From Dietzia psychralcaliphila (lineage in GTDB: Bacteria; Actinomycetota; Actinomycetes; Mycobacteriales; Mycobacteriaceae), in NCBI RefSeq assembly GCF_003096095.1, contig NZ_CP015453.1, positions 3,410,001 through 3,474,000 of the forward strand: a stretch of DNA of 64,000 nt, in the 5' to 3' direction. The notes beneath the pieces are model-generated. The model was given only the letters and a program-made list of their open reading frames with translations, did no database searches and was not told the DNA's origin. Within the stretch, counting starts at the first letter, position 1, and each line of letters begins with the position of its first letter. A program made the translations under genes and the position numbers. Below, one piece after another: positions 1-64,000 of this stretch.

Positions 1-546
1 ATCCTGTCGACCATCTCCGACATCGACCTGATGTTGCTGGACATCGGGCTGCCGGATATCGATGGTCTGACGCTGCTCCGCGAGGCGCGGGACCGCGGGT
101 TCGCGGCCCCCGTCATCATCCTCACGGCCCGCGACAGCGTCGCGAACACCGTCGAGGGTCTGGACTCCGGGGCCAACGACTACATGGTCAAGCCCTTCCG
201 TGTGCCGGAGCTGCTGGCCCGCATCCGGCTCCGCCTGCGCGAGCACGAGGCCTCGGAGGATCCCGGCATTCTCGAGCACGCCGGGATGCGTCTGGACATC
301 CGCACCCGCCGGGTCGAGGTCGACGGTCGGATCCAGGAGCTCACCAACCGTGAGTACTCCCTGCTGGAGATGCTGCTGCGCAACAAGGGCGAGACCATCA
401 GCCGTGAGCAGTTGCTGGAGAGCGTGTGGGGCATGGACTTCGACCCCGGCTCGAACATCGTCAACGTCTACATCCGGTCGTTGCGCCGCAAGATCGGCGA
501 GAACAAGGTCCACACCGTCCGGGGCGTCGGCTACCGGGTGGAGTGA
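1..546 (+). CDS. OmpR/PhoB-family response regulator (5' end outside window)
   Basis: The frame is open from base 1, so the N-terminus lies upstream. What remains is the second half of a receiver domain, with the phosphoacceptor Asp in the MLLDIGLP segment and the conserved Lys in MVKPF. A C-terminal winged-helix DNA-binding domain follows, ending in the family signature VRGVGYRVE. It should act as the transcription factor of a two-component pair. The kinase partner is not in the window and there is none downstream, so it may lie upstream. Which system this is cannot be told from the fragment. Confidence 0.93.
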   Translation: MLSTISDIDLMLLDIGLPDIDGLTLLREARDRGFAAPVIILTARDSVANTVEGLDSGANDYMVKPFRVPELLARIRLRLREHEASEDPGILEHAGMRLDIRTRRVEVDGRIQELTNREYSLLEMLLRNKGETISREQLLESVWGMDFDPGSNIVNVYIRSLRRKIGENKVHTVRGVGYRVE

Positions 547-549
547 CAG

Positions 550-586
550 CGGCGGGCCGGGACCCCTGTGAGGTCCCGGCCCGCCG
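550..586. terminator. 15-bp perfect hairpin between convergent genes
   Basis: The arms 550-564 and 572-586 are perfect inverted repeats separated by 7 bases. The hairpin lies 3 bases after the response regulator stop and 32 bases before the stop of the convergent aldehyde dehydrogenase. There is no T-run on either side. It is therefore a U-less, possibly bidirectional terminator, inferred from position and strength. Confidence 0.7.
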
Positions 587-618
587 GCGCCGCGATTCCG
601 TGCGGTGCGGTCAGCTGG

Positions 619-2091
619 TCACTGCGCGGGGGGCTCCCAGCCGAACGGCATGAGCACGCTCTGCAGCTCGCAGTAGGCGTCCAGCCCCTCGGGTCCGTTC
701 TCGCGGCCGAGGCCGGAGTTCTTGAACCCGCCGAACGGTGCGCTCGGGTCGAAGGCGTACCAGTTGACGCCCATGGTGCCGGTGCGCACCCGCTGGGCCA
801 CGGCGAGCGCGGCGTCCGGATCAGCCGAGTACACGGCGCCGGCCAGGCCGAACTCGGAGTCGTTGGCGATCTGCACTGCCTCGTCGACGGAGTCGTACGC
901 GATGACCTGAATCACCGGGCCGAAGATCTCCTCCTGGGCGATGGTCATGGAGTTGTCGACATCGGTGAACACGGTCGGCTGGACAAAGGCACCGCCGGCC
1001 ACGTCGTCGGCGAGACCCTCGACCTTCCCGCCTCCGTAGGCGATCGTCGCGCCCTCCTCGACACCCTTGCGGATGTAGCCCTCGACGCTGTCCTTCTGCT
1101 TGTGGTTGGCCAGCGGCCCGAACGCGGTGCCCTCGGCGGCCGGGTCACCGACCGGCATGGCCTTGACGTTCTCGACCAGGGCCTCGACGACCTCGTCGTA
1201 GCGCGACCGCGGGGCGAGGATGCGGTTCTGGGACACGCACGCCTGGCCGGAGTTCATCAGCGCGGAGAACACCATGGTCCCGGCGTTGGCGGCGATGTCG
1301 GCGTCCTCGAGGATGATCGCGGCGCTCTTTCCGCCCAGCTCCAGCGAGCAGCGGGTGAGGTTCTGGGCGGCGATCCCCGCGATGTGCTTGCCCACACCGG
1401 TGGAGCCGGTGAACGAGATCTTGTCGACCTCCGGGTGCGAGACGAGGTGGTCGCCCACGGAGCTCGGACCGGTCACCACCGACAGCACGCCCTCGGGCAG
1501 CCCCGCCTCACGGAAGAGATCGGCGAGCCACAGCGCGGACAGCGGGGTCGCGGACGACGGCTTGAGGACCACCGAACTCCCCGAGAGCAGCGCCGGACCG
1601 AGCTTGGCGGAGTTGAGGTAGAGCGGGACGTTCCACGCGGTGACGGCCGCGACCACGCCGACGGGCTGGCGGCTGACCACGGAGGCACCGTAGTCGCCGT
1701 GCCGGACCTCGGACCACGGGAAGTCGGCTGCCAGCGTCGCGTAGTACCGCAGGACGCCGAGAGTGGGCGTCACCTGGATCATCGCCGCGGTCCCGGGAGG
1801 GGTGCCCATCTCGTCGGAGAGTATCTGGCAGACCTCGCCCTGGCGTTCCTCGAGCATGTCGGCGACCCGACCGATCAGCGCACCCCGCTCTGCGGGAGGG
1901 GTGTTACGCCAGACCCCGGACTCGAAGGAGTCGCGGGCCTGGTTGACCATCTCGTCGACGTCCTCCGTGGTGGTCTCGGCCACCCTCCCGACGACGGCGT
2001 TCGTAGCGGGGGACGTCACCTCGAGAACCCCCGTGGTGATGGGATCGGTCCAGCGCGTGCCGGAGAAGAGCTTGTCATGGATGACGACCAC
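619..2091 (-). CDS. NAD(P)-dependent aldehyde dehydrogenase
   Basis: About 490 residues, the normal length for the ALDH superfamily. It oxidises an aldehyde to the acid; the substrate is unknown. The oxyanion Asn region (VTAWNVPLYL), the general-base segment LELGGKSAA, the nucleophile Cys in NSGQACVSQNR and the EEIFGPV motif are all present. The start is a GTG preceded by GGAGG six bases upstream; the frame is open further upstream but that part looks non-coding. Position and order match Rv0223c at the edge of the mycobacterial aftD neighbourhood. Confidence 0.93.
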   Translation of the reverse strand: MVVIHDKLFSGTRWTDPITTGVLEVTSPATNAVVGRVAETTTEDVDEMVNQARDSFESGVWRNTPPAERGALIGRVADMLEERQGEVCQILSDEMGTPPGTAAMIQVTPTLGVLRYYATLAADFPWSEVRHGDYGASVVSRQPVGVVAAVTAWNVPLYLNSAKLGPALLSGSSVVLKPSSATPLSALWLADLFREAGLPEGVLSVVTGPSSVGDHLVSHPEVDKISFTGSTGVGKHIAGIAAQNLTRCSLELGGKSAAIILEDADIAANAGTMVFSALMNSGQACVSQNRILAPRSRYDEVVEALVENVKAMPVGDPAAEGTAFGPLANHKQKDSVEGYIRKGVEEGATIAYGGGKVEGLADDVAGGAFVQPTVFTDVDNSMTIAQEEIFGPVIQVIAYDSVDEAVQIANDSEFGLAGAVYSADPDAALAVAQRVRTGTMGVNWYAFDPSAPFGGFKNSGLGRENGPEGLDAYCELQSVLMPFGWEPPAQ

Positions 2092-2197
2092 GGGGACCTC
2101 CGAGAGGTAGAAAACAAGAACGCGTTTCACCCATGGTAGACGAGTGTCCGACTCTCCGGGTGGACCCGCGGACGGGCGTCCGGCGCTCTCGGCGCCC

Positions 2198-3076
2198 CTA
2201 GCGGGCCCGCAGTACCAGCACGAGGTTCGACACCATGACCTCGCGGACCAGCGGCGCACGCACCAGCCACCACGCCCAGCGCGGGTGGTAGCGCGGGAAG
2301 GCGGCGAGCAGTTCACCCGCGTCGGTGCCCCGCGCCCACTCGAGCCCCTCCGCACAGCCCACCTCGAACAGCGACTCGCCGTACACGTTCTTGGGCGGGT
2401 GCCCGTGACGGCGTTCGTACATCCGCCGCGCCCGCTCACCGCCGAGATAATGGGTCAGGCCCATCTCGTGTCCGCCGAACGGTCCGTACCAGAGCGTGTA
2501 GGAGACGACGACGAGGCCACCGGGTCGAGTGACCCTGAGCATCTCCTCGGCCATGGTCCACGGCTCGGGCACGTGCTCGGCCACGTTGGAGGAGATGCAC
2601 ACGTCCACCGAGTCCGACCGGATGGGCAGCGACATCCCGCTCCCCCGGATCGAACCGGACTGATCAAGCCCGGCGGCGGACATCTCCCCCACGTCGGGCT
2701 CCACGGAGACGTAGCGCGCGCCCTCCGCGGCGTAGGCGTCGGAGAAGTAACCGGGACCGCCGCCCACGTCGAGGACGGTCAACCCCGGTAGCCGCGCGCC
2801 CGGCAGCCCGCCCGACCGGCCCACCTGCCGGCCGACCTGCTGGCCCACCTGCTGGCCCCCCGCTTGGTCTCCCAGTCGGTCTCCCGGTTGGTCCCCCGAC
2901 TCTGCCCACAGGTCCGCGACCAACTCGACCGTGTCGCGCGCCAGCCCGGAGTAGAAGGCGTCCGGGTCGGACTGTTCGAGGGGGAACGAGCGCAGGAGCC
3001 CGAGCGAGCGCCCGAAGGTGGCGCGCCGGGCGACCGACCGCAGCGCGCTCGACCGGTGATCTGCTGGTGGGGTCAC
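2198..3076 (-). CDS. Class I SAM-dependent methyltransferase
   Basis: A Methyltransf_11-type Rossmann fold: the SAM loop VLDVGGGPGYF, the acidic residue after VSVEPD and the post-motif SSNVAEHVPEP are visible. Between residues ~60 and ~100 lies a low-complexity G/Q/D/R insert (GDQ, GQQVG, GRQVG repeats) not typical of the family. The GTG start at 3076 has a possible -10 (TATCGT) just upstream, suggesting a leaderless mRNA; GTG 3109 is the alternative. By position it corresponds to Rv0224c, next to a glycosyltransferase. The acceptor is unknown. Confidence 0.86.
   Translation of the reverse strand: MTPPADHRSSALRSVARRATFGRSLGLLRSFPLEQSDPDAFYSGLARDTVELVADLWAESGDQPGDRLGDQAGGQQVGQQVGRQVGRSGGLPGARLPGLTVLDVGGGPGYFSDAYAAEGARYVSVEPDVGEMSAAGLDQSGSIRGSGMSLPIRSDSVDVCISSNVAEHVPEPWTMAEEMLRVTRPGGLVVVSYTLWYGPFGGHEMGLTHYLGGERARRMYERRHGHPPKNVYGESLFEVGCAEGLEWARGTDAGELLAAFPRYHPRWAWWLVRAPLVREVMVSNLVLVLRAR
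2815..2900. repeat. Low-complexity direct repeats inside methyltransferase gene
   Basis: Imperfect short repeats (CCGACCTGCTGGCCCACCTG and GGTCTCCC variants) encode the G/Q-rich insert of the methyltransferase. The reading frame is kept, so it is probably a flexible loop that expands and contracts by slippage. Confidence 0.6.
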
Positions 3077-3132
3077 AGCGGAGACGATACCGACGGGCCT
3101 CCGCCCCACCCGCGCTGCGTACAGTGTGCGCC
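3077..3132. promoter_or_regulatory. Divergent promoter region, methyltransferase / glycosyltransferase
   Basis: Only 56 bases separate the two chosen GTG starts. TACAGT lies just upstream of the plus-strand GTG and TATCGT just upstream of the minus-strand GTG. Both are at distances expected for leaderless transcripts in actinobacteria. No Shine-Dalgarno sequence is seen for either gene. The promoter assignment is inferred. Confidence 0.45.
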
Positions 3133-4398
3133 GTGGCTCGAATCCTGCTGCTGTGCTGGCGAGACAGCACCCATCCGCAGGGCGGTGGCAGCGAGCGGTA
3201 CCTGGAGCACGTCGCGGACGGCCTGGCGGCCGCAGGACACACCGTCATCTATCGGACCTCCCGTTCCCGCGGCGCGGCCCGCTCGGAGGTGAGGGCGGCC
3301 GGCGCAACCGGGTCCGCTGTCACCGGGTCGGGCGTCACGGTCAGCCGGGGAGGCGGCCGTTTCACCGTCTACCCGCGCGCCCTGGGGGCGATGCTCCTCG
3401 GGCGGGTCGGGCTGGGGCCACTCGGTCGGTTGCGGCGGCCCGACGTCGTCGTCGACACGCAGAACGGCGTCCCCTTCTTCTCCCGGCTCGCCACCACCGC
3501 CCCGGTCGTGGTGCTGGTCCACCACATCCACCGCGAACAGTGGCCCGTCGCCGGATGGTTGGTGGCGAGGATCGGCTGGTGGATCGAGTCGTGGCTCTCG
3601 CCGCGCGTGCACTCGCACAGTCAGTACGTGACCGTCTCGCTGCCGTCGGCGGAGGAACTCGCCGAGCTCGGTGTGGACCCGGCCCGCATCGCCGTGGTCC
3701 GCAACGGCCTGGACCCGCTACCCGCCGGGGTGCTGCCGGGCGGGTCCGGGACCCGTGCGGACGGCCCGCGCCTGGTGGTGCTGTCCCGACTGGTGCCGCA
3801 CAAACACGTCGAGGACGCCCTGGACGTGCTTGCAGCGCTACGCCAGACCTGTCCCGAGCTGGTACTGGATGTGATCGGGAGCGGCTGGTGGTCCGACCGT
3901 CTCCGCGAGTACGCGGGCGATCTCGGACTGGACGGCCCCGGGCCAGATCACCCCGCGGGTGCGGTGGTGTTCCACGGGCACGTCGACGAGGCCACCAAGC
4001 ACCGGATCCTCGCTTCGGCGTCGCTCCACCTCATGCCCTCGCGCAAGGAGGGGTGGGGTCTCGCAGTGTCCGAGGCCGCCCAGCACGGCGTGCCCACCAT
4101 CGGCTACCACCACGCGGCCGGGCTGCGGGACTCGATCGACGACGGCCAGACCGGCCTCCTCGTGGACGACGTCGCGGCCATGACGGCGGCGACCGGGCGC
4201 CTGCTGGCCGATCCCGCGCTGCGCGGCCGCATGGGCGAGGCCGCCCGCCGCAAGGCCGCCGGGCTGTCGTGGCCCGCGACCGGGGAGGCGATGGCGGAGG
4301 TCCTCACGGCCGTCACCGAGGGACGCCGGGTCAGCGGCGTGATCGGCGGCGGGATCGGCGGCCCGCCCAGGCGAGCGCCGCAGCCACCACACCGGTGA
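3133..4398 (+). CDS. GT4-family glycosyltransferase
   Basis: About 421 residues with a GT-B fold. The N-terminal GGGSERYLEHVADGL loop is typical of GT4 acceptor domains. The C-terminal donor domain has VVLSRLVPHK, SRKEGWGLAVSEAA (the EX7E region) and the downstream HHAAGLRDSI. It probably adds a nucleotide-sugar-derived residue to an envelope glycan and matches Rv0225 by position. The GTG start precedes ARILLLCWRD. Its last 68 bases overlap the 3' end of the convergent membrane-protein gene, and the C-terminal tail is Pro/Arg/Gly-rich, as expected of a read-through extension. Confidence 0.88.
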   Translation: MARILLLCWRDSTHPQGGGSERYLEHVADGLAAAGHTVIYRTSRSRGAARSEVRAAGATGSAVTGSGVTVSRGGGRFTVYPRALGAMLLGRVGLGPLGRLRRPDVVVDTQNGVPFFSRLATTAPVVVLVHHIHREQWPVAGWLVARIGWWIESWLSPRVHSHSQYVTVSLPSAEELAELGVDPARIAVVRNGLDPLPAGVLPGGSGTRADGPRLVVLSRLVPHKHVEDALDVLAALRQTCPELVLDVIGSGWWSDRLREYAGDLGLDGPGPDHPAGAVVFHGHVDEATKHRILASASLHLMPSRKEGWGLAVSEAAQHGVPTIGYHHAAGLRDSIDDGQTGLLVDDVAAMTAATGRLLADPALRGRMGEAARRKAAGLSWPATGEAMAEVLTAVTEGRRVSGVIGGGIGGPPRRAPQPPHR

Positions 4399-6217
4399 GC
4401 AGCCACGCCGCGTGAGCCACCAGGACCGCCGCCCGGGAGTCGGCGGCTGCCGGGGGCGGAGCCGTTGCGAGGGGCGGAGCCGTTGTGTGGGGCGGAGCCG
4501 TGAGCTCCCGCCCGTCCGCCGCACCCAGCTCGTAGAGGGTCAGTTCGGAGTCGGCGAACCTTGTCGTCGTCGTCGCAAGTGTCCGGCCGGACTCCCCCCG
4601 GGGGCCGGCGGAGGTGCGCTCGTCGAGCACCCACCGCACGCCCAGGTCTGTCAGCGCCGGGGGGTCCTCACCGCGGAGCAGGGCCTCGGTGGCCTCGCGG
4701 GCGCGGTCACCCTCCCCCGCCACCGTGCCGGCCCGGCCCACGACCAGATCACCGGGAACCAGCACCCGGGTGTCGAGCATGCGGGGAGCGGGGTCGAGCA
4801 CGGCGGCGCCACCGGCCCACAGCGGGGTCGAGCGGAAGGACCCGGCGGGGAGGACGAGCAGGTCTCCGGGACGGCCGTCGACGATCCCGGCCACCTCCGC
4901 CCACCCGTCCCCGTACGTCACCGGGCGTAGCGACTCCCAGAGTGCACGCGGCGCGTCGGGGACGGCGGCCACGGCCACGGCGGTGAGCACCAGTGCCGCC
5001 CCCGCGGGCCGCAGCCGCGATGCCAGCGCCCGGGTGGCGACACCCCACGCGAGCACGGTGGCCGGCAGGGCGAACGCGACGAACTTCTGGGTGTCACGCA
5101 GCAGACCGGCCGCCGGCACCGCCCCCACCACGGCGTCCAACGCGACCAGCCCGGGACCTGTCGCCGCCAGGCCCACCAGCAGCCATGTGACCAGCGCGAG
5201 CGGAACCGTGGCCCGGACCGCCGGGGAGCGCCGGGCGCGCCACAGCCCGCGAGCCGCCGACGCCCACACGGCGAGCAGCAGCACCAGCGCCGCGGCCGCC
5301 CACCAACTCGCCCGCGAGGGCGGCACGGCTGCCGAGTTCCAGATCCCGCCCAGCGCCACCACAGAACCGAGGGTCCCGATGCTGGTCTCGGCGCGGGCGG
5401 CGAACGCCGCCACCCCGGTCTCCCCGCCGGCGCCGGCGCCACCCACAGCGCCCCCACCCGCGAGGAGCGTGGCCAGCAGCCACGGCAGCGCGGTCACCAC
5501 GGCCACCACGGCCAGCGGAACCGCCGACCGCACCCGCCGGCCAGACCCAGACCCAGACCGCGACCCGGACCCCGGCCCCGCGCAGCTCAACGACACCACC
5601 GCGGCCACCACCGCCAGCACCCAACCCGTCGGCGTGAGTCCCGCTGCGGCCACCGCCGCGCACGCCGCCGCCACCCGGGGCCTCGCCCGGGCCAGCAGCA
5701 CCGGCATCGTCACCACCGCGGCCACCCCGGCCAACAGCGACCACTGACCCTGCAGGAGCCGCTCCACCACCAGCGGATTCCACACCGCAACCACGACGGC
5801 GGGCACCCTCAGCAGGTGGCCCGACCAATTGGCGGCGTCGGCGCCCGGCCCGCTTGCAGCCTGCACCGCCTGCCGGACCAGGGCGCCCGCCGCCACGGCG
5901 ATCCACACGCAGAACGCTGCCGTGAGCAGGCCCGTCAGCGGCCACACCGGAAGCCCGACCGCATCCAGCGCGCGGGTCGCCCAGACCACCGCCACATCCT
6001 GCGGCACCGCACGCGCCGCCGACTCGCCGAGCCCCAGAGCGGCGTCCGACAACGGGGGCGCGGGGGTGGCCACCCAGTCCCGCACCAGCGGGAAGCCCGG
6101 ACGTGCCAACCCGGCCAACAGCAGAGCCGTCACCGCCAGCCCGACGCCGGCGTCGACCGCGGCCCCCGCCCCCGGGCCCGCGAGAGCGCGGCGGGGCCCG
6201 ACCGAAGTGGCTGACAT
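4331..6217 (-). CDS. Large polytopic membrane protein (Rv0226c-like position)
   Basis: About 628 residues with ten or more hydrophobic segments, long Ala/Val-rich helices, an extracytoplasmic domain near residues 390-560 and a short Arg-rich cytoplasmic tail (GRRSRRRSRR). No catalytic signature is recognised. Its size and GT-C-like look would fit a polyprenyl-linked sugar enzyme or transporter, but this is inference. ATG 6217 is chosen; GTG 6223 is equally possible. It is divergent from the flippase gene by 63 bases and overlaps the glycosyltransferase 3' end. Confidence 0.75.
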   Translation of the reverse strand: MSATSVGPRRALAGPGAGAAVDAGVGLAVTALLLAGLARPGFPLVRDWVATPAPPLSDAALGLGESAARAVPQDVAVVWATRALDAVGLPVWPLTGLLTAAFCVWIAVAAGALVRQAVQAASGPGADAANWSGHLLRVPAVVVAVWNPLVVERLLQGQWSLLAGVAAVVTMPVLLARARPRVAAACAAVAAAGLTPTGWVLAVVAAVVSLSCAGPGSGSRSGSGSGRRVRSAVPLAVVAVVTALPWLLATLLAGGGAVGGAGAGGETGVAAFAARAETSIGTLGSVVALGGIWNSAAVPPSRASWWAAAALVLLLAVWASAARGLWRARRSPAVRATVPLALVTWLLVGLAATGPGLVALDAVVGAVPAAGLLRDTQKFVAFALPATVLAWGVATRALASRLRPAGAALVLTAVAVAAVPDAPRALWESLRPVTYGDGWAEVAGIVDGRPGDLLVLPAGSFRSTPLWAGGAAVLDPAPRMLDTRVLVPGDLVVGRAGTVAGEGDRAREATEALLRGEDPPALTDLGVRWVLDERTSAGPRGESGRTLATTTTRFADSELTLYELGAADGRELTAPPHTTAPPLATAPPPAAADSRAAVLVAHAAWLLTGVVAAALAWAGRRSRRRSRR

Positions 6218-6280
6218 GCGCACATTTCACCACGGCAACCGCTGCGACCGGGCCCCGGGCGACGCCCTACGATCACCGGT

Positions 6281-7507
6281 GTGGACCCTCAGGCGCGCGC
6301 GGCGGTACCCGGATCCGCCACCAGGCGATTCCTGACCGGCGCCGGGGCGGTGACGCTCGGTTCCCTCCTGGCCAACATCGCCGCCTACCTGCTCCACCTG
6401 CCGGCCTCCCGGTGGCTCGGCCCCGAGGGGTACGGCGCGTTCGCCGCCCTGCTCTCCGCTCAGCTCTTGGTCGCGGTGCCGTCGCTGGCGCTGCAGGCCG
6501 TGGTGGCCCGGGAGCACGTCCGCGGGGTGCCGCACGAGGCGCTGCGCTCCCTCGGCGCGCGGGTCGCGCTGCTCGTGGCCGTGATCGCCGCACTCGCCGT
6601 GGTCCCGGTGTCGCTGCTCCTCGACACCCCGACGCTCGCCACCGCGGCCGCGCTGTCCCCGGGCCCGGTGTTGTGCCTGCTGGCCACCGAACAGGGGCTG
6701 CTGCAGGGCGCCGAGCGGTTCCGTGCACTCGGTGTGGTGCTCGCCCTGGCGGGCGCGGGCAAGGTCGTGCCGGCGGTCGCCGTACTCGCCGCCGGCGGCG
6801 GGGTCGGCACGGCGCTCGCGGCCGGTGCGGTCGGCGTGACCGCGGCCTGGGCGACGGCGGCGTGGGTGACCAGAGGGACGACGACGAGGCGTTCCCGGAC
6901 CCAGGACAGCGGAACCACACCGGCCTCGCCCGGTGTGCCAGCCGTGCTTGCCGCCGGGCAGGTCCAGCTGGTGATGATGGCCCTGACCTCGGTTGATCTG
7001 CTCCTGGCTCGCGCACTGCTGTCGCCGGAGGACGCGGGTCGCTACGCGCTCGGCGCGGTGGCCGCGAAAGCCGCGTTCTGGCTCCCCCAGGCGGTCGGCA
7101 CCGTGCTGTACCCCCGGATGGCCGACCCCGCCGGACATCGCGGCGCCGTCCGCTCCGCCGTCGGGGTGCTGCTCGGGATCGGGGCGGTCGTCGTGCTGGC
7201 CGCCGCGCTCGCGGCCCCGCTCGTGCCGGCCGTGGTGGGCGAGGGGTACCGACCGGTCACCGGGGTGCTGTGGGCGTTCGCCGGCCTCGGCGTCACCCTG
7301 AGTGTCCTGCAGGCGTTCCTGCTCGCCACCATCGCCACCAATCGGACGACGGAGGCCGGGATCGCGTGGGGCGGTCTCGTGCTCACCGTGGTGGCCGTGT
7401 GGGCGGCGCCCCGGGAGCTGGGATCCGTGCTGGGGGCGACCCTCGTCGTCGTGGTCCTCACCACCGTCGTCGCGGGGTGGCGGGCGTTCCGGGTGCGACC
7501 GGCCTGA
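6281..7507 (+). CDS. Wzx-like polysaccharide flippase (MOP superfamily)
   Basis: About 408 residues with roughly twelve transmembrane helices. The start resembles oligosaccharide flippases: a GAGAVTLGSLLANIAAYLLHLP helix and then GPEGYGAFAALLSAQ, the usual first-helix pattern. It would move a lipid-linked glycan across the plasma membrane. The neighbours are a glycosyltransferase, methyltransferase, acyltransferase and AftD, so an envelope glycan substrate is likely. I do not recall a counterpart in the M. tuberculosis block, which makes it the odd member here. Confidence 0.82.
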   Translation: MDPQARAAVPGSATRRFLTGAGAVTLGSLLANIAAYLLHLPASRWLGPEGYGAFAALLSAQLLVAVPSLALQAVVAREHVRGVPHEALRSLGARVALLVAVIAALAVVPVSLLLDTPTLATAAALSPGPVLCLLATEQGLLQGAERFRALGVVLALAGAGKVVPAVAVLAAGGGVGTALAAGAVGVTAAWATAAWVTRGTTTRRSRTQDSGTTPASPGVPAVLAAGQVQLVMMALTSVDLLLARALLSPEDAGRYALGAVAAKAAFWLPQAVGTVLYPRMADPAGHRGAVRSAVGVLLGIGAVVVLAAALAAPLVPAVVGEGYRPVTGVLWAFAGLGVTLSVLQAFLLATIATNRTTEAGIAWGGLVLTVVAVWAAPRELGSVLGATLVVVVLTTVVAGWRAFRVRPA

Positions 7508-7573
7508 GCCGGCCCCTCCCCGCGATTCGCGGACGCCTCCCGCGCGATCCGCGGGGTGGCGTGCATACGAGAA

Positions 7574-7622
7574 GAGCGTTCCGCACACCCGCCCTCGGTC
7601 GGGCGATGTGTGCGGAACGCTC
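7574..7622. terminator. Nested hairpin between convergent flippase and DUF3068 genes
   Basis: Perfect 15-base arms at 7574-7588 and 7608-7622 enclose a 19-base loop, which itself holds a short inner stem (CGCCC / GGGCG). No T-run follows on either strand. It sits between two gene ends that point at each other, so a bidirectional terminator or mRNA 3'-end protector is inferred. Confidence 0.65.
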
Positions 7623-7692
7623 GTGACGGTCCAGGAGGTCAGGACGATGTAGGTGGCCCGGGCGACGCGGGGTCGCGGGGGTCAGCGGGGCG

Positions 7693-9045
7693 TCAGGCGC
7701 GAGTCCCCGCCCCGGCGCCCCGGTTCCCGCGGGCGCCACGGGTGCCACGGGTATCGCGCCCGCCGCGGACACCCAGGAGGATGCCGCCGATCAGAGCCAG
7801 CACGCCGAGCACACCGAGCACCGCCGGCAGGACGCGACCGAACGTGTTGAGCGTGTCGGCGCTCTCCTGCGCGGTGGCCTGCGTCTGCTCCTTGGTCTCC
7901 TCGTTCCAGCCGGACTCGAAGCGGACAGCCGTCCGGGTGGGCTCGGCCTTCTCGGCCTCCATGCCGGCCGCGTCGTTGAAGAAGGCCTCGGCCTCGTCCT
8001 GGTCCTCGGCGAAGAACTGGAAGATGCTCTCGCTGCCGTTGACGATCTGCCCGGTGTCCGGGTTCACGTACACCGTGCGGGTGTTGGTGTAGAAGCGTCG
8101 CATGTCGACCTCGCGCTCCGGGTCACCCTCGATGCCCCACTGGCCCGCGGTCATGCCCTCACGGCGGTAGCTGGCGAGCACCGACTCGACGGCCGGGTCG
8201 TAGCCGTCCGAGATGGCGGCGAAGTGGTCGCGGATCGAGGACCACATGTCGATCGGCCCGAGCTCCTGCCGGAACTCGTAGGCCTCGACCCCGCCGACGG
8301 TGGTCTCACCGACGAACGAGATCGGGTTGGTGGTGAAGGTGCTGGCATCGAAGTAGTCGTAGTTCCCCTGCTCGGTGTCGAACGGGAACTTGTACTGCAG
8401 ACCGTTGCGGACGAACCCGGTGGGGGCGGAGTCGTCCGCGTTGCCGGTGGCGACCACCTGCAGGGTGCTCACGGGCTCGTCGATCGGCATGGCGGTCACG
8501 CGGTCGACGGTGACGCGGTCGATCGTGGCGTTGATCAGGCCCTCGACCCCGTCCGACCCGGTCTTGTCCTCACGCAGCAGCGACTGGGCTGCCTGCAGCG
8601 TGATCACCTCGCCGTCCGACGGCTCGACGGCCTGGACGCGACGCTGGGAGTAGAGCGGGACATCGTTGTCGATGAAGCAGGAGACCGGGAACTGGACCTC
8701 CGAGTCGTCGGCCTCGTCGCCGTCTTGGGTCTCGACGACCTCGGCGGCATCGCCCTCGCCGGCCTCCTCGACCTCGTCGCCGGCCGCGTCCCCGGCGCTA
8801 CACTCAGGGCGCGTGGAGTTCAGCTCGGTCGGCGCGTTGCCCGCCAGGGCCCCGCCCACCAACACGGCTCCCGGCGACGTCTCGGTGACCGTCGTGGAGT
8901 TAATGTCCAACGGGGTCTTCTTCTGTGCCGGGACCACGAAGAAGACGAGTGCCAGTGCGATAGTGATCAGGAAGGCGCCGAGACCGACGAGGACCAGTGC
9001 GGGTACTGACGACCTCCGTCCCGCGGAACTGCTCTGTCGTGCCAT
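7693..9045 (-). CDS. DUF3068 (PorA-family-named) membrane protein
   Basis: About 450 residues. One transmembrane helix lies near residues 14-37, then a large extracytoplasmic domain rich in acidic residues, then a second helix near 405-430 and a short Arg/Gly-rich tail. The family is often named porin PorA family, but the topology seen here is a two-anchor periplasmic protein. The function is not established from sequence. ATG 9045 has GGAGG eight bases upstream. By order it is the Rv0227c counterpart, adjacent to the acyltransferase in opposite orientation. Confidence 0.83.
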   Translation of the reverse strand: MARQSSSAGRRSSVPALVLVGLGAFLITIALALVFFVVPAQKKTPLDINSTTVTETSPGAVLVGGALAGNAPTELNSTRPECSAGDAAGDEVEEAGEGDAAEVVETQDGDEADDSEVQFPVSCFIDNDVPLYSQRRVQAVEPSDGEVITLQAAQSLLREDKTGSDGVEGLINATIDRVTVDRVTAMPIDEPVSTLQVVATGNADDSAPTGFVRNGLQYKFPFDTEQGNYDYFDASTFTTNPISFVGETTVGGVEAYEFRQELGPIDMWSSIRDHFAAISDGYDPAVESVLASYRREGMTAGQWGIEGDPEREVDMRRFYTNTRTVYVNPDTGQIVNGSESIFQFFAEDQDEAEAFFNDAAGMEAEKAEPTRTAVRFESGWNEETKEQTQATAQESADTLNTFGRVLPAVLGVLGVLALIGGILLGVRGGRDTRGTRGARGNRGAGAGTRA

Positions 9046-9148
9046 CGGTTGTCCTCCTGGAGTCGCACCCTCGGTCCGCCGGTTACTTCCGGGTAGCTTC
9101 CCGGGTCGGTCACCGGACCGGACCATCATCAGGAGAAGATTAACAGTG

Positions 9149-10390
9149 ATGAAGAACGCATTCTCCACCCCCGACCGACGAGTCGGAACTCTCCCGTCGG
9201 CGACCGGCTTCGTGCCGGCCCTGGAGGGCTTTCGCGCCGTGGCTGCGCTGGCCGTTCTCACCACTCATGTGGCGTTCCAGACCGGGTCCTCGACCGGGTC
9301 GGTGATCAACCGGGTCTGGGGCCGGTTCGACCTGTCCGTGGCAGTCTTCTTCGCCTTGTCCGGGTTCCTGCTGTGGCGGGCCCACGCCCTGCACGCGCGG
9401 CAGGGCGGGCCCGGAACCGCGCGGTCTCCGCGGGTCTACCTGCGTTCCCGCCTCGTCCGGATCATGCCGGCGTACCTCGTCCTGGTGGCCGCGGTGTTCC
9501 TCCTCCTGCCCCAGAACGCGCACAGTTCGGCCTCGACCTGGACGGCCAACCTGACCCTGATGCAGGTGTTCGTCCCCGACTCCCTGGTCGAGGGGTTGAC
9601 CCATGCGTGGTCGCTGTCCGTGGAGATGTCGTTCTACCTCGTCCTGCCGTTGCTGTGGTGGGCGCTCGCCGGGCTCCGGGGCCGCGCGGCGCGGTGGCGC
9701 ATCCCCGTCATCGCGGCTGTGGGGGTGCTGAGCCTGGCGTGGGCTCTGGTCCCCTGGTACGAGCTCGGACTGCCCGAGCGGATCAACGACCAGATCCTGC
9801 CCCCGGCGTTCGCCTCGTGGTTCGCGGCGGGGATGATCCTCGCCGAGCTCGCCGCCGCACCGCCGGGACGCCTCGCGGCGCTGGCGAGGCACCGCCACGC
9901 GCGGTGGGGCTGGTGGGCGGTGGTCGCGCTGGCGTTCGGTGTCAGCACCGTCCCGCAGTGGTTCACCGAGGGGTTCGTGCACCCCTCCGGGCCGGAGTTC
10001 GCGACCCGGACGGCACTGGGCGCCGTGGTGGCGTTCTGCCTGCTGGCCCCGGTGATACTGGCGCCGCAGGGACAGCGTTTCGCGGTGCTGGACTCCACGG
10101 TGGTGGGCATGCTGGGCAGGTGGTCCTACGGCGTGTTCCTGTGGCACGTGCTGGTCCTGCACTTCGCGTTCCAGATCGCGTTCGTGCCCATGTTCTCCGG
10201 CCACATGCTCGAGATCTGGGTGATCACCGTGGTGGTCTCCACCGTGCTCGCGGCGGCCAGCTACGCGCTGGTCGAGGAGCCGTCGGGGCGCTGGTTCGCC
10301 CCCCGGCGCACTCCCCGCGGAACGCCGAGCACCGACGGCCAGGCCGCGGCCAACCCGGCGCAGACGAGCCCCGCCACCGTCGCGACCTGA
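9149..10390 (+). CDS. Membrane acyltransferase, OafA/Rv0228 type (acyltransferase 3)
   Basis: About 413 residues with about ten helices. The N-terminal LEGFRAVAALAVLTTH carries the catalytic-type His, and DLSVAVFFALSGFLLW and a short R/K-rich loop follow, as in acyltransferase 3 enzymes. It should transfer an acyl group to an envelope glycan or lipid from the cytoplasmic side. AGGAG lies 13 bases upstream of the ATG; the GTG three bases earlier is an alternative start. Its final 130 bases are antisense to the aftD 3' end. Confidence 0.87.
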   Translation: MKNAFSTPDRRVGTLPSATGFVPALEGFRAVAALAVLTTHVAFQTGSSTGSVINRVWGRFDLSVAVFFALSGFLLWRAHALHARQGGPGTARSPRVYLRSRLVRIMPAYLVLVAAVFLLLPQNAHSSASTWTANLTLMQVFVPDSLVEGLTHAWSLSVEMSFYLVLPLLWWALAGLRGRAARWRIPVIAAVGVLSLAWALVPWYELGLPERINDQILPPAFASWFAAGMILAELAAAPPGRLAALARHRHARWGWWAVVALAFGVSTVPQWFTEGFVHPSGPEFATRTALGAVVAFCLLAPVILAPQGQRFAVLDSTVVGMLGRWSYGVFLWHVLVLHFAFQIAFVPMFSGHMLEIWVITVVVSTVLAAASYALVEEPSGRWFAPRRTPRGTPSTDGQAAANPAQTSPATVAT

Positions 10391-13300
10391 GGAAGCCAGC
10401 CGTCGCCGGCGTACCCGGCTGGGGTGGGCCACGGGGCGCGGGCGAGTAGCGCGGCGCCCGCGACCATCCCCACACCCGACCCGACGATCAACAGATCCCG
10501 CGCCCGCCCTGCACCCAGGTAGCGGCTCGCCACCAGGGCACTGACGGTGAGCACCGCCGAGAGCCCCAGACCCACCGGGCCCGCCAGCGCGTAGGCGACG
10601 GCCACCGTGGCGGTCGCGGTGACGGCCCCGCCGCCGCGCCACACCACTGCGCGGGCGCCCGCCCGGTCGCGGCCACGGAGCAGGAAGAGGATCAGGACCA
10701 GCGTCAGCACGAACGGCCCGGTCATGAGCGCCGCCCGGTACGGCCCGTCGAGCGGGACCGTCAGGACGAGGGTCGCCCCGGTGCCGGCGGCGGGCAGGAC
10801 CCAACCCTGCTTCCAGCCGTCCACGGTCACCGGGCGGACATCGGGCAACTCGGTGCCGTCGTCGGCGACCAGCGTTGCCTCCCACGCGGGGGACACCGAC
10901 TCGGGCACCACCAGGACCCGCTCCCGCGGCGCTGCGGGTACGTGCAGCTCGCGGCGCGAGGCGTCCCACCGGACCGTCGCGACCGCTCGGGTCGCCTGCA
11001 ACGCCCCGCCCAGGACCGGCGTGCGGGTGGTGGACTCGGCGCGACCGGTGCCCGCGCGGCCGGCGCCGTCACCCCCGACACCACCGCCTTCACCACCACC
11101 GTCACCACCACCGTCGACGACGACGAGGCCCACCGAATCGACCGAGAACGCCTCCCCGGGGTCCACCGAGACCTCCACCGGCCCGGCGGCCATCGCGACC
11201 GGGTCGTCGTCGCACGGTTCGACGGGGATCGCGCGGCCCTCGAGCAGCTCCCGCCGCGTGGTGGTCAGGCGGGTGGAGACCGACCGGTCGCCGATGGACA
11301 ACCGGGGTCCGTCCTGGCAGGCCAGGGTGACCGGATCGTCGTTGGCCGCGGGCAGTGCGCCGATCCGGGCACCGGTGCCGTCCTGGACCCACACCTCGGC
11401 GATCCCGGTGGGGACCTGCGTGCCTCCCGGGGTCCGCACGTCGTGCGCGGTGTCTATCCGGACCGTCACCCGGTCGGTGTGGTCGGCGGGCAGGGGGACG
11501 ACGACGGACCCGTCCTCCTCCGGCGCGATCGCGTCCAGGTCGACGCGGGTGGTCTGGACGCCGGTGTCCACGGTGATCACCCGGGGGGCTGCCGGGGCGT
11601 CCGACCGCGGTGCCCACAGCCTGATCGAGCCGACCAGCTGGCGGCCGGGTAGCTGCAGCTCGAGCGTCGGCGAGGGGACGTCGGGCGCGTGCCAGCTGGT
11701 CGACCGGTCACCGTCGACGGCTGCTGACGGGCCGCCGGCGGGGTCGGTCACCAGGGACTCGCCCACGGCTCGGACCTGGCGCGCGCGGGTGGCGGGGTCG
11801 CCTCGCAGCACATCGTCCAACGCCGCACTGACCCGCGGGCGCACGAGGAGCTGCGGTAGGACCGCGGTCCCGGTCGGCACGTCGAGCAGGCGGGCGAAGC
11901 GCTTCGGTTCCTCGGCCTCGATGGCGAGCTCCGGAGCGCACCGCACAGCGCCGGTCTCCTCCTCGGCGCCCGCCAACCCCTCGACCGGGCTCCCGCCGTG
12001 GACGCAGTCCGAGCGACCGCCCAGTTCCTGCCGGAGCACCCAACCGGACGGCGCCGCGGAGTCCGAGGGCCGGTCCGGCAGCGCCACCACCCGCAGAAGC
12101 GGGATGTCCTCGCCGGCCGAGCTCAGCCGGATGTCCGACACCTCGAAGTAGGTGCCGCGGCCTCCGTCGGCGAGGCCCGTCGCCGTGACCCGCACCGTCT
12201 CGGTGGGGCCCGGGGGCAGTGCCACGACCAGCTCGCCGCCGCCGGTCGGATAGGCGGTGGTGGTGCCGGAGTCCGTACGGATCTGCAGGGTGCTGACCTC
12301 GGGCCCCGCATCCGGGACCGGCACGGTGATCCGGAGCAGTCCCCGGTCGACGGGCTCGGGGAGGTCGATCTCGATCCACTGACCGAAGGCCGAGCCGTAG
12401 CCCCCGGAGCGCCAGGCGGTATCCGGGTCACCGTCGACCGCCGCCGCCACCGAACGTGCGGGCCTGACCGGCCCTGTCTGGGCGGAGTCCGATGCCGACG
12501 ACGAGACCCGGACCCGGGCGTCCCACCATCGGGCCTGCGCCAGTGGTGGTTCGGTGTCGGAGACGGAGGCCGCGTAGTCCGGAACCGAGCCACGGCTGCG
12601 TCGCGGGTCGCCCTCGGCCCGGACCGCCGACGAGTGGTGGTCGAGGCGGCCGAAGTCGGTTTCCCGGTCCGTCGGGGAGTCCGTGAGGACAGGGGCCGTG
12701 GAGGTGACCGGTCGCGGCCTGGGGAAGGGATCGGAGGCGGGGTCCACACCCGCAGCGTCGGCGTCGACCTCGAGCAGTCTGGTCACCCGGGCCGGGGACC
12801 CGACCGTGTCCCGCACGGCCAGGAGGTCGTCGAGCCGGGACAGCGACTCCGGCCCGCCGGACACCACCGGCAGGTCACGCACCTCCACCGTGTACGGGGC
12901 CGTGGCCGACCGGGGCGGCCCCGGGGACGCGGCGTCCGAACCCAACCGGGAGTCGACCCGGTAGATCTCGATCGCCGGATAGGCCGGGCGGAGGCCCGAG
13001 TCGGGGACGACGACCACCTCGTCGTCGTCACCGGTTACGTCCCCGACCTCAGTGCCTCCTACCTCCGTGCCCCCGACCTGAGTGCCCCCGACCGGTTCCC
13101 CGAACTCCGCGACCTTGACCAGACCCGGAGAGCCGTCGATCGCCTGGTGGACCAGGACCGGCCGGGGCGCACCGGAGTCGGCGGTGAGGTCGTTGCGCAC
13201 CACCAGGAATCCGATCCCGAGCGAGGCGAGCGTGGCGGCCATCCCCGGGGCGGGGTTGCCGTCGGCGAGACGACGCTGGACGGCGTCGAGGGCCCGGATC

Positions 13301-14871
13301 GCCGGCGCGGGCTGCAGCGGCACCGAGTCCCGGACCGCCCACGGTGTGGTGGCCAGCGGCTGCAGCGGTTCGTCGCGGGTGACGCCCCAGACCTGACGCC
13401 CGAAGGACGACCCCGGCACCACCAGTGCACGCGTCGTCGCCGCGGGGTCGGGGTCACCGCCCTCGGCGATCGCTGCCCCCGGCACCGCGACCGGCGCGTT
13501 CTCCGAGAGCCAGGCGGCGGCGTCGGTCCAGTGGTCGGGGATCGCGGCGTGGGCGCCGACCGGGGCCAGGCGACCGAGCAACGCCGGGGCCACCGCGACG
13601 GTGCCCGCGAGCACCACGACCATGGCCACGGCCACCGAACGGTTCCGCTCGGGGTGCGCCACCGCGGTCCAGCCGCGCGCGGTCGGTTCGCCCTCTCCCG
13701 AGCGTTCCGAACCGCCGTGCACACCGGCGAGCAGGCGCGCCAACAGATGGGCCGTGCCCAGGACCAGCGGGAGACGAAGCAGTGGCTCGAACTTGTGGAC
13801 GTTGCGCAGCGGCGCGCCCGCGCCGTCGAGGAATGCGCGGAGCGTCTCGGCCAGACCGCCACCGGCCGGCCCGACCCACGGCGCCGCCATCGCCACCAAC
13901 CCGACGGCGGCGATCACCAGGAGCCGACCCCGGGCGGGCATCCCCCGGTGGAGCAGTCCCAGCACCCCGACCGCCGCGATCACGCCGGTGGCCAGGACGA
14001 ACACCGGTTCGCTGGTGAGCGCGGCGCCGGCCACCCGGTCCGTGGACACGAACGGCACCCACGTCGCGGCCCCGCGCAGCACCTCCGTCGCCGACGACCA
14101 CCGCGTCGTGACCTCAGCCGACTCGATGAGGTCGAGGAATGGCGGCGAGACCCGTCCGAGCAGGACCAGCGGCACCGCCCACCACAGACACACCGCCGCC
14201 GAGAGGGGCAGCCACCACGCCGCCAGCCTCGCCCAGGTGCGTCCGGGGCGGTGCATGAGCCACCACAGGACGGCGGGCAGGCAGGCGACCAGGGTGGCGA
14301 CCGCGTTGACCGCGCCCATCAGCGCCAGGGCCAGCGCGGCCCCGGCAGCGCCCCGCCGAGGGGACATCCGCCCCTGCAACACGCGGACTACCGGGAGCAG
14401 CACCCACGGGGCCAGCGCCACGGGCCAGATCTCCGAGGAGATCGAACCGAGGTCGCCGAGCATCCGGGGCGCCAGTGCGTAGAGGATCCCCGCCACGGCC
14501 CTGGTGTGGCGGGTACCGATCCTCAGAGCGGCCGCGACCCGGACCACCCCGACATAGGCGACCGTCAGGACCACCGCCCACCACAGACGTTGGGTCAGCC
14601 AGGCAGGCATCCCGACCAGGTCGAACAGCGCGAAGAACGGTCCCTGAGGGAAGAGATACCCGTACGCCTGGTTCTGGACCTGTCCGCTGAACGACAGTCC
14701 GGTCCACAGATGGGTGGCCTGTGCGAGGAAGCGTCCGGGGTCGACGACGAGGTCGTACTTGGTATCGGGGACTACCAGTCCCGGGGACTGCAGGCAGGCC
14801 AGGAGGAGAAAAGCGAGAAAGGCGACGACCGCGTCGCGCGCGCCTGCGCCGAGACGGATCCCGCGGGTCAC
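10261..14871 (-). CDS. aftD: AftD, alpha-(1->3)-arabinofuranosyltransferase
   Basis: A 1536-residue GT-C enzyme that branches arabinan in arabinogalactan/lipoarabinomannan using decaprenyl-phospho-arabinose. The N-terminal third holds about a dozen helices; the first external loop has PDTKYDLVVDP. The middle is extracytoplasmic, with two discoidin/CBM-like modules around residues 800-870 (AWRSGGYGSAFGQWIEIDL) and 1050-1100 (SWHAPDVPSPTLELQLPG). The C-terminus adds further helices. It is longer than the roughly 1400 residues of the mycobacterial enzyme. GTG 14871 lies 21 bases after the DUF2613 gene, so the two form an operon. The 3' end overlaps the acyltransferase. Confidence 0.95.
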   Translation of the reverse strand: MTRGIRLGAGARDAVVAFLAFLLLACLQSPGLVVPDTKYDLVVDPGRFLAQATHLWTGLSFSGQVQNQAYGYLFPQGPFFALFDLVGMPAWLTQRLWWAVVLTVAYVGVVRVAAALRIGTRHTRAVAGILYALAPRMLGDLGSISSEIWPVALAPWVLLPVVRVLQGRMSPRRGAAGAALALALMGAVNAVATLVACLPAVLWWLMHRPGRTWARLAAWWLPLSAAVCLWWAVPLVLLGRVSPPFLDLIESAEVTTRWSSATEVLRGAATWVPFVSTDRVAGAALTSEPVFVLATGVIAAVGVLGLLHRGMPARGRLLVIAAVGLVAMAAPWVGPAGGGLAETLRAFLDGAGAPLRNVHKFEPLLRLPLVLGTAHLLARLLAGVHGGSERSGEGEPTARGWTAVAHPERNRSVAVAMVVVLAGTVAVAPALLGRLAPVGAHAAIPDHWTDAAAWLSENAPVAVPGAAIAEGGDPDPAATTRALVVPGSSFGRQVWGVTRDEPLQPLATTPWAVRDSVPLQPAPAIRALDAVQRRLADGNPAPGMAATLASLGIGFLVVRNDLTADSGAPRPVLVHQAIDGSPGLVKVAEFGEPVGGTQVGGTEVGGTEVGDVTGDDDEVVVVPDSGLRPAYPAIEIYRVDSRLGSDAASPGPPRSATAPYTVEVRDLPVVSGGPESLSRLDDLLAVRDTVGSPARVTRLLEVDADAAGVDPASDPFPRPRPVTSTAPVLTDSPTDRETDFGRLDHHSSAVRAEGDPRRSRGSVPDYAASVSDTEPPLAQARWWDARVRVSSSASDSAQTGPVRPARSVAAAVDGDPDTAWRSGGYGSAFGQWIEIDLPEPVDRGLLRITVPVPDAGPEVSTLQIRTDSGTTTAYPTGGGELVVALPPGPTETVRVTATGLADGGRGTYFEVSDIRLSSAGEDIPLLRVVALPDRPSDSAAPSGWVLRQELGGRSDCVHGGSPVEGLAGAEEETGAVRCAPELAIEAEEPKRFARLLDVPTGTAVLPQLLVRPRVSAALDDVLRGDPATRARQVRAVGESLVTDPAGGPSAAVDGDRSTSWHAPDVPSPTLELQLPGRQLVGSIRLWAPRSDAPAAPRVITVDTGVQTTRVDLDAIAPEEDGSVVVPLPADHTDRVTVRIDTAHDVRTPGGTQVPTGIAEVWVQDGTGARIGALPAANDDPVTLACQDGPRLSIGDRSVSTRLTTTRRELLEGRAIPVEPCDDDPVAMAAGPVEVSVDPGEAFSVDSVGLVVVDGGGDGGGEGGGVGGDGAGRAGTGRAESTTRTPVLGGALQATRAVATVRWDASRRELHVPAAPRERVLVVPESVSPAWEATLVADDGTELPDVRPVTVDGWKQGWVLPAAGTGATLVLTVPLDGPYRAALMTGPFVLTLVLILFLLRGRDRAGARAVVWRGGGAVTATATVAVAYALAGPVGLGLSAVLTVSALVASRYLGAGRARDLLIVGSGVGMVAGAALLARAPWPTPAGYAGDGWLPQVATVAGLVCAGLAAAWPSVLGVPRGVRRGANQRPDGSSTSA

Positions 14872-14892
14872 CTCGGCGGGCGCGAAGGGGGA

Positions 14893-15060
14893 CTAGCGGG
14901 CGCCGTACTCGACCTGGCCCAGGAGGGCCTGGTCGGCGGGCGGCTGCGCGACCTCGGGGATGGAGTTCTCGGCCATCGCGGAGTTCGCTCCGAACGCGAC
15001 GATGCCGCCGAGGACGATTCCGCCGACTGCGCTGGCGAGCGCTCCGGTACCGAAGCTCAT
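14893..15060 (-). CDS. DUF2613 mini-protein (Rv0236A-like), 55 residues
   Basis: The ATG has GGGAG seven bases upstream and the frame reads to TAG at 14893. The product has one N-terminal hydrophobic helix (ALASAVGGIVLGGIVAFG) and an exported Pro/Glu-rich tail ending in EYGAR, as in the DUF2613 family that precedes aftD in mycolata. The fixed pairing suggests a small partner of AftD or of the arabinan machinery; that role is inferred. Confidence 0.85.
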   Translation of the reverse strand: MSFGTGALASAVGGIVLGGIVAFGANSAMAENSIPEVAQPPADQALLGQVEYGAR

Positions 15061-15177
15061 CGAGTTCTCCCTGCGGGTAACGAGAATTGGGCGTCATGGC
15101 AGTGCCGTAGGGCACACCGACGCCGAAAGAGTATCACCCGGTGCAGCACGGATCGTGCGTAGTGTCGCCCACAACTC

Positions 15178-15193
15178 CTTACTGGCCGGTAAG
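15178..15193. promoter_or_regulatory. Probable TetR operator (autoregulation)
   Basis: CTTACTGGCCGGTAAG is a 16-base dyad with a single T:G mismatch pair. It lies 42-58 bases upstream of the TetR gene, in the gap divergent from the DUF2613-aftD operon. TetR proteins usually bind such dyads near their own promoter. It could control the TetR-fadD operon, the aftD operon or both. Confidence 0.55.
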
Positions 15194-15235
15194 TTGGTGT
15201 GGGACACGACACCACGTCCCGCCGGAAGGAGTCCT

Positions 15236-15862
15236 GTGACGACGGGGACCAAACGGATCCCACGCGCGATCCGCGAACAGCAGATGCTCGACTCGGCCAT
15301 CCGCGTGTTCTCCGACCTCGGCTACCGGTCGGCGTCGATGGACACCATCGCCAAGGACGCCAGGATCTCCAAGCCGATGCTCTACCTCTACTACGGCTCC
15401 AAGGAGGAACTGTTCTCCGCGTGCGTGGTCCGCGAGTCCGGGCGGCTCATCGACCACCTCACCTCCGCGGCGACCAGCGGGACCGGTGCGCGTCACAGTC
15501 TGGAGAGCGTCGTGGAGGCGTTCCTCGACTATGTGGACGACCACGCCGACTCGTGGAACGTCGTGTACCGCCAGGCCGTCGCGGAGCCCTCGTTCAGTGA
15601 CGAGGTGGAGAAGACCCGCTCCGTCCTGGTGGACCTGACCACCGACCTGCTGGCGCAGAACTCGGTGGACGAGCGCAGCCGAGAGGTACTCGAGGTGGTC
15701 GCCACGGCGCTCGTCGGGGCCGGAGAGGCGGTCGCCGACCGCGTCGCGCACCGGTCCATCCCCAAATCGGTGGCCGCAGGAGTGGTCGTCGAACTCGCGT
15801 GGCGCGGCCTCGCAGGAGATCCCGCCAAGTCACTCACCACCCCTAAAGAGGAGAAGCCGTGA
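15236..15862 (+). CDS. TetR-family regulator, probable fatty-acid regulator
   Basis: About 208 residues. The N-terminal helix-turn-helix region (ASMDTIAKDARISKPMLYLYYGSKEELF) is classic TetR; the C-terminal ligand domain is unassigned. GTG 15236 has AAGGAG five bases upstream; the longer upstream frame crosses the operator and is unlikely. Its stop overlaps the fadD start (GTGA), so the two are translated together, and an acyl-CoA ligand is a reasonable guess. Confidence 0.88.
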   Translation: MTTGTKRIPRAIREQQMLDSAIRVFSDLGYRSASMDTIAKDARISKPMLYLYYGSKEELFSACVVRESGRLIDHLTSAATSGTGARHSLESVVEAFLDYVDDHADSWNVVYRQAVAEPSFSDEVEKTRSVLVDLTTDLLAQNSVDERSREVLEVVATALVGAGEAVADRVAHRSIPKSVAAGVVVELAWRGLAGDPAKSLTTPKEEKP

Positions 15863-17739
15863 CCGACACGACCGAAGACAGCACCCGCCGCAAGTCCCAG
15901 GGCGCCAGGACCCTCACCCCGCTCGACCTGGCGGGAGGCCTCCCTTCTCTCGTCTCCGATCTCCCGACCGTCCTGCGCGGTCTCCGGATCGTCCGCTCCT
16001 CCCGCGGTACCGACAAGATCTCGATCGGCAGGAGGTTCCAGGAACTGGCGGCCTCGCAGCCGGACGCACCGTTCGTGCGCTTCCTGGGTTCCGAGGTCAC
16101 CTACGGCGAGGCCAACCGGCGGGCCAACCGCTTCGCCGAGGTGCTCAAGGCGCGTGGAGTGGAGCGCGGCGACACGGTCGGTATCTGCATGGTCAACCGG
16201 CCCGAGGTCATGCTCGCCATCCTCGGCGCGGTCAAGGTGGGCGCCTCGGTCGGCCTGCTCAACCACCACCAGCGCGGAGAGGTCCTGGAGCACTCGCAGA
16301 AGATCCTCGACTCGAAGGTCATCCTCATCGGAGCCGAGTGCGCCGAGGCCGCCGGGTCCATCCCCCGTGAGAACTGGCGCGGCGAGCTGATCGCCGTGGG
16401 GACCGAGGTCGACCTGCCGTTCCGCGAGTTCACCGCCGGCCACCGCCCGGATGAGCTCTCCGATCTGACCTGGCTCGAGGACGAGCTCGAGGCCCTCGGT
16501 GCGGACGCCGGCGCCACCAACCCGCCCGAGGCCGACGAGACGCTGGGCAACGAGACCGCGTACTACGTGTTCACCTCGGGCACGACGGGGCTGCCCAAGG
16601 CCTCGACCATGACCCACTATCGCTGGAACCGCGCACTCGCCGGGTTCGGCCTGTCGGGCGTGCGACTCAAGAAGGACGACGTCCTGCTGTGCCCGCTGCC
16701 GATGTACCACAACAACGCCCTGACCGTCGGGCTGGGCTGCGTGCTGGCCGCCGGTGCGTGCCTGGCCATCGAGGAGCACTTCTCCGCGTCGAAGTTCTGG
16801 GACCAGGCCCGCGCGGCCGGGGCCACCGCCGCCATCTACATCGGTGAGATCTGCCGCTATCTGCTCAACCAGGAGCCCGGCCCGGGCGACCGTGACCACT
16901 CCGTCCGGGTGATGACGGGAAACGGGTTGCGCCCCGAGATCTGGGACGAGTTCAAGGAGCGCTTCGGCGTCGAACGGATCTGTGAGTTCTACGCGGCCAG
17001 CGAGTGCAATATCGCCTTCGTCAACGCCTTCAACATCGCCAAGACCACCGGCTACTGCCCGATGGACTTCGCGATCGTGGACTACGACCCGGACACCGGG
17101 GAGCCCCGCCGCGGCGAGGACGGCAGGCTGACGAAGGTGGGCAAGGGCGGGATCGGCCTGCTGATCAGCGGCATCTCCGACACGCAGCCCTTCGATGGCT
17201 ACACCGACAAGGAGGCCACGGAGAAGAAGGTCATCCGCGACGCCTTCAGTGACGGCGACGCCTGGTTCGTCTCGGGCGACCTCATGCTGGACCAGGGCCT
17301 CAAGCACGCCTCGTTCGTGGACCGACTCGGCGACACCTTCCGGTGGAAGGGCGAGAACGTGGCCACCACCGAGGTGGAGGCGGCCGTCAGCTCTCGGCAC
17401 GAGGTGGACCAGGCCGTGGTCTACGGTGTGCCCGTGCCGGGCGCCGACGGCAAGGCGGGCATGGCCGCCGTGCGGCTGCACGACAAGTCGGACTTCGACG
17501 GTGCCGCGCTCGCCGAGCACCTGCGCAAGTCGTTGCCGTCGTACGCGGTCCCGCTGTTCATCCGGCTCTCGAAGGAGCTCGAGGTGACCTCGACCTACAA
17601 GAGCCGCAAGACCGAACTGCGCGAGCAGGCGTTCGACACCTCCACGTTCGACGACCCGCTCTACGTACTCTCCTCCGACAAGGGCTACATCCCCTTCTAC
17701 GATGGGGCGGAGAACGACGTCGTCGCCGGCAAGGCCTGA
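15859..17739 (+). CDS. Long-chain acyl-CoA synthetase (FadD6/FATP type)
   Basis: About 626 residues, an ANL-superfamily enzyme that activates fatty acids as acyl-AMP and then acyl-CoA. The AMP-binding P-loop YVFTSGTTGLPKA is near residue 236, YAASECN near 375 and FVDRLGDTFRWKGENV near 475, the last typical of the FATP/very-long-chain branch. The C-terminal Lys region SRKTELREQ is present. It overlaps the TetR stop by four bases. The substrate chain length is not visible. Confidence 0.92.
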   Translation: MTDTTEDSTRRKSQGARTLTPLDLAGGLPSLVSDLPTVLRGLRIVRSSRGTDKISIGRRFQELAASQPDAPFVRFLGSEVTYGEANRRANRFAEVLKARGVERGDTVGICMVNRPEVMLAILGAVKVGASVGLLNHHQRGEVLEHSQKILDSKVILIGAECAEAAGSIPRENWRGELIAVGTEVDLPFREFTAGHRPDELSDLTWLEDELEALGADAGATNPPEADETLGNETAYYVFTSGTTGLPKASTMTHYRWNRALAGFGLSGVRLKKDDVLLCPLPMYHNNALTVGLGCVLAAGACLAIEEHFSASKFWDQARAAGATAAIYIGEICRYLLNQEPGPGDRDHSVRVMTGNGLRPEIWDEFKERFGVERICEFYAASECNIAFVNAFNIAKTTGYCPMDFAIVDYDPDTGEPRRGEDGRLTKVGKGGIGLLISGISDTQPFDGYTDKEATEKKVIRDAFSDGDAWFVSGDLMLDQGLKHASFVDRLGDTFRWKGENVATTEVEAAVSSRHEVDQAVVYGVPVPGADGKAGMAAVRLHDKSDFDGAALAEHLRKSLPSYAVPLFIRLSKELEVTSTYKSRKTELREQAFDTSTFDDPLYVLSSDKGYIPFYDGAENDVVAGKA

Positions 17740-17774
17740 GGCCGGGGACACCCCCGAGGAGGTCCCGCCGCCGC

Positions 17775-18827
17775 ATGCCCAATCGCCGCATGCACAGCCG
17801 ACGCACGCACAGTCAACGCATGCACAGTCGACGCACGCCCGGTCGCGGCGGGGCCGAACTCTCCCGCCGGTCCCTGCTGATCGGCTTGTCACTGGGAGCG
17901 GGCGGTGGGGCGGGATGGGCGTTGACCTCGGCACTCGGGGCGGACGACGACGAGGCGACGTCCGGCCCGGGTACCGAATCCGTGACTCCCCGCCCTTACG
18001 TCGCACCCGAGGGCGCGGTCCCGGTCATGGAACCCCGCCGGTTCTTCTACGCCGACCCCGGCGACACCGACGGGCAGACCTTCGGTGACCTCTACCTGCC
18101 CGAGTCGGACAATCCGGCACTGCCGGTGGTGGTGTTGATCCACGGCGGCGGGTGGAAGGACTCGCTGGGCCTGGCCTACATGGAGAACCAGGCACGCGAC
18201 CTGGCCTCCTTCGACGTGGCGGTGTGGAACATCGAGTACCGCCGCGTGGGCTCGGGGGGTGGCTGGCCCACCACGGTCGCGGACGTGTGCGGGGCCGTGG
18301 ACCACCTGGTGGAGGTCTCCGCACAGGTGGGTCACCGTCTCGACCTCCGGCGGGTGGTGGTCTCCGGGCATTCGGCCGGCGGACACCTGGCGCTGTGGGT
18401 GGCCGGGCGGGCGCGCCTGCCGTCCTCACTGCCCGGGTCCCGCCCCGTGGTCCCGGTCTCCGGCTGTGTGTCCCTGGCCGGGGTCGCCGACCTGCTCCAC
18501 GCCGAGGAGTCCGGTGACAAGTACGTCGCCGGACTCCTCGGCGGTCGCTCCGACACCCGCCGTCAGCGCTACCGGGACGCCTCGCCCGTGGCTCACCTTC
18601 CCACCGGCGTCCCGGTGGTGTGCGTCCACGGTCGTGACGACGAGGTGGTCCTGCCCGAGCAGTCTGAGGACTACGTGCGGGCGGCCCGCCGGGTGGGCGA
18701 TCCCGCCCGCGTCTCGCTGGTCCCCGGTGGCCACGACCCGTGGGGCGACATCACCGGCCGGGCGTGGCACGACACCCGCGACACGATGCTCGCGATGGCG
18801 CGCGGGATCCCCGGCCCCACCGGGTGA
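17775..18827 (+). CDS. Tat-exported alpha/beta-hydrolase (HGGGW esterase)
   Basis: About 350 residues. A Tat motif SRRSLLIG at residues 30-37 precedes a hydrophobic stretch, so it is exported folded. The catalytic parts are the oxyanion loop HGGGW near 122, nucleophile GHSAGG near 198, Asp in HGRDDEVV and His in PGGHDPW. This matches the BD-FAE/kynurenine-formamidase-like esterase fold. The n-region before the twin Arg is built from a 15-base tandem repeat. GAGGAGG lies 12 bases before ATG 17775, rather far; ATG 17790 is possible. Confidence 0.85.
   Translation: MPNRRMHSRRTHSQRMHSRRTPGRGGAELSRRSLLIGLSLGAGGGAGWALTSALGADDDEATSGPGTESVTPRPYVAPEGAVPVMEPRRFFYADPGDTDGQTFGDLYLPESDNPALPVVVLIHGGGWKDSLGLAYMENQARDLASFDVAVWNIEYRRVGSGGGWPTTVADVCGAVDHLVEVSAQVGHRLDLRRVVVSGHSAGGHLALWVAGRARLPSSLPGSRPVVPVSGCVSLAGVADLLHAEESGDKYVAGLLGGRSDTRRQRYRDASPVAHLPTGVPVVCVHGRDDEVVLPEQSEDYVRAARRVGDPARVSLVPGGHDPWGDITGRAWHDTRDTMLAMARGIPGPTG
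17787..17846 (+). repeat. Four tandem 15-bp repeats in Tat signal n-region
   Basis: Units at 17787, 17802, 17817 and 17832 follow CGCATGCACAGYCGA / CGCACGCACAGTCAA and encode RMHSR, RTHSQ, RMHSR and RTPGR. Units 1 and 3 differ by one base. The repeat keeps frame, so copy number would change only the length of the basic n-region. Confidence 0.85.
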
Positions 18828-18842
18828 CGGACGGTCCCGGGG

Positions 18843-19343
18843 TCAGGCGTCGGTGTAGCCGGTGTCGACCCTGATCCGCTCGAGCCGCCGGTGGGAGATC
18901 AGCCACCGACCGTCCACCCTGCGGTATCGCTCGTGGTAGTGGCCCCAGCCGTGCAGCCACCGCTCACGCCCGTCGTCGGTCCACCACAGCCGGTCCTCCA
19001 TGGTCCAGATCCCGGTGGCGGTGGGCTCGCCGGTCTCCGGGTGCGGGCCCGTGAGGTCCAGCAGCGGGGTGTGACCGTGGTGGACGCTGGTCACCGGGAC
19101 GCGGCCGTCGAGGGTCGCGCGGATCGCGGCGGTGAGTTGCTCGCGGCCCCGCACCTCGGGCGCCCCGCCGCTGGCCGCCCAGGACTGGCTGACCACGTCC
19201 ACGGTGTGACACGGCCCGTAGTCGTCCCACTGCTTGGTGTCCATCACGTACAGCCGGCGGGCGAACACGGCCCGGATGGCCTCCAGGTCGTCTGCGCGGG
19301 GGGTCACGTGGTGTGGTCGGCTCGCGTCGTGCGGTCCGCTCAC
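18843..19343 (-). CDS. SnoaL-like (NTF2-fold) protein coupled to argJ
   Basis: About 166 residues. The length, the Trp/His-rich core (TMEDRLWWTDDGRERWLHGWGHYHE) and the helix containing VFARRLYVMDTKQWDDY fit SnoaL_4 proteins such as ketosteroid-isomerase-like or dioxygenase small-subunit-like folds. GTG 19343 overlaps the argJ stop as GTGA, supporting translational coupling; GTG 19307 is the alternative. The reaction is unknown, and the pairing with argJ is unexpected. Confidence 0.75.
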   Translation of the reverse strand: MSGPHDASRPHHVTPRADDLEAIRAVFARRLYVMDTKQWDDYGPCHTVDVVSQSWAASGGAPEVRGREQLTAAIRATLDGRVPVTSVHHGHTPLLDLTGPHPETGEPTATGIWTMEDRLWWTDDGRERWLHGWGHYHERYRRVDGRWLISHRRLERIRVDTGYTDA

Positions 19344-20557
19344 GTCGTGTAGTCGGCGTTGATCGAGATGTACTCGCGCGAGAGGTCGCAGCCGTAGACC
19401 GTGCAGGACCCGTCGGCTGCGCCCCCCTCCACACCCAGGTCGACCGAGATCGTGACCTCCTCGGCGCGCATGATCTCGGTGAGCCGCTCGAGCTCGGCCT
19501 CGCCGGGGAACGCCGGGTAGGTCTCCAGGTCGCCGAAGACGATGCGGACGCGCTCCGGATCGATGTCGGTGTCGTCGTGGCACTTGCCGATCGCCATGGC
19601 GACGCGGCCCCAGTTGGGGTCCGCCCCGTGGACGGCGGTCTTGACCAGCGGGGAGTTGAGGATCGCCTTGGCCACGCGCTTGGCCTGATCGCGGTCCCGT
19701 GCCCCGGTGACCTCGACGGTCAGCAGCTTGGTGGCTCCCTCTCCGTCGCGGGCCAGTTGGAGGGTCAGGTCCAGGCACACGGCCTCGAGGGCCCTGCGCA
19801 GCTCCCCCTCGTCCACCGGCCCGGCCACACCGCTGGCCACCGCGATCGCGGTGTCGGAGGTCGAGGTGTCGGTGTCCACGGACAGGCAGTTGAAGGTGTC
19901 GTCCACCGCGCCCCTGAACGCGGTGTCCAGCACACCGGGCTCCACGGCGGCGTCGGTGAAGACCACGGCGATCATCGTGGCCATGTCGGGTTCGACCATC
20001 CCGACCCCCTTGGCGATGCCCACCACCCGGGCGGTCGCGCCGCTCGTCGTCGTCATCTCCACCGACGCGGTCTTGGGATGGGTGTCGGTGGTCATCATGG
20101 CCGCGGCCAGCGCCAGTGCGTCGGCGTCGAACTCCGCGCCGGCCAACCCGTCCAGGTGGGTCCGCAGTATCGACATCGGGTAACGCCGACCGATCACGCC
20201 GGTGGAGGCGATGAGCAACTCCTCGGGCGCGACGCCCACGGCACCGGCCGCCCGCTCCAGGACCTCGCGCGCGTCGGCCATGCCCTGGTCCCCGGTGGCG
20301 ACGTTGGCGTTCTTGGCCACCACCACCACACCACGCGCGCGGCCGCCCGCAGCGTTCTCGCGGCTGAGCACGACCGAGGGCCCGGCGAAGAGAGAGCGGG
20401 TGAAGACCGCCGAGGAGGCCACCGAGGGACCGTCGGCGACCACGACGAAGACGTCGTCCCCGTGCTCGCGCAGTCCCGCGGCCCCCGCGTGGGCGCGAAA
20501 GCCCGCGGGCAGGGGGATCGGTCCGGAGGGGCTGGTGTCGGTGCGGGTGGCGTTCAC
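19340..20557 (-). CDS. argJ: ArgJ-type glutamate/ornithine N-acetyltransferase (orphan)
   Basis: About 405 residues. ArgJ moves acetyl from N-acetylornithine to glutamate. Signature segments are AVFTRSLFAGPSV, ASTGVIG, TTDTHPK, KGVGMVEPDMATM (self-cleavage before the nucleophile Thr in MATM), GADPNWGR and the C-terminal INADYTT. The cleavage motif reads GVGMVEPD where typical ArgJ reads SGMIxPN. No argC, argB, argD or argF is near, so it may be a second copy or an OAT2-like relative with a different acyl acceptor. Confidence 0.88.
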   Translation of the reverse strand: MNATRTDTSPSGPIPLPAGFRAHAGAAGLREHGDDVFVVVADGPSVASSAVFTRSLFAGPSVVLSRENAAGGRARGVVVVAKNANVATGDQGMADAREVLERAAGAVGVAPEELLIASTGVIGRRYPMSILRTHLDGLAGAEFDADALALAAAMMTTDTHPKTASVEMTTTSGATARVVGIAKGVGMVEPDMATMIAVVFTDAAVEPGVLDTAFRGAVDDTFNCLSVDTDTSTSDTAIAVASGVAGPVDEGELRRALEAVCLDLTLQLARDGEGATKLLTVEVTGARDRDQAKRVAKAILNSPLVKTAVHGADPNWGRVAMAIGKCHDDTDIDPERVRIVFGDLETYPAFPGEAELERLTEIMRAEEVTISVDLGVEGGAADGSCTVYGCDLSREYISINADYTT

Positions 20558-20632
20558 GCGTCCGAGTCTAGGCCCGTCGACAGGGCCCGGGCCGGTCGGT
20601 CAGGAGCTCCCGTTCCGGCCACCGGACCAAAG

Positions 20633-20648
20633 TGTGAGATAGCTCGCA
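20633..20648. promoter_or_regulatory. CRP/GlxR-like operator
   Basis: TGTGAGATAGCTCGCA matches the actinobacterial cAMP-receptor consensus TGTGANNTANNTCACA at all fixed positions but one, and the dyad extends one base each side (G...C). It is centred about 40 bases upstream of the candidate -10 of the small peptide gene. The argJ start is about 75 bases away on the other side and could also respond. Confidence 0.65.
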
Positions 20649-20678
20649 CCTGAGCAATCCCAGTCCCGGCCTTACTGT

Positions 20679-20687
20679 TGCTATGAA
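20679..20687 (+). promoter_or_regulatory. Candidate extended -10 promoter
   Basis: TGCTATGAA has a TG-N-TATGAA extended -10; no good -35 is seen, consistent with an activator-dependent promoter below the CRP/GlxR-like site. It predicts a transcript start near 20694 and a leader of about 160 bases. Confidence 0.45.
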
Positions 20688-20736
20688 CGTGGGCTTACCG
20701 CCTCCGGGGCCGCATAACCCCTCGTCAGGTGGGTTT

Positions 20737-20832
20737 CGACGTCACGGCTGGGTAACGTCGGCCCGAGTCGTTCGGATGTACCCAACGAGCGTCCGAACGA
20801 CGCAGACCTCGGCGGTGGAGAGTCCACCGCCG
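20737..20832 (+). other. Structured 5' leader with three perfect stem-loops
   Basis: The 297-base gap between argJ and the peptide gene holds three inverted repeats. They are 20737-20742/20755-20760 (6 bp), 20767-20776/20792-20801 (10 bp, 15-base loop) and 20810-20819/20823-20832 (10 bp, 3-base loop). The last ends eight bases before the AAAGGA ribosome binding site. This could stabilise the mRNA, control translation or protect a short abundant transcript. No known riboswitch is recognised. Confidence 0.65.
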
Positions 20833-20854
20833 GTACGACGAAAGGATCTACACC

Positions 20855-20995
20855 ATGATCTCTGACTTCATCAACGGCATCGCCACCGGTTCCGCCACCG
20901 TCAACACCGGCTCCGAGGCCGCCGATTTCGGCACCGACCTCATCGCCCAGGTCCTCGGCTTCTTCGGTGGCTTCGTCGAGAACTTCGGCTCCTGA
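20855..20995 (+). CDS. 46-residue acidic amphipathic peptide, candidate mycomembrane mini-porin
   Basis: AAAGGA lies eight bases before the ATG and the frame ends in TGA. The product has no Lys or Arg, five acidic residues, many Gly/Ser/Thr and a C-terminal run LIAQVLGFFGGFVENFG. Length, charge and Phe/Gly-rich helix resemble corynebacterial PorA/PorH porins (45-57 residues, no signal peptide, O-mycoloylated on Ser), though no alignment was made. Ser3, 13, 20 and 46 are candidate acylation sites. The gene stands alone with its own promoter, structured leader and terminator. A secreted or phenol-soluble-modulin-like peptide is the alternative. Confidence 0.7.
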   Translation: MISDFINGIATGSATVNTGSEAADFGTDLIAQVLGFFGGFVENFGS

Positions 20996-21058
20996 GCCGA
21001 CGCGCCTGACGGCGCGCCGCTCGGGCCAGGCCCAGCCTGACCCGGGCACCACGTGTGA

Positions 21059-21086
21059 CCGGCCCCGCCTCGGCGGGGCCGGTTTT
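21059..21086 (+). terminator. Intrinsic terminator after the 46-residue peptide gene
   Basis: CCGGCCCCGCC and GGCGGGGCCGG form an 11-base GC-only stem with a 2-base gap, followed by TTTT. It lies 64 bases after the peptide stop and upstream of the SRPBCC gene, so the peptide mRNA should be monocistronic. Confidence 0.85.
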
Positions 21087-21135
21087 CGCATTTCCGGCCC
21101 GCCTGCGGCCGGTCGGCGCCGGTAACCTGGATGCC

Positions 21136-21600
21136 ATGCATCTCGACCTCTCCCGTCACGTCGCCGCCGACCCCGACGCGGTCTGGGCGGTGCTCACCGA
21201 CATCCCCTCGGCACACCGCACCCTCAGCGGGGTCCTGGCGGTCGAGATCCTCACCCCCGGCCCCTACCAGCCGGGACTCCGGTGGCGGGAGACGCGCAAG
21301 ATGTTCGGCATGAAGGCCACGGAGGAGATGATGGTGGTCGCCGCCGAACCTCCGCACTCCACCGCGATCGTCGCCGAGAACGGTGGCACTGAATACAAGA
21401 CCGTGTTCACCGTGACCCCGGACGCCGACGGCACCGGATCGACCCTGCGGATGCGGTTCGGTGCCCATACCGCACATGCCCCGGCGATCTCCCGGGTCGC
21501 GATGGCCGTGATGGGCGGCCTCGCGGAGAGGTCGACCCGCAAGACCATGGAGCAGGACCTGGCGGACATCGCGGCGGAAGCCGAACGCCGCGCGGGCTGA
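21136..21600 (+). CDS. SRPBCC (START-like) domain protein
   Basis: About 154 residues. The opening HLDLSRHVAADPDAVWAVLTD and the beta-strand pattern through to a long C-terminal helix ending ERRAG fit the polyketide cyclase/SRPBCC fold, a hydrophobic-ligand cavity. There is no catalytic residue to assign. TAACCT lies seven bases before the ATG with no ribosome binding site, suggesting a leaderless mRNA. Confidence 0.82.
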   Translation: MHLDLSRHVAADPDAVWAVLTDIPSAHRTLSGVLAVEILTPGPYQPGLRWRETRKMFGMKATEEMMVVAAEPPHSTAIVAENGGTEYKTVFTVTPDADGTGSTLRMRFGAHTAHAPAISRVAMAVMGGLAERSTRKTMEQDLADIAAEAERRAG

Positions 21601-21648
21601 GCCCGGCCCCTCCCAACCCAACCCAGCCCAGCCCAGCCCGCGAATCAG

Positions 21649-22752
21649 CTACTGTCCTGCGCGGTCCCAGAGCTCGGCGACGATCTCCGCAGCCGGCCGA
21701 TCGGCGTAGGTGTCGGCCGCGCGCCACCCCGAGCCGGCCCACAGCGGCGGGACCTCGACGTCCCCGGCGTCTGCGGCGGCCTTGCGCATGGGCCCGGTGA
21801 GCAGGTGCAGGTGCGGGTAGGCGGGGGGCGCGAGCGCGTCGAACTCCGCCACGAACCCGTTGACCAACGCACGGGCGAAGCGTCCGGTGTAGCAGCGTGT
21901 CGGACGCGACTCGGTGAACCGGGGATCGGCCAGGGCGGCCCGGTAGAGGGGGCTGGTCCCCGCCTCCGGGGTGCGCAGCAGGACGGTCCCGAGCTGGACG
22001 CCGTCCGCGCCCGCCTCGACCACCGCCGCCACGTCTGCCGGGGTACTGATCCCACCGGCCGCGACGAACGGCACGTCCGGAAGCGCCTCGCGGACGGCCC
22101 GCACGAGGTCCACGGTGGTGACGGAGTCGGGCTGCTCGCCCACTGCGGTGGTCGACCGGTGCCCACCCGCCTCGGCGGACTGCACCGAGAGCCAGTCGGC
22201 CCCGACCTCCACCGCGCGCCGGGCGTCCCGGACGCCTACGACGGTGACGACGACCGCCGTGCCCACCTCCTGCAGCGCGCTGACCACGTCTCGATCGGGG
22301 ATGCCGAAGGTGAACGAGACCACGGGGACCGGATCGGCGACCAGCGCGGCGAGGGTGGCGGCCTGGTCGAAGTCGGTGAAGTCCGGTGTCCCGGCGAGCG
22401 TGATCCCCAGCCTCTCGGCGACAGGGACGAGAGCGGCCGCGTAGCGGTCGACGGCCCCGGGTCCGCCGACCCCGTCCAGCGCGGCCCCGGAGTCGGCCCG
22501 GTCCACCAGGAAGACGTTGACGCCGAACGGAGCGGCGGTGAGTTCACGGACCCTGGCGACCTCCTCGCGGGTGGCCGCGGCGTCGAGATAACCCGATCCG
22601 ATCATCCCCAGACCGCCCGCCTCGCCGACCGCGGCGATCAGCTCCGGAGTCGTGGGACCACCGGCCATCGGCGCGCCTATGACGGGCCTGCGCAGGTCGG
22701 ACGGCAGCAGGCGATCACGTGGGTCGCGGACCCGGGGGAGGCGCTCGATCAT
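21649..22752 (-). CDS. Nitronate monooxygenase (NPD/2-nitropropane dioxygenase family)
   Basis: About 367 residues with a TIM-barrel FMN enzyme pattern: RRPVIGAPMAGG at the N-terminus, GVNVFLV, QSAEAGGH (the catalytic-type His), VPFVAAGGIST and GADGVQLGT. It oxidises alkyl nitronates such as propionate-3-nitronate. The ATG overlaps the permease stop as ATGA, so the two form an operon. The frame continues far upstream through the permease gene in another phase, which is not real coding. Confidence 0.9.
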   Translation of the reverse strand: MIERLPRVRDPRDRLLPSDLRRPVIGAPMAGGPTTPELIAAVGEAGGLGMIGSGYLDAAATREEVARVRELTAAPFGVNVFLVDRADSGAALDGVGGPGAVDRYAAALVPVAERLGITLAGTPDFTDFDQAATLAALVADPVPVVSFTFGIPDRDVVSALQEVGTAVVVTVVGVRDARRAVEVGADWLSVQSAEAGGHRSTTAVGEQPDSVTTVDLVRAVREALPDVPFVAAGGISTPADVAAVVEAGADGVQLGTVLLRTPEAGTSPLYRAALADPRFTESRPTRCYTGRFARALVNGFVAEFDALAPPAYPHLHLLTGPMRKAAADAGDVEVPPLWAGSGWRAADTYADRPAAEIVAELWDRAGQ

Positions 22753-24038
22753 GCCTGAGACGGTACGCCCGGCGGGAGGGCGCGACGGCGGGTGACCACG
22801 TAGACCACCCCGCCGACGGCAAAGACGACGACCCCGGCCGCCACCGATTCCCACGGCAGACTCCCGGCCACCACCACGCACCCGACCGCACCCAGCGCCG
22901 GCACCCACGCGGGCAGTCGGCGGTGCTGCCGGGCGAGCCGCAGCGCTGCCGCGTTGGCGACGAGGTAGTAGACCAGGACCGCGAACGACGAGAACCCGAT
23001 GGCCTGGCGCACGTCCGCCACCAGCACGATGCACGCCACGAGCACACCCACGCTGATCTCGGCCACGTACGGTGTCCGCGTGGTCGGGTGGACCGCGGCC
23101 AACCGCGGGGGCAGATGTCGGTCGCGCGCCATGGCCATCGTCGTGCGCGAGACCCCGAGGATCCCGCCCAGCAGTGCGCCCAGCGCCGCGATCCCGGCGG
23201 CCACCCGGACGATCGGTGCGAGCCCGCCGCCGCCGATCCGCTCGGCCGCGTCCAGGACCGGGGCCGGGCCCGCCGCCACGCCCCCCACCCCGAGGACGTG
23301 CACCGTGGAGGCCAGGACCACGGCGTACACGACGATCACCACGGAGATCGCCGTCACCACCGCTCTCGGGATGGTCCGTGCGGGGTCGCGCACCTCCTCG
23401 CCGAGAGTGGCGATGCGGGCGTAACCGGCAAAGGCGAAGAAGCAGAACCCGGCCCCGCCGAGGACGCCGAGGATCCGCAACGGCCACGCCTCGTCGTCCA
23501 CCGGCGGGACCGGCGGCGCCACGCCCGGAAGGGCCGGTTCGGCGGTCCACGCGGCCACCACGAACACCGCCAGAACCGCCACCACGATCGCGACGAGAAC
23601 CTTCGACGCGGTGGCCGTGCGCTGCACTCCGAGCACGGACAGCAGCGTCAGCGCGAGTACCGCGGCGGCCGCCACGACGTGAGCGTGCTCGGGCCACACG
23701 TACAGGCCGGCGGTGAGGGCCATGGCGGCGCACGAGGCAGTCTTGCCCACGACGAATCCCCAACCGGCCAGGAATCCCGGCAGCGGCCCGAGCACCTCGC
23801 GGCCGTAGACGTAGGTGCCGCCCGCGGCGGGGAACCGCGCGGCCAACCTGGCCGACGACAAGGCGTTGCACACCGCCACGACCGCAGCGACGGCGAGCGC
23901 CGCCCACACCAGCGACCCCGCGCGGGCCGCCGCCGGCGCGAACGCGACGAACACCCCGGCGCCGATCATCGCGCCGAGGCCCACCACCACGGCATCGGTC
24001 AGGCCGAGACGGCGGGCGAGTGAGGCGGTCATCGGCAC
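22749..24038 (-). CDS. APC-superfamily amino-acid permease
   Basis: About 429 residues and about twelve helices. The first helix has GLGAMIGAGVFVA, the APC substrate-site glycine motif, and FAFAGYARIATLGEEVRDPARTIPRA is the conserved helix 6-7 region. It probably imports or exchanges an amino acid or amine. Starts GTG 24038 or ATG 24032. It is translationally coupled to the nitronate monooxygenase, so its substrate may be a nitro- or amino-acid feeding that enzyme (inference). Confidence 0.88.
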   Translation of the reverse strand: MPMTASLARRLGLTDAVVVGLGAMIGAGVFVAFAPAAARAGSLVWAALAVAAVVAVCNALSSARLAARFPAAGGTYVYGREVLGPLPGFLAGWGFVVGKTASCAAMALTAGLYVWPEHAHVVAAAAVLALTLLSVLGVQRTATASKVLVAIVVAVLAVFVVAAWTAEPALPGVAPPVPPVDDEAWPLRILGVLGGAGFCFFAFAGYARIATLGEEVRDPARTIPRAVVTAISVVIVVYAVVLASTVHVLGVGGVAAGPAPVLDAAERIGGGGLAPIVRVAAGIAALGALLGGILGVSRTTMAMARDRHLPPRLAAVHPTTRTPYVAEISVGVLVACIVLVADVRQAIGFSSFAVLVYYLVANAAALRLARQHRRLPAWVPALGAVGCVVVAGSLPWESVAAGVVVFAVGGVVYVVTRRRALPPGVPSQA

Positions 24039-24120
24039 ACTGTCGCACCCGTAGTTGGCCGGTGGATGAACCGGACCCGCGGCCCACGGCCCGGGGCGGC
24101 ACAGCGGTTACATTTGAGGC

Positions 24121-25452
24121 GTGTCCTCCACCCGCCGGCTCCGACTGAGGATCACCGTCCTCATCGCAGGACTGGCACTGGCCGGTTGTGGCGCGGACGG
24201 ATCCCCGGACCCCGGACCCGACCGGGACCGCGCGCCCGCCGGCCCGACCGCGCAGGACCGGCCCGCCGCCCCGCCCTGTGAGTCTCCGCTGGACTCGCTG
24301 AGCCAGCGCGAGCGGATCGCGCAGCTGTTCACCGTGGGCGTGAGCTCGATGGCCGACGCCCGTCGGGCGGTGGACGAGCACAACATCGGCGGGATCTTCC
24401 TCGGCGGCGACGTCGTGGGCGAGGTGGTGTCCGGCGACGGCCTCGCGCGCCTCCAAGAGGACTCACCGCTGCCCCTGTTGGTGTCGATCGACGAGGAGGG
24501 CGGTCGCGTGTCCCGCATCGCCCCCTACGCCGGACCGATGCCGTCAGCCCGCGTCATGGCCGCCACGATGAGCCCCGAGGAAGTCCGATCGACGGCGCGG
24601 ACACGCGGAGAATTCCTCCGCGGGATGGGCGTGACAGTGGACTTCGCCCCCTCCGTCGACGTGTCCGACCAGCCGGACGGGGCCGTGATCGGAGACCGGT
24701 CGTTCTCGCCGGATCCGGCCCGCGTGGTCAGCTACGCGCGCGCGTTCTCCGCCGGTCTCCTCGACGCCGGGGTGACGCCGGTGTTCAAGCACTTCCCCGG
24801 CCACGGCCGCTCCTCGGGGGACAGTCATCACGAATCGGTGACCGTGCCGCCGCTGGACCAACTCCTCCCCCACGATCTCCGGCCCTTCTCCGAGCTCGCC
24901 AGGACCCCCGGCGCCGGGATGATGCTGGGACACCAGCAGGTGCCCGGCCTGACGGGGGTCGACCGGCCGGCCTCCCTCTCCCCCGCCGCATACCGTCTGC
25001 TCCGCGAGGGCCACGGGTACGGCGCCCCTCCCTTCGACGGTGCGATCTTCACCGACGACCTGTCCGGGATGCGGGCCGTGACCAACGACTTCCCGCTGCC
25101 CCGGGCGGTCGCCGAGTCGCTCATCGCCGGAGCCGACTCCCCGCTCTGGATCACCACCGCCGGGATCCCCGAGGCACTCGATTCGGTTGAACGCGCCCTC
25201 GTCGACGGCGCGCTGAGCAGGAAGGCCCTGGACCGCTCATTGGCCCGAATGGCCGCCCTCCGCGGGATCCCCGGATGTCTGAGCTGGCCGGACACCGGAC
25301 AGTTGACGGAGGCGGGTTCGCTCGCCGGCACCTCCCCCGAGCTCCCGCCCCGCCCCGACCTGCCGGCCCTGCCCGGTCGCGGCGACCCGCCAGGTCAGCC
25401 CGATCAGCCCAGTCAGTCCAGTCAGCCCAGCCAGCCCGGGTCACCGGGCTGA
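24121..25452 (+). CDS. LpqI-like GH3 beta-N-acetylglucosaminidase lipoprotein
   Basis: About 443 residues. A signal peptide ends in the lipobox LALAGC (Cys23). The GH3 barrel has SIDEEGGRVSRI, DFAPSVDV and the NagZ-type dyad loop KHFPGHGRSSGDSHH near residue 222, with Asp and His as general acid/base. It removes GlcNAc from muropeptides outside the membrane for cell-wall recycling. LpqI (Rv0237) lies beside aftD in M. tuberculosis, so the link is kept at a distance here. TACATT just before GTG suggests a leaderless mRNA. The C-terminal tail is a P/S/Q low-complexity repeat. Confidence 0.9.
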   Translation: MSSTRRLRLRITVLIAGLALAGCGADGSPDPGPDRDRAPAGPTAQDRPAAPPCESPLDSLSQRERIAQLFTVGVSSMADARRAVDEHNIGGIFLGGDVVGEVVSGDGLARLQEDSPLPLLVSIDEEGGRVSRIAPYAGPMPSARVMAATMSPEEVRSTARTRGEFLRGMGVTVDFAPSVDVSDQPDGAVIGDRSFSPDPARVVSYARAFSAGLLDAGVTPVFKHFPGHGRSSGDSHHESVTVPPLDQLLPHDLRPFSELARTPGAGMMLGHQQVPGLTGVDRPASLSPAAYRLLREGHGYGAPPFDGAIFTDDLSGMRAVTNDFPLPRAVAESLIAGADSPLWITTAGIPEALDSVERALVDGALSRKALDRSLARMAALRGIPGCLSWPDTGQLTEAGSLAGTSPELPPRPDLPALPGRGDPPGQPDQPSQSSQPSQPGSPG

Positions 25453-25471
25453 CGTCGGCCCCCGGGCCCGG

Positions 25472-26101
25472 TCAGGGCGCGACCTCGCGGGTCCAGACGC
25501 CGGAGCTGCCGCGCCGGTGCGACTCCACCAGATGCGTGTCGACCACACCGATGGCCTCCATCAGTGCGAACACCGTCACCGGCCCGACGAAGCTGAAGCC
25601 CTTCCGCTTGAGTTCCCTGGCCAGCGCCTCCGACTCCGGCGACCGGCTGGGCACCTCGGCCATGGTCCGCGGCTCCGGAGTGCTCTCCGGCCGGTACGAC
25701 CAGATCAGCTCCCCGAGGCCACCCTCGGCCCGAAGCGCGATCGCGGCGCGCGCGTTGCCCACGGCCGCGTCGATCTTGCGCTGGTTGCGCACGATCCGGG
25801 CGTCCGCCATGAGCCGGGCGACGTCGGTGTCCCCGAACTCCGCGACCGCGTCGGGCGAGAACCCGGCGAACGCCTCCCGGAACGCCGGACGCTTGCGCAG
25901 GATCGTCAACCAGCTCAGCCCTGACTGGAAGCCCTCCAGGACGAGCCGCTCGAAGAGACCGGCCTCGTCGTGGACCGGCATCCCCCACTCGGTGTCGTAA
26001 TACTCCCGCAGTAGCGGGTCCCGCGCCGCCCAGGGCGGCCGCATCAGCCCGTCCTCGCACAGCACCGCGCCACCGGCCTGATCCACCTGGTGTTCCGCCA
26101 T
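25472..26101 (-). CDS. DNA-3-methyladenine glycosylase I-like protein (zinc ligands absent)
   Basis: About 209 residues of the Tag fold: DPLLREYYDTEWGMPV, LVLEGFQSGLSWLTILRKR with the catalytic-type Glu, and SFVGPVTVFALMEAIGVVDTH. In E. coli Tag, zinc is held by Cys4, His17, His175 and Cys179. Here the positions aligned to Cys4, His17 and Cys179 read Pro, Tyr and Ser, so the zinc snap is lost. ATG 26101 has GGGGGAG just upstream. It is expected to act in base excision repair, but could be a divergent paralogue. Confidence 0.82.
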   Translation of the reverse strand: MAEHQVDQAGGAVLCEDGLMRPPWAARDPLLREYYDTEWGMPVHDEAGLFERLVLEGFQSGLSWLTILRKRPAFREAFAGFSPDAVAEFGDTDVARLMADARIVRNQRKIDAAVGNARAAIALRAEGGLGELIWSYRPESTPEPRTMAEVPSRSPESEALARELKRKGFSFVGPVTVFALMEAIGVVDTHLVESHRRGSSGVWTREVAP

Positions 26102-26135
26102 GTCTCCCCCTGCAGGTTCGTGGACCACCCTTCAC

Positions 26136-26151
26136 GGTGATCGCGCTCACC
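26136..26151. promoter_or_regulatory. Possible CRP/GlxR-like dyad upstream of tag-like gene
   Basis: GGTGATCGCGCTCACC is a near-perfect dyad with the GTGA-N6-TCAC core. It lies 35-50 bases before the Tag-like start. The centre lacks the TA of the consensus, so the call is weak. Confidence 0.3.
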
Positions 26152-26162
26152 CTAGGATTTAG

Positions 26163-26870
26163 CTACGACAGGATCCCGGTGAGCTGCACGATCCGTACCG
26201 CCGCCAGGACGACGAGCGCCACGCCCACCACGAGCGTGAGCAACCGTCCGGCCACCCGGCCGTAGCCGAGGAACCTGTCGATCCTGCGGGTCGCGGCGGC
26301 GACACCGGACGAGTCGACCCGCGACAACGCGATGATCAGTCCCGTGCTCGGCAGGATCGCGATGACCGCGAAGAACAGGACCTGCAGGAGCTTGGACCAC
26401 CACGGCGTCTCGGCGAAAGAGATGAGGACCATGCCCGCGGCGAACGGCGCCGAGGTCGCCGACTGGATGACACCCAGCGAGACGCCGGTGGCCATGATGC
26501 CGAACTTCTGCAGCACCGACTGGGTCAGCGGGGCCTCGACGTTCTCCTCCTTGGCCTCCGCGGGTCTGCGCAGGCCCATCACGGTGATCACCAGACCGAT
26601 CACGCCCAGGACCACCATCGCCCAGAGGTTGTAGAACAGGCTGCGCACGAACTCCTGGTTGTTGCCGATCACCCATACCGACACCAGCGAGAGCAGGACG
26701 ATGCCGCAGAAGGCACCACCCGTGAAGCGGGCGGCGCGCGAGGCGAAGCCTCCCCCCCGGCCGGCGGCCGTGAGCCAGAGCCCCGCGATCACCGCGAAGG
26801 CCAGGAGGTTGACCGAGTCGACTGCCGCGAATCCCAGCAGGCTGAGGTAATACTGCACGTCGGCACACAC
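26163..26870 (-). CDS. Six-helix membrane protein (GAP/LysE-like)
   Basis: About 235 residues with six hydrophobic segments, a cytoplasmic charged loop (RRPAEAKEENVEAP) after the third, and FAETPWWSKLLQVLFFAVIAILPSTGLIIA in the fifth/sixth. The layout fits GAP/Sap or LysE-type exporters in two three-helix halves, but no signature is decisive. GTG 26870 overlaps the TRIC gene stop by one base (TAGTG), so the pair is coupled; GTG 26858 is the alternative. The substrate is unknown. Confidence 0.7.
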   Translation of the reverse strand: MCADVQYYLSLLGFAAVDSVNLLAFAVIAGLWLTAAGRGGGFASRAARFTGGAFCGIVLLSLVSVWVIGNNQEFVRSLFYNLWAMVVLGVIGLVITVMGLRRPAEAKEENVEAPLTQSVLQKFGIMATGVSLGVIQSATSAPFAAGMVLISFAETPWWSKLLQVLFFAVIAILPSTGLIIALSRVDSSGVAAATRRIDRFLGYGRVAGRLLTLVVGVALVVLAAVRIVQLTGILS

Positions 26871-27631
26871 TACCGGCGGGGGCCGGGTGGGCGATCCCGG
26901 TAGTCGTCCACGTCGCGGTCGCGGCGGGACTCGTCGTCGTCGCCCTTCATCCGTCCCGGACGGCCGAACACCGACCGGTCGCGCCGCAGGCGGGTATCGA
27001 TCCCCCTCATGCTCCAGCCGCGCATCGGCGCCGGTACCCGCCACTGGAGACGCCACGCCACCATCCGGAACGTGAACGCGAACGCGGACAGCACCACCGC
27101 GGCGACCGGGCCCCACGTGCCTGTCGAGACGGCCAGCGCGGTGAGCGCCGCGCCGGTGGCCGCGGGGATGACGTACAGGTCGGAGCCGTTGAACACGGCG
27201 GGGATCTCGTTGGCCACCACGTCGCGCATGAGACCGCCGCCGACCGCGGTGACCACGCCGAGCAGGAGCGCCGAGGCGATCGGCATGCCGTGGTCGAGCG
27301 CGCGAGCGGTGCCGAACGTGCAGAACAGTCCCAGCCCGGCCGCGTCGAAGACGATGATCAGCGTCCGGACCCGGTGTAGGTGCGCACCCATCAGATACAC
27401 CACCGCGGCCGCGACGAACGGTGGTACCAGCAGAATGGGCTGCGCCAACGCGAGCGGCGTGACCCCCAGCATCACGTCCCGGATGATGCCGCCGCCGAGG
27501 CCTGCCAACAGACCCAGCACCAGACCACCGGTGATGTCGATGTTCTTCCGCGCGGCCAGCAGGTTGCCGGACAGTGCGAAGAAGAACACCCCGACGAGGT
27601 CGAACCACAGCAGCAACGCCGAGGACTCCAC
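26870..27631 (-). CDS. TRIC-family (UPF0126) cation channel
   Basis: About 253 residues and seven helices in two repeated halves, each with the family loop GGG(I/L)xRDV (GGGIIRDVMLG and GGGLMRDVVAN). Prokaryotic TRIC proteins are trimeric, with a potassium-selective pore in each subunit. A charged Arg/Asp-rich cytoplasmic tail of about 50 residues extends beyond the usual end. GTG 27631 has GGGGGAC upstream. It leads a run with the six-helix protein. Confidence 0.88.
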   Translation of the reverse strand: MESSALLLWFDLVGVFFFALSGNLLAARKNIDITGGLVLGLLAGLGGGIIRDVMLGVTPLALAQPILLVPPFVAAAVVYLMGAHLHRVRTLIIVFDAAGLGLFCTFGTARALDHGMPIASALLLGVVTAVGGGLMRDVVANEIPAVFNGSDLYVIPAATGAALTALAVSTGTWGPVAAVVLSAFAFTFRMVAWRLQWRVPAPMRGWSMRGIDTRLRRDRSVFGRPGRMKGDDDESRRDRDVDDYRDRPPGPRR

Positions 27632-27641
27632 TGCCGTCCCC

Positions 27642-28208
27642 CTAGACCACCGCGTCGGCGGTGGAGCGCGCGTGGTGTCGGCGACGCACGGAGCGGAACG
27701 TCCAGAGCTTGTTGACGACGAAGTTGATCGGCATCGTGATGATGATAGTCAACAGCTGGCTCCAATACTCCCGGGAGTGGATCCCCGCGTCCTCGTGCCA
27801 CCACGGCTCCGGCAGGTAGAGCGGCGAGGTGGGGTTGGTGAAGGCCAACTTGATGAAGATGCCCGCAACGGCGGCCACCGACCCCACCAGCAGGAACGGC
27901 CAGAACTCCTGCAGGACCGGCGCCTTGTGGCCCTTGCCGAACGTCCAGTGCCGGTTGAGCATGAAGTTGTAGACGTTGGCCACGAGGAACGCCACGATCC
28001 ACACCAGGGTCGTGAAGCGGAAGTTGTACTCCGTCCCGGAGAATGGGAACAGGATGTCCTGGGCGTTCTGGGTGCCACCGTTGGCCCTGTTCATCAGGAC
28101 CGTGATGACCATGTTGACGACGAGCCCCGACCCGCCGACGATCCCGAACATGACGAACTGCCGAGCGCTGTTGCGGTAGCGACCGATATCGCCGGGGTTC
28201 GGGTTCAC
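27642..28208 (-). CDS. GtrA-family membrane protein
   Basis: About 188 residues and four helices. RQFVMFGIVGGSGLVVNM at the start, NRHWTFGKG in the middle and NKLWTFRS at the end are the GtrA pattern; two helices are separated by an unusually long external loop near residues 105-140. GtrA proteins help move undecaprenyl- or decaprenyl-linked sugars for envelope glycosylation. GTG 28208 is preceded by TAGACT at leaderless spacing; GTG 28229 is possible. Confidence 0.85.
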   Translation of the reverse strand: MNPNPGDIGRYRNSARQFVMFGIVGGSGLVVNMVITVLMNRANGGTQNAQDILFPFSGTEYNFRFTTLVWIVAFLVANVYNFMLNRHWTFGKGHKAPVLQEFWPFLLVGSVAAVAGIFIKLAFTNPTSPLYLPEPWWHEDAGIHSREYWSQLLTIIITMPINFVVNKLWTFRSVRRRHHARSTADAVV

Positions 28209-28238
28209 AGGCGACCAGTCTAGGCCCACCGACCGGAA

Positions 28239-29309
28239 CTAGCCCGCTCCGTGCCCCTCCGGCACCCTCTCGGCCGGATCCTCGACGGGGCCCGGGGCGG
28301 TGCCGTCGCCGAACGGGCGGCCACCCAGCTCCTCGCGGTGGTGCGGGGAGAGGAAGTTGCTCAGATCCGGCCCCTTGGGCACGATCCCGGTGGGGTTCAC
28401 GTCGCGGTGGACGTTGTAGTAGTGCTCCTTGATCTGCGGGAAGTCGCAGGTGTCCCCGAAGCCCGGCGTCTGGAACAGGTCGCGCAGGTAGCCCCACAGG
28501 GCCGGCATCTCGGTGATCTTGTTGCGGTTGGCCTTGAAGTGGCCGTGGTAGACCGCGTCGAAGCGCACCAGTGTCGTGAACAGTCGGATGTCGGCGACGG
28601 TGATGGTGTCACCCACGAGGTACCGGCGGGTGGTCAGCCGCTCCTCGAGCCGGTCCAGCGAGGCCCACAGCTCGTCGTAGGCCTCCTCGTAGGCGCCCTG
28701 CTCGGCGGCGAAACCGGTGCGGTACACGCCGTTGTTGACGGTCGGGTAGATCCACGAGTCCAGCTCGTCGATCTCGTCGCGATGCTCGGTGGGGTACAGG
28801 TCCGGGGCACCGTCGCGGTGGAACGCCGACCACTCGGTGAGCAGGTCGAAGTTGAGTTTCTGGTACGCGTTGGTCACCACCGACCTGGTGGGCAGGTCGA
28901 CGAGTGCCGGGACCGTGATGCCGCGCGGGTAGTCGGGGATCCGGTTGAAGTAGGCCTCCTGGAGGCGGTGCAGACCGGTGACCGGGTCCTTGCCGTCCGG
29001 ATCGAGGTCGAAGACCCAGGAGTTGACGTCGTGGGTCGGGCCCGCCAGGCCCATGGAGATGGCGCCCTCGAGGCCCATCAGCCGGCGGACGATGATCGAG
29101 CGGCTGGCCCAGGGGCACGCGCGGGCGGCCATGAGGCGGTAGCGGCCGGCCTCGACGGGCCACCGCATCTCTCCGATCGTCGCCCCCACCGGGTCCGACC
29201 CCGCCGGGAGATCCGCCACCACGCGGTCGTTGATGTAGGTGGCGTCTCGGACGAACTCGCCGTCCTCCGACGCGTTCTTGGCTGCGATGAACTCGGTGTC
29301 GTCTGACAT
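28239..29309 (-). CDS. Glutathionyl-hydroquinone-reductase-like GST (Xi class)
   Basis: About 356 residues. The catalytic Cys lies in ARACPWASR near residue 74, and the C-terminal GST domain carries YLVGDTITVADIRLFTTLVRFD, both diagnostic of Xi-class enzymes (ECM4/PcpF/YqjG). These remove glutathione from glutathionyl-hydroquinones. Mycolata lack glutathione, so mycothiol is the probable thiol. ATG 29309 has AGGAG upstream. A -10 and palindrome at 29344-29361 suggest redox or quinone control. Confidence 0.9.
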   Translation of the reverse strand: MSDDTEFIAAKNASEDGEFVRDATYINDRVVADLPAGSDPVGATIGEMRWPVEAGRYRLMAARACPWASRSIIVRRLMGLEGAISMGLAGPTHDVNSWVFDLDPDGKDPVTGLHRLQEAYFNRIPDYPRGITVPALVDLPTRSVVTNAYQKLNFDLLTEWSAFHRDGAPDLYPTEHRDEIDELDSWIYPTVNNGVYRTGFAAEQGAYEEAYDELWASLDRLEERLTTRRYLVGDTITVADIRLFTTLVRFDAVYHGHFKANRNKITEMPALWGYLRDLFQTPGFGDTCDFPQIKEHYYNVHRDVNPTGIVPKGPDLSNFLSPHHREELGGRPFGDGTAPGPVEDPAERVPEGHGAG

Positions 29310-29343
29310 GGGGGCTCCTGCGGTCGTCGGCGCGTCGAGTGGT

Positions 29344-29361
29344 TGATGCATCACCAACATA
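29344..29361 (-). promoter_or_regulatory. Palindromic operator over the hydroquinone-reductase promoter
   Basis: On the minus strand TATGTT (29356-29361) is a good -10, and the perfect palindrome TGATGCATCA (29344-29353) starts two bases further on, covering the expected transcript start. This is where a repressor of MarR/YodB/QorR type would bind. No such regulator gene is adjacent. Confidence 0.5.
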
Positions 29362-29475
29362 CCCGCTCCCGGACCTCCACGCCAGCGCGTCGGGCTCGCG
29401 CCGTTCCCCGGGTTCGGGTTGCTCGGGGCTCGGGTTCCGGATGATCCGACGCGGCCGATGTGCCACGCTGGCCAC

Positions 29476-30501
29476 ATGGACTCCGCGCATGTCGACGACG
29501 TCCCCAGCCGCTACGCCGACTTCGCCGAGTTCGAGGTCCGCGGCCGCACCCCCGTCTACCTGGCGTGGGCCCGGGGCATCGCCGAGGATCCCGCGACGTG
29601 CGAGCTGATCGGGAGGCTTCCCCGGATCAAGCGGCAGCCCGCACTGGTCTTCGCCTCCACCCGGCACGCCGGCGCGCCCGAGACCGAGGACTACGCGCGG
29701 TTCCGCGAATTCGTCCACGCCCACTGGTCGGAGATCGAGCAGATCGCGCTCACCCACTCCACTCAGACCAACGAGGCCAAGCGCTGCGCGGTGCTCCTAC
29801 CGTTCCTCTCCCTGCTGCCCGGCCCGCTCTCGCTGGTGGAGATGGGGGCCTCGGCGGGTCTGTGTCTGTACCCGGACCGGTACGCCTACCGCTATTCACT
29901 CGACGGCGGCTCGATCCACGAGCTGCCGCCCTCCGATCCGGACTCGGGCGCGCACCCGGACCGGCGCGCCCCGGTCCTGGACTGCGCCCTGCGCGACGGG
30001 GTCCCGCTCCCGCGCTCCCTGCCGGACGTCGTCCACCGCGGCGGAGTGGACCTGTCCCCGATCGACCCCGCGGACGCCGACTCCCGTGCGTGGCTGCGCA
30101 GTCTGGTCTGGCCCGGGCAGCAGGCCGAGCGCGTGCCCCGACTGGACGCCGCGCTCGACATCGCCGCCGCCGACCCGCCACAGATCCTCGCCGGCGATCT
30201 GGTGGAGAAGGTGGAGGAGTCCGTGACCGCCTGTCCCGCGGGATCCACGCCGGTGGTGTTCCACACCGCGGTACTCGGATACCTCGAGCCGCCGGCCCGC
30301 GCCGAGTTCGTCCGCCGGGTCACCGCGCTCGACTGCGTGTGGATCTCCGTCGAGGGGGTGACCCTCCTGCCCGACATCGCCGAGCAGGTCCCCGAGTCGA
30401 TCCGTCGCCACAAGGGCATCTTCGTCGTCGCCGTCAACGGTCGGCCCCTGGCCACCGCCCACGGCCACGGCGACTGGGTCCGCGCGCTCGACATGCCCTG
30501 A
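29476..30501 (+). CDS. DUF2332 protein
   Basis: About 341 residues, soluble. The conserved segments are RYADFAEFEVRGRTPVYLAWARGIAEDP, TNEAKRCAVLLPFL, LVEMGASAGLCLYPDRY (SAM-pocket-like) and VVFHTAVLGYLEP. The glycine-rich loop gives it a methyltransferase-like look, but the DUF2332 family has no assigned reaction. It stands alone, convergent with the LmbE-type gene 14 bases away. Confidence 0.82.
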   Translation: MDSAHVDDVPSRYADFAEFEVRGRTPVYLAWARGIAEDPATCELIGRLPRIKRQPALVFASTRHAGAPETEDYARFREFVHAHWSEIEQIALTHSTQTNEAKRCAVLLPFLSLLPGPLSLVEMGASAGLCLYPDRYAYRYSLDGGSIHELPPSDPDSGAHPDRRAPVLDCALRDGVPLPRSLPDVVHRGGVDLSPIDPADADSRAWLRSLVWPGQQAERVPRLDAALDIAAADPPQILAGDLVEKVEESVTACPAGSTPVVFHTAVLGYLEPPARAEFVRRVTALDCVWISVEGVTLLPDIAEQVPESIRRHKGIFVVAVNGRPLATAHGHGDWVRALDMP

Positions 30502-30515
30502 GGGCCGGGCCGGGT

Positions 30516-31343
30516 TCAGTCGAACGGCCACCCACGGCGCATCGGCTGGTCGGACCCCGGCTCGATGAGGTACTCGGTTCCGAACGTCACCGCGTAGATG
30601 TCCGGCGGCAGGGCCAGCATCATGCCGATGTCGCTGGTCTGGCTGGCGTGGCACTCCATCGCGCGACGCTTGAGCTCCACGACATCCGCGGGCAGGTCGA
30701 TCGCCCACGCGATCTCGGACTGCGGGACGCCGACCGGCAGACCGTCATCACCGGTGAGGATCATCCGCCGCAGTTCGTCCACGTCCATTCCGCCGGCCGC
30801 GAGCGTCGCCAGGAACTCCGCCGCCCCGGGACTGTCGAGCATCTCGCGCTGGGCGTCCTGGTTGGTGGTGGCCTCCATCAGACGCGGACGGCGGGCCGCC
30901 AACTCCACCGCGCGGCGGGCGATCCGGTGCACGGCCAGGTGATCCGGGTGCCCGTAGTTGCCGTGGTGGTCGTATCCCACGAGCACGTCGGCGTCCTCCC
31001 GGTCGAGGATCCGAGTGAGCCGCGCGGCCGCGTCGTCGGTGCCGGCGCTGTGCAGGCACAGCGGGTCGTCGTTCTGCGCCCACCCGGTCATGCCCGAGTC
31101 GCGGTACCCCAGCCAGTCGAGTCGCTCGACGCCCAGCACCGAAGCCGCCGCCCGCGCCTCGACCCGCCGGTGTTCGACCAGGTCTCCGTCCGGGCCCAGG
31201 TGCTCGGGGCGCTCCCCGTGGTCGCCGTCGGTGGCGAAGACCGTCACCACGCGGTGGCCGCCGCGCGAGGCGATGGCCATCATCCCGGCGGTCTGGGAGG
31301 TCTCGTCGTCGGGGTGGGCGTGGAGGAACACGATCGTGGACAC
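30516..31343 (-). CDS. LmbE/PIG-L family zinc deacetylase
   Basis: About 275 residues. The zinc and catalytic motif HAHPDDE sits at residues 8-14, and the third zinc ligand is in HGNYGHPDHLAVH, exactly as in MshB/Mca. In mycothiol users these remove acetyl from GlcNAc-Ins or cleave mycothiol S-conjugates. The N-terminal half is closest to that pair, but I cannot separate MshB, Mca and paralogues. The GTG start follows a TGCAGACT-like -10. Confidence 0.85.
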   Translation of the reverse strand: MSTIVFLHAHPDDETSQTAGMMAIASRGGHRVVTVFATDGDHGERPEHLGPDGDLVEHRRVEARAAASVLGVERLDWLGYRDSGMTGWAQNDDPLCLHSAGTDDAAARLTRILDREDADVLVGYDHHGNYGHPDHLAVHRIARRAVELAARRPRLMEATTNQDAQREMLDSPGAAEFLATLAAGGMDVDELRRMILTGDDGLPVGVPQSEIAWAIDLPADVVELKRRAMECHASQTSDIGMMLALPPDIYAVTFGTEYLIEPGSDQPMRRGWPFD

Positions 31344-31401
31344 CCGGACAGTCTGCACCCCCTGCCGGCCTCGCGCCGTTCACCCGCCCGAGAACGCACG
31401 A

Positions 31402-31446
31402 CTCCCCGGCCGAAACCGCTCGGGATGAGCGTATTCGGCCGGGGAG
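31402..31446. terminator. Nested hairpin downstream of ectABC
   Basis: Perfect 13-base arms at 31402-31414 and 31434-31446 flank a 19-base loop with its own inner stem (CGCTC / GAGCG). It lies 23 bases after the ectC stop, without a T-run. The plan is the same as at 7574-7622, but the sequences are unrelated. Confidence 0.7.
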
Positions 31447-31469
31447 GGCGCGGGTGATGCGTGTGGCGT

Positions 31470-31892
31470 CTACTTCTCGCGGACGACCGAGCCGTCGTCC
31501 TGCAGGCGCAGGAGGGGGTAGATGCCGTTCTCGTCGTGGTTCTCCTCGCCCACTACCGGAGGGTTGAACACGCAGAGCATGCTCATCTCCTCCTCCACGA
31601 TCACCTGGTGCTTCTCGTGACCGTCGAGCAGGTACATCGACCCGGCCTCGAGCGGGTACTCCTCGTCGTTGGTCAGGTCACGCAGGATTCCCTTGCCACG
31701 CGTCAACCAGACGGCCTCGATGTGGTTGGCGTAGTGGAAGTCGTTCGTGGTGCCGGCGGCGATGGTGGTCTCGTGGAACGAGAACCCCACGCGGTCGTCG
31801 GCCAGGACGATCCGCTTGGACACCCAGTTGCCGTTGTTGCCCTTGACCTCGCGGTCGGTTCCGGTGATCCCTGCGGTGGTACGGACGATCAT
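31470..31892 (-). CDS. ectC: L-ectoine synthase
   Basis: About 140 residues, a small cupin. It cyclises N-gamma-acetyl-diaminobutyrate to ectoine with loss of water. The start MIVRTTAGITGTDREVKGNNGNW... and the HYANHIEAVW and YLLDGHEKHQV metal-site segments are characteristic. GAGGAGG lies six bases before the ATG. It is the last gene of ectABC; no ectD hydroxylase follows, so 5-hydroxyectoine is not made from this locus. Confidence 0.96.
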   Translation of the reverse strand: MIVRTTAGITGTDREVKGNNGNWVSKRIVLADDRVGFSFHETTIAAGTTNDFHYANHIEAVWLTRGKGILRDLTNDEEYPLEAGSMYLLDGHEKHQVIVEEEMSMLCVFNPPVVGEENHDENGIYPLLRLQDDGSVVREK

Positions 31893-31942
31893 GTGTTGCC
31901 TCCTCGTGGAAGGTGGATGGTCGGGTGTGACTCGTGCGAGCG

Positions 31943-33238
31943 TCAGGCGTACTGCGCCGACAGGACGTTGTCGACGGCCTCGTAGCAGATCTCGATGCCA
32001 CGGTCACGCTCGTCATCGGTGAGCGTGAGCGGCGCGAGGAACTTGACCACCTCGTCGCTCGGGCCGGCGGTCTCGACGAGCATCTTGTGGTCGAAGCAGC
32101 GGGCCATGACCTGCTGGGCCAGCTCCGGGTTCTCGAGGAACGCGATGCCGAACGCCATGCCGCGGCCGCGCAGCTCGAGCTTGCCCTGGTGCTTGTAGAC
32201 CAGCGGGGAGAAGCGCTCGCGGAGGATCCGGCCGTTCTCGAGGGTGCGGTTCTGCAACTCGTCGTCGGACCAGTACTTGCGCAGCGCCACCTCGGCGGTG
32301 ACGAATGCCATGTTGTTGCCACGGAACGTGCCGTTGTGCTCGCCCGGGGTCCACTCGTCGAGATCCCGACGGAACAGGGTCAGGGCGAGCGGCAGGCCGT
32401 AGCCGCCGATGGACTTGGAGAGCGTGACGATGTCCGGCGTGATGCCCGCGAACTCGAACGAGAAGAACTCGCCGGTGCGGCCGCAGCCCATCTGCACGTC
32501 GTCGATGATCAGGAGGATCTCGTGGCGCTTGCACAGCGCGTCGAGCGCCTGCAGCCACTCGGCGCGGGCGGCGTTGATGCCGCCCTCGCCCTGGACGCAC
32601 TCCACGATCACGGCCGCGGGGCGGTTCATGCCGGATCCGGAGTCGACGAGCACGCGCTCCATCCACTGGAAGTCCTCGGTCACGCCGCCGAAGTAGTTGT
32701 CGTACGGCATCGGCGTGGCGTGCACGAGCGGGATACCGGCGCCGGCGCGCTTCATCGAGTTGCCCGTGACGGACAGCGACCCGAGGGTCATCCCGTGGAA
32801 CGAGTTGGTGAAGTTGATGATCGCCTCGCGGCCGGTGACCTTGCGGGCGAGCTTGAGTGCGGATTCGACGGCGTTGGTGCCCGTCGGCCCGGGGAACATG
32901 ACCTTGTAGTCCAGCCCGCGCGGCTCGAGGATGTTCGAGGTGAACGTCTCCAGGAACGCCCGCTTGGCGACGGTGTACTTGTCCAGCGAGTGGGTGACAC
33001 CATCCCGCTGAACGTATTCCAGCAGCGCGGCCTTCATGTCGTCGTCGTTGTGTCCGTAGTTGAGTGCGCCGGCTCCGCCGAAGAAGTCGAGGTAGTCGTC
33101 GCCGTCAACTGTCGTGAGCTTCGCACCCTTGGCGGTGTCGAACACCACCGGCCAGTTCCGGGAGTAGCTGCGGACCTCGGACTCGCGGTCGCTGAAGATC
33201 GAGGTGTCCAGGTTTGCGTCGTGCGTGGCTTCGGTCAT
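31943..33238 (-). CDS. ectB: Diaminobutyrate-2-oxoglutarate transaminase
   Basis: About 431 residues, a class III PLP aminotransferase that makes L-2,4-diaminobutyrate from aspartate semialdehyde with glutamate as donor. PGPTGTNAVESALKLARK, the Asp of IIDDVQMGCGRTG and the PLP Lys in TLSKSIGGYGLP are visible. ATG 33238 has GGAG eight bases upstream; the GTG twelve bases earlier would overlap it. It is the middle gene of the ectoine operon. Confidence 0.96.
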   Translation of the reverse strand: MTEATHDANLDTSIFSDRESEVRSYSRNWPVVFDTAKGAKLTTVDGDDYLDFFGGAGALNYGHNDDDMKAALLEYVQRDGVTHSLDKYTVAKRAFLETFTSNILEPRGLDYKVMFPGPTGTNAVESALKLARKVTGREAIINFTNSFHGMTLGSLSVTGNSMKRAGAGIPLVHATPMPYDNYFGGVTEDFQWMERVLVDSGSGMNRPAAVIVECVQGEGGINAARAEWLQALDALCKRHEILLIIDDVQMGCGRTGEFFSFEFAGITPDIVTLSKSIGGYGLPLALTLFRRDLDEWTPGEHNGTFRGNNMAFVTAEVALRKYWSDDELQNRTLENGRILRERFSPLVYKHQGKLELRGRGMAFGIAFLENPELAQQVMARCFDHKMLVETAGPSDEVVKFLAPLTLTDDERDRGIEICYEAVDNVLSAQYA

Positions 33239-33305
33239 GGTGGTGATCACTCCGTCGAAAATTGTGGCGGGCGGCGGTGGCGGACCTGTGGGTCCGGGCG
33301 CCCTT

Positions 33306-33818
33306 CTAGGAAATCGTGTAGAGATCTTCGGGTTCGTGTCCCTCGCCGAGCAATTCGACGCCGAGATAGTCCTCGCTGGACAAGGTCATTCCCCGATCGC
33401 GCGCGACCGCACCGAAGGTGCGCTGGGACGCCTCGTTGTCCGGGCTGATGGTGGTGCGCAGTCGGACCACGCCGCCTTCGGCGAGCCGGTCCATGAGGCT
33501 GTGGAGCAGTCGTGCCGCCAGCCCCTTGCCGCGCTGGTCCGCGTCGACGCCCACCTGCCAGACGAAGATCGAGTCCGGCTCCGAGGGTCGTAGGAATCCG
33601 GTGACGAAGCCGACGACGCGGCCCTCGACCTCTACGACCACAGAGCTCTCCGAGAACTCCGCTCCCCACAACACGTAGGCATAGGACGAGTTGAGGTCGA
33701 GTACTCCACTGTCGCGGGCGATCTCCCACATGCGAATTCCGTCTGCCGCGGTGGGCGGGCGGAAAACCGCGTCGGACGAATCAGGTTTACGGGGTGCTTC
33801 TCGTTCTCCTGGGTTCAT
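33306..33818 (-). CDS. ectA: L-2,4-diaminobutyrate N-gamma-acetyltransferase
   Basis: About 170 residues, a GNAT enzyme that acetylates diaminobutyrate with acetyl-CoA. The acetyl-CoA loop VGVDADQRGKGLAARLL and the FRPPTAADGIRMWEIARDSGVLDLNSSYAYVL opening identify EctA. It is the first gene of the operon, so the osmotically regulated promoter should lie in 33819-33900; no clear sigma site can be picked by eye. Confidence 0.96.
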   Translation of the reverse strand: MNPGEREAPRKPDSSDAVFRPPTAADGIRMWEIARDSGVLDLNSSYAYVLWGAEFSESSVVVEVEGRVVGFVTGFLRPSEPDSIFVWQVGVDADQRGKGLAARLLHSLMDRLAEGGVVRLRTTISPDNEASQRTFGAVARDRGMTLSSEDYLGVELLGEGHEPEDLYTIS

Positions 33819-33935
33819 AGGTATGTCCCACCGTAGTGACGACGACCGGCTACTGCATCTCCCTTCGCCGGATCGTTACCCGATTGCCGGGCGAGTCCGC
33901 AGGTGGCCGCGGTGCAGTGAGGTCCATCACCCAAC

Positions 33936-33946
33936 GGGTTAAACCC
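33936..33946. promoter_or_regulatory. Short palindrome between ectA and PPOX gene
   Basis: GGGTTAAACCC has 5-base perfect arms around one A. It lies about 120 bases before ectA and 50 bases before the plus-strand gene, in the 178-base divergent gap. It could be an operator; nothing else supports that. Confidence 0.25.
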
Positions 33947-33996
33947 GAGGTCGCGATAGCCTTCCTTACCGGGCGTGAGCCTGGGAGAATCTGTTC

Positions 33997-34422
33997 ATGG
34001 ACGAGAACCCGATCACCGAATTCGACGAGCGCCGTTCACTCGAGCTGCTGGGGACAGAGTCGCTCGGCCGTCTGATCACCGTCTCGGGTGGGCGGGCCGA
34101 CATCTTCCCGGTCAACTACGCACTGTCGGCGGAGGGCAAGCTCTTCTTCCGCACAGCGGAGGGCAGCAAGCTGGCCGGCCTCACCATTCATCCCGACGTG
34201 GTCTTCCAGGTCGACCACATCGAGGACAATGAGGCATGGTCGGTGGTCGTTCGTGGAGAAGCCCGGCGGCTCGATAGTTTCGAGGAGATCAACCGCGCGG
34301 AGGAGCTCGACCTCAAGCCGTGGATCCCGACACTCAAGTACAACTTCGTCGAGATCACACCGGAGCAGATCTCGGGCCGCGGCTTCACGTTCGGCGAGGA
34401 GCCGGAGCGCTACGTCGGCTAG
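33997..34422 (+). CDS. Pyridoxamine 5'-phosphate oxidase-family (split-barrel flavin) protein
   Basis: About 141 residues. RRSLELLGTESLGRLITVSGGRADIFPVNYAL and FFRTAEGSKLAG fit small FMN/F420/heme split-barrel proteins, too short and unlike PdxH for a true pyridoxamine oxidase. The cofactor is unknown. GGGAG lies about ten bases before the ATG. It is divergent from ectABC and convergent with the arsC-like gene. Confidence 0.82.
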   Translation: MDENPITEFDERRSLELLGTESLGRLITVSGGRADIFPVNYALSAEGKLFFRTAEGSKLAGLTIHPDVVFQVDHIEDNEAWSVVVRGEARRLDSFEEINRAEELDLKPWIPTLKYNFVEITPEQISGRGFTFGEEPERYVG

Positions 34423-34435
34423 GCGCGATATCCTG

Positions 34436-34912
34436 CTAGTCGGCTGGACCAGTTCCCTGGACAGGCAGCCCTGCCTGGCCGGACAGCTCTGCCCACAGTC
34501 GTCGCACGCGGGCGTCGATGTCGTCGCGGATCAGCGCCATGCGTTCCGCACCATCGATCCCTCTCTCACTGGGCTCGTCGGTGTCCCACACGTCGATCGC
34601 CGCGCTCATCCCGTCGACCGGGTCGAGCCGTGCGGCCGTACCGAGCACGACCACGCGGTCCGCGCGGCGCATGACGTCGTGGTCCACCGCTGCCGCGGTG
34701 CCGCCGGACATGTCGGCACCGATCTCAGCGAGGGCCGCCACGGACTCGGCGTTGGGGGACTTTCCCAGCGCGGGCTCCGTTCCGGCCGAGAAGACCTCCA
34801 CCGCGTCCCCCGCCGCGTGGCGCAGTAGCGCCTCCGCCATCTGGGACTTGCCGCGGTTGGACTTGCACACGAACAGGACTGTGGGCCGGTGGTACTGCGT
34901 CATCGGCGTCAT
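34436..34912 (-). CDS. LMW-phosphatase/arsenate-reductase-like protein with altered P-loop
   Basis: About 158 residues. The P-loop is [14 protein letters not shown] from Cys16. The canonical C-X5-R-S would need Arg where Lys22 stands. A GKS variant occurs in a subfamily of actinobacterial low-molecular-weight phosphatase-like proteins, as I recall. The Asp general-acid region [10 protein letters not shown] is present. Its ATG overlaps the acr3 stop (ATGA), so arsenate reduction feeding the Acr3 exporter is the likely role. Confidence 0.8.
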
Positions 34913-36135
34913 CGGCGATCGGCTCCCGGCGCGTCGGAGTCAGAAGCCGAGGCGGAGGCGGGGCCAGTGGTTGGGGCAGAGGCGGGGCCAGTGGCGGGGG
35001 CAGAGGTCATGTCCTGGTGGATCGCGTTCGGGACAGTGGGGTCTCCCTTGAACAGCCGCTTGCCGGCCCACAGACTCACGTACACGAGAGCGATCAGCAC
35101 GGGCACCTCGATGAGTGGCCCGACCACCCCTGCCAGCGCCTGACCGGAGGCCACTCCCCAGGTGCCGATGCTGACGGCGATCGCGAGTTCGAAGTTGTTG
35201 CCCGCGGCGGTGAAGGCGACCGCGGTGGACTTGGCGTAGTTCAGCCCGGCCGCGCGTGCCGCGAGCAGGCTCCCGCCGAACATGAGGATGAAGTAGGCCA
35301 GCAGGGGCAGCGCGATACGCGCCACGTCGAGGGGCCGTCCGATGATGGTGTCGCCCTGGAACGCGAAGAGCACGACGATGGTGAACAGCAGGCCGTACAG
35401 CGCCCACGGACCGATCTTCGGCAGGAAGGACTCCTCGTACCATTCCCGCCCCTTGGCCTTCTCGCCGAAGTGCCGGGTGAGGAACCCGGCCAGTAGCGGG
35501 ATGCCGAGGAACACGAGGACGCTCAGCGCGATCGCCCACACCGAGAACCCGGCAGTGGTGGTCTCCAGTCCCAACCAGCCCGGGAGGACCTGGAGGTAGA
35601 ACCATCCCAGGCCCGCGAACGCGATCACCTGGAACACCGAGTTGATCGCGACGAGCACCGCCGCCGCCTCCCGGTCGCCGCATGCGAGGTCGTTCCAGAT
35701 GAATACCATCGCGATGCAGCGGGCCAGGCCCACCACGATCAGGCCGGTGCGGTATTCGGGTAGGTCCGGCAGCATCAGCCAGGCCAGCGTGAACATCAAC
35801 GCGGGACCGACCAGCCAGTTCAGAGCGAGGGACAGCAGCAGGAGCGTGCGATCCCCGGTGACGCGACGCGTCTCGTCGTAGCGGACCTTCGCCAGGACGG
35901 GGTACATCATCACCAGCAGGCCGACGGCGATGGGAACAGAGATGCCCCCGACCTCGACCGCCTCGAGCGCTTCGGCGATACCGGGCACCAGGCGTCCGAG
36001 CAGGAGCCCGAGCGCCATGGCGGCGAGGATCCACACGGCCAGATAGCGGTCGAGGAAGGACATCCTCGCGGCGACCGGAGTGTCGGGATCGGCAGGGGCG
36101 GGGGGGCCGGCAGTCGCCGATACCTGGGTGCTCAT
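34909..36135 (-). CDS. acr3: Acr3-type arsenite efflux permease
   Basis: About 408 residues with ten helices. [20 protein letters not shown] carries the essential Cys of Acr3 and [21 protein letters not shown] is the conserved helix 9 region. It exports arsenite by proton antiport. The C-terminal tail after IHQDMTS is a repeated AP(A/T)TGPAS sequence. A weaker ArsR-type dyad lies 22 bases upstream of the ATG. It is coupled to the downstream reductase-like gene. Confidence 0.95.
34955..35002. repeat. Two tandem 24-bp repeats at the 3' end of acr3
   Basis: GAGGCGGGGCCAGTGG followed by TTGGGGCA or CGGGGGCA, at 34955-34978 and 34979-35002. They encode the eight-residue repeat of the cytoplasmic tail. 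Confidence 0.8.
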
Positions 36136-36156
36136 GCGGCCAACCCTAGGGAATTC

Positions 36157-36172
36157 ATCGATGTTCGTCAAT
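36157..36172. promoter_or_regulatory. Weaker ArsR-type operator upstream of acr3
   Basis: ATCGATGTTCGTCAAT matches 12 of 16 positions of the site at 41421-41438 read on the other strand, and sits 22-37 bases before the acr3 start. Confidence 0.45.
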
Positions 36173-36223
36173 GTGTGTCGTGCGACACACCGTGCCGCGC
36201 GGTCAGCGCTCCGTGCCGCGGGG

Positions 36224-37882
36224 TCAGAACGGTGGCGGGTCGAGGATCTCGTCGAGGAGTTGCTGGACCTGCTGCTCGGCGCGGCTGACAACTGGTTTGT
36301 TGCGATCCCACCAGCGGCCGGTGGGGGGCCTGGCGTTATCGGGACCCGCGCGATCGGGGCCGGCGCGGTTGGCTCGGGCGCGTTCTGCGCGTTCTGCGCG
36401 GTGGCGGGCGGCACGGCGGGCCCAGTAGGTGGGCTCGGACTGCAGGTCGCCGTCAGCGGTGTCCGGCTCGGGGTTGCGGGTCTGCTGGGTGTCCCAGGCG
36501 TCCTGTTCGGCCCGGGCCTGTTCGCGCCTGTACGCCGCCAGGGGCCCGGAGGGTCTGGTGAGCATGGTGGAGCCGTCGGGAGTGACGACGACGAGCGTGC
36601 CGTCTGGCGCCAGGTCATAGATCCATCCAGAGAAGGTCTTGAACCGGTGATGGCGCCGACACAAGCACATCAGGTTGCACTCGGTGGTGTGTCCGCCTCG
36701 CTGCGGGTCCGCGTGGTCAAAGGGCCGACAGTGATCGATATCGCAGTTGTCTGCCGAGACGGTGCATCCCGGGTGCCGGCAGGTGCCGTCGCGAAGGCGG
36801 ATGCGGCGGGCCAGGGCGGCGCCGGGCCGGTAGGTCAGGGCTCGGCGGGCGTCGTCGGCGGCGCCGATGGCGGGGTCCACGTGTTCGAGGCTGGCCCCGT
36901 CACTGGCGGCGAGCATGTCGAGTAGCGCCCGGAGCGCGGAGTCGCCGGTACGGGGAAACTCGACCTGCGGGTCGAGACCTCGACCGCAGCCGAAGACCGT
37001 CACCCGCGGCCGCAGTGGCGCGGGCGGCTCGTCCGGCGAAAGACCGGTGACACGGGTGCGGCCCCGGTCTCCGCACACCAGGGACAGCAGGGCGTCCGCG
37101 CGACGTTCGGGCACCGGATAGTCCGACATGTCCGCCCCCTCGGCGTCGGCGGGGGCCTGCGCTGATTCCGCGGGGGTGCGCGGGTCGGGGTTGGCGAACT
37201 CAGCAGCGCGCTGGTCGATGGCTTCGGCCAGCACCGCGGCCTCATCAGAGGCCAGGGTGGCCCACAGGTTGGTCATGCCGTCGGCGCCCTTGCGGATGTG
37301 GACTCCGCGGCCGCGCGCGGCGGCGTCTCTGCGTTGGCGGATGCCGTCGGCGTCGTACCGGGCGATTATCGCGTCGACGGACTCGCGCACCGACCGGGCA
37401 CCCAGACGCTCGCCGGCCTCGAGGGCGGCGAGATAGTCGTCCACGACCTCCTGCTGGACGCGGGACAGGACGGCGGGGTCGACCGTGGCCATCTGGCGGG
37501 CCAGCAGTTCGGCGGCGCGCTGTTCCATCCGGCCGGCCGAGAGGGCCGCCATGACGGCGGGGTAGCGCTCGGTCAGGCCCGCGGCGAGGCTGATCATGGT
37601 GGCGGCCCGGCCGGTGGAGATGGGCATCGCCGCCACGACGTAGCCGGTGCACACGTCGAACGGGTCCACCACCGCGTGCCCGGGCGGGGAGCCGTCCCCC
37701 GCCCCGGCCTCGTCCTGGCGCACACATTCGCGGAACAACTCGTAACACGCGGCCAGGCGGGCCCCGGCGGCGCGATTCTCCGCGACCCACGTGCCGCGGG
37801 CGGCATCGGACAACCTGCCGAGCGCCGACGGGGGACCAGTGCGGCCGACCCCGCTTGTCGCGCCGCCAGCCGTGTCGCCCAT
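36224..37882 (-). CDS. REP13E12-type DUF222 / HNH endonuclease-like protein
   Basis: About 552 residues. A DUF222 domain covers roughly residues 40-330. The C-terminal HNH region has RDGTCRHPGCTVSADNCDIDHCRPFDH, then NLMCLCRRHHRFK, with the zinc-type cysteines and catalytic His. These genes are repeated in mycolata genomes and may be mobile or selfish. Its promoter is near-consensus with a LexA-like box, and it lies between acr3 and arsR. ATG 37882 has AGGTGGGG upstream. Confidence 0.9.
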   Translation of the reverse strand: MGDTAGGATSGVGRTGPPSALGRLSDAARGTWVAENRAAGARLAACYELFRECVRQDEAGAGDGSPPGHAVVDPFDVCTGYVVAAMPISTGRAATMISLAAGLTERYPAVMAALSAGRMEQRAAELLARQMATVDPAVLSRVQQEVVDDYLAALEAGERLGARSVRESVDAIIARYDADGIRQRRDAAARGRGVHIRKGADGMTNLWATLASDEAAVLAEAIDQRAAEFANPDPRTPAESAQAPADAEGADMSDYPVPERRADALLSLVCGDRGRTRVTGLSPDEPPAPLRPRVTVFGCGRGLDPQVEFPRTGDSALRALLDMLAASDGASLEHVDPAIGAADDARRALTYRPGAALARRIRLRDGTCRHPGCTVSADNCDIDHCRPFDHADPQRGGHTTECNLMCLCRRHHRFKTFSGWIYDLAPDGTLVVVTPDGSTMLTRPSGPLAAYRREQARAEQDAWDTQQTRNPEPDTADGDLQSEPTYWARRAARHRAERAERARANRAGPDRAGPDNARPPTGRWWDRNKPVVSRAEQQVQQLLDEILDPPPF

Positions 37883-37919
37883 GCCCCCACCTCGAATCGT
37901 ACGTCGCCGCCGCATCTTG

Positions 37920-37963
37920 TCGAACTCGTGTTCTACTATACGTACACACTTTCGAAGAGGCAA
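37920..37963 (-). promoter_or_regulatory. Sigma-A promoter with overlapping LexA/SOS box
   Basis: On the minus strand TTGCCT (37958-37963) and TATAGT (37935-37940) are spaced by 17 bases. TCGAACTCGTGTTCTA (37920-37935) matches the actinobacterial LexA consensus TCGAAC-N4-GTTCGA at 11 of 12 fixed bases and covers the transcript start. Repression by LexA and induction on DNA damage is expected. Confidence 0.72.
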
Positions 37964-38016
37964 GGGGTGACCTCCGACGGCCTCCCCCATCCCGGTCGTC
38001 CGAGTAATCTGGACGG

Positions 38017-38367
38017 ATGATCTCGCCCGAGCCCACCGAATCCTGCTGCATCGCCGGCGCGAACGGGCCGCTCACCCAGGCAGAGGCCGAGGCCGCGGCG
38101 GCCCGGTTCAAGGCACTGGCCGATCCCATGCGCCTGCGCCTGCTCTCGCACATCGCGGCGGCGGAGTGCAGTGACGTCTGCGTCTGCACCCTCACCGAGC
38201 CCCTCGGCATCACCCAACCCACGGTGAGCCATCACATGAAGAAGCTGGTGGAGGCGGGACTCGTCACCCGGGAACAACGCGGCCGGATGGCGCACTACAG
38301 CATCGTCCCGGAGGCGTTCGCCCAGATCCGCGACATCGTCGACGTCCGAGGCCTGCGCTTCGTCTGA
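38017..38367 (+). CDS. arsR: ArsR/SmtB-family arsenite-responsive repressor
   Basis: About 116 residues with a winged helix: recognition helix ITQPTVSHHMKKLVEAGLV. Candidate arsenite thiols are Cys10-Cys11 and Cys51, Cys55, Cys57 (CSDVCVC), close to the actinobacterial type. TAATCT eight bases before the ATG suggests a leaderless mRNA. It has no dyad of the TATCGACA kind at its own start, so it may not autoregulate through that motif. It is the only ArsR in the window and so the best candidate to bind the four ars dyads. Confidence 0.93.
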   Translation: MISPEPTESCCIAGANGPLTQAEAEAAAARFKALADPMRLRLLSHIAAAECSDVCVCTLTEPLGITQPTVSHHMKKLVEAGLVTREQRGRMAHYSIVPEAFAQIRDIVDVRGLRFV

Positions 38368-38420
38368 GCCCGCCTCGGGATTACGTCGTCGGCCGAACGG
38401 AAACCCCTACACCGGGGCAG

Positions 38421-38478
38421 CCGTCACCTGGCACCCGTCACCGCAGAACCAGTCACCTGGCCCCAGTCACCGCAGCAC
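38421..38478. repeat. Two 29-bp direct repeats at the arsA stop
   Basis: CGTCACCTGGCACCCGTCAC and its partner CAGTCACCTGGCCCCAGTCAC recur with period 29, with the arsA stop codon inside the second unit. The gap to arsR (38368-38452) holds nothing else obvious. Confidence 0.6.
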
Positions 38479-40264
38479 CCGAACCTGAGGCCAGGCGACG
38501 CAGCGCCTCCGGACCGACGGGATCCTCCGCCGAGTACGGCACCACGGCCAGCCTCTCGGCGAGGCCGCCCCGCACCGCGTCCAGTTGCTCGCGCTCGAGC
38601 TCGGCGCGCCGGTGCAGGACGGGATCGGTGGTTCCGCTCGCCGCGAGAGCGTTGTTGACCACCCACGCCCACGGCTCGATACCGGCCCGTCGCAGGTCAT
38701 CCTGGAGCGCGGCCGCCTCGAGGACCGGCGTGGTCTCCGCGAGGGAGACGATGACGACTTTGGTCTGCGCCGGATCCTGCAGCCTCATGAGTGGGGTGGT
38801 GAAACGACCTCCCTCCCCCATCTGCCGGGCGATCTCGCGGTGGTACGACCCGGTCGCGTCGAGCAGGAGAAGCGTGTGGCCGGTCGGGGCGGTGTCGACG
38901 ACGACGAAGCGGCGCCTCGATTCGTGGATCACCCCGGAGAAGGCCTGGAAGACCGCCACCTCCTCAGTGCACGGCGAGCGGAGGTCCTCCTCGAGTGCGG
39001 CCAGGCCTGCCTCGTCGAGCTTCGTCCCCTTGCGTGCGATGACCCGGCGACGATACTCGGCGGACGCCTCCTCGGGGTCGATGCGGGAGACGGTGAGTCC
39101 CGGGATCTCACCCGCGACGGTGTCGGTGAGATGAGCGGCGGGGTCGGTGGTGGTGAGGTGCACCTCGTTCCCGCGCGCGGCGAGTTCGACGGCCACGGCA
39201 GCGGCCACGGTGGTCTTGCCGACTCCCCCCTTGCCCATCGTCATGACCAGGCCGTGTCCGTCCGACTCGATCAGGTCGACGAGGTCCGAGAGCGGAGCGG
39301 ACAGTGGAGCGGGACCACCCGCCACCGCGTGCGCCGATGCGGTCGAGACCTCCACTGGTTCGAAGAGCCTTTCCAGCGCCGCGACGCCGACGAGGTTCTC
39401 CGGCCGGAGCGGGACCGTCTCGGTGGGCAGGGCGCGGAGGGCGTCGGGCATGGCGTCGAGGGCAGCCTGCTGTCGCTGGCGGAAGCCGGCGGCGATGAGG
39501 TCGATCTCGTCGTCGTCGTCATCTTCGTCGTCTCCGTGAGCACCCGCGAGCACCCCGTTCACCACGACCGACTGGTTGCGCATTCCCACGTCGGCGAGCT
39601 CGGCCGAGGTCCGGGCGATCTCGTCGAGGGATGAGGTCTGCGGGCGGGCCACCAGCACGAGCCGTGTGGTGGCCGGGTCCGCCAACCGCGCCACGGCGTC
39701 CGCGTACACCGCGCGTTGCTTGTCGAGCCCCGCCATCGGCCCCAGACAGGAGGCGTCGCCCTTGCCGCGCTCCAGGAACTCGGTCCATGACCCGGGAAGC
39801 GTGAGCAACCGGATCGTGTGTCCGGTGGGCGCGGTGTCAAAGACGACGTGGTCGTACCCGTCCATCACCCCGGGGTCGGTCACCAGCGCGGTGAACTCGT
39901 TGAACGACGCGATCTCGGTGGTGCAGGAACCGGAGAGCTGCTCGGTGATCGCGGCGATCTCGGCCTCCGGCAACAGGCCGCGTACGGGCCCCACCACGCG
40001 CTCGCGGTAGGCCTCGGCGGCTGCGTCCGGTTCGATCTCCATGGCCGAGAGCCCCGGGACGGCGCCGACCTCGACGATGCGGTTCCCGATCCGCTGCCCG
40101 AACACCTGCCCCACGTTGGAGGCGGGGTCGGTGCTCACGAGCAGGACGCGCACGCCCGCCCGGCAGAGCCGGACCGCGGTGGCGCAGGCGAGTGAGGTCT
40201 TCCCGACCCCTCCCTTGCCGGTGAAGAACACGAAGCGGGCGGGGTGGTCGAGGAACGAGTTCAC
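38453..40264 (-). CDS. arsA: ArsA arsenite-activated ATPase (tandem two-domain)
   Basis: About 603 residues, two homologous halves. P-loops TGKGGVGKTSLA near residue 18 and MGKGGVGKTTVA near 342 and the signature DTAPTGHT in each half identify ArsA. A linker near residues 240-260 is strongly acidic (DDEDDDDDE), unusual for the family. It takes arsenite from ArsD and powers an ArsB- or Acr3-type pump. GTG 40264 has AAAGG six bases upstream, 16 bases after arsD. Confidence 0.95.
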   Translation of the reverse strand: MNSFLDHPARFVFFTGKGGVGKTSLACATAVRLCRAGVRVLLVSTDPASNVGQVFGQRIGNRIVEVGAVPGLSAMEIEPDAAAEAYRERVVGPVRGLLPEAEIAAITEQLSGSCTTEIASFNEFTALVTDPGVMDGYDHVVFDTAPTGHTIRLLTLPGSWTEFLERGKGDASCLGPMAGLDKQRAVYADAVARLADPATTRLVLVARPQTSSLDEIARTSAELADVGMRNQSVVVNGVLAGAHGDDEDDDDDEIDLIAAGFRQRQQAALDAMPDALRALPTETVPLRPENLVGVAALERLFEPVEVSTASAHAVAGGPAPLSAPLSDLVDLIESDGHGLVMTMGKGGVGKTTVAAAVAVELAARGNEVHLTTTDPAAHLTDTVAGEIPGLTVSRIDPEEASAEYRRRVIARKGTKLDEAGLAALEEDLRSPCTEEVAVFQAFSGVIHESRRRFVVVDTAPTGHTLLLLDATGSYHREIARQMGEGGRFTTPLMRLQDPAQTKVVIVSLAETTPVLEAAALQDDLRRAGIEPWAWVVNNALAASGTTDPVLHRRAELEREQLDAVRGGLAERLAVVPYSAEDPVGPEALRRLASGSGAAVTGAR

Positions 40265-40280
40265 GAATACCTTTCGGGGA

Positions 40281-40685
40281 TCAGCAGCAGCCGGACGGGC
40301 CGCAGCCGTCGTCGCCGGACGCCAGGAGGTCCGCACCCACGGGCGCCGCGCCGGCGACCGAGGGGGCCGGCGTGGTCACGTCCAGTCCCGCCCACCTCGC
40401 CAGCTCCGCTCGCGTGGGGTAGCGGCCGGTGAGCGCGGTGACGCCGTCCACGCGGAACAGCGGGAGTCCCTCGGATCCACTCAGGCGGAGAAACGCGGCG
40501 ACCTCCTCGTCCGACGCGAAGCGCATCGGCTCGGCGGCCAGGTTGAGCCGCTCCACCGGTGCCCCCGCAGCGGCGAGCCAGTCGCAGTTCGCGGAGAACT
40601 CGACGAGTTCGGCGGGAACGTCGGGTCCGCACACCCCCGTCGAGCAGCAGAGCGCGGATTCGAAGACGGTGATGGTCGCGGTCAT
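40281..40685 (-). CDS. arsD: ArsD arsenite metallochaperone
   Basis: About 134 residues. Cys13-Cys14-x4-Cys19 (ALCCSTGVCGPDV) is the arsenite-binding triad used for transfer to ArsA, and the C-terminal CGPSGCC gives a second thiol group. The ATG overlaps the arsC stop (ATGA). ArsD usually also binds DNA weakly as a repressor. Confidence 0.94.
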   Translation of the reverse strand: MTATITVFESALCCSTGVCGPDVPAELVEFSANCDWLAAAGAPVERLNLAAEPMRFASDEEVAAFLRLSGSEGLPLFRVDGVTALTGRYPTRAELARWAGLDVTTPAPSVAGAAPVGADLLASGDDGCGPSGCC

Positions 40686-41386
40686 AGTGCCGGAGCCTCC
40701 TCGGTGGACGGAGTACCCGAGGCGGGTGCGGGCGTCATGCCGACGATCTCCGGCAGGGTCTTACGTACCCGGGCGTCGATGTCGTCACGGATGGAGCGGA
40801 CGCGGTCGAGATCCTGGCCGGCGGGGTCCGAGACGTCCCAGTCCAGGTACCGCTTGCCCGGATAGACGGCGCAGGCGTCCCCGCACCCCATGGAGATCAC
40901 CACGTCGGCGGCCGCCACCACGTCGTCGGTGAGCGGCTTGGGGTATTCCGAGGTCAGGTCGAGTCCGATCTCGGCCATGGCCGCCTGACAGTTCTCGTCG
41001 ATACCCGAGCCCGGGAGCGACCCGGCGGACCGGACGTGGACCCGCCCCTCCGACCGGTCCGCCATGAGAGCCGCGGCCATCTGGGAGCGCCCCGAGTTCT
41101 GGACGCAGATGAAGAGCACCTCGGGGACGTCCTTGGTGACCCGCCCCTCGGCCTGAGCAAGAGCCTTGAGCCGGTCGGTCGCGAAGCGGCGGGACAGCGA
41201 CGGCAGATGCGTGGTGACCCGGGCGGTTCGACGCAACGCGGCGTAGGACTCGAACACCACGCGCTCGACGGTCTGCGGACTGAACACGCCTTCGTAGTGT
41301 CGGGCCAGCTCGCGGGCGTCGCGCTGGAGTTGCGTCTGGGGCATGAGCAGCTCGGGAAGAGGAGCGTCGTGCACGGATCGGGACAT
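40682..41386 (-). CDS. arsC: Arsenate reductase ArsC with N-terminal helical domain
   Basis: About 234 residues. Residues 1-80 are a helical domain (FESYAALRRTARVTTHLPSLSRRFATDRLKAL), and the LMW-phosphatase ArsC domain starts at VLFICVQNSGRSQ with Cys94. PGKRYLDWDVSDPAGQ is typical of mycothiol-dependent arsenate transferases. The helical extension is known in some actinobacterial fusions; its role is unclear, perhaps sensing or oligomerisation. ATG 41386 has GGAGG six bases upstream and leads arsC-arsD-arsA. Confidence 0.92.
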   Translation of the reverse strand: MSRSVHDAPLPELLMPQTQLQRDARELARHYEGVFSPQTVERVVFESYAALRRTARVTTHLPSLSRRFATDRLKALAQAEGRVTKDVPEVLFICVQNSGRSQMAAALMADRSEGRVHVRSAGSLPGSGIDENCQAAMAEIGLDLTSEYPKPLTDDVVAAADVVISMGCGDACAVYPGKRYLDWDVSDPAGQDLDRVRSIRDDIDARVRKTLPEIVGMTPAPASGTPSTEEAPAL

Positions 41387-41420
41387 GTCGGCCTCCAAGC
41401 CTCGTATCGACACCCATCAA

Positions 41421-41438
41421 TATAGACACTCATCGATA
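41421..41438. promoter_or_regulatory. ArsR-type operator before arsC-arsD-arsA
   Basis: TATAGACACTCATCGATA differs by one base from the site at 44925-44942. On the minus strand TATATT (41419-41424) is a likely -10 overlapping it. A further half-site TATCGACA lies at 41405-41412. Confidence 0.68.
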
Positions 41439-41485
41439 TTTTGGGAAGGCATCCGGCACGGCCGGCAGAGGCGGATGATCAGACC

Positions 41486-41770
41486 ATGAGCCTCTCCAAC
41501 CGACTTCTCCGCAGCAAGGACACCTACTCGCGCGAGGCCGTCGCGGACCTGCTGGCCACACTGGCCGAGCGCATCCGGTCCGGCACCGTGACCTTCGACC
41601 AGGACGGCAACAGTCTCGACATCGAGGTCCCCGACTCCGTGCGGCTCGACATCGAGATCAAGGACACCCCCAAGACCTCCGGCACCAAGCGCGAGCTCGA
41701 ACTCGAGATGTGGTGGATCACGGGGGCGGACGGCCAACCGGGCCCGACCGGCGGCGTCACGATCAGCTGA
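41486..41770 (+). CDS. amphi-Trp domain protein
   Basis: About 94 residues. The charged SKDTYSREAVADLLATLAERIRSGTVTF start, amphipathic IEVPDSVRLDIEIKD strands and ELELEMWWI segment fit the amphi-Trp domain, a small family without known function. It is divergent from the ars operon across the operator, so it may share arsenic control (inference). Confidence 0.75.
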   Translation: MSLSNRLLRSKDTYSREAVADLLATLAERIRSGTVTFDQDGNSLDIEVPDSVRLDIEIKDTPKTSGTKRELELEMWWITGADGQPGPTGGVTIS

Positions 41771-41815
41771 CCGCGCCCGCAGGACCGGATGGGCCGACGC
41801 GGCAACGACCCGTGC

Positions 41816-43330
41816 TCAGTGCCCGGCGCCGAGCCGGCCCGAGAGTTTGTCCAGGCGTTCCTGGCTCGCACCGTCGAGTCCGATCACCGAGAGCGTCTTG
41901 CCCTTGGCGGCGTACTTGTGCTGCACGGCGTCCAGCGTGGCGACGGTCGAGGCGTCCCAGATGTCGGCGTCGGTGAGGTCGAGCACCACGTGCTCGGGGT
42001 CGCCGGAGTAGTCGAACTGGTACACGAGATCGTTGCTCGACGCCCAGAACAGCTCCCCGGTGACCCGGTACGTGCGGGTGTCGACCGCACCGTCGTGGTC
42101 CGTGTCCAGCTCGGCGACCTTCTCGATGGTGGTCATGTGTGCGACCCGGCGCGCGAACATGATCATCGCGGTGACCACACCGAGGATCACGCCGATCGCG
42201 AGATTGTGCGTCCATACGGTGGCCACCACGGTGACGACCATGACGAGGGTCTCGGACAGCGGCATCAGACGCAGGGTGCGGGGATGGATCGAGTGCCAGT
42301 CCATGGTCCCCACCGAGACCATGATCATCACCGCGACCAGCGCGGCCATCGGGATGAGTCCGACGATGTCGCCCAGGACGACGACGAGGATCAGCAGGAA
42401 CACGCCGGCGAGCAGGGTGGACAGCCGCGTCCGGGCGCCCGAGGCCTTGACGTTGATCATCGTCTGGCCGATCATCGCGCAGCCGCCCATCCCGCCGAAG
42501 AAACCGGTGACGAGGTTGGCGACGCCCTGACCCCAGCCCTCACGCGTCTTGTCGGAGTGGGTCTCGGTGATGTCGTCGACCAGCTTCGCCGTCATCAGGG
42601 ACTCCATGAGCCCCACGAGCGCCATCGCCAGCGCATAGGGGGCGATGATCTGCAGGGTCTCCAGGGTCCACGGCACGTCGGGGATCAGGAAGGTCGGGAG
42701 CGATCCGGGCAGTTCCCCCTGGTCACGCACGTTGGGGACGGACCACCCCACCCAGACGACCACCGCCGTCAGGGCCACGATCGCGATCAGCGGCGCGGGG
42801 ATCACCGTGGTGAGCCTGGGGAAGAACACCATGACGGCAAGACCTACGGCCACCAGCGGGTACACCAGCCACGGGACCCCCACCAGGTGCGGGATCTGGG
42901 CCATGAAGATGAGGATCGCGAGCGCGTTGACGAATCCGACCATGACCGACCGGGGGATGAACCGCATCAATTTTGCGACCCCGAACACGCTCAACAGGAT
43001 CTGTAGGACCCCGGCCAGCAGGACCGTGGCGATGAGGTAGTCCAGTCCGTGCTCGAGCACCACCGGCGCCACCACGAGGGCGATCGCCCCCGTGGCCGCG
43101 GAGATCATCGCCGGGCGGCCACCTGTGAAGGCGATCGTGACCGCCATGGTGAAGGAGGCGAACAGACCCACGCGGGGGTCGACGCCCGCGAGGATGGAGA
43201 ACGAGATCGCCTCCGGGATGAGTGCCAGCGCCACCACGAGGCCGGCGAGGACCTCCGTCCGGAGCCGGGCCGGGGAGGAGAACGCGGCGCGGAACGAGGG
43301 CAGCACGCCGGTGGGGAACTCGGTGCTCAC
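41816..43330 (-). CDS. SulP-family anion transporter with STAS domain
   Basis: About 504 residues. LAGLVVALALIPEAISFSILAGVDPRVGLF is the SulP signature in the first helices, with around ten to twelve helices in all. The STAS domain at the C-terminus has HVVLDLTDADIWDASTVATLDAV. Bacterial SulP proteins move sulfate, bicarbonate or carboxylates; which one is not visible. GTG 43330 is divergent from the MerR gene, 70 bases away. Confidence 0.92.
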   Translation of the reverse strand: MSTEFPTGVLPSFRAAFSSPARLRTEVLAGLVVALALIPEAISFSILAGVDPRVGLFASFTMAVTIAFTGGRPAMISAATGAIALVVAPVVLEHGLDYLIATVLLAGVLQILLSVFGVAKLMRFIPRSVMVGFVNALAILIFMAQIPHLVGVPWLVYPLVAVGLAVMVFFPRLTTVIPAPLIAIVALTAVVVWVGWSVPNVRDQGELPGSLPTFLIPDVPWTLETLQIIAPYALAMALVGLMESLMTAKLVDDITETHSDKTREGWGQGVANLVTGFFGGMGGCAMIGQTMINVKASGARTRLSTLLAGVFLLILVVVLGDIVGLIPMAALVAVMIMVSVGTMDWHSIHPRTLRLMPLSETLVMVVTVVATVWTHNLAIGVILGVVTAMIMFARRVAHMTTIEKVAELDTDHDGAVDTRTYRVTGELFWASSNDLVYQFDYSGDPEHVVLDLTDADIWDASTVATLDAVQHKYAAKGKTLSVIGLDGASQERLDKLSGRLGAGH

Positions 43331-43354
43331 GGATCACCTACAGTCGAGGTCGGG

Positions 43355-43375
43355 ACTCTCACACGGCGCGAGAGT
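43355..43375. promoter_or_regulatory. Candidate MerR operator between SulP and MerR genes
   Basis: ACTCTC and GAGAGT, perfect 6-base arms with 9 bases between. The 21-base span is typical of a MerR-protected dyad between -35 and -10. No clear -10 is identified on either strand. Confidence 0.45.
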
Positions 43376-43400
43376 AGAAAGCTACCGTAATGGGAGAGTT

Positions 43401-43784
43401 GTGAGCGGGCCAATTCGCGGCGAGCAGACCATGAAGATCGGGGAGGTCGCCGAGCGCACCGCCCTGTCGATCCGGAGCCTGCGACACTACGACGAGCTCG
43501 GTCTGGTCAGCCCGTCCGCGCACTCCCCCGGCGGTTTCCGCCTCTACACGCCGGGAGACGTCGAGCGGATCCTGCTGATCCGCCGGATGAAGCCCCTGGG
43601 GTTCAGCCTGGAGCGGATGCGGGACTTCTGCCGGGCCCTGGACGGCCGCGCCGAGGACCCGGCGGGATCGGCCACCCTGATCGCCGAGATCGAGGCCGAG
43701 GCCACCGAGCGGCTCGACCGCCTGCGGACCCACCTGGGTTACGCGGAGGAGTTCGTCGAGATCGTCGAGCGCCTCAAGGCGTGA
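43401..43784 (+). CDS. MerR-family regulator
   Basis: About 127 residues. MKIGEVAERTALSIRSLRHYDELGLVSP is the MerR winged-helix domain; a long coiled-coil (EIEAEATERLDRLRTHLGYAEEF) follows and no effector Cys cluster is seen, so a metal is unlikely. GTG 43401 is chosen because GGGAG lies four bases upstream; ATG 43431 (the MKIGEV Met) lacks a ribosome binding site but is the family norm. It likely controls the divergent SulP gene. Its stop abuts the stop of arsO. Confidence 0.85.
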   Translation: MSGPIRGEQTMKIGEVAERTALSIRSLRHYDELGLVSPSAHSPGGFRLYTPGDVERILLIRRMKPLGFSLERMRDFCRALDGRAEDPAGSATLIAEIEAEATERLDRLRTHLGYAEEFVEIVERLKA

Positions 43785-44888
43785 TCACCGGCCGAGCGCT
43801 GCGGCCACGGCCGCCTTCGCCCACTGCCCCACCCCGATGAGGGTCGCCGAGGCCGCACCGCACCAGTCGCCGTAGCCGAGCAGGAACAACCCGGGCACGC
43901 CCGGTACGGCGGGGCCGTCGGCGACCACCCTGCCGTTGACCCGCGGTAGCCCCAGGCCGCGGAGGTGCCCGAGAGCCGGACGGAACCCGGTGCACCAGAT
44001 CACCGCGTCGACCGGTTCGCGTCGGCCGTCGTCCCATTCGACACCGTCCGGGTGGAACCTGTCGAACATCGGGGTGGCCACCAGCAGGCCCGCGTCGCGG
44101 GCAGCACGGACAGGGGGGACGACGACGATGTCGCCGAGCGCGGCGACGCCGCGGCCGCCCCCGTTCTCCCCGGCCGGTGCACGCACCGAGGCGCTGGCCA
44201 CCCGGAACAGCTCGCGCCCGTCGACGTCGTCGGGCAGATAGCGCGGGGGGCCGGTGGTGCACCAGATCAGCTCGCCGCGGCCGGGGTCGAGCACCGCGGC
44301 GAGGTCGGCGGCGATCTGCGCTCCCGAGTTGGCACCTCCCACCACCACGACGCGCCGGCCGCGGAACGCCTCCGGCCCCCGGTAGCCGGCGCTGTGGATC
44401 TGTGCGCCCCGGAAACCCCCGACGCCCGGGTAGGTCGGCACGAACGGCCTCGACCACGTGCCGGTGGCACTGATCACCACGCGTGCACGCCAGCGACGGC
44501 CGTCCGCGGCGTGCACGACAAAACCCTCCGGGTCCCCGCGTTCCACTCTCGTCACCCCGATCCCACGCCGGACGGGCAGCCCGTAGTACTCCTCGTAGCC
44601 GCGCAGGTACTCCACCACGTGGGCCGCGTCGGGGTTGCCGCCGTCGGTCCGGTGCATCCGGCGGCCCGGGAGCGACGAGTAGTCGGCGGGCGAGAACAGA
44701 CGCAACGAGGGCCAGGTGTGCGGCCACGCACCCCCCGGCCCCTCCGATCCGTCGAGAATCTCGAAGTCCGCGCCGGCCCGGGCGAGGTAGAAGCCGGCGG
44801 CCAGTCCGGCCTGCCCGCCGCCGATCACCACCACGTCCTTCACCACCACGTTCTTCACCACAGCGTCTGTCGCCTCGGCCTCTACCAC
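43785..44888 (-). CDS. arsO: ArsO-like flavin-dependent monooxygenase
   Basis: About 367 residues. FAD site VVIGGGQAGLAAGFYLARAG, FMO-like motif and NADPH site RRVVVVGGANSGAQIA, and ATG(T)W-type signal SATGTWSRP. ArsO flavoproteins occur in ars operons and are proposed to oxidise organoarsenicals or arsenite. A VVKNVVVKDVVV low-complexity run precedes the FAD site. GTG 44888 has GGGGG upstream; GTG 44909 and 44933 would be nearer to or inside the operator. Confidence 0.85.
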   Translation of the reverse strand: MVEAEATDAVVKNVVVKDVVVIGGGQAGLAAGFYLARAGADFEILDGSEGPGGAWPHTWPSLRLFSPADYSSLPGRRMHRTDGGNPDAAHVVEYLRGYEEYYGLPVRRGIGVTRVERGDPEGFVVHAADGRRWRARVVISATGTWSRPFVPTYPGVGGFRGAQIHSAGYRGPEAFRGRRVVVVGGANSGAQIAADLAAVLDPGRGELIWCTTGPPRYLPDDVDGRELFRVASASVRAPAGENGGGRGVAALGDIVVVPPVRAARDAGLLVATPMFDRFHPDGVEWDDGRREPVDAVIWCTGFRPALGHLRGLGLPRVNGRVVADGPAVPGVPGLFLLGYGDWCGAASATLIGVGQWAKAAVAAALGR

Positions 44889-44924
44889 CGCACAACCCCC
44901 GTCCGGCACCCTCTGAACAGTTCT

Positions 44925-44942
44925 TATAGACACTTATCGATA
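44925..44942. promoter_or_regulatory. ArsR-type operator between arsO and arsP
   Basis: TATAGACACTTATCGATA, one mismatch to the site at 41421. TATAAG (44923-44928, minus) could be the arsO -10 and TACAGT (44950-44955, plus) the arsP -10. So one dyad may control both divergent genes. Confidence 0.7.
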
Positions 44943-44961
44943 TCAATTCTACAGTGGAGGC

Positions 44962-46047
44962 ATGAGCCCGTTGCCCGCCTCCGCGACCGGCCCGTCCGGC
45001 CCGTCCGGCACGGACACCGACACCGGTGTCCGAGAGCATCGTCGACTGGTGGCCTCACTCGCCGCGGCCGCGGTGGCCTGGATCGCCCTGTGGGTGGCCA
45101 ACGAGTGGTTCTGGGACGCGACCGTCGACTGGCTCGGTCTCGACCTCGCCGACCGGGCGGTCGGGGCAGTGCACTTCTTCCTCTACGACACCGTCAAGAT
45201 CTTCCTCCTGCTCCTCGGCCTGATGTTCCTGGTGGGCATGCTCCGGGCCAGCCTGGACCTCAACCGCGCCCGCGACTGGCTCGAGGGCCGGGGGCTACTC
45301 ATCGGCCTCACCCTGGCGATCGTGCTGGGCGTCGTGACCCCGTTCTGTTCCTGCAGCTCGATCCCGCTGTTCATCGGCTTCGTCGCCGCCGGCATCCCGC
45401 TCTCGGTCACCCTGACCTTCCTCATCGCCTCCCCGCTCATCAGCGAGATCGCGGCCATCATGATCGGCGAGATGTTCGGCTGGCACATCGCCGCCGCCTA
45501 CGTCGGCGCCGGTGCCGCCATCGCGTTCATCGCGGGCTGGGCCCTGTCCCGGTTCCGGCTGGAGAAGTGGGTCGACGACGTGGTCTTCACCACCCGCGTG
45601 GCCGCACTCCGCGCGGACGGCCATGTGCCCACCCTCCGCGAGCGGGTGGACGCCGCCCTCGGTGAATCCCGAGACATCGTCCGGGGCGTCTGGATCTGGG
45701 TGGTGGTGGGCGTCGGGATCGGCGCCGCGATCCACGGCTGGGTACCAGCGGACTTCTTCCTACGCTGGGCGGGCCCGGACAACCCGCTGGCCGTGGTCGT
45801 GGCCACCCTCGCCGGGGTGCCGCTCTACGTCAACGGCGCGGGGGTCGTGCCGATCGCCGAGGCACTGTGGACCAAGGGCATGAGCCTGGGCACCGTCATG
45901 GCGTTCATCATGAGTTCGATCGCGCTGTCCATCCCCCAGGCGATCATGCTCAGGCGGGTCATGAAGCCGCCCCTGCTCGCGCTGTTCTTCGCCGCCGTGG
46001 CCGTCGGCATCCTCGCCATAGGCCTACTGTTCAACCTCATCGCCTGA
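44962..46047 (+). CDS. arsP: ArsP-type permease (organoarsenical/heavy-metal efflux)
   Basis: About 361 residues with eight to ten helices. The TPFCSCSSIPLFIGFVAAGIP loop holds the Cys-X-Cys pair of the ArsP/SO_0444 permease family, and a second GVPLYVNGAGVVPIAEALW repeat follows in the C-terminal half. ArsP exports trivalent organoarsenicals. The thioredoxin-like gene follows 21 bases later with its own GAGG site. Confidence 0.88.
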   Translation: MSPLPASATGPSGPSGTDTDTGVREHRRLVASLAAAAVAWIALWVANEWFWDATVDWLGLDLADRAVGAVHFFLYDTVKIFLLLLGLMFLVGMLRASLDLNRARDWLEGRGLLIGLTLAIVLGVVTPFCSCSSIPLFIGFVAAGIPLSVTLTFLIASPLISEIAAIMIGEMFGWHIAAAYVGAGAAIAFIAGWALSRFRLEKWVDDVVFTTRVAALRADGHVPTLRERVDAALGESRDIVRGVWIWVVVGVGIGAAIHGWVPADFFLRWAGPDNPLAVVVATLAGVPLYVNGAGVVPIAEALWTKGMSLGTVMAFIMSSIALSIPQAIMLRRVMKPPLLALFFAAVAVGILAIGLLFNLIA

Positions 46048-46068
46048 CCCCCACACGCAGGAGGAACA

Positions 46069-46305
46069 ATGATCGTCAAGGTGCTCGGGCCCGGTTGCCG
46101 CAACTGCCACACCCTCGTCACCCGCACGCGGGAGGCCCTGGCCGCACTCGGTGAGGACGCCGAGATCATCGAGGTCTCCGACATCGGCGAGATCGCGGGC
46201 TACGGGCTCATGAAGACCCCCGGACTGGTGGTCGACGACGAACTCGTTCTGGGCGGGAAGGTGCCCACCGTCCGCCAGCTCACCGAACTCCTGCGCGGAC
46301 GCTAG
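46069..46305 (+). CDS. Thioredoxin-like redox-active disulfide protein
   Basis: About 78 residues. CRNC (Cys10, Cys13) followed by a short thioredoxin fold ending GGKVPTVRQLTELL, the redox-active-disulfide-protein-2 type often found beside ArsP-like permeases. It may reduce or hand over arsenic species to the permease. The last four bases overlap the convergent arsC stop (CTAG serves both). Confidence 0.87.
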   Translation: MIVKVLGPGCRNCHTLVTRTREALAALGEDAEIIEVSDIGEIAGYGLMKTPGLVVDDELVLGGKVPTVRQLTELLRGR

Positions 46306-46712
46306 ACCGGCTGCACCCCGAGTTCGGCGAGCAGACCCTCTACGCGGCGCCTGATCTCGTCGCGGATGGGCCGGACGGCCTCGACGCCCTGCCCGGCGGG
46401 GTCGTCGAGGCTCCAGTCCAGATAGCGCTTGCCCGGGAAGACCGGGCAGACGTCACCGCAGCCCATGGTGATGCACACGTCGCTGGACTGCACCGCCTCG
46501 GTGGTGAGCACCTTCGGCGTGGCAGCCGAGATGTCGATGCCGTCCTCCGCCATCGCGGCGGCGACAGCGGGGTTGATCGAGTCCGCGGGTGCCGAGCCGG
46601 CCGAGCGGACCTCCACCGCGCCACCGGACAGGTGGGAGGTGTAGGCCGCGGCCATCTGCGAGCGGCCCGCGTTGTGGACGCAGACGTAGAGGACGGAGGG
46701 ACGATCGGTCAC
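46302..46712 (-). CDS. arsC: Arsenate-mycothiol transferase ArsC
   Basis: About 136 residues. Canonical P-loop CVHNAGRSQMAA from Cys11, MGCGDVCPVFPGKRYLDW and PAGQGVEAVRPIRDEI. It forms an arseno-mycothiol adduct later resolved by mycoredoxin. It is unfused, unlike the copy at 40682. Transcription should start just inside the perfect dyad at 46733-46750. Confidence 0.93.
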   Translation of the reverse strand: MTDRPSVLYVCVHNAGRSQMAAAYTSHLSGGAVEVRSAGSAPADSINPAVAAAMAEDGIDISAATPKVLTTEAVQSSDVCITMGCGDVCPVFPGKRYLDWSLDDPAGQGVEAVRPIRDEIRRRVEGLLAELGVQPV

Positions 46713-46732
46713 GGTGACTCCTCGGCAGAATG

Positions 46733-46750
46733 TATCGACAGCTGTCGATA
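46733..46750. promoter_or_regulatory. Perfect 18-bp ArsR-type palindrome before arsC
   Basis: TATCGACAGCTGTCGATA is fully symmetric. On the minus strand TACATT (46729-46734) overlaps its end as a -10, so binding would block RNA polymerase. It is 21 bases before the arsC start. Confidence 0.72.
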
Positions 46751-46779
46751 GTAGCCGCTCGGGGTCCGGGCGCGGTGGG

Positions 46780-47949
46780 TCACAGCGCCCGGCCGATGAC
46801 CTCCTTCATGATCTCGTTGGTGCCGCCGTAGATCCGCATGACGCGGGCGGCGGCGAACTTCTGGGCGATGGGGTACTCCATCATGTAGCCGTAGCCGCCG
46901 AACAACTGCAGGCATCGGTCCACCACGTCGTCGAGCATGTCGGTGGCCTGCAGTTTGGCCATCGAGGCGGTGACGGCATCGAGTTCGCCGGCGATCTCCT
47001 GCTGGATGCAGTGATCGATGAAGGTGCGGGTGGCCATGACGGAGGTCTTGCACGTCGCCAACTCGAAGCGGGTGTTCTGGAATTCCAGAATCGGCTTGCC
47101 GAAGGCCTGCCGCTCGCGGACGTAGGCGAGGGTCTCCACGACGGCGGCCTCGGCCATCGCCAGGGCGTCCACCGCGATCGCCAGACGCTCGCGCGGCAAC
47201 TGGTTCATGAGCTGGTAGAAACCCTGCCCCTCCTCACCGCCGAGGAGGTTGGCCGCGGGTACGCGCATGTCGTTGAAGAACAGCTCGGCGGTGTCGGCAC
47301 CGTGGCGGCCCATCTTCTCCAGGACGCGACCGCGCTCGAAGCCGGGAGTGTCCGCCTCGACGGCGAACAGCGCCATTCCCCTGTGACCGGCGTCCAGGTC
47401 GGTCTTGGCCGCCACCACCACGAAGTCGGCGGATCCACCGTTGGAGATGAAGGTCTTGGAGCCGTTGATGACGTACACGGCGTCCGGGCCCTCTCCCTCC
47501 CTGCGCGCGGTGGTGCGCACGCCCTGCAGGTCGGAGCCCGCGCCGGGCTCGGTCATGGCGATCGCCGAGATCCATTCGCCCGAACAGATCTTCGGCAGCC
47601 AGGCCTGCTTCTGCTCGTCGGTGGCGTAGTTGGCCACGTAGTGCGGGGTGATTGTCGAGCCGACACCCATCCCGAACGCGGTGTCACCCGAGTAGACGAG
47701 CTCCTCGGTCACCAGGTACTCCATGCCCGGGTCGCCGCCCTGCCCGCCGAACTCCTCGGGCACGTCCAGGCAGATCAGCCCGGCCCCGCCGGTGCGCAGC
47801 CAGGTCTCCCGGTCCACGAACTTCTGCCTGGCCCACTTCTCCTGATTGGGCGTCATCTCCTTGGCGAAGAACGCGCGGGCGTGCTCGCGCAGCAACCGGT
47901 GGTCGTCGGTCTCCCAGGAGGGGCGGTAGTCGGGGAAGAGCAGGGTCAC
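46780..47949 (-). CDS. Acyl-CoA dehydrogenase
   Basis: About 389 residues. AMTEPGAGSDLQGVRTTA and the FAD-site segment YVINGSKTFISNG, then YVRERQAFGKPI and QLFGGYGYMMEYPIAQKFAAARVMRIYGGTNEI, with the catalytic Glu expected in the family position near the last of these. It oxidises an acyl-CoA, passing electrons to ETF. GTG 47949 has GGAGG six bases upstream. The substrate is unknown. Confidence 0.93.
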   Translation of the reverse strand: MTLLFPDYRPSWETDDHRLLREHARAFFAKEMTPNQEKWARQKFVDRETWLRTGGAGLICLDVPEEFGGQGGDPGMEYLVTEELVYSGDTAFGMGVGSTITPHYVANYATDEQKQAWLPKICSGEWISAIAMTEPGAGSDLQGVRTTARREGEGPDAVYVINGSKTFISNGGSADFVVVAAKTDLDAGHRGMALFAVEADTPGFERGRVLEKMGRHGADTAELFFNDMRVPAANLLGGEEGQGFYQLMNQLPRERLAIAVDALAMAEAAVVETLAYVRERQAFGKPILEFQNTRFELATCKTSVMATRTFIDHCIQQEIAGELDAVTASMAKLQATDMLDDVVDRCLQLFGGYGYMMEYPIAQKFAAARVMRIYGGTNEIMKEVIGRAL

Positions 47950-48083
47950 CAGGGCCTCCGGTGGTCGATGTACGCGGCATGCGCCGATCAGCCTAGTCAA
48001 CCCGACCCCGCGCTCAGAGCGGAGTCACCGACCTGTCCCACACCGAACTGAGCCACACCGAACTGGCTCACACCGTGCCGCGG

Positions 48084-49739
48084 TCAGTACCGTCCGCGCA
48101 GACGCAGGCGCCAGGGCCGACTGTCCGGGTCGTGCAACCAGCGATAGACGGGAAAGGCCAACGCCATGGTCACCGGATTGAGGCGCGGTGGGTCGAGGGG
48201 CCGCAGGCGACCCGGGGGCCGCTCCCCCCGGCGCCCGCCGAGGTGCCACTCCTCGAGCGCGGCGGCGGAGTCTGCGAACGCTCGGAACGTCCCCTCCGCG
48301 TCCAGGCAGTCGGCCATCACACGCGCGATCTCGTCGTCGTCGGGGAGCGCGCTGGCACGATCGGCGATCTCCGACACGTCACCCGGGAACGTCGGACCGT
48401 CCACGGACCGATCCAGGTGTTCGGAGGCCAGGACGAGACGCAACCTGCGGGCGAACGGACTGTGGTCGGGCGCCGCCGTGTCCACGACCACGGCCGAGAG
48501 CTCCGAATCGTGGGTCCACGAGCGGCGGCTGAAATTGTCGGACCCGACCGTGCACCAGGTGTCGTCGACCACGCACACCTTGGCGTGCACGTAGACCGGG
48601 GTGCCCTGCAGGTTCTCCGGAGCGTAGAAGGCCACCCGGCCGGGGGCCGCCGCCGCGAGCCTGCCCATCGCGCGCTGCCGTCCCAGGAGCTGAGGGATCC
48701 GCGAGAGCAGGTTGTCACTGTCCGTCCACCGGGGCATCACGACGATCATGTGCAACCCCTCGTCCCGCTGGAGGCACTCCACGAAGGAGTCGGCGATGGC
48801 GCGCGACCACAGGTACTGGTCCTCGACGTAGATCAGGTGACGCGCCCGCTCGAACGCCTTCGCGTACCCGCGGGCGATGCTGCGCTCTCCCCGACGGGCG
48901 AACGGGTAGGCCTCCCGCACACCTCGGCCCGCGTAGGTGCGGAGCAGTTGCACGACATGAGTACCCCCCGGCACCGCTGGCGGCGGCGGAGCCTGCTCGG
49001 GCAGCGATTCGGCGTGCACGTCCACGTGGTCGCGGTCCGCACGATGTCTGCGGGGGGAGTACGTCAGCGGCGTGGGGTCCTCCCACCGCTCTCGGAATGC
49101 CGTCTCGGCGTCGTAGACGGCCGGGCCCGAGATCGCACACTGGACGTCGTGCCAGGGCGGCGTCGGCCCGTACACGTCGGACATCGCCTGGGCCTGCGGG
49201 TCGCCGAGGTGACGGGCGTCGTCCCTGCGCGAGTGGGACAGGTCGATCCCGCCCACGTAGGCCACGTCCCGCTCCGGAGCCCCCGCATGGCGGATCACCA
49301 CCAACTTCTGGTGGTGCGACCCGCGCGGCGGCACGCGCATGTCCAACAGGACGTTGCCGCCCCGGTCATCGACCTTCCGTCCGAGCTCCCTGTTCTCCTC
49401 GTGCGAGAACTCGTCCATCCCCGAGTGCGACCGCCACACGAGTCCGTGCACGGCCACCCCGCGGTCGACCGCCCGCCGCAGTACCACCGAGACCTCGCTG
49501 CCGGGTTCACCGGTCAGCTGCTCGTCGGCGTCACCCCGCCAGTCGGTGAACAGGATCAGGTCACCCTCCCCGGTGGCCTCGATCTTCTCGTGGAGCTCGG
49601 AGAAGTACGTGGACCCGTGTACCAGGGGGCGCACCTCGTTGCCCTCCGACCAGGCCCTATCTCCGGGATGGCGGGAATCCAGACGGGTGTCGGGGTTGCC
49701 CCGCTCGTGCGCGGAGAGCAACCACTCGGTGAAGGCCAT
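48084..49739 (-). CDS. Phospholipase D-like protein with two HKD half-motifs
   Basis: About 551 residues. The first motif is GSHHQKLVVIRHAG: His-x-Lys is kept but the usual Asp is displaced (RDVAYVGG follows). The second is YVHAKVCVVDDTWCTVGSDNFSRRS, complete. The order and GGIDL segment match the actinobacterial PLD/transphosphatidylase family. No signal peptide is seen. ATG 49739 is preceded by a TGTAGC-like -10; the ATG at 49790 would be fully inside the divergent gene start. Confidence 0.88.
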   Translation of the reverse strand: MAFTEWLLSAHERGNPDTRLDSRHPGDRAWSEGNEVRPLVHGSTYFSELHEKIEATGEGDLILFTDWRGDADEQLTGEPGSEVSVVLRRAVDRGVAVHGLVWRSHSGMDEFSHEENRELGRKVDDRGGNVLLDMRVPPRGSHHQKLVVIRHAGAPERDVAYVGGIDLSHSRRDDARHLGDPQAQAMSDVYGPTPPWHDVQCAISGPAVYDAETAFRERWEDPTPLTYSPRRHRADRDHVDVHAESLPEQAPPPPAVPGGTHVVQLLRTYAGRGVREAYPFARRGERSIARGYAKAFERARHLIYVEDQYLWSRAIADSFVECLQRDEGLHMIVVMPRWTDSDNLLSRIPQLLGRQRAMGRLAAAAPGRVAFYAPENLQGTPVYVHAKVCVVDDTWCTVGSDNFSRRSWTHDSELSAVVVDTAAPDHSPFARRLRLVLASEHLDRSVDGPTFPGDVSEIADRASALPDDDEIARVMADCLDAEGTFRAFADSAAALEEWHLGGRRGERPPGRLRPLDPPRLNPVTMALAFPVYRWLHDPDSRPWRLRLRGRY

Positions 49740-49788
49740 GTGTTCGGACGCTACAGAATCTGCTTCCCGGATCAGCAATACTCTCCCC

Positions 49789-50496
49789 ATGACCCCACCC
49801 GAGCCGTTCCCCACCGACTGGACCCGCTGCCTGGTGCTGGTAGCGCATCCCGACGATCCCGAATACGGCATGTCCGCGGCGGTGGCCCGCTGGACCACGG
49901 AGGGCCGGCACGTGGTGTACGTCCTGGCCTCGAGCGGCGAGGCGGGCATCGAGGGGATGCCGCCCTCCATCGCCGGGCCCGTCCGTGAGGAGGAGCAGCG
50001 CCGGTCCTCGGCCATCGTCGGGGTCGACGAGGTGGAGTTCCTCGGCTTCCCCGACAGCAGGATCGTCAACGACGCGTCGCTCCGTGACGCCGTGGCCGAT
50101 TCGATCCGCCGCCACCGCCCGGACATCGTGATCTCTCTGTACTCCGGACCCGAGTGGGCACCCGGCGCCCCAAACCAGAGCGATCACATGGAGTTCGGTG
50201 TCGCGGTGGGCGCAGCCTACGACGACCTGGTGGCCGCCGTCGGCGTGGACGCGGCCGAGGGCCGTCCGAAGATGTGGTTCGAGAGCTCGCCGGAGCCCAC
50301 CCACTACGTGGACGTCGAGGGCTTCGTCGAGCCGGCCGTCGAGGCGCTGGCCGAGCACAAGGAGTACCTCTCCGTCCTTGACCCCGGGACCCCGGTGCGC
50401 GAGCAGGCCCGCCGGCAGGTCGAGAGCGTGTGTGCACCCCGCGAGGACCTGGCCGGAACCCGACACGTGGTGAGCTTCCGGCGGATGCGGCCCTGA
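49789..50496 (+). CDS. LmbE/PIG-L family deacetylase
   Basis: About 235 residues. The zinc motif AHPDDPE at residues 19-25, SSGEAGIEGMP and the C-terminal zinc ligand in NQSDHMEFG follow the family plan, though the third-ligand motif is degenerate. It is distinct from the copy at 30516. TACTCT just before the ATG suggests a leaderless mRNA, divergent from the phospholipase-D gene. Confidence 0.85.
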   Translation: MTPPEPFPTDWTRCLVLVAHPDDPEYGMSAAVARWTTEGRHVVYVLASSGEAGIEGMPPSIAGPVREEEQRRSSAIVGVDEVEFLGFPDSRIVNDASLRDAVADSIRRHRPDIVISLYSGPEWAPGAPNQSDHMEFGVAVGAAYDDLVAAVGVDAAEGRPKMWFESSPEPTHYVDVEGFVEPAVEALAEHKEYLSVLDPGTPVREQARRQVESVCAPREDLAGTRHVVSFRRMRP

Positions 50497-50503
50497 GCCG
50501 GGA

Positions 50504-51250
50504 TCAGGCGGGCGCGCCCGGCTGCCCGAGTGGTGCGTAGTACCCCTCCGGGATTGGCCGCAGGCGCTCGACGATCTCGTCCGCCCACTCCGCGTGGGGC
50601 GAGGACACGGTGCCGTCACCCGGGAGGCCGATATACGTGAGCCAGTAGCGCTGCCCACCCTCCCCGACGACCGCGGAGTACACCAGTGCACCCTCCGGAC
50701 CGATGAGGTCCTGCTGGACGGCGGGGAGCACGCGGAACGACACGGACCAGCCGTCGCCGACGCGGGTGGTGATCTCCTCCGCCCGCTCCTCGACCGGCTG
50801 CCCCGGAACGGGGAGTAGGAACTGTCCCATTCCGCTGGCCAGCGTGATCGCCGCCTGTCGATTATCCGGATTGCCCGGGTCGAACAGGTCCTCGGTGAGC
50901 GCGCCCGCCAGCACGACCCCCTCCGATCGGCCGGCCTCCCCGCCCCCGGCCTCGCCGCCCCCGACCGGGGTCAGGGCGGTGGTGCCGAAGACCAACTCGC
51001 CCGATTCGGCCCCCCAGCCCTCGGGGACGCGGATGACGAGGCCGGAGTAGGGATCGTCGTGATCAGAACCGGCCGCCACCTGGGTCTTGGGTGACAGCGT
51101 GCGGGCACCAGGACTGTAGGTCGCCGAGGAGACGACCACCGTCAGGACCGCCGCGGCCACCGCGAGAACGGCCACCAGCGCCACCATGAGAAGGGTCCGG
51201 TTCCGGCCGGACGACGGGGTGTGCCGTGCGTTCATGCGCCCTGAGTTCAT
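50504..51250 (-). CDS. Membrane-anchored protein of unknown function
   Basis: About 248 residues. A single transmembrane helix near residues 20-45 (LLMVALVAVLAVAAAVLTVVV) anchors a secreted domain with Gly/Glu-rich loops (GGGEAGGGEAGRSEG). I do not recognise the family. The ATG overlaps the alkB stop as ATGA, so it belongs to the downstream end of the phosphatase-alkB-anchor run. Confidence 0.7.
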   Translation of the reverse strand: MNSGRMNARHTPSSGRNRTLLMVALVAVLAVAAAVLTVVVSSATYSPGARTLSPKTQVAAGSDHDDPYSGLVIRVPEGWGAESGELVFGTTALTPVGGGEAGGGEAGRSEGVVLAGALTEDLFDPGNPDNRQAAITLASGMGQFLLPVPGQPVEERAEEITTRVGDGWSVSFRVLPAVQQDLIGPEGALVYSAVVGEGGQRYWLTYIGLPGDGTVSSPHAEWADEIVERLRPIPEGYYAPLGQPGAPA

Positions 51251-51921
51251 TGGCCCAGCGTAGGCGGGCGGGTCACGCGCAACGTGATGTTGACCCGCCC
51301 CGGTTCGGCGCCGAGCACCTCGCGGCACCACGCCGGAGCGGTGCCGTCGACCACCTTGGGCACTCCGTGGAACGCCAGTCTCGACGGGCCGCCGAACACC
51401 ACGAGGTCGCCGGACTCCAGCCGCACGTCGGTGTACGGGCGGCCGCGGTGCTGTGGGGTACCGAAGCGGAAGGTGCAGGCGTCGCCGAGGCTCAGCGAGA
51501 CCACCGGTGCCGAGCTGGCCTCGTCACGGTCCTGGTGCATCCCCATCGTGGCGCCACGACCGTAGAGGTTCACGAGTGCCGCATCGGGGGTGTACGCCGG
51601 TTCGCGCAGCGACGGGTCCACCGCCACCGCCGCCTCGAGCCCGGACCGCGCCGCCCGGACCAGCCAGTCGGGGAGCGGCGGGACCACCTCGTCGTCGTCG
51701 TACCGGTACGGCGTCCAGAGCCGCCCCAGGCTGAGCGTCCGTACCGACATCCTCCCCCCGCCGGGCAGCACTATCGAACGGGGGTCCCACACTGCGGCCC
51801 AGTCCACGCAGGCCCGCAGCAGATACTCCTGCTGCGCGCGGTCCATCCACCCCGGCACGTGCACCGCGCCGGGAGCCAGGATCGCCGGCGGGCGGTCGAT
51901 CCCGAAGAGGGGGTCCGTCAC
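51247..51921 (-). CDS. alkB: AlkB-family 2-oxoglutarate/Fe(II) dioxygenase
   Basis: About 224 residues. The Fe/2OG motif HQDRDE is present with the downstream His in AFHGVPKV and the 2OG Arg in RVNITLRVT. NLYGRGATMGMHQDRD matches AlkB nucleic-acid demethylases. It repairs 1-methyladenine and 3-methylcytosine. GTG 51921 overlaps the phosphatase stop (GTGA). The coupling to an inositol-phosphatase-like gene is not an obvious functional link. Confidence 0.92.
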   Translation of the reverse strand: MTDPLFGIDRPPAILAPGAVHVPGWMDRAQQEYLLRACVDWAAVWDPRSIVLPGGGRMSVRTLSLGRLWTPYRYDDDEVVPPLPDWLVRAARSGLEAAVAVDPSLREPAYTPDAALVNLYGRGATMGMHQDRDEASSAPVVSLSLGDACTFRFGTPQHRGRPYTDVRLESGDLVVFGGPSRLAFHGVPKVVDGTAPAWCREVLGAEPGRVNITLRVTRPPTLGQ

Positions 51922-52757
51922 CGACGGTCCACGCCGAGCACCGCCCATGCCTGCTCCGCCAGCGCCGGTGTCGCGGCGGCCACCACCGTGCCGCCGTCCA
52001 GCGGCTGCCGACCGTCCGGACCGGTGATCACGCCGCCCGCGGCTTCGATGATCGGGATGAGCGCCACGATGTCGTAGGAGTTCAGGTCGGACTCGACCAC
52101 CAGGTCGACCCGGCCCGCGGCGAGCATGCAATAGGCGTAGCAGTCACCGCCGAAGCGCTGCAGGCGGACCCGACGGCCGAGGGCGTCGTAGCAGCTGCGC
52201 GCCTCGCCGTCGTCCCCGAACATCGACGGGTGGGTGGTGTACATGATCGCCTCGGACAGCTCGTCACACCCCGACACGTGGAGATCGAACGCCTCCGGTC
52301 CGTCCGATCGGCGACGCACGGTGGCACGGCCGTGGACCGCGGAGAAGGTTTCCCCCAGAACCGGTTGGTCCATCCACCCGGCCACCGCGCGGCCGTCCTC
52401 CACCACGCCGACGAGCGTGCCCCACCCCGCCATCCCCGTGAGGAAGGCCTTGGTGCCGTCGATCGGGTCGAGGTACCAGGTACGGGAGGCGTCCGCGGGG
52501 CCGGACTCGCCGTTCTCCTCCCCCACCACCCGGTCCCCCGGCGCCATGGACGAGATCCCGGCCCGCAGCAGCGCCTCGATGTCGCGGTCGGCCTCGGTGA
52601 CCGGGTCGTACCCCCGCTCACCGCCCTTGTCGCCGGCGACCAACGCCTCGAGCTCGCCGTGGAAGTGCCGACGGGCGATCCGGCCGGTGGCGGCGAGCAG
52701 CTCGTCGAGGCGCTCGATCAGGTCGTGGTCCAGGGGGCGGTCGGGCCTCGCAGTCAT
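51918..52757 (-). CDS. Inositol monophosphatase-family phosphatase (HisN-like)
   Basis: About 279 residues. Metal motifs GEENGE, WYLDPIDGTKAFLTG and the C-terminal AGGVITGPDG (a variant of the usual WD.AA) fit the IMPase family. In actinobacteria this includes histidinol-phosphate phosphatase HisN and inositol phosphatases for mycothiol or lipids. No his genes are nearby, so which one is open. It leads the phosphatase-alkB-anchor run. Confidence 0.85.
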   Translation of the reverse strand: MTARPDRPLDHDLIERLDELLAATGRIARRHFHGELEALVAGDKGGERGYDPVTEADRDIEALLRAGISSMAPGDRVVGEENGESGPADASRTWYLDPIDGTKAFLTGMAGWGTLVGVVEDGRAVAGWMDQPVLGETFSAVHGRATVRRRSDGPEAFDLHVSGCDELSEAIMYTTHPSMFGDDGEARSCYDALGRRVRLQRFGGDCYAYCMLAAGRVDLVVESDLNSYDIVALIPIIEAAGGVITGPDGRQPLDGGTVVAAATPALAEQAWAVLGVDRR

Positions 52758-52884
52758 GGCCCCATGGTGCATCACGGTCGCCGTCGGCACACCGGATCGC
52801 ACCGCGACATCCTCGTTCCCACCCCTCTACACGTGCCCATCCGGATAGCGTGAGCGGACCCAACCACACGGACGGAGCCGAGAT

Positions 52885-53532
52885 GTGATGACCGACCTCG
52901 TGGACTTCATCTCCACCCGCCGGCTCCAGCTCGCCACGGACTCCTGGCAGCACGTCAGCGCGACCGTGCAGGCGGTCCTGCTGGCCACGCTGCTCTCGGT
53001 GGCGGTCGGCGTGGCGGTGTACCGCAGCAGGGCCGGATCCGCAGTGGCCACCGGGGTGGCGGCCACGGCGCTGACGGTGCCCTCGTTCGCACTCCTGGGG
53101 TTGCTGATCCCGATCCTGGGGCTGGGCGTGCTGCCCACCATGACCGCGCTGGTCATCTACGCCGTGCTGCCGATCCTGCGCAACACCATCGTCGGACTCG
53201 ACGCCGTCCCCGCCGCCACGGTCGACGCCGCGCGAGGTGTCGGGATGAGCCGGATCGGGGTGTTGGGCCGGGTCGAGATCCCACTGGCGTGGCCGTCGAT
53301 CCTCGCCGGGATCCGGATCTCCACACAGATGTCCATGGGCATCCTCGCCATCGCCGCCTACGCCAAGGGCCCGGGGCTGGGGAACCTGATCTTCGCCGGA
53401 CTCTCCCGGGTGGGAACGCCCACCGCCCTCCCGATGGCGCTCACGGCGACCGTCCTCATCGTCGTCCTCGCGCTCGTCCTCGACGCACTCCTCGTCCTGC
53501 TCGGACGCCTGACCATCAGGGGGAACCAGTGA
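52885..53532 (+). CDS. Osmoprotectant ABC permease, first subunit (OpuBB/OpuCB-like)
   Basis: About 215 residues and five to six helices. The EAA-type cytoplasmic loop GVGMSRIGVLGRVEIPLAWPSILAGI contacts the ATPase. Quaternary-amine importers of this family have two permeases. It is the first gene of a four-gene operon in which every junction overlaps by four bases. ATG 52888 is an alternative start. Confidence 0.9.
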   Translation: MMTDLVDFISTRRLQLATDSWQHVSATVQAVLLATLLSVAVGVAVYRSRAGSAVATGVAATALTVPSFALLGLLIPILGLGVLPTMTALVIYAVLPILRNTIVGLDAVPAATVDAARGVGMSRIGVLGRVEIPLAWPSILAGIRISTQMSMGILAIAAYAKGPGLGNLIFAGLSRVGTPTALPMALTATVLIVVLALVLDALLVLLGRLTIRGNQ

Positions 53533-54725
53533 CCACACCCACCGCGCACGACGCCGACGAGGCCGTGTCCGGGGTGCCCATCACCCTGGACGACGTCACC
53601 AAGATCTACCCCGGCCAGGAACGACCGGCCGTCGACCACGTCTCGCTGGAGCTGCCCGCCGGCCGGACCACCGTCTTCGTGGGACCCTCCGGCTGCGGCA
53701 AGACCACCACCATGCGGATGATCAACCGGCTGATCGAACCCACCTCCGGCACCATCACGATCGACGGCCAGGACAACCGCACCCTCGATGCCGACACCCT
53801 GCGCCGGCACATCGGCTACGCCATCCAGGCCTCCGGCCTGTTCCCACACATGACGGTCGCCCAGAACGTCGGGACCGTGCCCCGGCTGCTCAAGTGGAAG
53901 AGATCGCGCATCTCAGAACGCGTGGACCAGATGCTGGAGTTGGTGGGCCTGGACCCCGGCGACTACCGCGACCGCTACCCCGCCCAGCTCTCCGGCGGCC
54001 AGCAGCAGCGGGTCGGGGTGGCGCGGGCCCTGGCCGCCGACCCGCCGGTGCTGCTCATGGACGAGCCGTTCGGCGCCGTGGACCCCATCACCCGCGCCTC
54101 GCTGCAGGACGAACTGATCCGCCTGCAGGACGAGTTGCACAAGACCATCGTCTTTGTCACCCACGACTTCAACGAGGCGGTCAGGCTCGGCGACCGGATC
54201 GCCGTCCTGGGACCCGGGTCATCGGTGCTGCAGTTCGACTCCCCCGAGGCGATCCTGGCCAACCCGGCCGACGAGACCGTGGCCGGCTTCATCGGCGACG
54301 ACGCCGCGTTGAAGACTCTGACCCTCCGGCGCGTGGGGGACGTGGACCTGGGGCGGGCGACGACGGCGAGGGAATCCGAGGACCCGGCCGATTTCGCCTC
54401 CCGCGTGCGCGGGACCGACGACGAGTGGGCCGTGGTGCTCGACGACTCCGGACGGCCGCTGCGCTGGGTGCGCGGGGACCTGGTGGCCCGGATGCCCGAC
54501 CTGCGCTCGGGCGGTCAGCCGGTGGCCGGCACCGTCACGGTCGACTCCACGCTCCAGGAGGCGCTCGACGGGCTGCTCTCCACCGCCAGCGCCACCACCG
54601 TGGTGGTGGACCGGTCCGGGGCGTACCGGGGCACGATCGGGATCGACGACCTGGTGGGCGAGCTCCGGCGCATCCATCACCACCACAACGAGCCCGGTGC
54701 CGCGGACCCCGGGGCGCCCTCGTGA
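53529..54725 (+). CDS. Osmoprotectant ABC ATPase with CBS domains (OpuCA/ProV-like)
   Basis: About 398 residues. Walker A GPSGCGKTT near residue 53, signature LSGGQQQR near 154, Walker B VLLMDEPFGAVD near 173 and H-loop VTHDFNEA. C-terminal CBS-like region includes VDSTLQEALDGLLSTASATTVVVDRSG; in relatives CBS pairs sense ionic strength or cyclic di-AMP. GTG 53529 overlaps the permease stop. Confidence 0.93.
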   Translation: MTTPTAHDADEAVSGVPITLDDVTKIYPGQERPAVDHVSLELPAGRTTVFVGPSGCGKTTTMRMINRLIEPTSGTITIDGQDNRTLDADTLRRHIGYAIQASGLFPHMTVAQNVGTVPRLLKWKRSRISERVDQMLELVGLDPGDYRDRYPAQLSGGQQQRVGVARALAADPPVLLMDEPFGAVDPITRASLQDELIRLQDELHKTIVFVTHDFNEAVRLGDRIAVLGPGSSVLQFDSPEAILANPADETVAGFIGDDAALKTLTLRRVGDVDLGRATTARESEDPADFASRVRGTDDEWAVVLDDSGRPLRWVRGDLVARMPDLRSGGQPVAGTVTVDSTLQEALDGLLSTASATTVVVDRSGAYRGTIGIDDLVGELRRIHHHHNEPGAADPGAPS

Positions 54726-55486
54726 GCGCCGCGGCGACCGCGTCCCGTGCAGCCTCCCGCGCGGACTCGGCCCGGCTGGTGGTGCAGCCGGTGCTCATCA
54801 CGCTGGCCGCGGTGGGCGTGCTGTGGTGGGCCTTCGGAACCGAACTCGACGAGACCCAGAGGGCCTCGCTCAACGCCTCGTCCATCACCCTGCGGACCGT
54901 CGAACACGTCCAGATCACCTTCACCGTGGCCGCGATCGTGGTCGCGGTGGGAGTTCCGCTGGGGATCCTGCTCACCCGCCGCCGGATGGGTTTCCTCGCG
55001 CCCGTCGCCATCGGGATCGCCAACATCGGCCAGGCGGCGCCGGCGATCGGGCTCATCGTCCTGTTGTTCCTGGCCACCAACCGGACCGGCTTCTGGATCG
55101 GCGTACTGCCCGTGGCCGTGTACTCGCTGCTCCCGGTGCTGCGCAACACGATCGTGGGGATCCGGAACGTCGACCCCGCGCTGATCGACGCGGCGCGGGG
55201 TCAGGGCATGACGACGAGCCGGGTCCTGCGCACGGTGGAGTTGCCGCTCGCGGTGCCGTTCATCCTGGCCGGGCTGCGCACGACGCTGGTGTTGGCGGTG
55301 GGCACGGCCACCCTGAGCTTCCTGGTGGACGCGGGCGGCCTGGGGATCTTCATCGACACCGGATACCGACTCCAGGACACCACCACCCTGGTGGTGGGTT
55401 CGGTGCTGGCGGTGTGCCTGGCGCTGCTGGTCGACTGGCTCGGCGGTGTGGGCGAGGTCCTGTTCAACCCGAGGGGACTGCGATGA
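54722..55486 (+). CDS. Osmoprotectant ABC permease, second subunit
   Basis: About 254 residues and six helices with a hydrophilic N-terminal Ala/Ser/Arg tail. The EAA loop is ARGQGMTTSRVLRTVELPLAVPFILAGL. GTG 54722 overlaps the ATPase stop. Confidence 0.9.
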   Translation: MSAAATASRAASRADSARLVVQPVLITLAAVGVLWWAFGTELDETQRASLNASSITLRTVEHVQITFTVAAIVVAVGVPLGILLTRRRMGFLAPVAIGIANIGQAAPAIGLIVLLFLATNRTGFWIGVLPVAVYSLLPVLRNTIVGIRNVDPALIDAARGQGMTTSRVLRTVELPLAVPFILAGLRTTLVLAVGTATLSFLVDAGGLGIFIDTGYRLQDTTTLVVGSVLAVCLALLVDWLGGVGEVLFNPRGLR

Positions 55487-56460
55487 CGGTGATGAAGCGA
55501 CTCCTGACCTCGTGTCTGGCCACCGTGCTGGTGGCGACCGGCTGCGGGCTGAGCGACGGCGGATCCGTGCCGCTGCCCGTGGGACCCGGCCCGGACGGCA
55601 CCGTCCCGGCTCTGGAGGGCGTCCGCGTGACGGTCGGCGGCAAGGACTTCACCGAGGGCGTGATCAGCAGTTACCTGGTCGAGTTCCTCCTGGCCGCCGC
55701 CGGGATGGAGGTCTCCGACATGTCCTCCCTGGCCGGGTCCAACAGTTTCCGGCAGGCCCTGATCACCGGTCAGGTCGACATCGGGATGGAGTACACGGGC
55801 ACCGCCTGGATGAGCTACCTCGGCAACTCCGAACCAGTCCGGGACCCCGAGGCGCAATGGGTGGCCGTCCGGGACGCCGACCTCGAGGCCCACGACATCC
55901 GGTGGCTACCACCGACCACCGTCGACAACACCTACTCGTTCGCCATGAACCGGGCCACCGCGGAGGAGACCGGGATCCGCACGTTCTCCGACTACGCCCG
56001 GCTCGTCCAGACCGATCCAGCATCCGCGGTGACCTGCATGGAGACCGAGTTCTCCGTGCGCCGCGACGGCTGGCCGGGGCTGGCCGAGGCCTACGGTTTC
56101 GATGCGGACACCGTCCCGGTGCCGATCATGCAGCCCGGGATCATCTACCAGGCCACCGCCACCGGCCGGGAGTGCCGCTTCGGGGAGGTCTACACCACAG
56201 ACGGCCGGGTCAAGGGCCTCGACCTGGTGGTCCTGGAGGACGACCAGCGCTTCTTCCCCGTCTACAACCTCGCCACTGTCGTGCGGGGCGAATTCCTGGA
56301 CGCCCACCCGGAGATCGAGGAGGTCCTGGCGCCACTCGTCGAGGTCCTGGACAACGAGGTGATGGTGGAACTCAACATGCGAGTCGACGTCGACGGCGAC
56401 GATCCGGCGCTGGTCGCGAGGGATTTCCTGGTGGATCGGGGACTGGTATCGGCGGACTGA
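55483..56460 (+). CDS. Osmoprotectant-binding lipoprotein (OpuCC/OsmF-like)
   Basis: About 325 residues. Lipobox VATGC with Cys21, then a two-lobed type-F binding protein: VGGKDFTEGVISSYLVEFLLAAAG at the start of lobe one and the aromatic-containing GMEYTGTAWMSYLG. It delivers glycine betaine, choline or a related osmolyte to the permease pair. The ATG overlaps the second permease stop. Confidence 0.92.
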   Translation: MTVMKRLLTSCLATVLVATGCGLSDGGSVPLPVGPGPDGTVPALEGVRVTVGGKDFTEGVISSYLVEFLLAAAGMEVSDMSSLAGSNSFRQALITGQVDIGMEYTGTAWMSYLGNSEPVRDPEAQWVAVRDADLEAHDIRWLPPTTVDNTYSFAMNRATAEETGIRTFSDYARLVQTDPASAVTCMETEFSVRRDGWPGLAEAYGFDADTVPVPIMQPGIIYQATATGRECRFGEVYTTDGRVKGLDLVVLEDDQRFFPVYNLATVVRGEFLDAHPEIEEVLAPLVEVLDNEVMVELNMRVDVDGDDPALVARDFLVDRGLVSAD

Positions 56461-56533
56461 CCGCACTGCTGGCCGTGCAACCGGCGGCGAAGTGGCGAAC
56501 AATCGAGGTCAGGTATCCGAGGAGGACACACAC

Positions 56534-57406
56534 ATGACCAGGAATTCGCTGGGTTCGCTACCGAGGTCGGCGGCGCGGCTGCCCCGGATGGCGCCGGACA
56601 TGGCACAGCTTCCGGCCGGGAGGATCGTCACCCTCACCGACGACGTCACGACCAGGCTCTACGACACCGGCGAGGAGCACCTCACCCCGGTCGTCCTGCT
56701 CCACGGCATGGCCGCCACCGGGATGCTCAACTGGTATCAGACCTTCCAGCGCCTGCAGGGCGAGTACCGGCTCATCGCCTTTGACCAGCGCCGCCACGGA
56801 ATGGGCCACGGTGGCCCGTTCGACTTCACGGCCCTGAGCGAGGACGTACTGCGGGTGGCCGACCACCTGGAACTGGACAAGCCGGTCGTCGGCGGCTACT
56901 CGATGGGAGGAATCGTCGCCCAACTCGCGGCCCGGCGGGACCCCTCCCGGCTCGGCGGACTGGTGCTGGCCGCGACGGGCACCGGCGCCGAGCGCAACGC
57001 CCTGGAGAAGATCACCCTCGGCGGGTTCCTGCGGTCGAGTCCACTGCTCAACGCGGTGCCCGTCGAGGTCGCCCGGGAGATCGACGACGAGGTGCTCAGT
57101 GCCCACACCTGGGCGCTTCGGGAGTTGTCCTCGGTGTCGTTCGCCACGCACCGGACCGTGATCGGGGAGGTGGCCCGGTTCAACTCCACGTCATGGCTAC
57201 ACGAGTTGGACCTGCCCGTCGCGATCGTCAAGACCATGCGCGACATCGCCTTCCCCCGGTGGATCCAGGACGAGATGGCGGACCTGCTGCCGCACAGCGC
57301 GGTGTTCCCGATCAGCGCCGGTCACGCGGCGTGCGCGACCCACCCGGGGACGTTCGCACGTCGGATGCGCACGGGCATCGGCTGGGTGGTGTCCAACTCG
57401 CACTGA
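56534..57406 (+). CDS. Alpha/beta-hydrolase (lipase/epoxide-hydrolase-like)
   Basis: About 290 residues. The oxyanion region is LLHGMAATGM, the nucleophile elbow GGYSMGGIV, and a C-terminal His lies in SAGHAACATHP. AGGAGG is eight bases upstream of the ATG. It has no signal peptide and no clear substrate. It is a separate unit from the osmoprotectant operon. Confidence 0.87.
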   Translation: MTRNSLGSLPRSAARLPRMAPDMAQLPAGRIVTLTDDVTTRLYDTGEEHLTPVVLLHGMAATGMLNWYQTFQRLQGEYRLIAFDQRRHGMGHGGPFDFTALSEDVLRVADHLELDKPVVGGYSMGGIVAQLAARRDPSRLGGLVLAATGTGAERNALEKITLGGFLRSSPLLNAVPVEVAREIDDEVLSAHTWALRELSSVSFATHRTVIGEVARFNSTSWLHELDLPVAIVKTMRDIAFPRWIQDEMADLLPHSAVFPISAGHAACATHPGTFARRMRTGIGWVVSNSH

Positions 57407-57469
57407 GGGCGGGAGGTCGTCGGTCGGGTCATCGTCGGTCGGTTCTTCGCCAATGCTGGCCGACCGGAA

Positions 57470-57775
57470 CTACAGCGCCGAGTAGCGCACCGCGGTCACC
57501 ACGAACACCACGATGGCGAGGCCGCCCAGCACGACTCCCCACAACGCCCGGCGGGTGTTCGGCTCCTCGCGGGTGAGCCACCCGGTCGGCCAGCGGGCCA
57601 GCAGCCCGAAGGCCACCGCCATCATCGCGGCGAGGAACGCGATGATGTTGAGCAGAGGGACCCAGGACAGTGCCAGGGAGCCCGCCCCGAGTACCAGGGC
57701 CCGGGTACCCAGATCCATGCCGTCGGGCGACTTCTTCCTCGGCGAGGCGGCATCGGAGCGGGGGCGCAGCGGCAT
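57470..57775 (-). CDS. DUF4190-like small membrane protein
   Basis: About 101 residues. A basic N-terminal tail (RPRSDAASPRKKSPDG), then three hydrophobic segments. The TRALVLGAGSLALSWVPLLNIIAFLAAMMAVAFGLLAR region is DUF4190-like. Function unknown. Confidence 0.7.
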   Translation of the reverse strand: MPLRPRSDAASPRKKSPDGMDLGTRALVLGAGSLALSWVPLLNIIAFLAAMMAVAFGLLARWPTGWLTREEPNTRRALWGVVLGGLAIVVFVVTAVRYSAL

Positions 57776-57810
57776 GGGGCCAGACTAACCGCGCCCGCCC
57801 GGAACGCACG

Positions 57811-58287
57811 TCAGCTCAGGAACTGCCCGTCGACGAACCCCGCCAGCAGTACCGCGAACCCGCCCATCTCCCCCACGATCAGTGCCACCATGCCGAGGTG
57901 CAGCATCGACGAGGGGTGCTCGAACTGGTTGGTCGTGTCCTGCCGTGCACCGTGGACGATGTAGCTGGCGATCGCCACCACGAAGAAGAACACGAGGACC
58001 CCCGCCGCCGTGAGGTTGACCCACGTGGGCCAGCTGCTCAGCTCGACGAACGCGGCGATGAGCAGGGTCGCGAAGGAGTAGAGCAACGCTGCGCGGTGCG
58101 CGATGTCCACGTAGGGGTGCGCGAGGTGGCTGGCGTTCGTGGCCATCTGCCGGTACTTCCACACGCCCAACCCCAGGGCCAGCAGGAAGATCAGGCCGGC
58201 GGCCAGCAGGGTGAGCCTGGTGTCGATGCCGAGATCGACCGTCACCGCCGGGAGAGTCGGGGCAGTGGCTGCACTGAGGGGGTCCAT
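57811..58287 (-). CDS. Four-helix membrane protein of unknown function
   Basis: About 158 residues. Four transmembrane helices; a His/Asp pair (HLAHPYVDIAHRAALLYS) could bind metal or heme but nothing else supports that. ATG 58287 has GGAAGGA just upstream, so the six-codon extension is not needed. Family not recognised. Confidence 0.72.
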   Translation of the reverse strand: MDPLSAATAPTLPAVTVDLGIDTRLTLLAAGLIFLLALGLGVWKYRQMATNASHLAHPYVDIAHRAALLYSFATLLIAAFVELSSWPTWVNLTAAGVLVFFFVVAIASYIVHGARQDTTNQFEHPSSMLHLGMVALIVGEMGGFAVLLAGFVDGQFLS

Positions 58288-58480
58288 GGGTCCTTCCGAG
58301 GGCACTAGACAACACGGCTGCCTTTGTCGAGTCCGACACTAGGGCAACCCGGCGCCCCGGACGCTGTTCACCCCGGTCGCCGTTCACGTCACCAGCCGTC
58401 CGGAGTGCAGATGACCACCGGACCTCTCACCACCGACGGGTCGCGGTCGGGATTGTCGTTGCACCGCACCACCCACGACA

Positions 58481-59623
58481 ATGGTGCGCATGCGACGACT
58501 CCGAGAACTCGCGGGACGGCCCGACGTCAGGACAGACCTGCTGCAGATCGTCAAGAGCGTGATCGCCGCCACCGCCGCGTGGTGGCTCTCGGCCCACGTT
58601 CTGGACTCTCCCCTGCCGTTCCTGGCGCCGTGGACCGCCCTGCTCACCGTGCACGCCACGGTCCACCGGTCGCTGTCCCGCGGAGTGCAGACGACGGTGG
58701 CGTCCGCGATCGGAGTCGGACTGTCCTTCCTCATCGGGTTCTACCTGGGCGTGAGCGTGTGGACTTTCGCCCTGGCGATCTTCGTGGGTCTGGCCGGCGC
58801 CCGGATCACCTGGATCCGGGACGAGGGCGTCGCGATCGCCACCACCGCGATCTTCGTGCTCTCCAGCGGGTTCTCCGACCAACAACCCCTGCTGGTCGAC
58901 CGCATCATCGAGGTCGCCGTCGGGGTGGGGATCGGCGTGCTGGTCAACCTGCTGATCATCCCTCCGATGCGCGACCAACAGGCGTCGAGCCACGTGGACC
59001 GCATCGACCGCCGGATCGGCGACATCCTCGTGAACATGTCCGACGAGTTCTCCACCTCCTGGGAGACCGACGCCGCCGACGCGTGGCGTCGCGAGATCGA
59101 ATCGGTGTCCGATGAGGTCGAGACCGCGTGGGGGACCGTGCACTTCGCCCGCGAGAGCCGACGCTCGAACCCCCGCCTGGTCCGCGCACGTCTGGTCCGC
59201 GCACGTCAGGACCGCGTACGTCAGAACGGCGGTGGCGACGGGCACCGGCCGCCGGAGGACCACCAGACCGGGACGGGCCAAGGAGTCGACTACGAGGAGG
59301 TCCTGGGCCGCGTCGACGAGGCGGTCTCGCACATGCGGCACCTGATCAGGACCCTGCACGACGCCACCTACTCGGAGGGGCCGTGGGACGAGCGGTTCCG
59401 GAGTGAGTGGGCCGAGATCGCGCGCGACGCCGGCCACGCGATCGCCGATCCCGACGCCCAGATGGAATCGATCCACGACCGGCTGGTCGGGTTGACGCAC
59501 GCCATGGCCGAGGACGGCCGGCTTCCCCGGGACTCCTGGCCGGTCTACGGATCGCTGCTGACCAGCATGTTCCACATCGCCGTGCTCATCGACGACGTCG
59601 CCTCGATGCGGAGCGTGCGATAG
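58481..59623 (+). CDS. FUSC/ArAE-family membrane protein
   Basis: About 380 residues. An N-terminal bundle of six helices beginning VKSVIAATAAWWLSAHVL and containing LVNLLIIPP, then a long cytoplasmic domain, as in FUSC proteins related to aromatic-acid exporters. A 15-base tandem repeat interrupts the cytoplasmic part near residue 235. Substrate unknown. Confidence 0.84.
   Translation: MVRMRRLRELAGRPDVRTDLLQIVKSVIAATAAWWLSAHVLDSPLPFLAPWTALLTVHATVHRSLSRGVQTTVASAIGVGLSFLIGFYLGVSVWTFALAIFVGLAGARITWIRDEGVAIATTAIFVLSSGFSDQQPLLVDRIIEVAVGVGIGVLVNLLIIPPMRDQQASSHVDRIDRRIGDILVNMSDEFSTSWETDAADAWRREIESVSDEVETAWGTVHFARESRRSNPRLVRARLVRARQDRVRQNGGGDGHRPPEDHQTGTGQGVDYEEVLGRVDEAVSHMRHLIRTLHDATYSEGPWDERFRSEWAEIARDAGHAIADPDAQMESIHDRLVGLTHAMAEDGRLPRDSWPVYGSLLTSMFHIAVLIDDVASMRSVR
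59177..59221 (+). repeat. Three tandem 15-bp repeats in the FUSC gene
   Basis: CTGGTCCGCGCACGT occurs twice (59177-59191, 59192-59206), then a diverged copy CAGGACCGCGTACGT (59207-59221), encoding LVRAR, LVRAR and QDRVR. The frame is kept. Confidence 0.9.
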
Positions 59624-59677
59624 TCCGCCCCCCTGCCTGAGTGCGCGGGTACCCGGACCCCAGCCACCGGGGCCACC

Positions 59678-60127
59678 CTAGCGATCGCCCCGGTCGACCC
59701 CTCGCTGCTCGGCGTCGAGGCGGGCGACCCTGCGGGGCCCGGCGAGTTGCCGGTAGGAGGACTCGACCAACTCGGCGACCTCGTCCCAGTCCACGGCACC
59801 GGGGCTGCCCGTTCCCTGCCGCCCGGGCCGGTCCAGTGGCAGCGCCCGCCATCCCCGGACGCCCACATAGGCGGGCACCACGATTCGCTCGTCCTGCTCG
59901 AGAGCCGGCAGGTCCTCCGGGTCCGGGAGGAACAGCAGGGCGCGAGCGAGCAGGGGATCGGCGTGATCGCCCTTGACCGTGCCGCCGTAGGAGGCGAAGA
60001 CCTTGGTCGTGTACCAGTTCGGCCGCCCGTGCGAGATCTTCTCCGCGGCGTCCGGCAACGCCAGGCAGATCCGACGCAACCGGGCGAGCAGTGGATCAGT
60101 GTCGTCGAACATGATCGGGTGGCCCAT
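59678..60127 (-). CDS. MmcQ/YjbR-family protein
   Basis: About 149 residues. ICLALPDAAEKISHGRPNWYTTKVFASYGG and VPAYVGVRGWRALPLD fit YjbR, a CyaY-like DNA-binding-type fold of unknown role. ATG 60127 starts 2 bases after the cation transporter stop, so the two are likely co-transcribed. Confidence 0.85.
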   Translation of the reverse strand: MGHPIMFDDTDPLLARLRRICLALPDAAEKISHGRPNWYTTKVFASYGGTVKGDHADPLLARALLFLPDPEDLPALEQDERIVVPAYVGVRGWRALPLDRPGRQGTGSPGAVDWDEVAELVESSYRQLAGPRRVARLDAEQRGVDRGDR

Positions 60128-60129
60128 GA

Positions 60130-61020
60130 CTACAGCCTCACGTCGTTGTAGGCGCGCTCGTCCTCGATCGGCTCGAGGTGGGTCGTGATGTGCGAGTGCG
60201 GGAGTGCGGAGTGGATCTCCTGCTCGACCTTCTCCACCAGATCGTGGCCCCGCTCCACACTCCAGTCGCCGGGGACCAGCGCGTGGAACTCGACGAAACG
60301 CCACTTGCCGGACTCGCGGGTCCGCAACTCGTGGAAGTCGATCCGGCCCGGCTGCCGGTGCCTGTCCAGGACCGCCTGGATCGCCTGGTTGTCCTCATCG
60401 GGAAGGGTCGCGTCCATCAGTCCCATCCCTGATTCGTGGACCAGCCTGTAGCCGATGAACAGGATGTTCAGCCCCACGGCGATCGCCACGATCGGGTCGA
60501 GGACCTCCCAGCCGGTGAGCCACACCAGGGCCACGCCGACCACCACACCGACAGAGGTGACGACGTCCGTCAACAGGTGCTTCCCGTCGGCCCTCAGGGT
60601 CGGCGACCGGTGCCTGATCCCGGCCCGGACCAACAGCGTCCCCACCACGCCGTTGACCACCGCGGCCACGACCGAGATCGCGAGGCCCAACCCGAGAGAG
60701 CCGATCGGCACGGGATTGAGGAGTCGCTCGACACCCGTGTAGAGGATGAAGGTCGCGGCAACGAAGATCATCGCGCCCTCGACCCCGGCGGAGAAGTACT
60801 CGGCCTTGGAGTGGCCGAACTGGTGATCATCGTCGGCCGGGCGCTCAGCGACGGTGATGGCGATGAGCGCGACCACGGCGGCCACCAGGTTGACGACCGA
60901 CTCCGCCGCGTCGGCGAGCAGGCCGACCGATCCGGTCACCCACCAGGCCACCAATTTCAGCGAGATGGTGACGATCGACGTGGCCACGGACAGCCACGCG
61001 AACTTCTTGAGAGTCGACAC
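60130..61020 (-). CDS. Cation diffusion facilitator (FieF-like)
   Basis: About 296 residues. Six helices with GSVGLLADAAESVVNLVAA in helix 2 and HLLTDVVTSVGVVVG in helix 5, holding the usual Asp/His metal sites, then a cytoplasmic ferredoxin-like domain ending HSHITTHLEP. It exports Zn2+, Fe2+ or Mn2+ by proton antiport. The helix-2 site reads DAAES where zinc-specific members tend to have DxxHS; selectivity is open. Confidence 0.92.
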   Translation of the reverse strand: MSTLKKFAWLSVATSIVTISLKLVAWWVTGSVGLLADAAESVVNLVAAVVALIAITVAERPADDDHQFGHSKAEYFSAGVEGAMIFVAATFILYTGVERLLNPVPIGSLGLGLAISVVAAVVNGVVGTLLVRAGIRHRSPTLRADGKHLLTDVVTSVGVVVGVALVWLTGWEVLDPIVAIAVGLNILFIGYRLVHESGMGLMDATLPDEDNQAIQAVLDRHRQPGRIDFHELRTRESGKWRFVEFHALVPGDWSVERGHDLVEKVEQEIHSALPHSHITTHLEPIEDERAYNDVRL

Positions 61021-61091
61021 GTCATGAGAGGGTAGTCCGCCCGCGGGAAGACGTCCCCCTGCCGACCGCCGGATATCGGTAGGGTCGGGTC

Positions 61092-61526
61092 ATGCATGTA
61101 GGACTTGCCTGGCTCGGAGTGGCGGTGTTGCTCGCCGCCGGTGAGGCGGCGGGCGGCGAGTTGTTCCTCATCATGCTCGCCGGTGGTGCGCTCGGCGGAT
61201 CCGCCGCAGCCTATCTCGGCGCTCCGGTCTGGGGACAGGCGCTGGCGTTCGCGCTCGTCTCGATCATCCTCGTCGCGGGGGTACGCCCCATCGTCCGCCG
61301 CCGTCTGCTGTCCGCTCTCCCCGAGCACGACACCAACACGGCAGCGCTCACCGGCCGCGACGGCACCGTCGTCGAGGCCGTGGGTGCCGCCGGCGGTCTC
61401 GTCCAGATCGCCGGCGACACGTGGACAGCGCGATCGCTCATCGAGGGCGAGACGTTCGAGGCCGGGGACAAGATCCTGGTGCATGAGATCGAGGGCGCCA
61501 CCGCGATCATCGTTCGTGGCATCTAG
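61092..61526 (+). CDS. NfeD-like membrane protein
   Basis: About 144 residues. Three to four helices, then an OB-fold domain (LTGRDGTVVEAVGAAGGLVQIAGDTWTAR). NfeD proteins pair with SPFH proteins, and the SPFH gene follows 72 bases later. They are thought to organise membrane microdomains or help protein quality control. Confidence 0.9.
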   Translation: MHVGLAWLGVAVLLAAGEAAGGELFLIMLAGGALGGSAAAYLGAPVWGQALAFALVSIILVAGVRPIVRRRLLSALPEHDTNTAALTGRDGTVVEAVGAAGGLVQIAGDTWTARSLIEGETFEAGDKILVHEIEGATAIIVRGI

Positions 61527-61598
61527 ACCGACGCAACCAACCGACGTACACAGAGAGCCCGACGAACTGCCGACAGCACGACACAACCGAAGGAAACC

Positions 61599-62909
61599 AT
61601 GAGTGGCTTGATCTTCCTCGCCGTCATCGTCGTCTTGATCGCCTCCGTGGTGGTGAGCTCAGTGAAGCTCATCCCGCAGGCGGAGGCCGCGGTCATCGAG
61701 CGGCTCGGCCGCTACCAACGCACGGTGAGCGGACAGCTCACCCTGATCATCCCGTTCATCGACCGGGTCCGCGCGAAGGTCGATCTGCGTGAGCGGGTCG
61801 TCACCTTCCCACCGCAGTCGATGATCACCGAGGACAACCTGACGCTGAGCATCGACACGGTGGTCTTCTTCCAGGTCACCGACCCCAAGTCCGCGGTGTA
61901 CGAGATCAACAACTACATCGTCGCCGTCGAGCAGCTGGCCACCACCACGCTCCGTAACGTGGTCGGCGGGCTGACTCTCGAGCAGACTCTCACCAGCCGC
62001 GACATGATCAACAAGCAGCTGCGCGGGGTCCTCGACTCGGAGACCGGCCGATGGGGCCTGCGAGTGGCCCGTGTCGAGCTGCGCTCGATCGATCCGCCGC
62101 TGTCGATCCAGGAGTCGATGGAGAAGCAGATGAAGGCCGATCGTGAGAAGCGCGCCACCATCCTCACCGCCGAGGGTCAGCGCGAGGCCGCGATCACGAC
62201 CGCACAGGGTGCCAAGCAGGCCTCGATCCTCAGCGCCGAGGGCAACAAGCAGGCCTCGATCCTCAACGCCGAGGCCGACCGGCAGTCGCGCATGCTCCGC
62301 GCCCAGGGTGAGCGGGCAGCCCGCTATCTCGTGGCCGAGGGCCAGGCCGCCGCCATCGCGCGCGTCAACGCGGCCGTCAAGGCCTCCAAGCCCACGCCGG
62401 AGATGCTGGCCTACCAGTACGTCCAGAACCTTCCGGAGATGGCCAAGGGCGAGGCCGCCACGATGTGGATGATCCCCTCGCAGTTCGGCGACTCCCTCGA
62501 GAACTTCGTCAAGTCCGTGGCGAAGAAGGACGACGACGGGGTGTTCCGCTACGAGCCGGCCGCCACCGACGGTGACGCCGAACTGCCGTCGGCCCCCGAG
62601 GACTGGTTCGACACCACCACCGACCCGGAGATCGCCCGGTCCGTGGCCGCCGCCGAGGCCGCCGCGGAAGGTGGGTCGAGTGCCACGGCCACGGAGAAGC
62701 CCAAGCCGAAGCCCAAGCCCGGCGTCTTCGACATGGTCCCCACCTCCGAGGGTGGCGTCGCTCCCGACGACACGGCCGCCATCGCGGGCCCGCAGGGGGC
62801 GCAGCCGGGGCAACCCGCCGGTGTCGATCCCGGCGCGGATCTGAATCAGGGCCAGCACCAGGGCGGATACCCGGTCGACGAGGCCGGCCGGAACCGTCCC
62901 CAGAACTGA
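61599..62909 (+). CDS. SPFH/Band 7 (stomatin/QmcA-like) protein
   Basis: About 436 residues. One N-terminal membrane helix, then EAAVIERLGRYQRTVSGQLTLIIPFIDRV opening the Band 7 domain, a coiled-coil near residues 170-270 with repeated KQASILSAEGNKQASILNAE, and a C-terminal Pro/Lys/Gly-rich cytoplasmic tail. It forms oligomeric scaffolds with NfeD. GAAGGA lies five bases before the ATG. Confidence 0.92.
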   Translation: MSGLIFLAVIVVLIASVVVSSVKLIPQAEAAVIERLGRYQRTVSGQLTLIIPFIDRVRAKVDLRERVVTFPPQSMITEDNLTLSIDTVVFFQVTDPKSAVYEINNYIVAVEQLATTTLRNVVGGLTLEQTLTSRDMINKQLRGVLDSETGRWGLRVARVELRSIDPPLSIQESMEKQMKADREKRATILTAEGQREAAITTAQGAKQASILSAEGNKQASILNAEADRQSRMLRAQGERAARYLVAEGQAAAIARVNAAVKASKPTPEMLAYQYVQNLPEMAKGEAATMWMIPSQFGDSLENFVKSVAKKDDDGVFRYEPAATDGDAELPSAPEDWFDTTTDPEIARSVAAAEAAAEGGSSATATEKPKPKPKPGVFDMVPTSEGGVAPDDTAAIAGPQGAQPGQPAGVDPGADLNQGQHQGGYPVDEAGRNRPQN

Positions 62910-62959
62910 TCCGGCCAGGTTCCGGGCGCCGCCGCGACCACGGGAAGTAACATGCCCGT

Positions 62960-63604
62960 GTGGCACGTAACAGTGGTCGCGGTGGCGCCCAGCCACCTGA
63001 TGCCGAGGACATCCGCCTGATCGAGGCGGCTGCCTCGGTCTTCGCGGAGCGCGGGATCAAGGGCGCGAGCACCGACGACATCGCCAGATCCGCCGGGGTG
63101 ACGCGGGTGACGCTGTATCGCCGGCTCGGTCCACGCGAGCAGATCCTCCGCGCGATGTACGCCCATGAGGCCCAGCGTCTGATGATGTCGGTCAACGCCC
63201 GCTTCACCCCGTTCGAGTCCCTCGAGTGGGACCCCGTCAGGCACGTCGAGGATCTGCTGGTCGGCACCGTCTTCGACATCCGTAGGAGCGAGCTGCTGCA
63301 GCGGCTGGTCGAGGTGGACAAGGTCGAGGCGATGGCGATGCTCGCCGGCCAGTCCGACTCCGTCCTGGGTGCCATCACCGAGATCGTCGCGGAGTTCGTC
63401 CGCAGCACATGGAACGCCGACGTCCACACCCGGCCGATGGACGCGGACGAGTTCGACACGCTCTCCCGGGAGGTCGGCAGCGTGGCCGGCCGCTTCCTCC
63501 ACTCCATCGCCGTGATGCCCGACGGTCCGCCGGTCCTGGAGACCGAGGACGAGATCCGGTCGCTGGCCCGGCGGGTCCTGGTCCCGATGATCCTCCAGCG
63601 CTGA
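62960..63604 (+). CDS. TetR-family regulator
   Basis: About 214 residues. Helix-turn-helix region ASTDDIARSAGVTRVTLYRRLGPREQIL; the C-terminal ligand domain is unassigned. TAACAT lies six bases before the GTG with no ribosome binding site, so a leaderless mRNA is likely. No clear operator dyad is seen in the 50-base upstream gap. Confidence 0.88.
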   Translation: MARNSGRGGAQPPDAEDIRLIEAAASVFAERGIKGASTDDIARSAGVTRVTLYRRLGPREQILRAMYAHEAQRLMMSVNARFTPFESLEWDPVRHVEDLLVGTVFDIRRSELLQRLVEVDKVEAMAMLAGQSDSVLGAITEIVAEFVRSTWNADVHTRPMDADEFDTLSREVGSVAGRFLHSIAVMPDGPPVLETEDEIRSLARRVLVPMILQR

Positions 63605-63641
63605 CCTCCCGGCCGATCGACCACACCCCATAGAGCCCCGG

Positions 63642-64000
63642 TCAGAGCGAGGCAGGCACCTGCTCCGCTCCCAGTTCATGGTCGAGCGCGGCTCGGAGTC
63701 CGGGGTACCGGAACGGGTGGTCGAGCGCGCGGAGCGCCTCCGACTCGACCCGCAGACTCGACAGCGCCAACTCGTCCGCTCCACGCTTTCCCAGTACCAG
63801 CGCGGGCGCGAACCCGGGGACCGGGACCACTGTCGGACGGCGGAGCACGGCGCCCAGAACACGGGTGAACTCGTCGTTGGTCACCGGTTCCGGAGCCACC
63901 GCGTTCACCGCGCCGGACATGGTGGGGTCGACGATGGCGCGGAGGTAGATGTCGGTGAGGTCGTCGAGGGCGATCCAGGACATCCACTGCCGTCCCGAAC
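63642..64000 (-). CDS. TIGR01777 epimerase-like protein, C-terminal part (continues beyond window)
   Basis: At least 119 residues, with the N-terminus beyond the window edge. RQWMSWIALDDLTDIYLRAI and GAVNAVAPEPVTNDEFTRVLGAVLRRPTVVPVPGFAP are the C-terminal half of YfcH/TIGR01777-type SDR sugar-nucleotide epimerase-like proteins with the DUF1731 tail. Confidence 0.85.
   Translation of the reverse strand, partial: SGRQWMSWIALDDLTDIYLRAIVDPTMSGAVNAVAPEPVTNDEFTRVLGAVLRRPTVVPVPGFAPALVLGKRGADELALSSLRVESEALRALDHPFRYPGLRAALDHELGAEQVPASL

Follow-up and report, generated by a model that had tools for sequence, protein, structure and literature searches.

The window analysed here is a 64,000-nucleotide stretch of the 3.9-Mb genome of Dietzia psychralcaliphila (C1 3410001-3474000; the genome is labelled G000). 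On its forward strand, at 20855-20995, the open reading frame list and conservation place a gene for a 46-residue mini-protein, MISDFINGIATGSATVNTGSEAADFGTDLIAQVLGFFGGFVENFGS, which belongs to what we term family A. The gene is flanked on the left by argJ (19343-20557, reverse strand; PF01960, E = 1.1e-123, supported by synteny) and on the right by a Polyketide_cyc2/SRPBCC gene (21136-21600, forward strand; PF10604, E = 4.6e-18). Both neighbours are conserved, the latter being present in 17 of 23 Dietzia genomes. The product possesses no lysine, no arginine and a net charge of -5, and no match to it was found in Pfam, NCBIfam, the PDB sequences or plasmid records. The single named record inspected for how such short genes are annotated is nearly bare of annotation. 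A second DNA match of 27 nt in G000 was taken as chance. Directly after the AMP-binding gene, the window contains a 15-bp tandem repeat (CGCATGCACAGTCGA, 4.3 copies, 17772-17835).

A tblastn search with the window protein returned matches in 20 of the 23 Dietzia genomes (E up to 10). When read out, these fell mainly into family A, found in 14 genomes, and family B, extracted from 11; five weak family-B-like matches (G002, G006, G016, G019 and G020) and about six weaker matches in longer frames were not extracted. Conservation of the frame had been set beforehand as a refuting test in a preliminary description made from the sequence of the window. An intact, syntenic frame between argJ and the Polyketide_cyc2 gene was found in all 14 genomes carrying family A, that is, in 14 of the 23. 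Furthermore, each of the 17 genomes possessing the Polyketide_cyc2 gene has at least one mini-gene adjoining it (argJ was checked on the far side in 15). Relatives of this right neighbour among named genomes comprise 12 Dietzia records and three distant ones from other genera; the three non-Dietzia loci contain no such mini-gene, and an unrelated-looking 33-residue frame is present in two. The family-A alignment (A1) contains every orthologue except G004 (4 differences in 51 from G010), 13 in all, and the family-B alignment (A2) nine of the 11 extracted sequences, two duplicates being left out.

Eleven of the 14 family-A loci have a second mini-gene upstream, on the same strand; in the window species and in its two closest relatives the argJ interval contains a single mini-gene. 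In G009, the interval contains a third leader and a third gene (L006 346-596, forward strand), a 47-residue copy with four arginines, unlike its sisters.

Within the closest trio, the flanks contain 8 indel columns and the coding sequence none; its variable sites are distributed 2/1/8 over the three codon positions. The synonymous excess looked for in the preliminary description is present: changes relative to the two closest relatives are few and mostly synonymous, with dN/dS of 0.12 and 0.16. Across six pooled pairs, pN/pS was 0.62, which indicates moderate residue constraint. In distant pairs dN/dS is near or above 1 because dS is low, and the whole-family ratio is for that reason little informative. 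Invariant F, G, S and D residues nevertheless persist among diverged family-A proteins. Additionally, 26 of 26 box codons in the family-A gene end in C or T. Codons ending in G or A account for 38-42% in the SRPBCC, ArgJ and AMP-binding genes and for 25% in rplB; a codon bias stronger than that of rplB is read as a probable sign of high expression.

High-GC DNA contains many long spurious open reading frames, and a chance frame is one alternative to consider. Lysine and arginine make up 9.1% of residues in five window proteins, so that their complete absence from 46 residues has a chance probability of about 0.012. In a 464-kb sample of this genome (20 sampled 20-kb stretches together with the window, the paralogue near C1:158090 lying outside it), the frame at 20855 is the sole Lys/Arg-free ATG or GTG frame of 36-70 residues with a Shine-Dalgarno sequence. 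When the Shine-Dalgarno requirement was dropped, 13 Lys/Arg-free start-to-stop frames of 38-70 residues were found. This uniqueness, together with conservation in 14 genomes with the Shine-Dalgarno sequence, refutes a chance frame, whose probability we regard as negligible. The gene at 20855-20995 is real and under selection, as the preliminary description had proposed.

That description had also drawn attention to an amphipathic, Lys/Arg-free product. The second half of this statement stands: neither residue occurs in 10 of the 14 orthologues, and a single one in the other four. Amphipathicity is a more modest signal. The C-terminal segment 28-45 has a helical hydrophobic moment of 0.43, with 2.6% of shuffles as high; corynebacterial PorA does not stand out in the same test (16% of shuffles as high). 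Family A keeps two invariant GS motifs (S13 and S20), seven residues apart, as well as a C-terminal GS.

The control region begins with a CRP/GlxR-like box, TGTGAGATAGCTCGCA (20633-20648, forward strand), with one mismatch to TGTGAN6TCACA. The box recurs with 0-2 mismatches in all 12 orthologous promoters scanned (of 14). Its position is -217 to -222 in 11 of them and -238 in the other, and ten have at most one mismatch. L098 has a second, equally good site at -375. By analogy, GlxR would be the candidate binder. The extended -10 element, TGCTATGAA (20679-20687, forward strand), was upheld in part: its TATGAA (20682-20687) occurs unchanged in the two closest relatives and the preceding TG in one of them, and no -35/-10 pair was found in the sigma-70 scan. 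A Shine-Dalgarno sequence, GAAAGGA (20840-20846, forward strand), ends 8 nt before the ATG and is invariant in the 14 aligned orthologues, in agreement with the strong ribosome site noted earlier. Directly 3' of the gene lies a terminator-like hairpin with a short T-tail (21057-21086, forward strand; 12-bp stem). The hairpin proper (21057-21084) is strong and kept in the closest trio. As a T-tailed terminator it is less convincing, the tail being only TTTT in the window and TTT in the relatives; the terminator scan found no site, the hairpin falling below the scan's T-run threshold.

Between promoter and gene, the transcript is predicted to fold. The 191-nt leader has a folding energy of z = -3.5 against shuffles, and its structured part (20748-20842, forward strand) is matched by our covariance model R1 with 69.6 bits (E = 4.6e-14), the window being in the training set. 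Its elements are a possible closing helix P1 (CGTC/GACG, 20756-20759 with 20837-20840), a hairpin P2 of 13 bp in the minimum free energy fold of the window (20767-20801, forward strand) and a hairpin P3 of 10 bp with a GAG loop (20810-20832, forward strand), which shows compensatory changes. Among 13 distinct sequences in an unfitted MAFFT alignment, three of seven P3 pairs have changes on both sides, and among 27 distinct leaders this holds for four of seven P3 pairs and one of four P1 pairs. None of 500 shuffles reached the covariation score observed for the 27 leaders. Because these leaders are related to one another and were aligned by fitting to the structure, the covariation counts as support and not as proof. 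RNAalifold proposed both P1 and P3 from the unfitted MAFFT alignment, and P3 only from the larger set. By eye, P2 appears in single-sequence folds of 13 of the 14 leaders. The energy pairing test was mixed (a leader's own 3' arm paired better than the average of the others in six of 11) and the gapless own-versus-cross test weak (8.8 versus 7.9 of 11 pairs), and P2 is therefore not claimed to covary. In Rfam, nothing in the window reached the gathering thresholds, and the leader gave six matches far below the gathering scores.

A structured leader of about 97 nt also precedes the second mini-gene in the argJ interval of relatives. R1 was built from 12 family-A leaders (A6 and R1 use 12 of the 14 leaders in A5) and searched against 42 sources totalling 583,031 bases with a cut-off of E up to 0.005. 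It gave 21 matches: ten at family-A genes and 11 upstream of a mini-gene of family C or D. The latter have the same neighbour beside them and all lie outside the training set; two of the 11 share one sequence, and the match in L101 is poor and without P3. In a 400-kb sample of G000 the best match had only E = 3. The leader matches between families A and C more easily than the proteins do; a gene may have been duplicated along with its leader. A leader common to a second gene, and the multi-family, multi-locus group to which the gene belongs, are beyond the view of a single sequence. Such a shared leader RNA provides a handle on the control of these mini-genes.

A long structured leader common to several mini-genes, followed by a terminator-like hairpin directly 3' of the gene, might suggest that the frame is a regulatory or leader open reading frame, or that the transcript is a small RNA with an incidental peptide. 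This is contradicted by the conservation of the frame itself, with its codon-position pattern and freedom from indels, and by the residues kept in diverged proteins. Moreover, R1 found no leader at the loci of families B, F and G, at the trio of mini-genes in G022, or at the Nocardia and corynebacterial loci tried. We consider a regulatory role of this kind highly improbable.

The group to which family A belongs comprises Lys/Arg-poor, GS-motif proteins of 37-62 residues that form several families in Dietzia. Family B (MFSDFW...LFGS) occurs in G000 itself at C1:158090. This second mini-locus (L065 2588-2734, reverse strand, and 2969-3151, forward strand; C1 about 158087-158650) pairs the family B gene with a divergent gene for a GS-rich protein of 60 residues (family H), which overlaps the start of a long open reading frame, by eye a sulfite/nitrite reductase. 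R1 did not match there. Family C (MIEQIF..FF..LIGTGSAAAEG..., 48-55 residues) accounts for most of the second, upstream mini-genes in family-A loci. With a profile of ten of these family C sequences and a cut-off of E = 0.05, 13 of the 23 Dietzia genomes gave a match, which in 11 had E = 3.3e-13 or better; G000 was not among them. Family D proteins have 59-62 residues. Families E and F are represented by MFSDILNQLGWGS and MIS-IL-QL, and family G by a tandem trio in G001. The Dietzia genome G022, in which tblastn found no family A or B match, has three similar tandem genes of 39 residues (L187 719-1617, reverse strand; MGSIENLAGVFF...). Beyond the Polyketide_cyc2 gene, D. aurantiaca (L098 4043-4420, reverse strand) and D. 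aerolata (L099 4043-4421, reverse strand) contain a further pair of GS-rich mini-genes of 56 and 47 residues.

In profile comparison by HHalign, families B, G and E/F reached 95-96% with family A, the G and E/F profiles being built from three sequences each. The link to C was less firm, at 54%, and one shuffle reached 13.6%. Families B and C keep three GS dipeptides each. In a helical peptide, GS serines spaced by 7 and 11 residues would face the same side.

Similar genes were found in other genera. When 301 genomes of the GTDB family were searched with a profile built from tandem mini-genes of the genus labelled g22, 30 gave a match at E up to 0.01. Of these, 20 belong to g22 and three to g14 and g19 (E = 2e-8 or better); another match is at a Dietzia family-C gene, and six weak ones (E = 0.003 or above) look like noise. 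The profile did not match G000. A match to N. farcinica NZ_LN868939.1, with 97% identity over 37 residues, identifies g22 as Nocardia. The genes of g22, g14 and g19 encode MIPVIIDTGSAALNGLFDTLGAALHGLVNTLWTGSFGA-like 38-mers and differ by 1493 synonymous and 839 non-synonymous codon changes (18 sequences; pairwise and not independent). A profile combining families C and D with the G022 trio likewise gave matches in g22, where it reached 16 genomes (E = 2e-8 to 3e-3), and in a single genome of g14, partly at the same places as the g22 profile, and gave no match in G000. HHalign scored the Nocardia set at 86% with family C, 77% with B and 40% with A.

The A1 profile matched 125 of 201 genomes at E up to 1. 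Its matches outside Dietzia were treated as noise, being mostly short stretches in long frames, with the exception of Nocardia-type places in G202 and G175 and a frame in G043 (L070). The two Nocardia-type genomes have three tandem Lys/Arg-free mini-genes of 37-44 residues (L063 2329-3180 and L064 2450-3304, both reverse strand). The G043 frame (L070 2400-2633, reverse strand) encodes a 77-residue protein with, by eye, a first part resembling a Sec signal followed by an STGS...D..S module; it is possibly a secreted form of the mini-protein. Short Ser/Gly/Ala-rich sequences can be alike without common descent, and caution is therefore due on the homology of all forms. Judged from their sequences, such homology is likely inside the genus Dietzia; from one genus to another it is no more than plausible.

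The outer membrane channels encoded by these genomes bear on what the mini-proteins might do. MspA (PF09203) was found in none of the 23 Dietzia genomes, nor in the 15 of good quality among them, and G000 gave no match. In a control set from the family, comprising 35 genomes in 31 genera, MspA was found in 26 genomes and 24 genera. The search gave nothing in the two Dietzia of that set, in either genome of g3 (identified as Corynebacterium from its PorA/PorH genes) or in single representatives of five other genera. These single representatives, G032, G034, G038, G041 and G045 (g11, g13, g17, g20 and g24), would be places to look for other mini-porins. A mycolate outer membrane without MspA needs another channel, for which the mini-proteins are plausible porins. 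Against such a need, the accessible part of a 2022 paper describes Dietzia channels as MspA-like (PMC9233653).

Mycoloyltransferase-like proteins are present in G000, where PF00756 has seven matches. A comparison with PDB sequences covered three of these proteins. The one near C1:3354874 is closest to Cmt1, with 7e-38 versus 9e-34 for PS1 and 2e-24 for Ag85A; the other two compared are as close or closer to PS1. Cmt1 is the C. glutamicum enzyme that mycoloylates PorA and PorH. By eye, the PF00756 proteins L191, L192, L194 and L195 contain, close to the N-terminus or at the C-terminus, GS-rich stretches that resemble the mini-proteins in composition and may possibly be mycoloylation sites themselves.

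Taking together the lack of an MspA match in Dietzia, the mycolate membrane of the genus and the features of the mini-protein, the most likely reading is that the window gene encodes an O-mycoloylated mini-protein of the mycomembrane which works like PorA, PorH or ProtX and is probably a channel subunit. We assign this reading a probability of roughly 0.6. The family-A protein would thus probably be a building block of the waxy outer membrane and possibly one of the missing pores of the genus. The mechanism that we infer, from promoter use and the binder of the box through the role of the leader, export, mycoloylation and oligomerisation to the pore, would run as follows. A CRP/GlxR-type activator and the extended -10 promoter would produce a monocistronic mRNA, whose folded leader may stabilise it or tune its translation. 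The acidic, amphipathic, signal-less peptide would cross the plasma membrane by the route of PorA and PorH, and a Cmt1/MytC-like mycoloyltransferase would O-mycoloylate one or more of its GS serines. In the mycolic-acid outer membrane, the peptide would then assemble with copies of itself or with sister mini-proteins into a helical bundle that most likely serves as a channel.

The sequence evidence also fits a mycoloylated, wall-linked mini-protein of the mycomembrane that, like ProtX, would have a structural or anchoring role and form no pore. PorH and ProtX are reported to be linked to the cell wall (PMC12632848, in the part of the text available), and the many divergent forms in Dietzia suggest surface variation rather than one fixed pore. 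Such a role would leave unfilled the need for a pore in a genus in which no MspA was found, for which the mini-genes of the argJ locus are natural candidates, and we regard it as rather unlikely.

Small size, amphipathicity, several families and tandem arrays in relatives would also accord with a small membrane toxin or bacteriocin-like peptide. Most peptides of that kind are cationic. The window peptide is acidic and free of lysine and arginine, the gene keeps one fixed locus in 14 of 23 genomes, and its neighbours, argJ and the Polyketide_cyc2 gene, include no transporter or immunity gene. Type I toxins and bacteriocins were rejected on these grounds, leaving such a function improbable. PE, PPE and Esx proteins were likewise set aside, no such motif being seen by eye.

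More broadly, and still more tentatively than the channel reading, the signal-less, Lys/Arg-poor GS mini-proteins could be an uncatalogued mycomembrane class in several mycolic-acid genera, serving as the general porins of Dietzia and controlled by the shared leader and a CRP-type box; we hold this to be possible, at somewhat less than even odds. If true, it would take protein O-mycoloylation well beyond Corynebacterium. Whether proteins outside Corynebacterium are mycoloylated was stated to be open in 2017, in the portion of that paper available (PMC5310785), and the GS mini-proteins of Dietzia and of Nocardia provide candidate substrates. The D. maris genome was sequenced for insight into a pore-forming protein, according to a 2016 genome note (PMC4901239). 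The gene of the D. maris cell-wall channel is not named in the literature examined, and the Dietzia mini-genes provide concrete candidates for the Dietzia channel. A full-text search of literature that includes few subscription papers returned no description of such Dietzia or Nocardia genes in the text available, which is no proof of absence.

Among known systems, MspA-type porins resemble the proposed product in being cell-wall channels of mycolata. They are larger (the model has 179 positions), and the window protein has no Pfam match. The preliminary description had likened the peptide to PorA and PorH, and this reading is partly supported: size, charge, the lack of a signal peptide and, in relatives, tandem genes fit, and the family models and the locus do not. 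In the search with mini-porin models that it had suggested, the window protein matched none of NF033925, NF033937 and NF033938, although the corynebacterial controls did so (PorA, 84.7 bits with NF033925; PorH, 40.5 bits with NF033938). HHalign aligned family A with PorA at 56%, a weak match over 29 columns only (five shuffles at most 1.8%), and with PorH at 3.8%, which is null (one shuffle 7.9%). Families B and C scored 0.2-7% with PorA or PorH, C with PorH giving 7.0%. PorA and PorH themselves score only 4.6% with one another, so that dissimilarity says little about function. The locus also differs, being argJ-SRPBCC here and groEL2-ppk2 in Corynebacterium, as given in the accessible part of PMC5944148. 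By these tests, membership of the PorA or PorH family is not supported, given the missing model match, the other locus and the weak profile similarity.

The likenesses are of another kind. PorA (45 residues) and PorH (57 residues) are described, in the part of PMC12632848 available, as small, signal-less and O-mycoloylated; they are thought there to form a hetero-oligomeric pore, modelled by AlphaFold with five copies of each. Judged from its sequence, the window protein shares with them a length under about 60 residues, acidity and the lack of a signal peptide (46 residues, net charge -5); having no lysine or arginine, it has no positive n-region. With regard to the alpha-helical fold of these porins, the window protein shows the modest helical hydrophobic moment given above. 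Like PorA it has its own Shine-Dalgarno sequence, and the weak HHalign match sets the LSS of PorA against the first GS of family A. PorH is a small acidic protein encoded beside PorA, an arrangement recalling the tandem mini-genes of 11 of the 14 orthologous loci; the window and its two closest relatives have a single gene there. ProtX is a further signal-less mycomembrane protein, likened here by description and not by sequence; the same available text describes all three corynebacterial proteins as lacking Sec signals. Finally, O-mycoloylation is reported, in the accessible part of PMC11066868, on serine and less often threonine among Gly, Ala and Ser, with no strict motif. Such Ser/Gly/Ala-rich sites in O-mycoloylated proteins of the C. 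glutamicum mycomembrane, ProtX among them, resemble the invariant GS motifs of family A.
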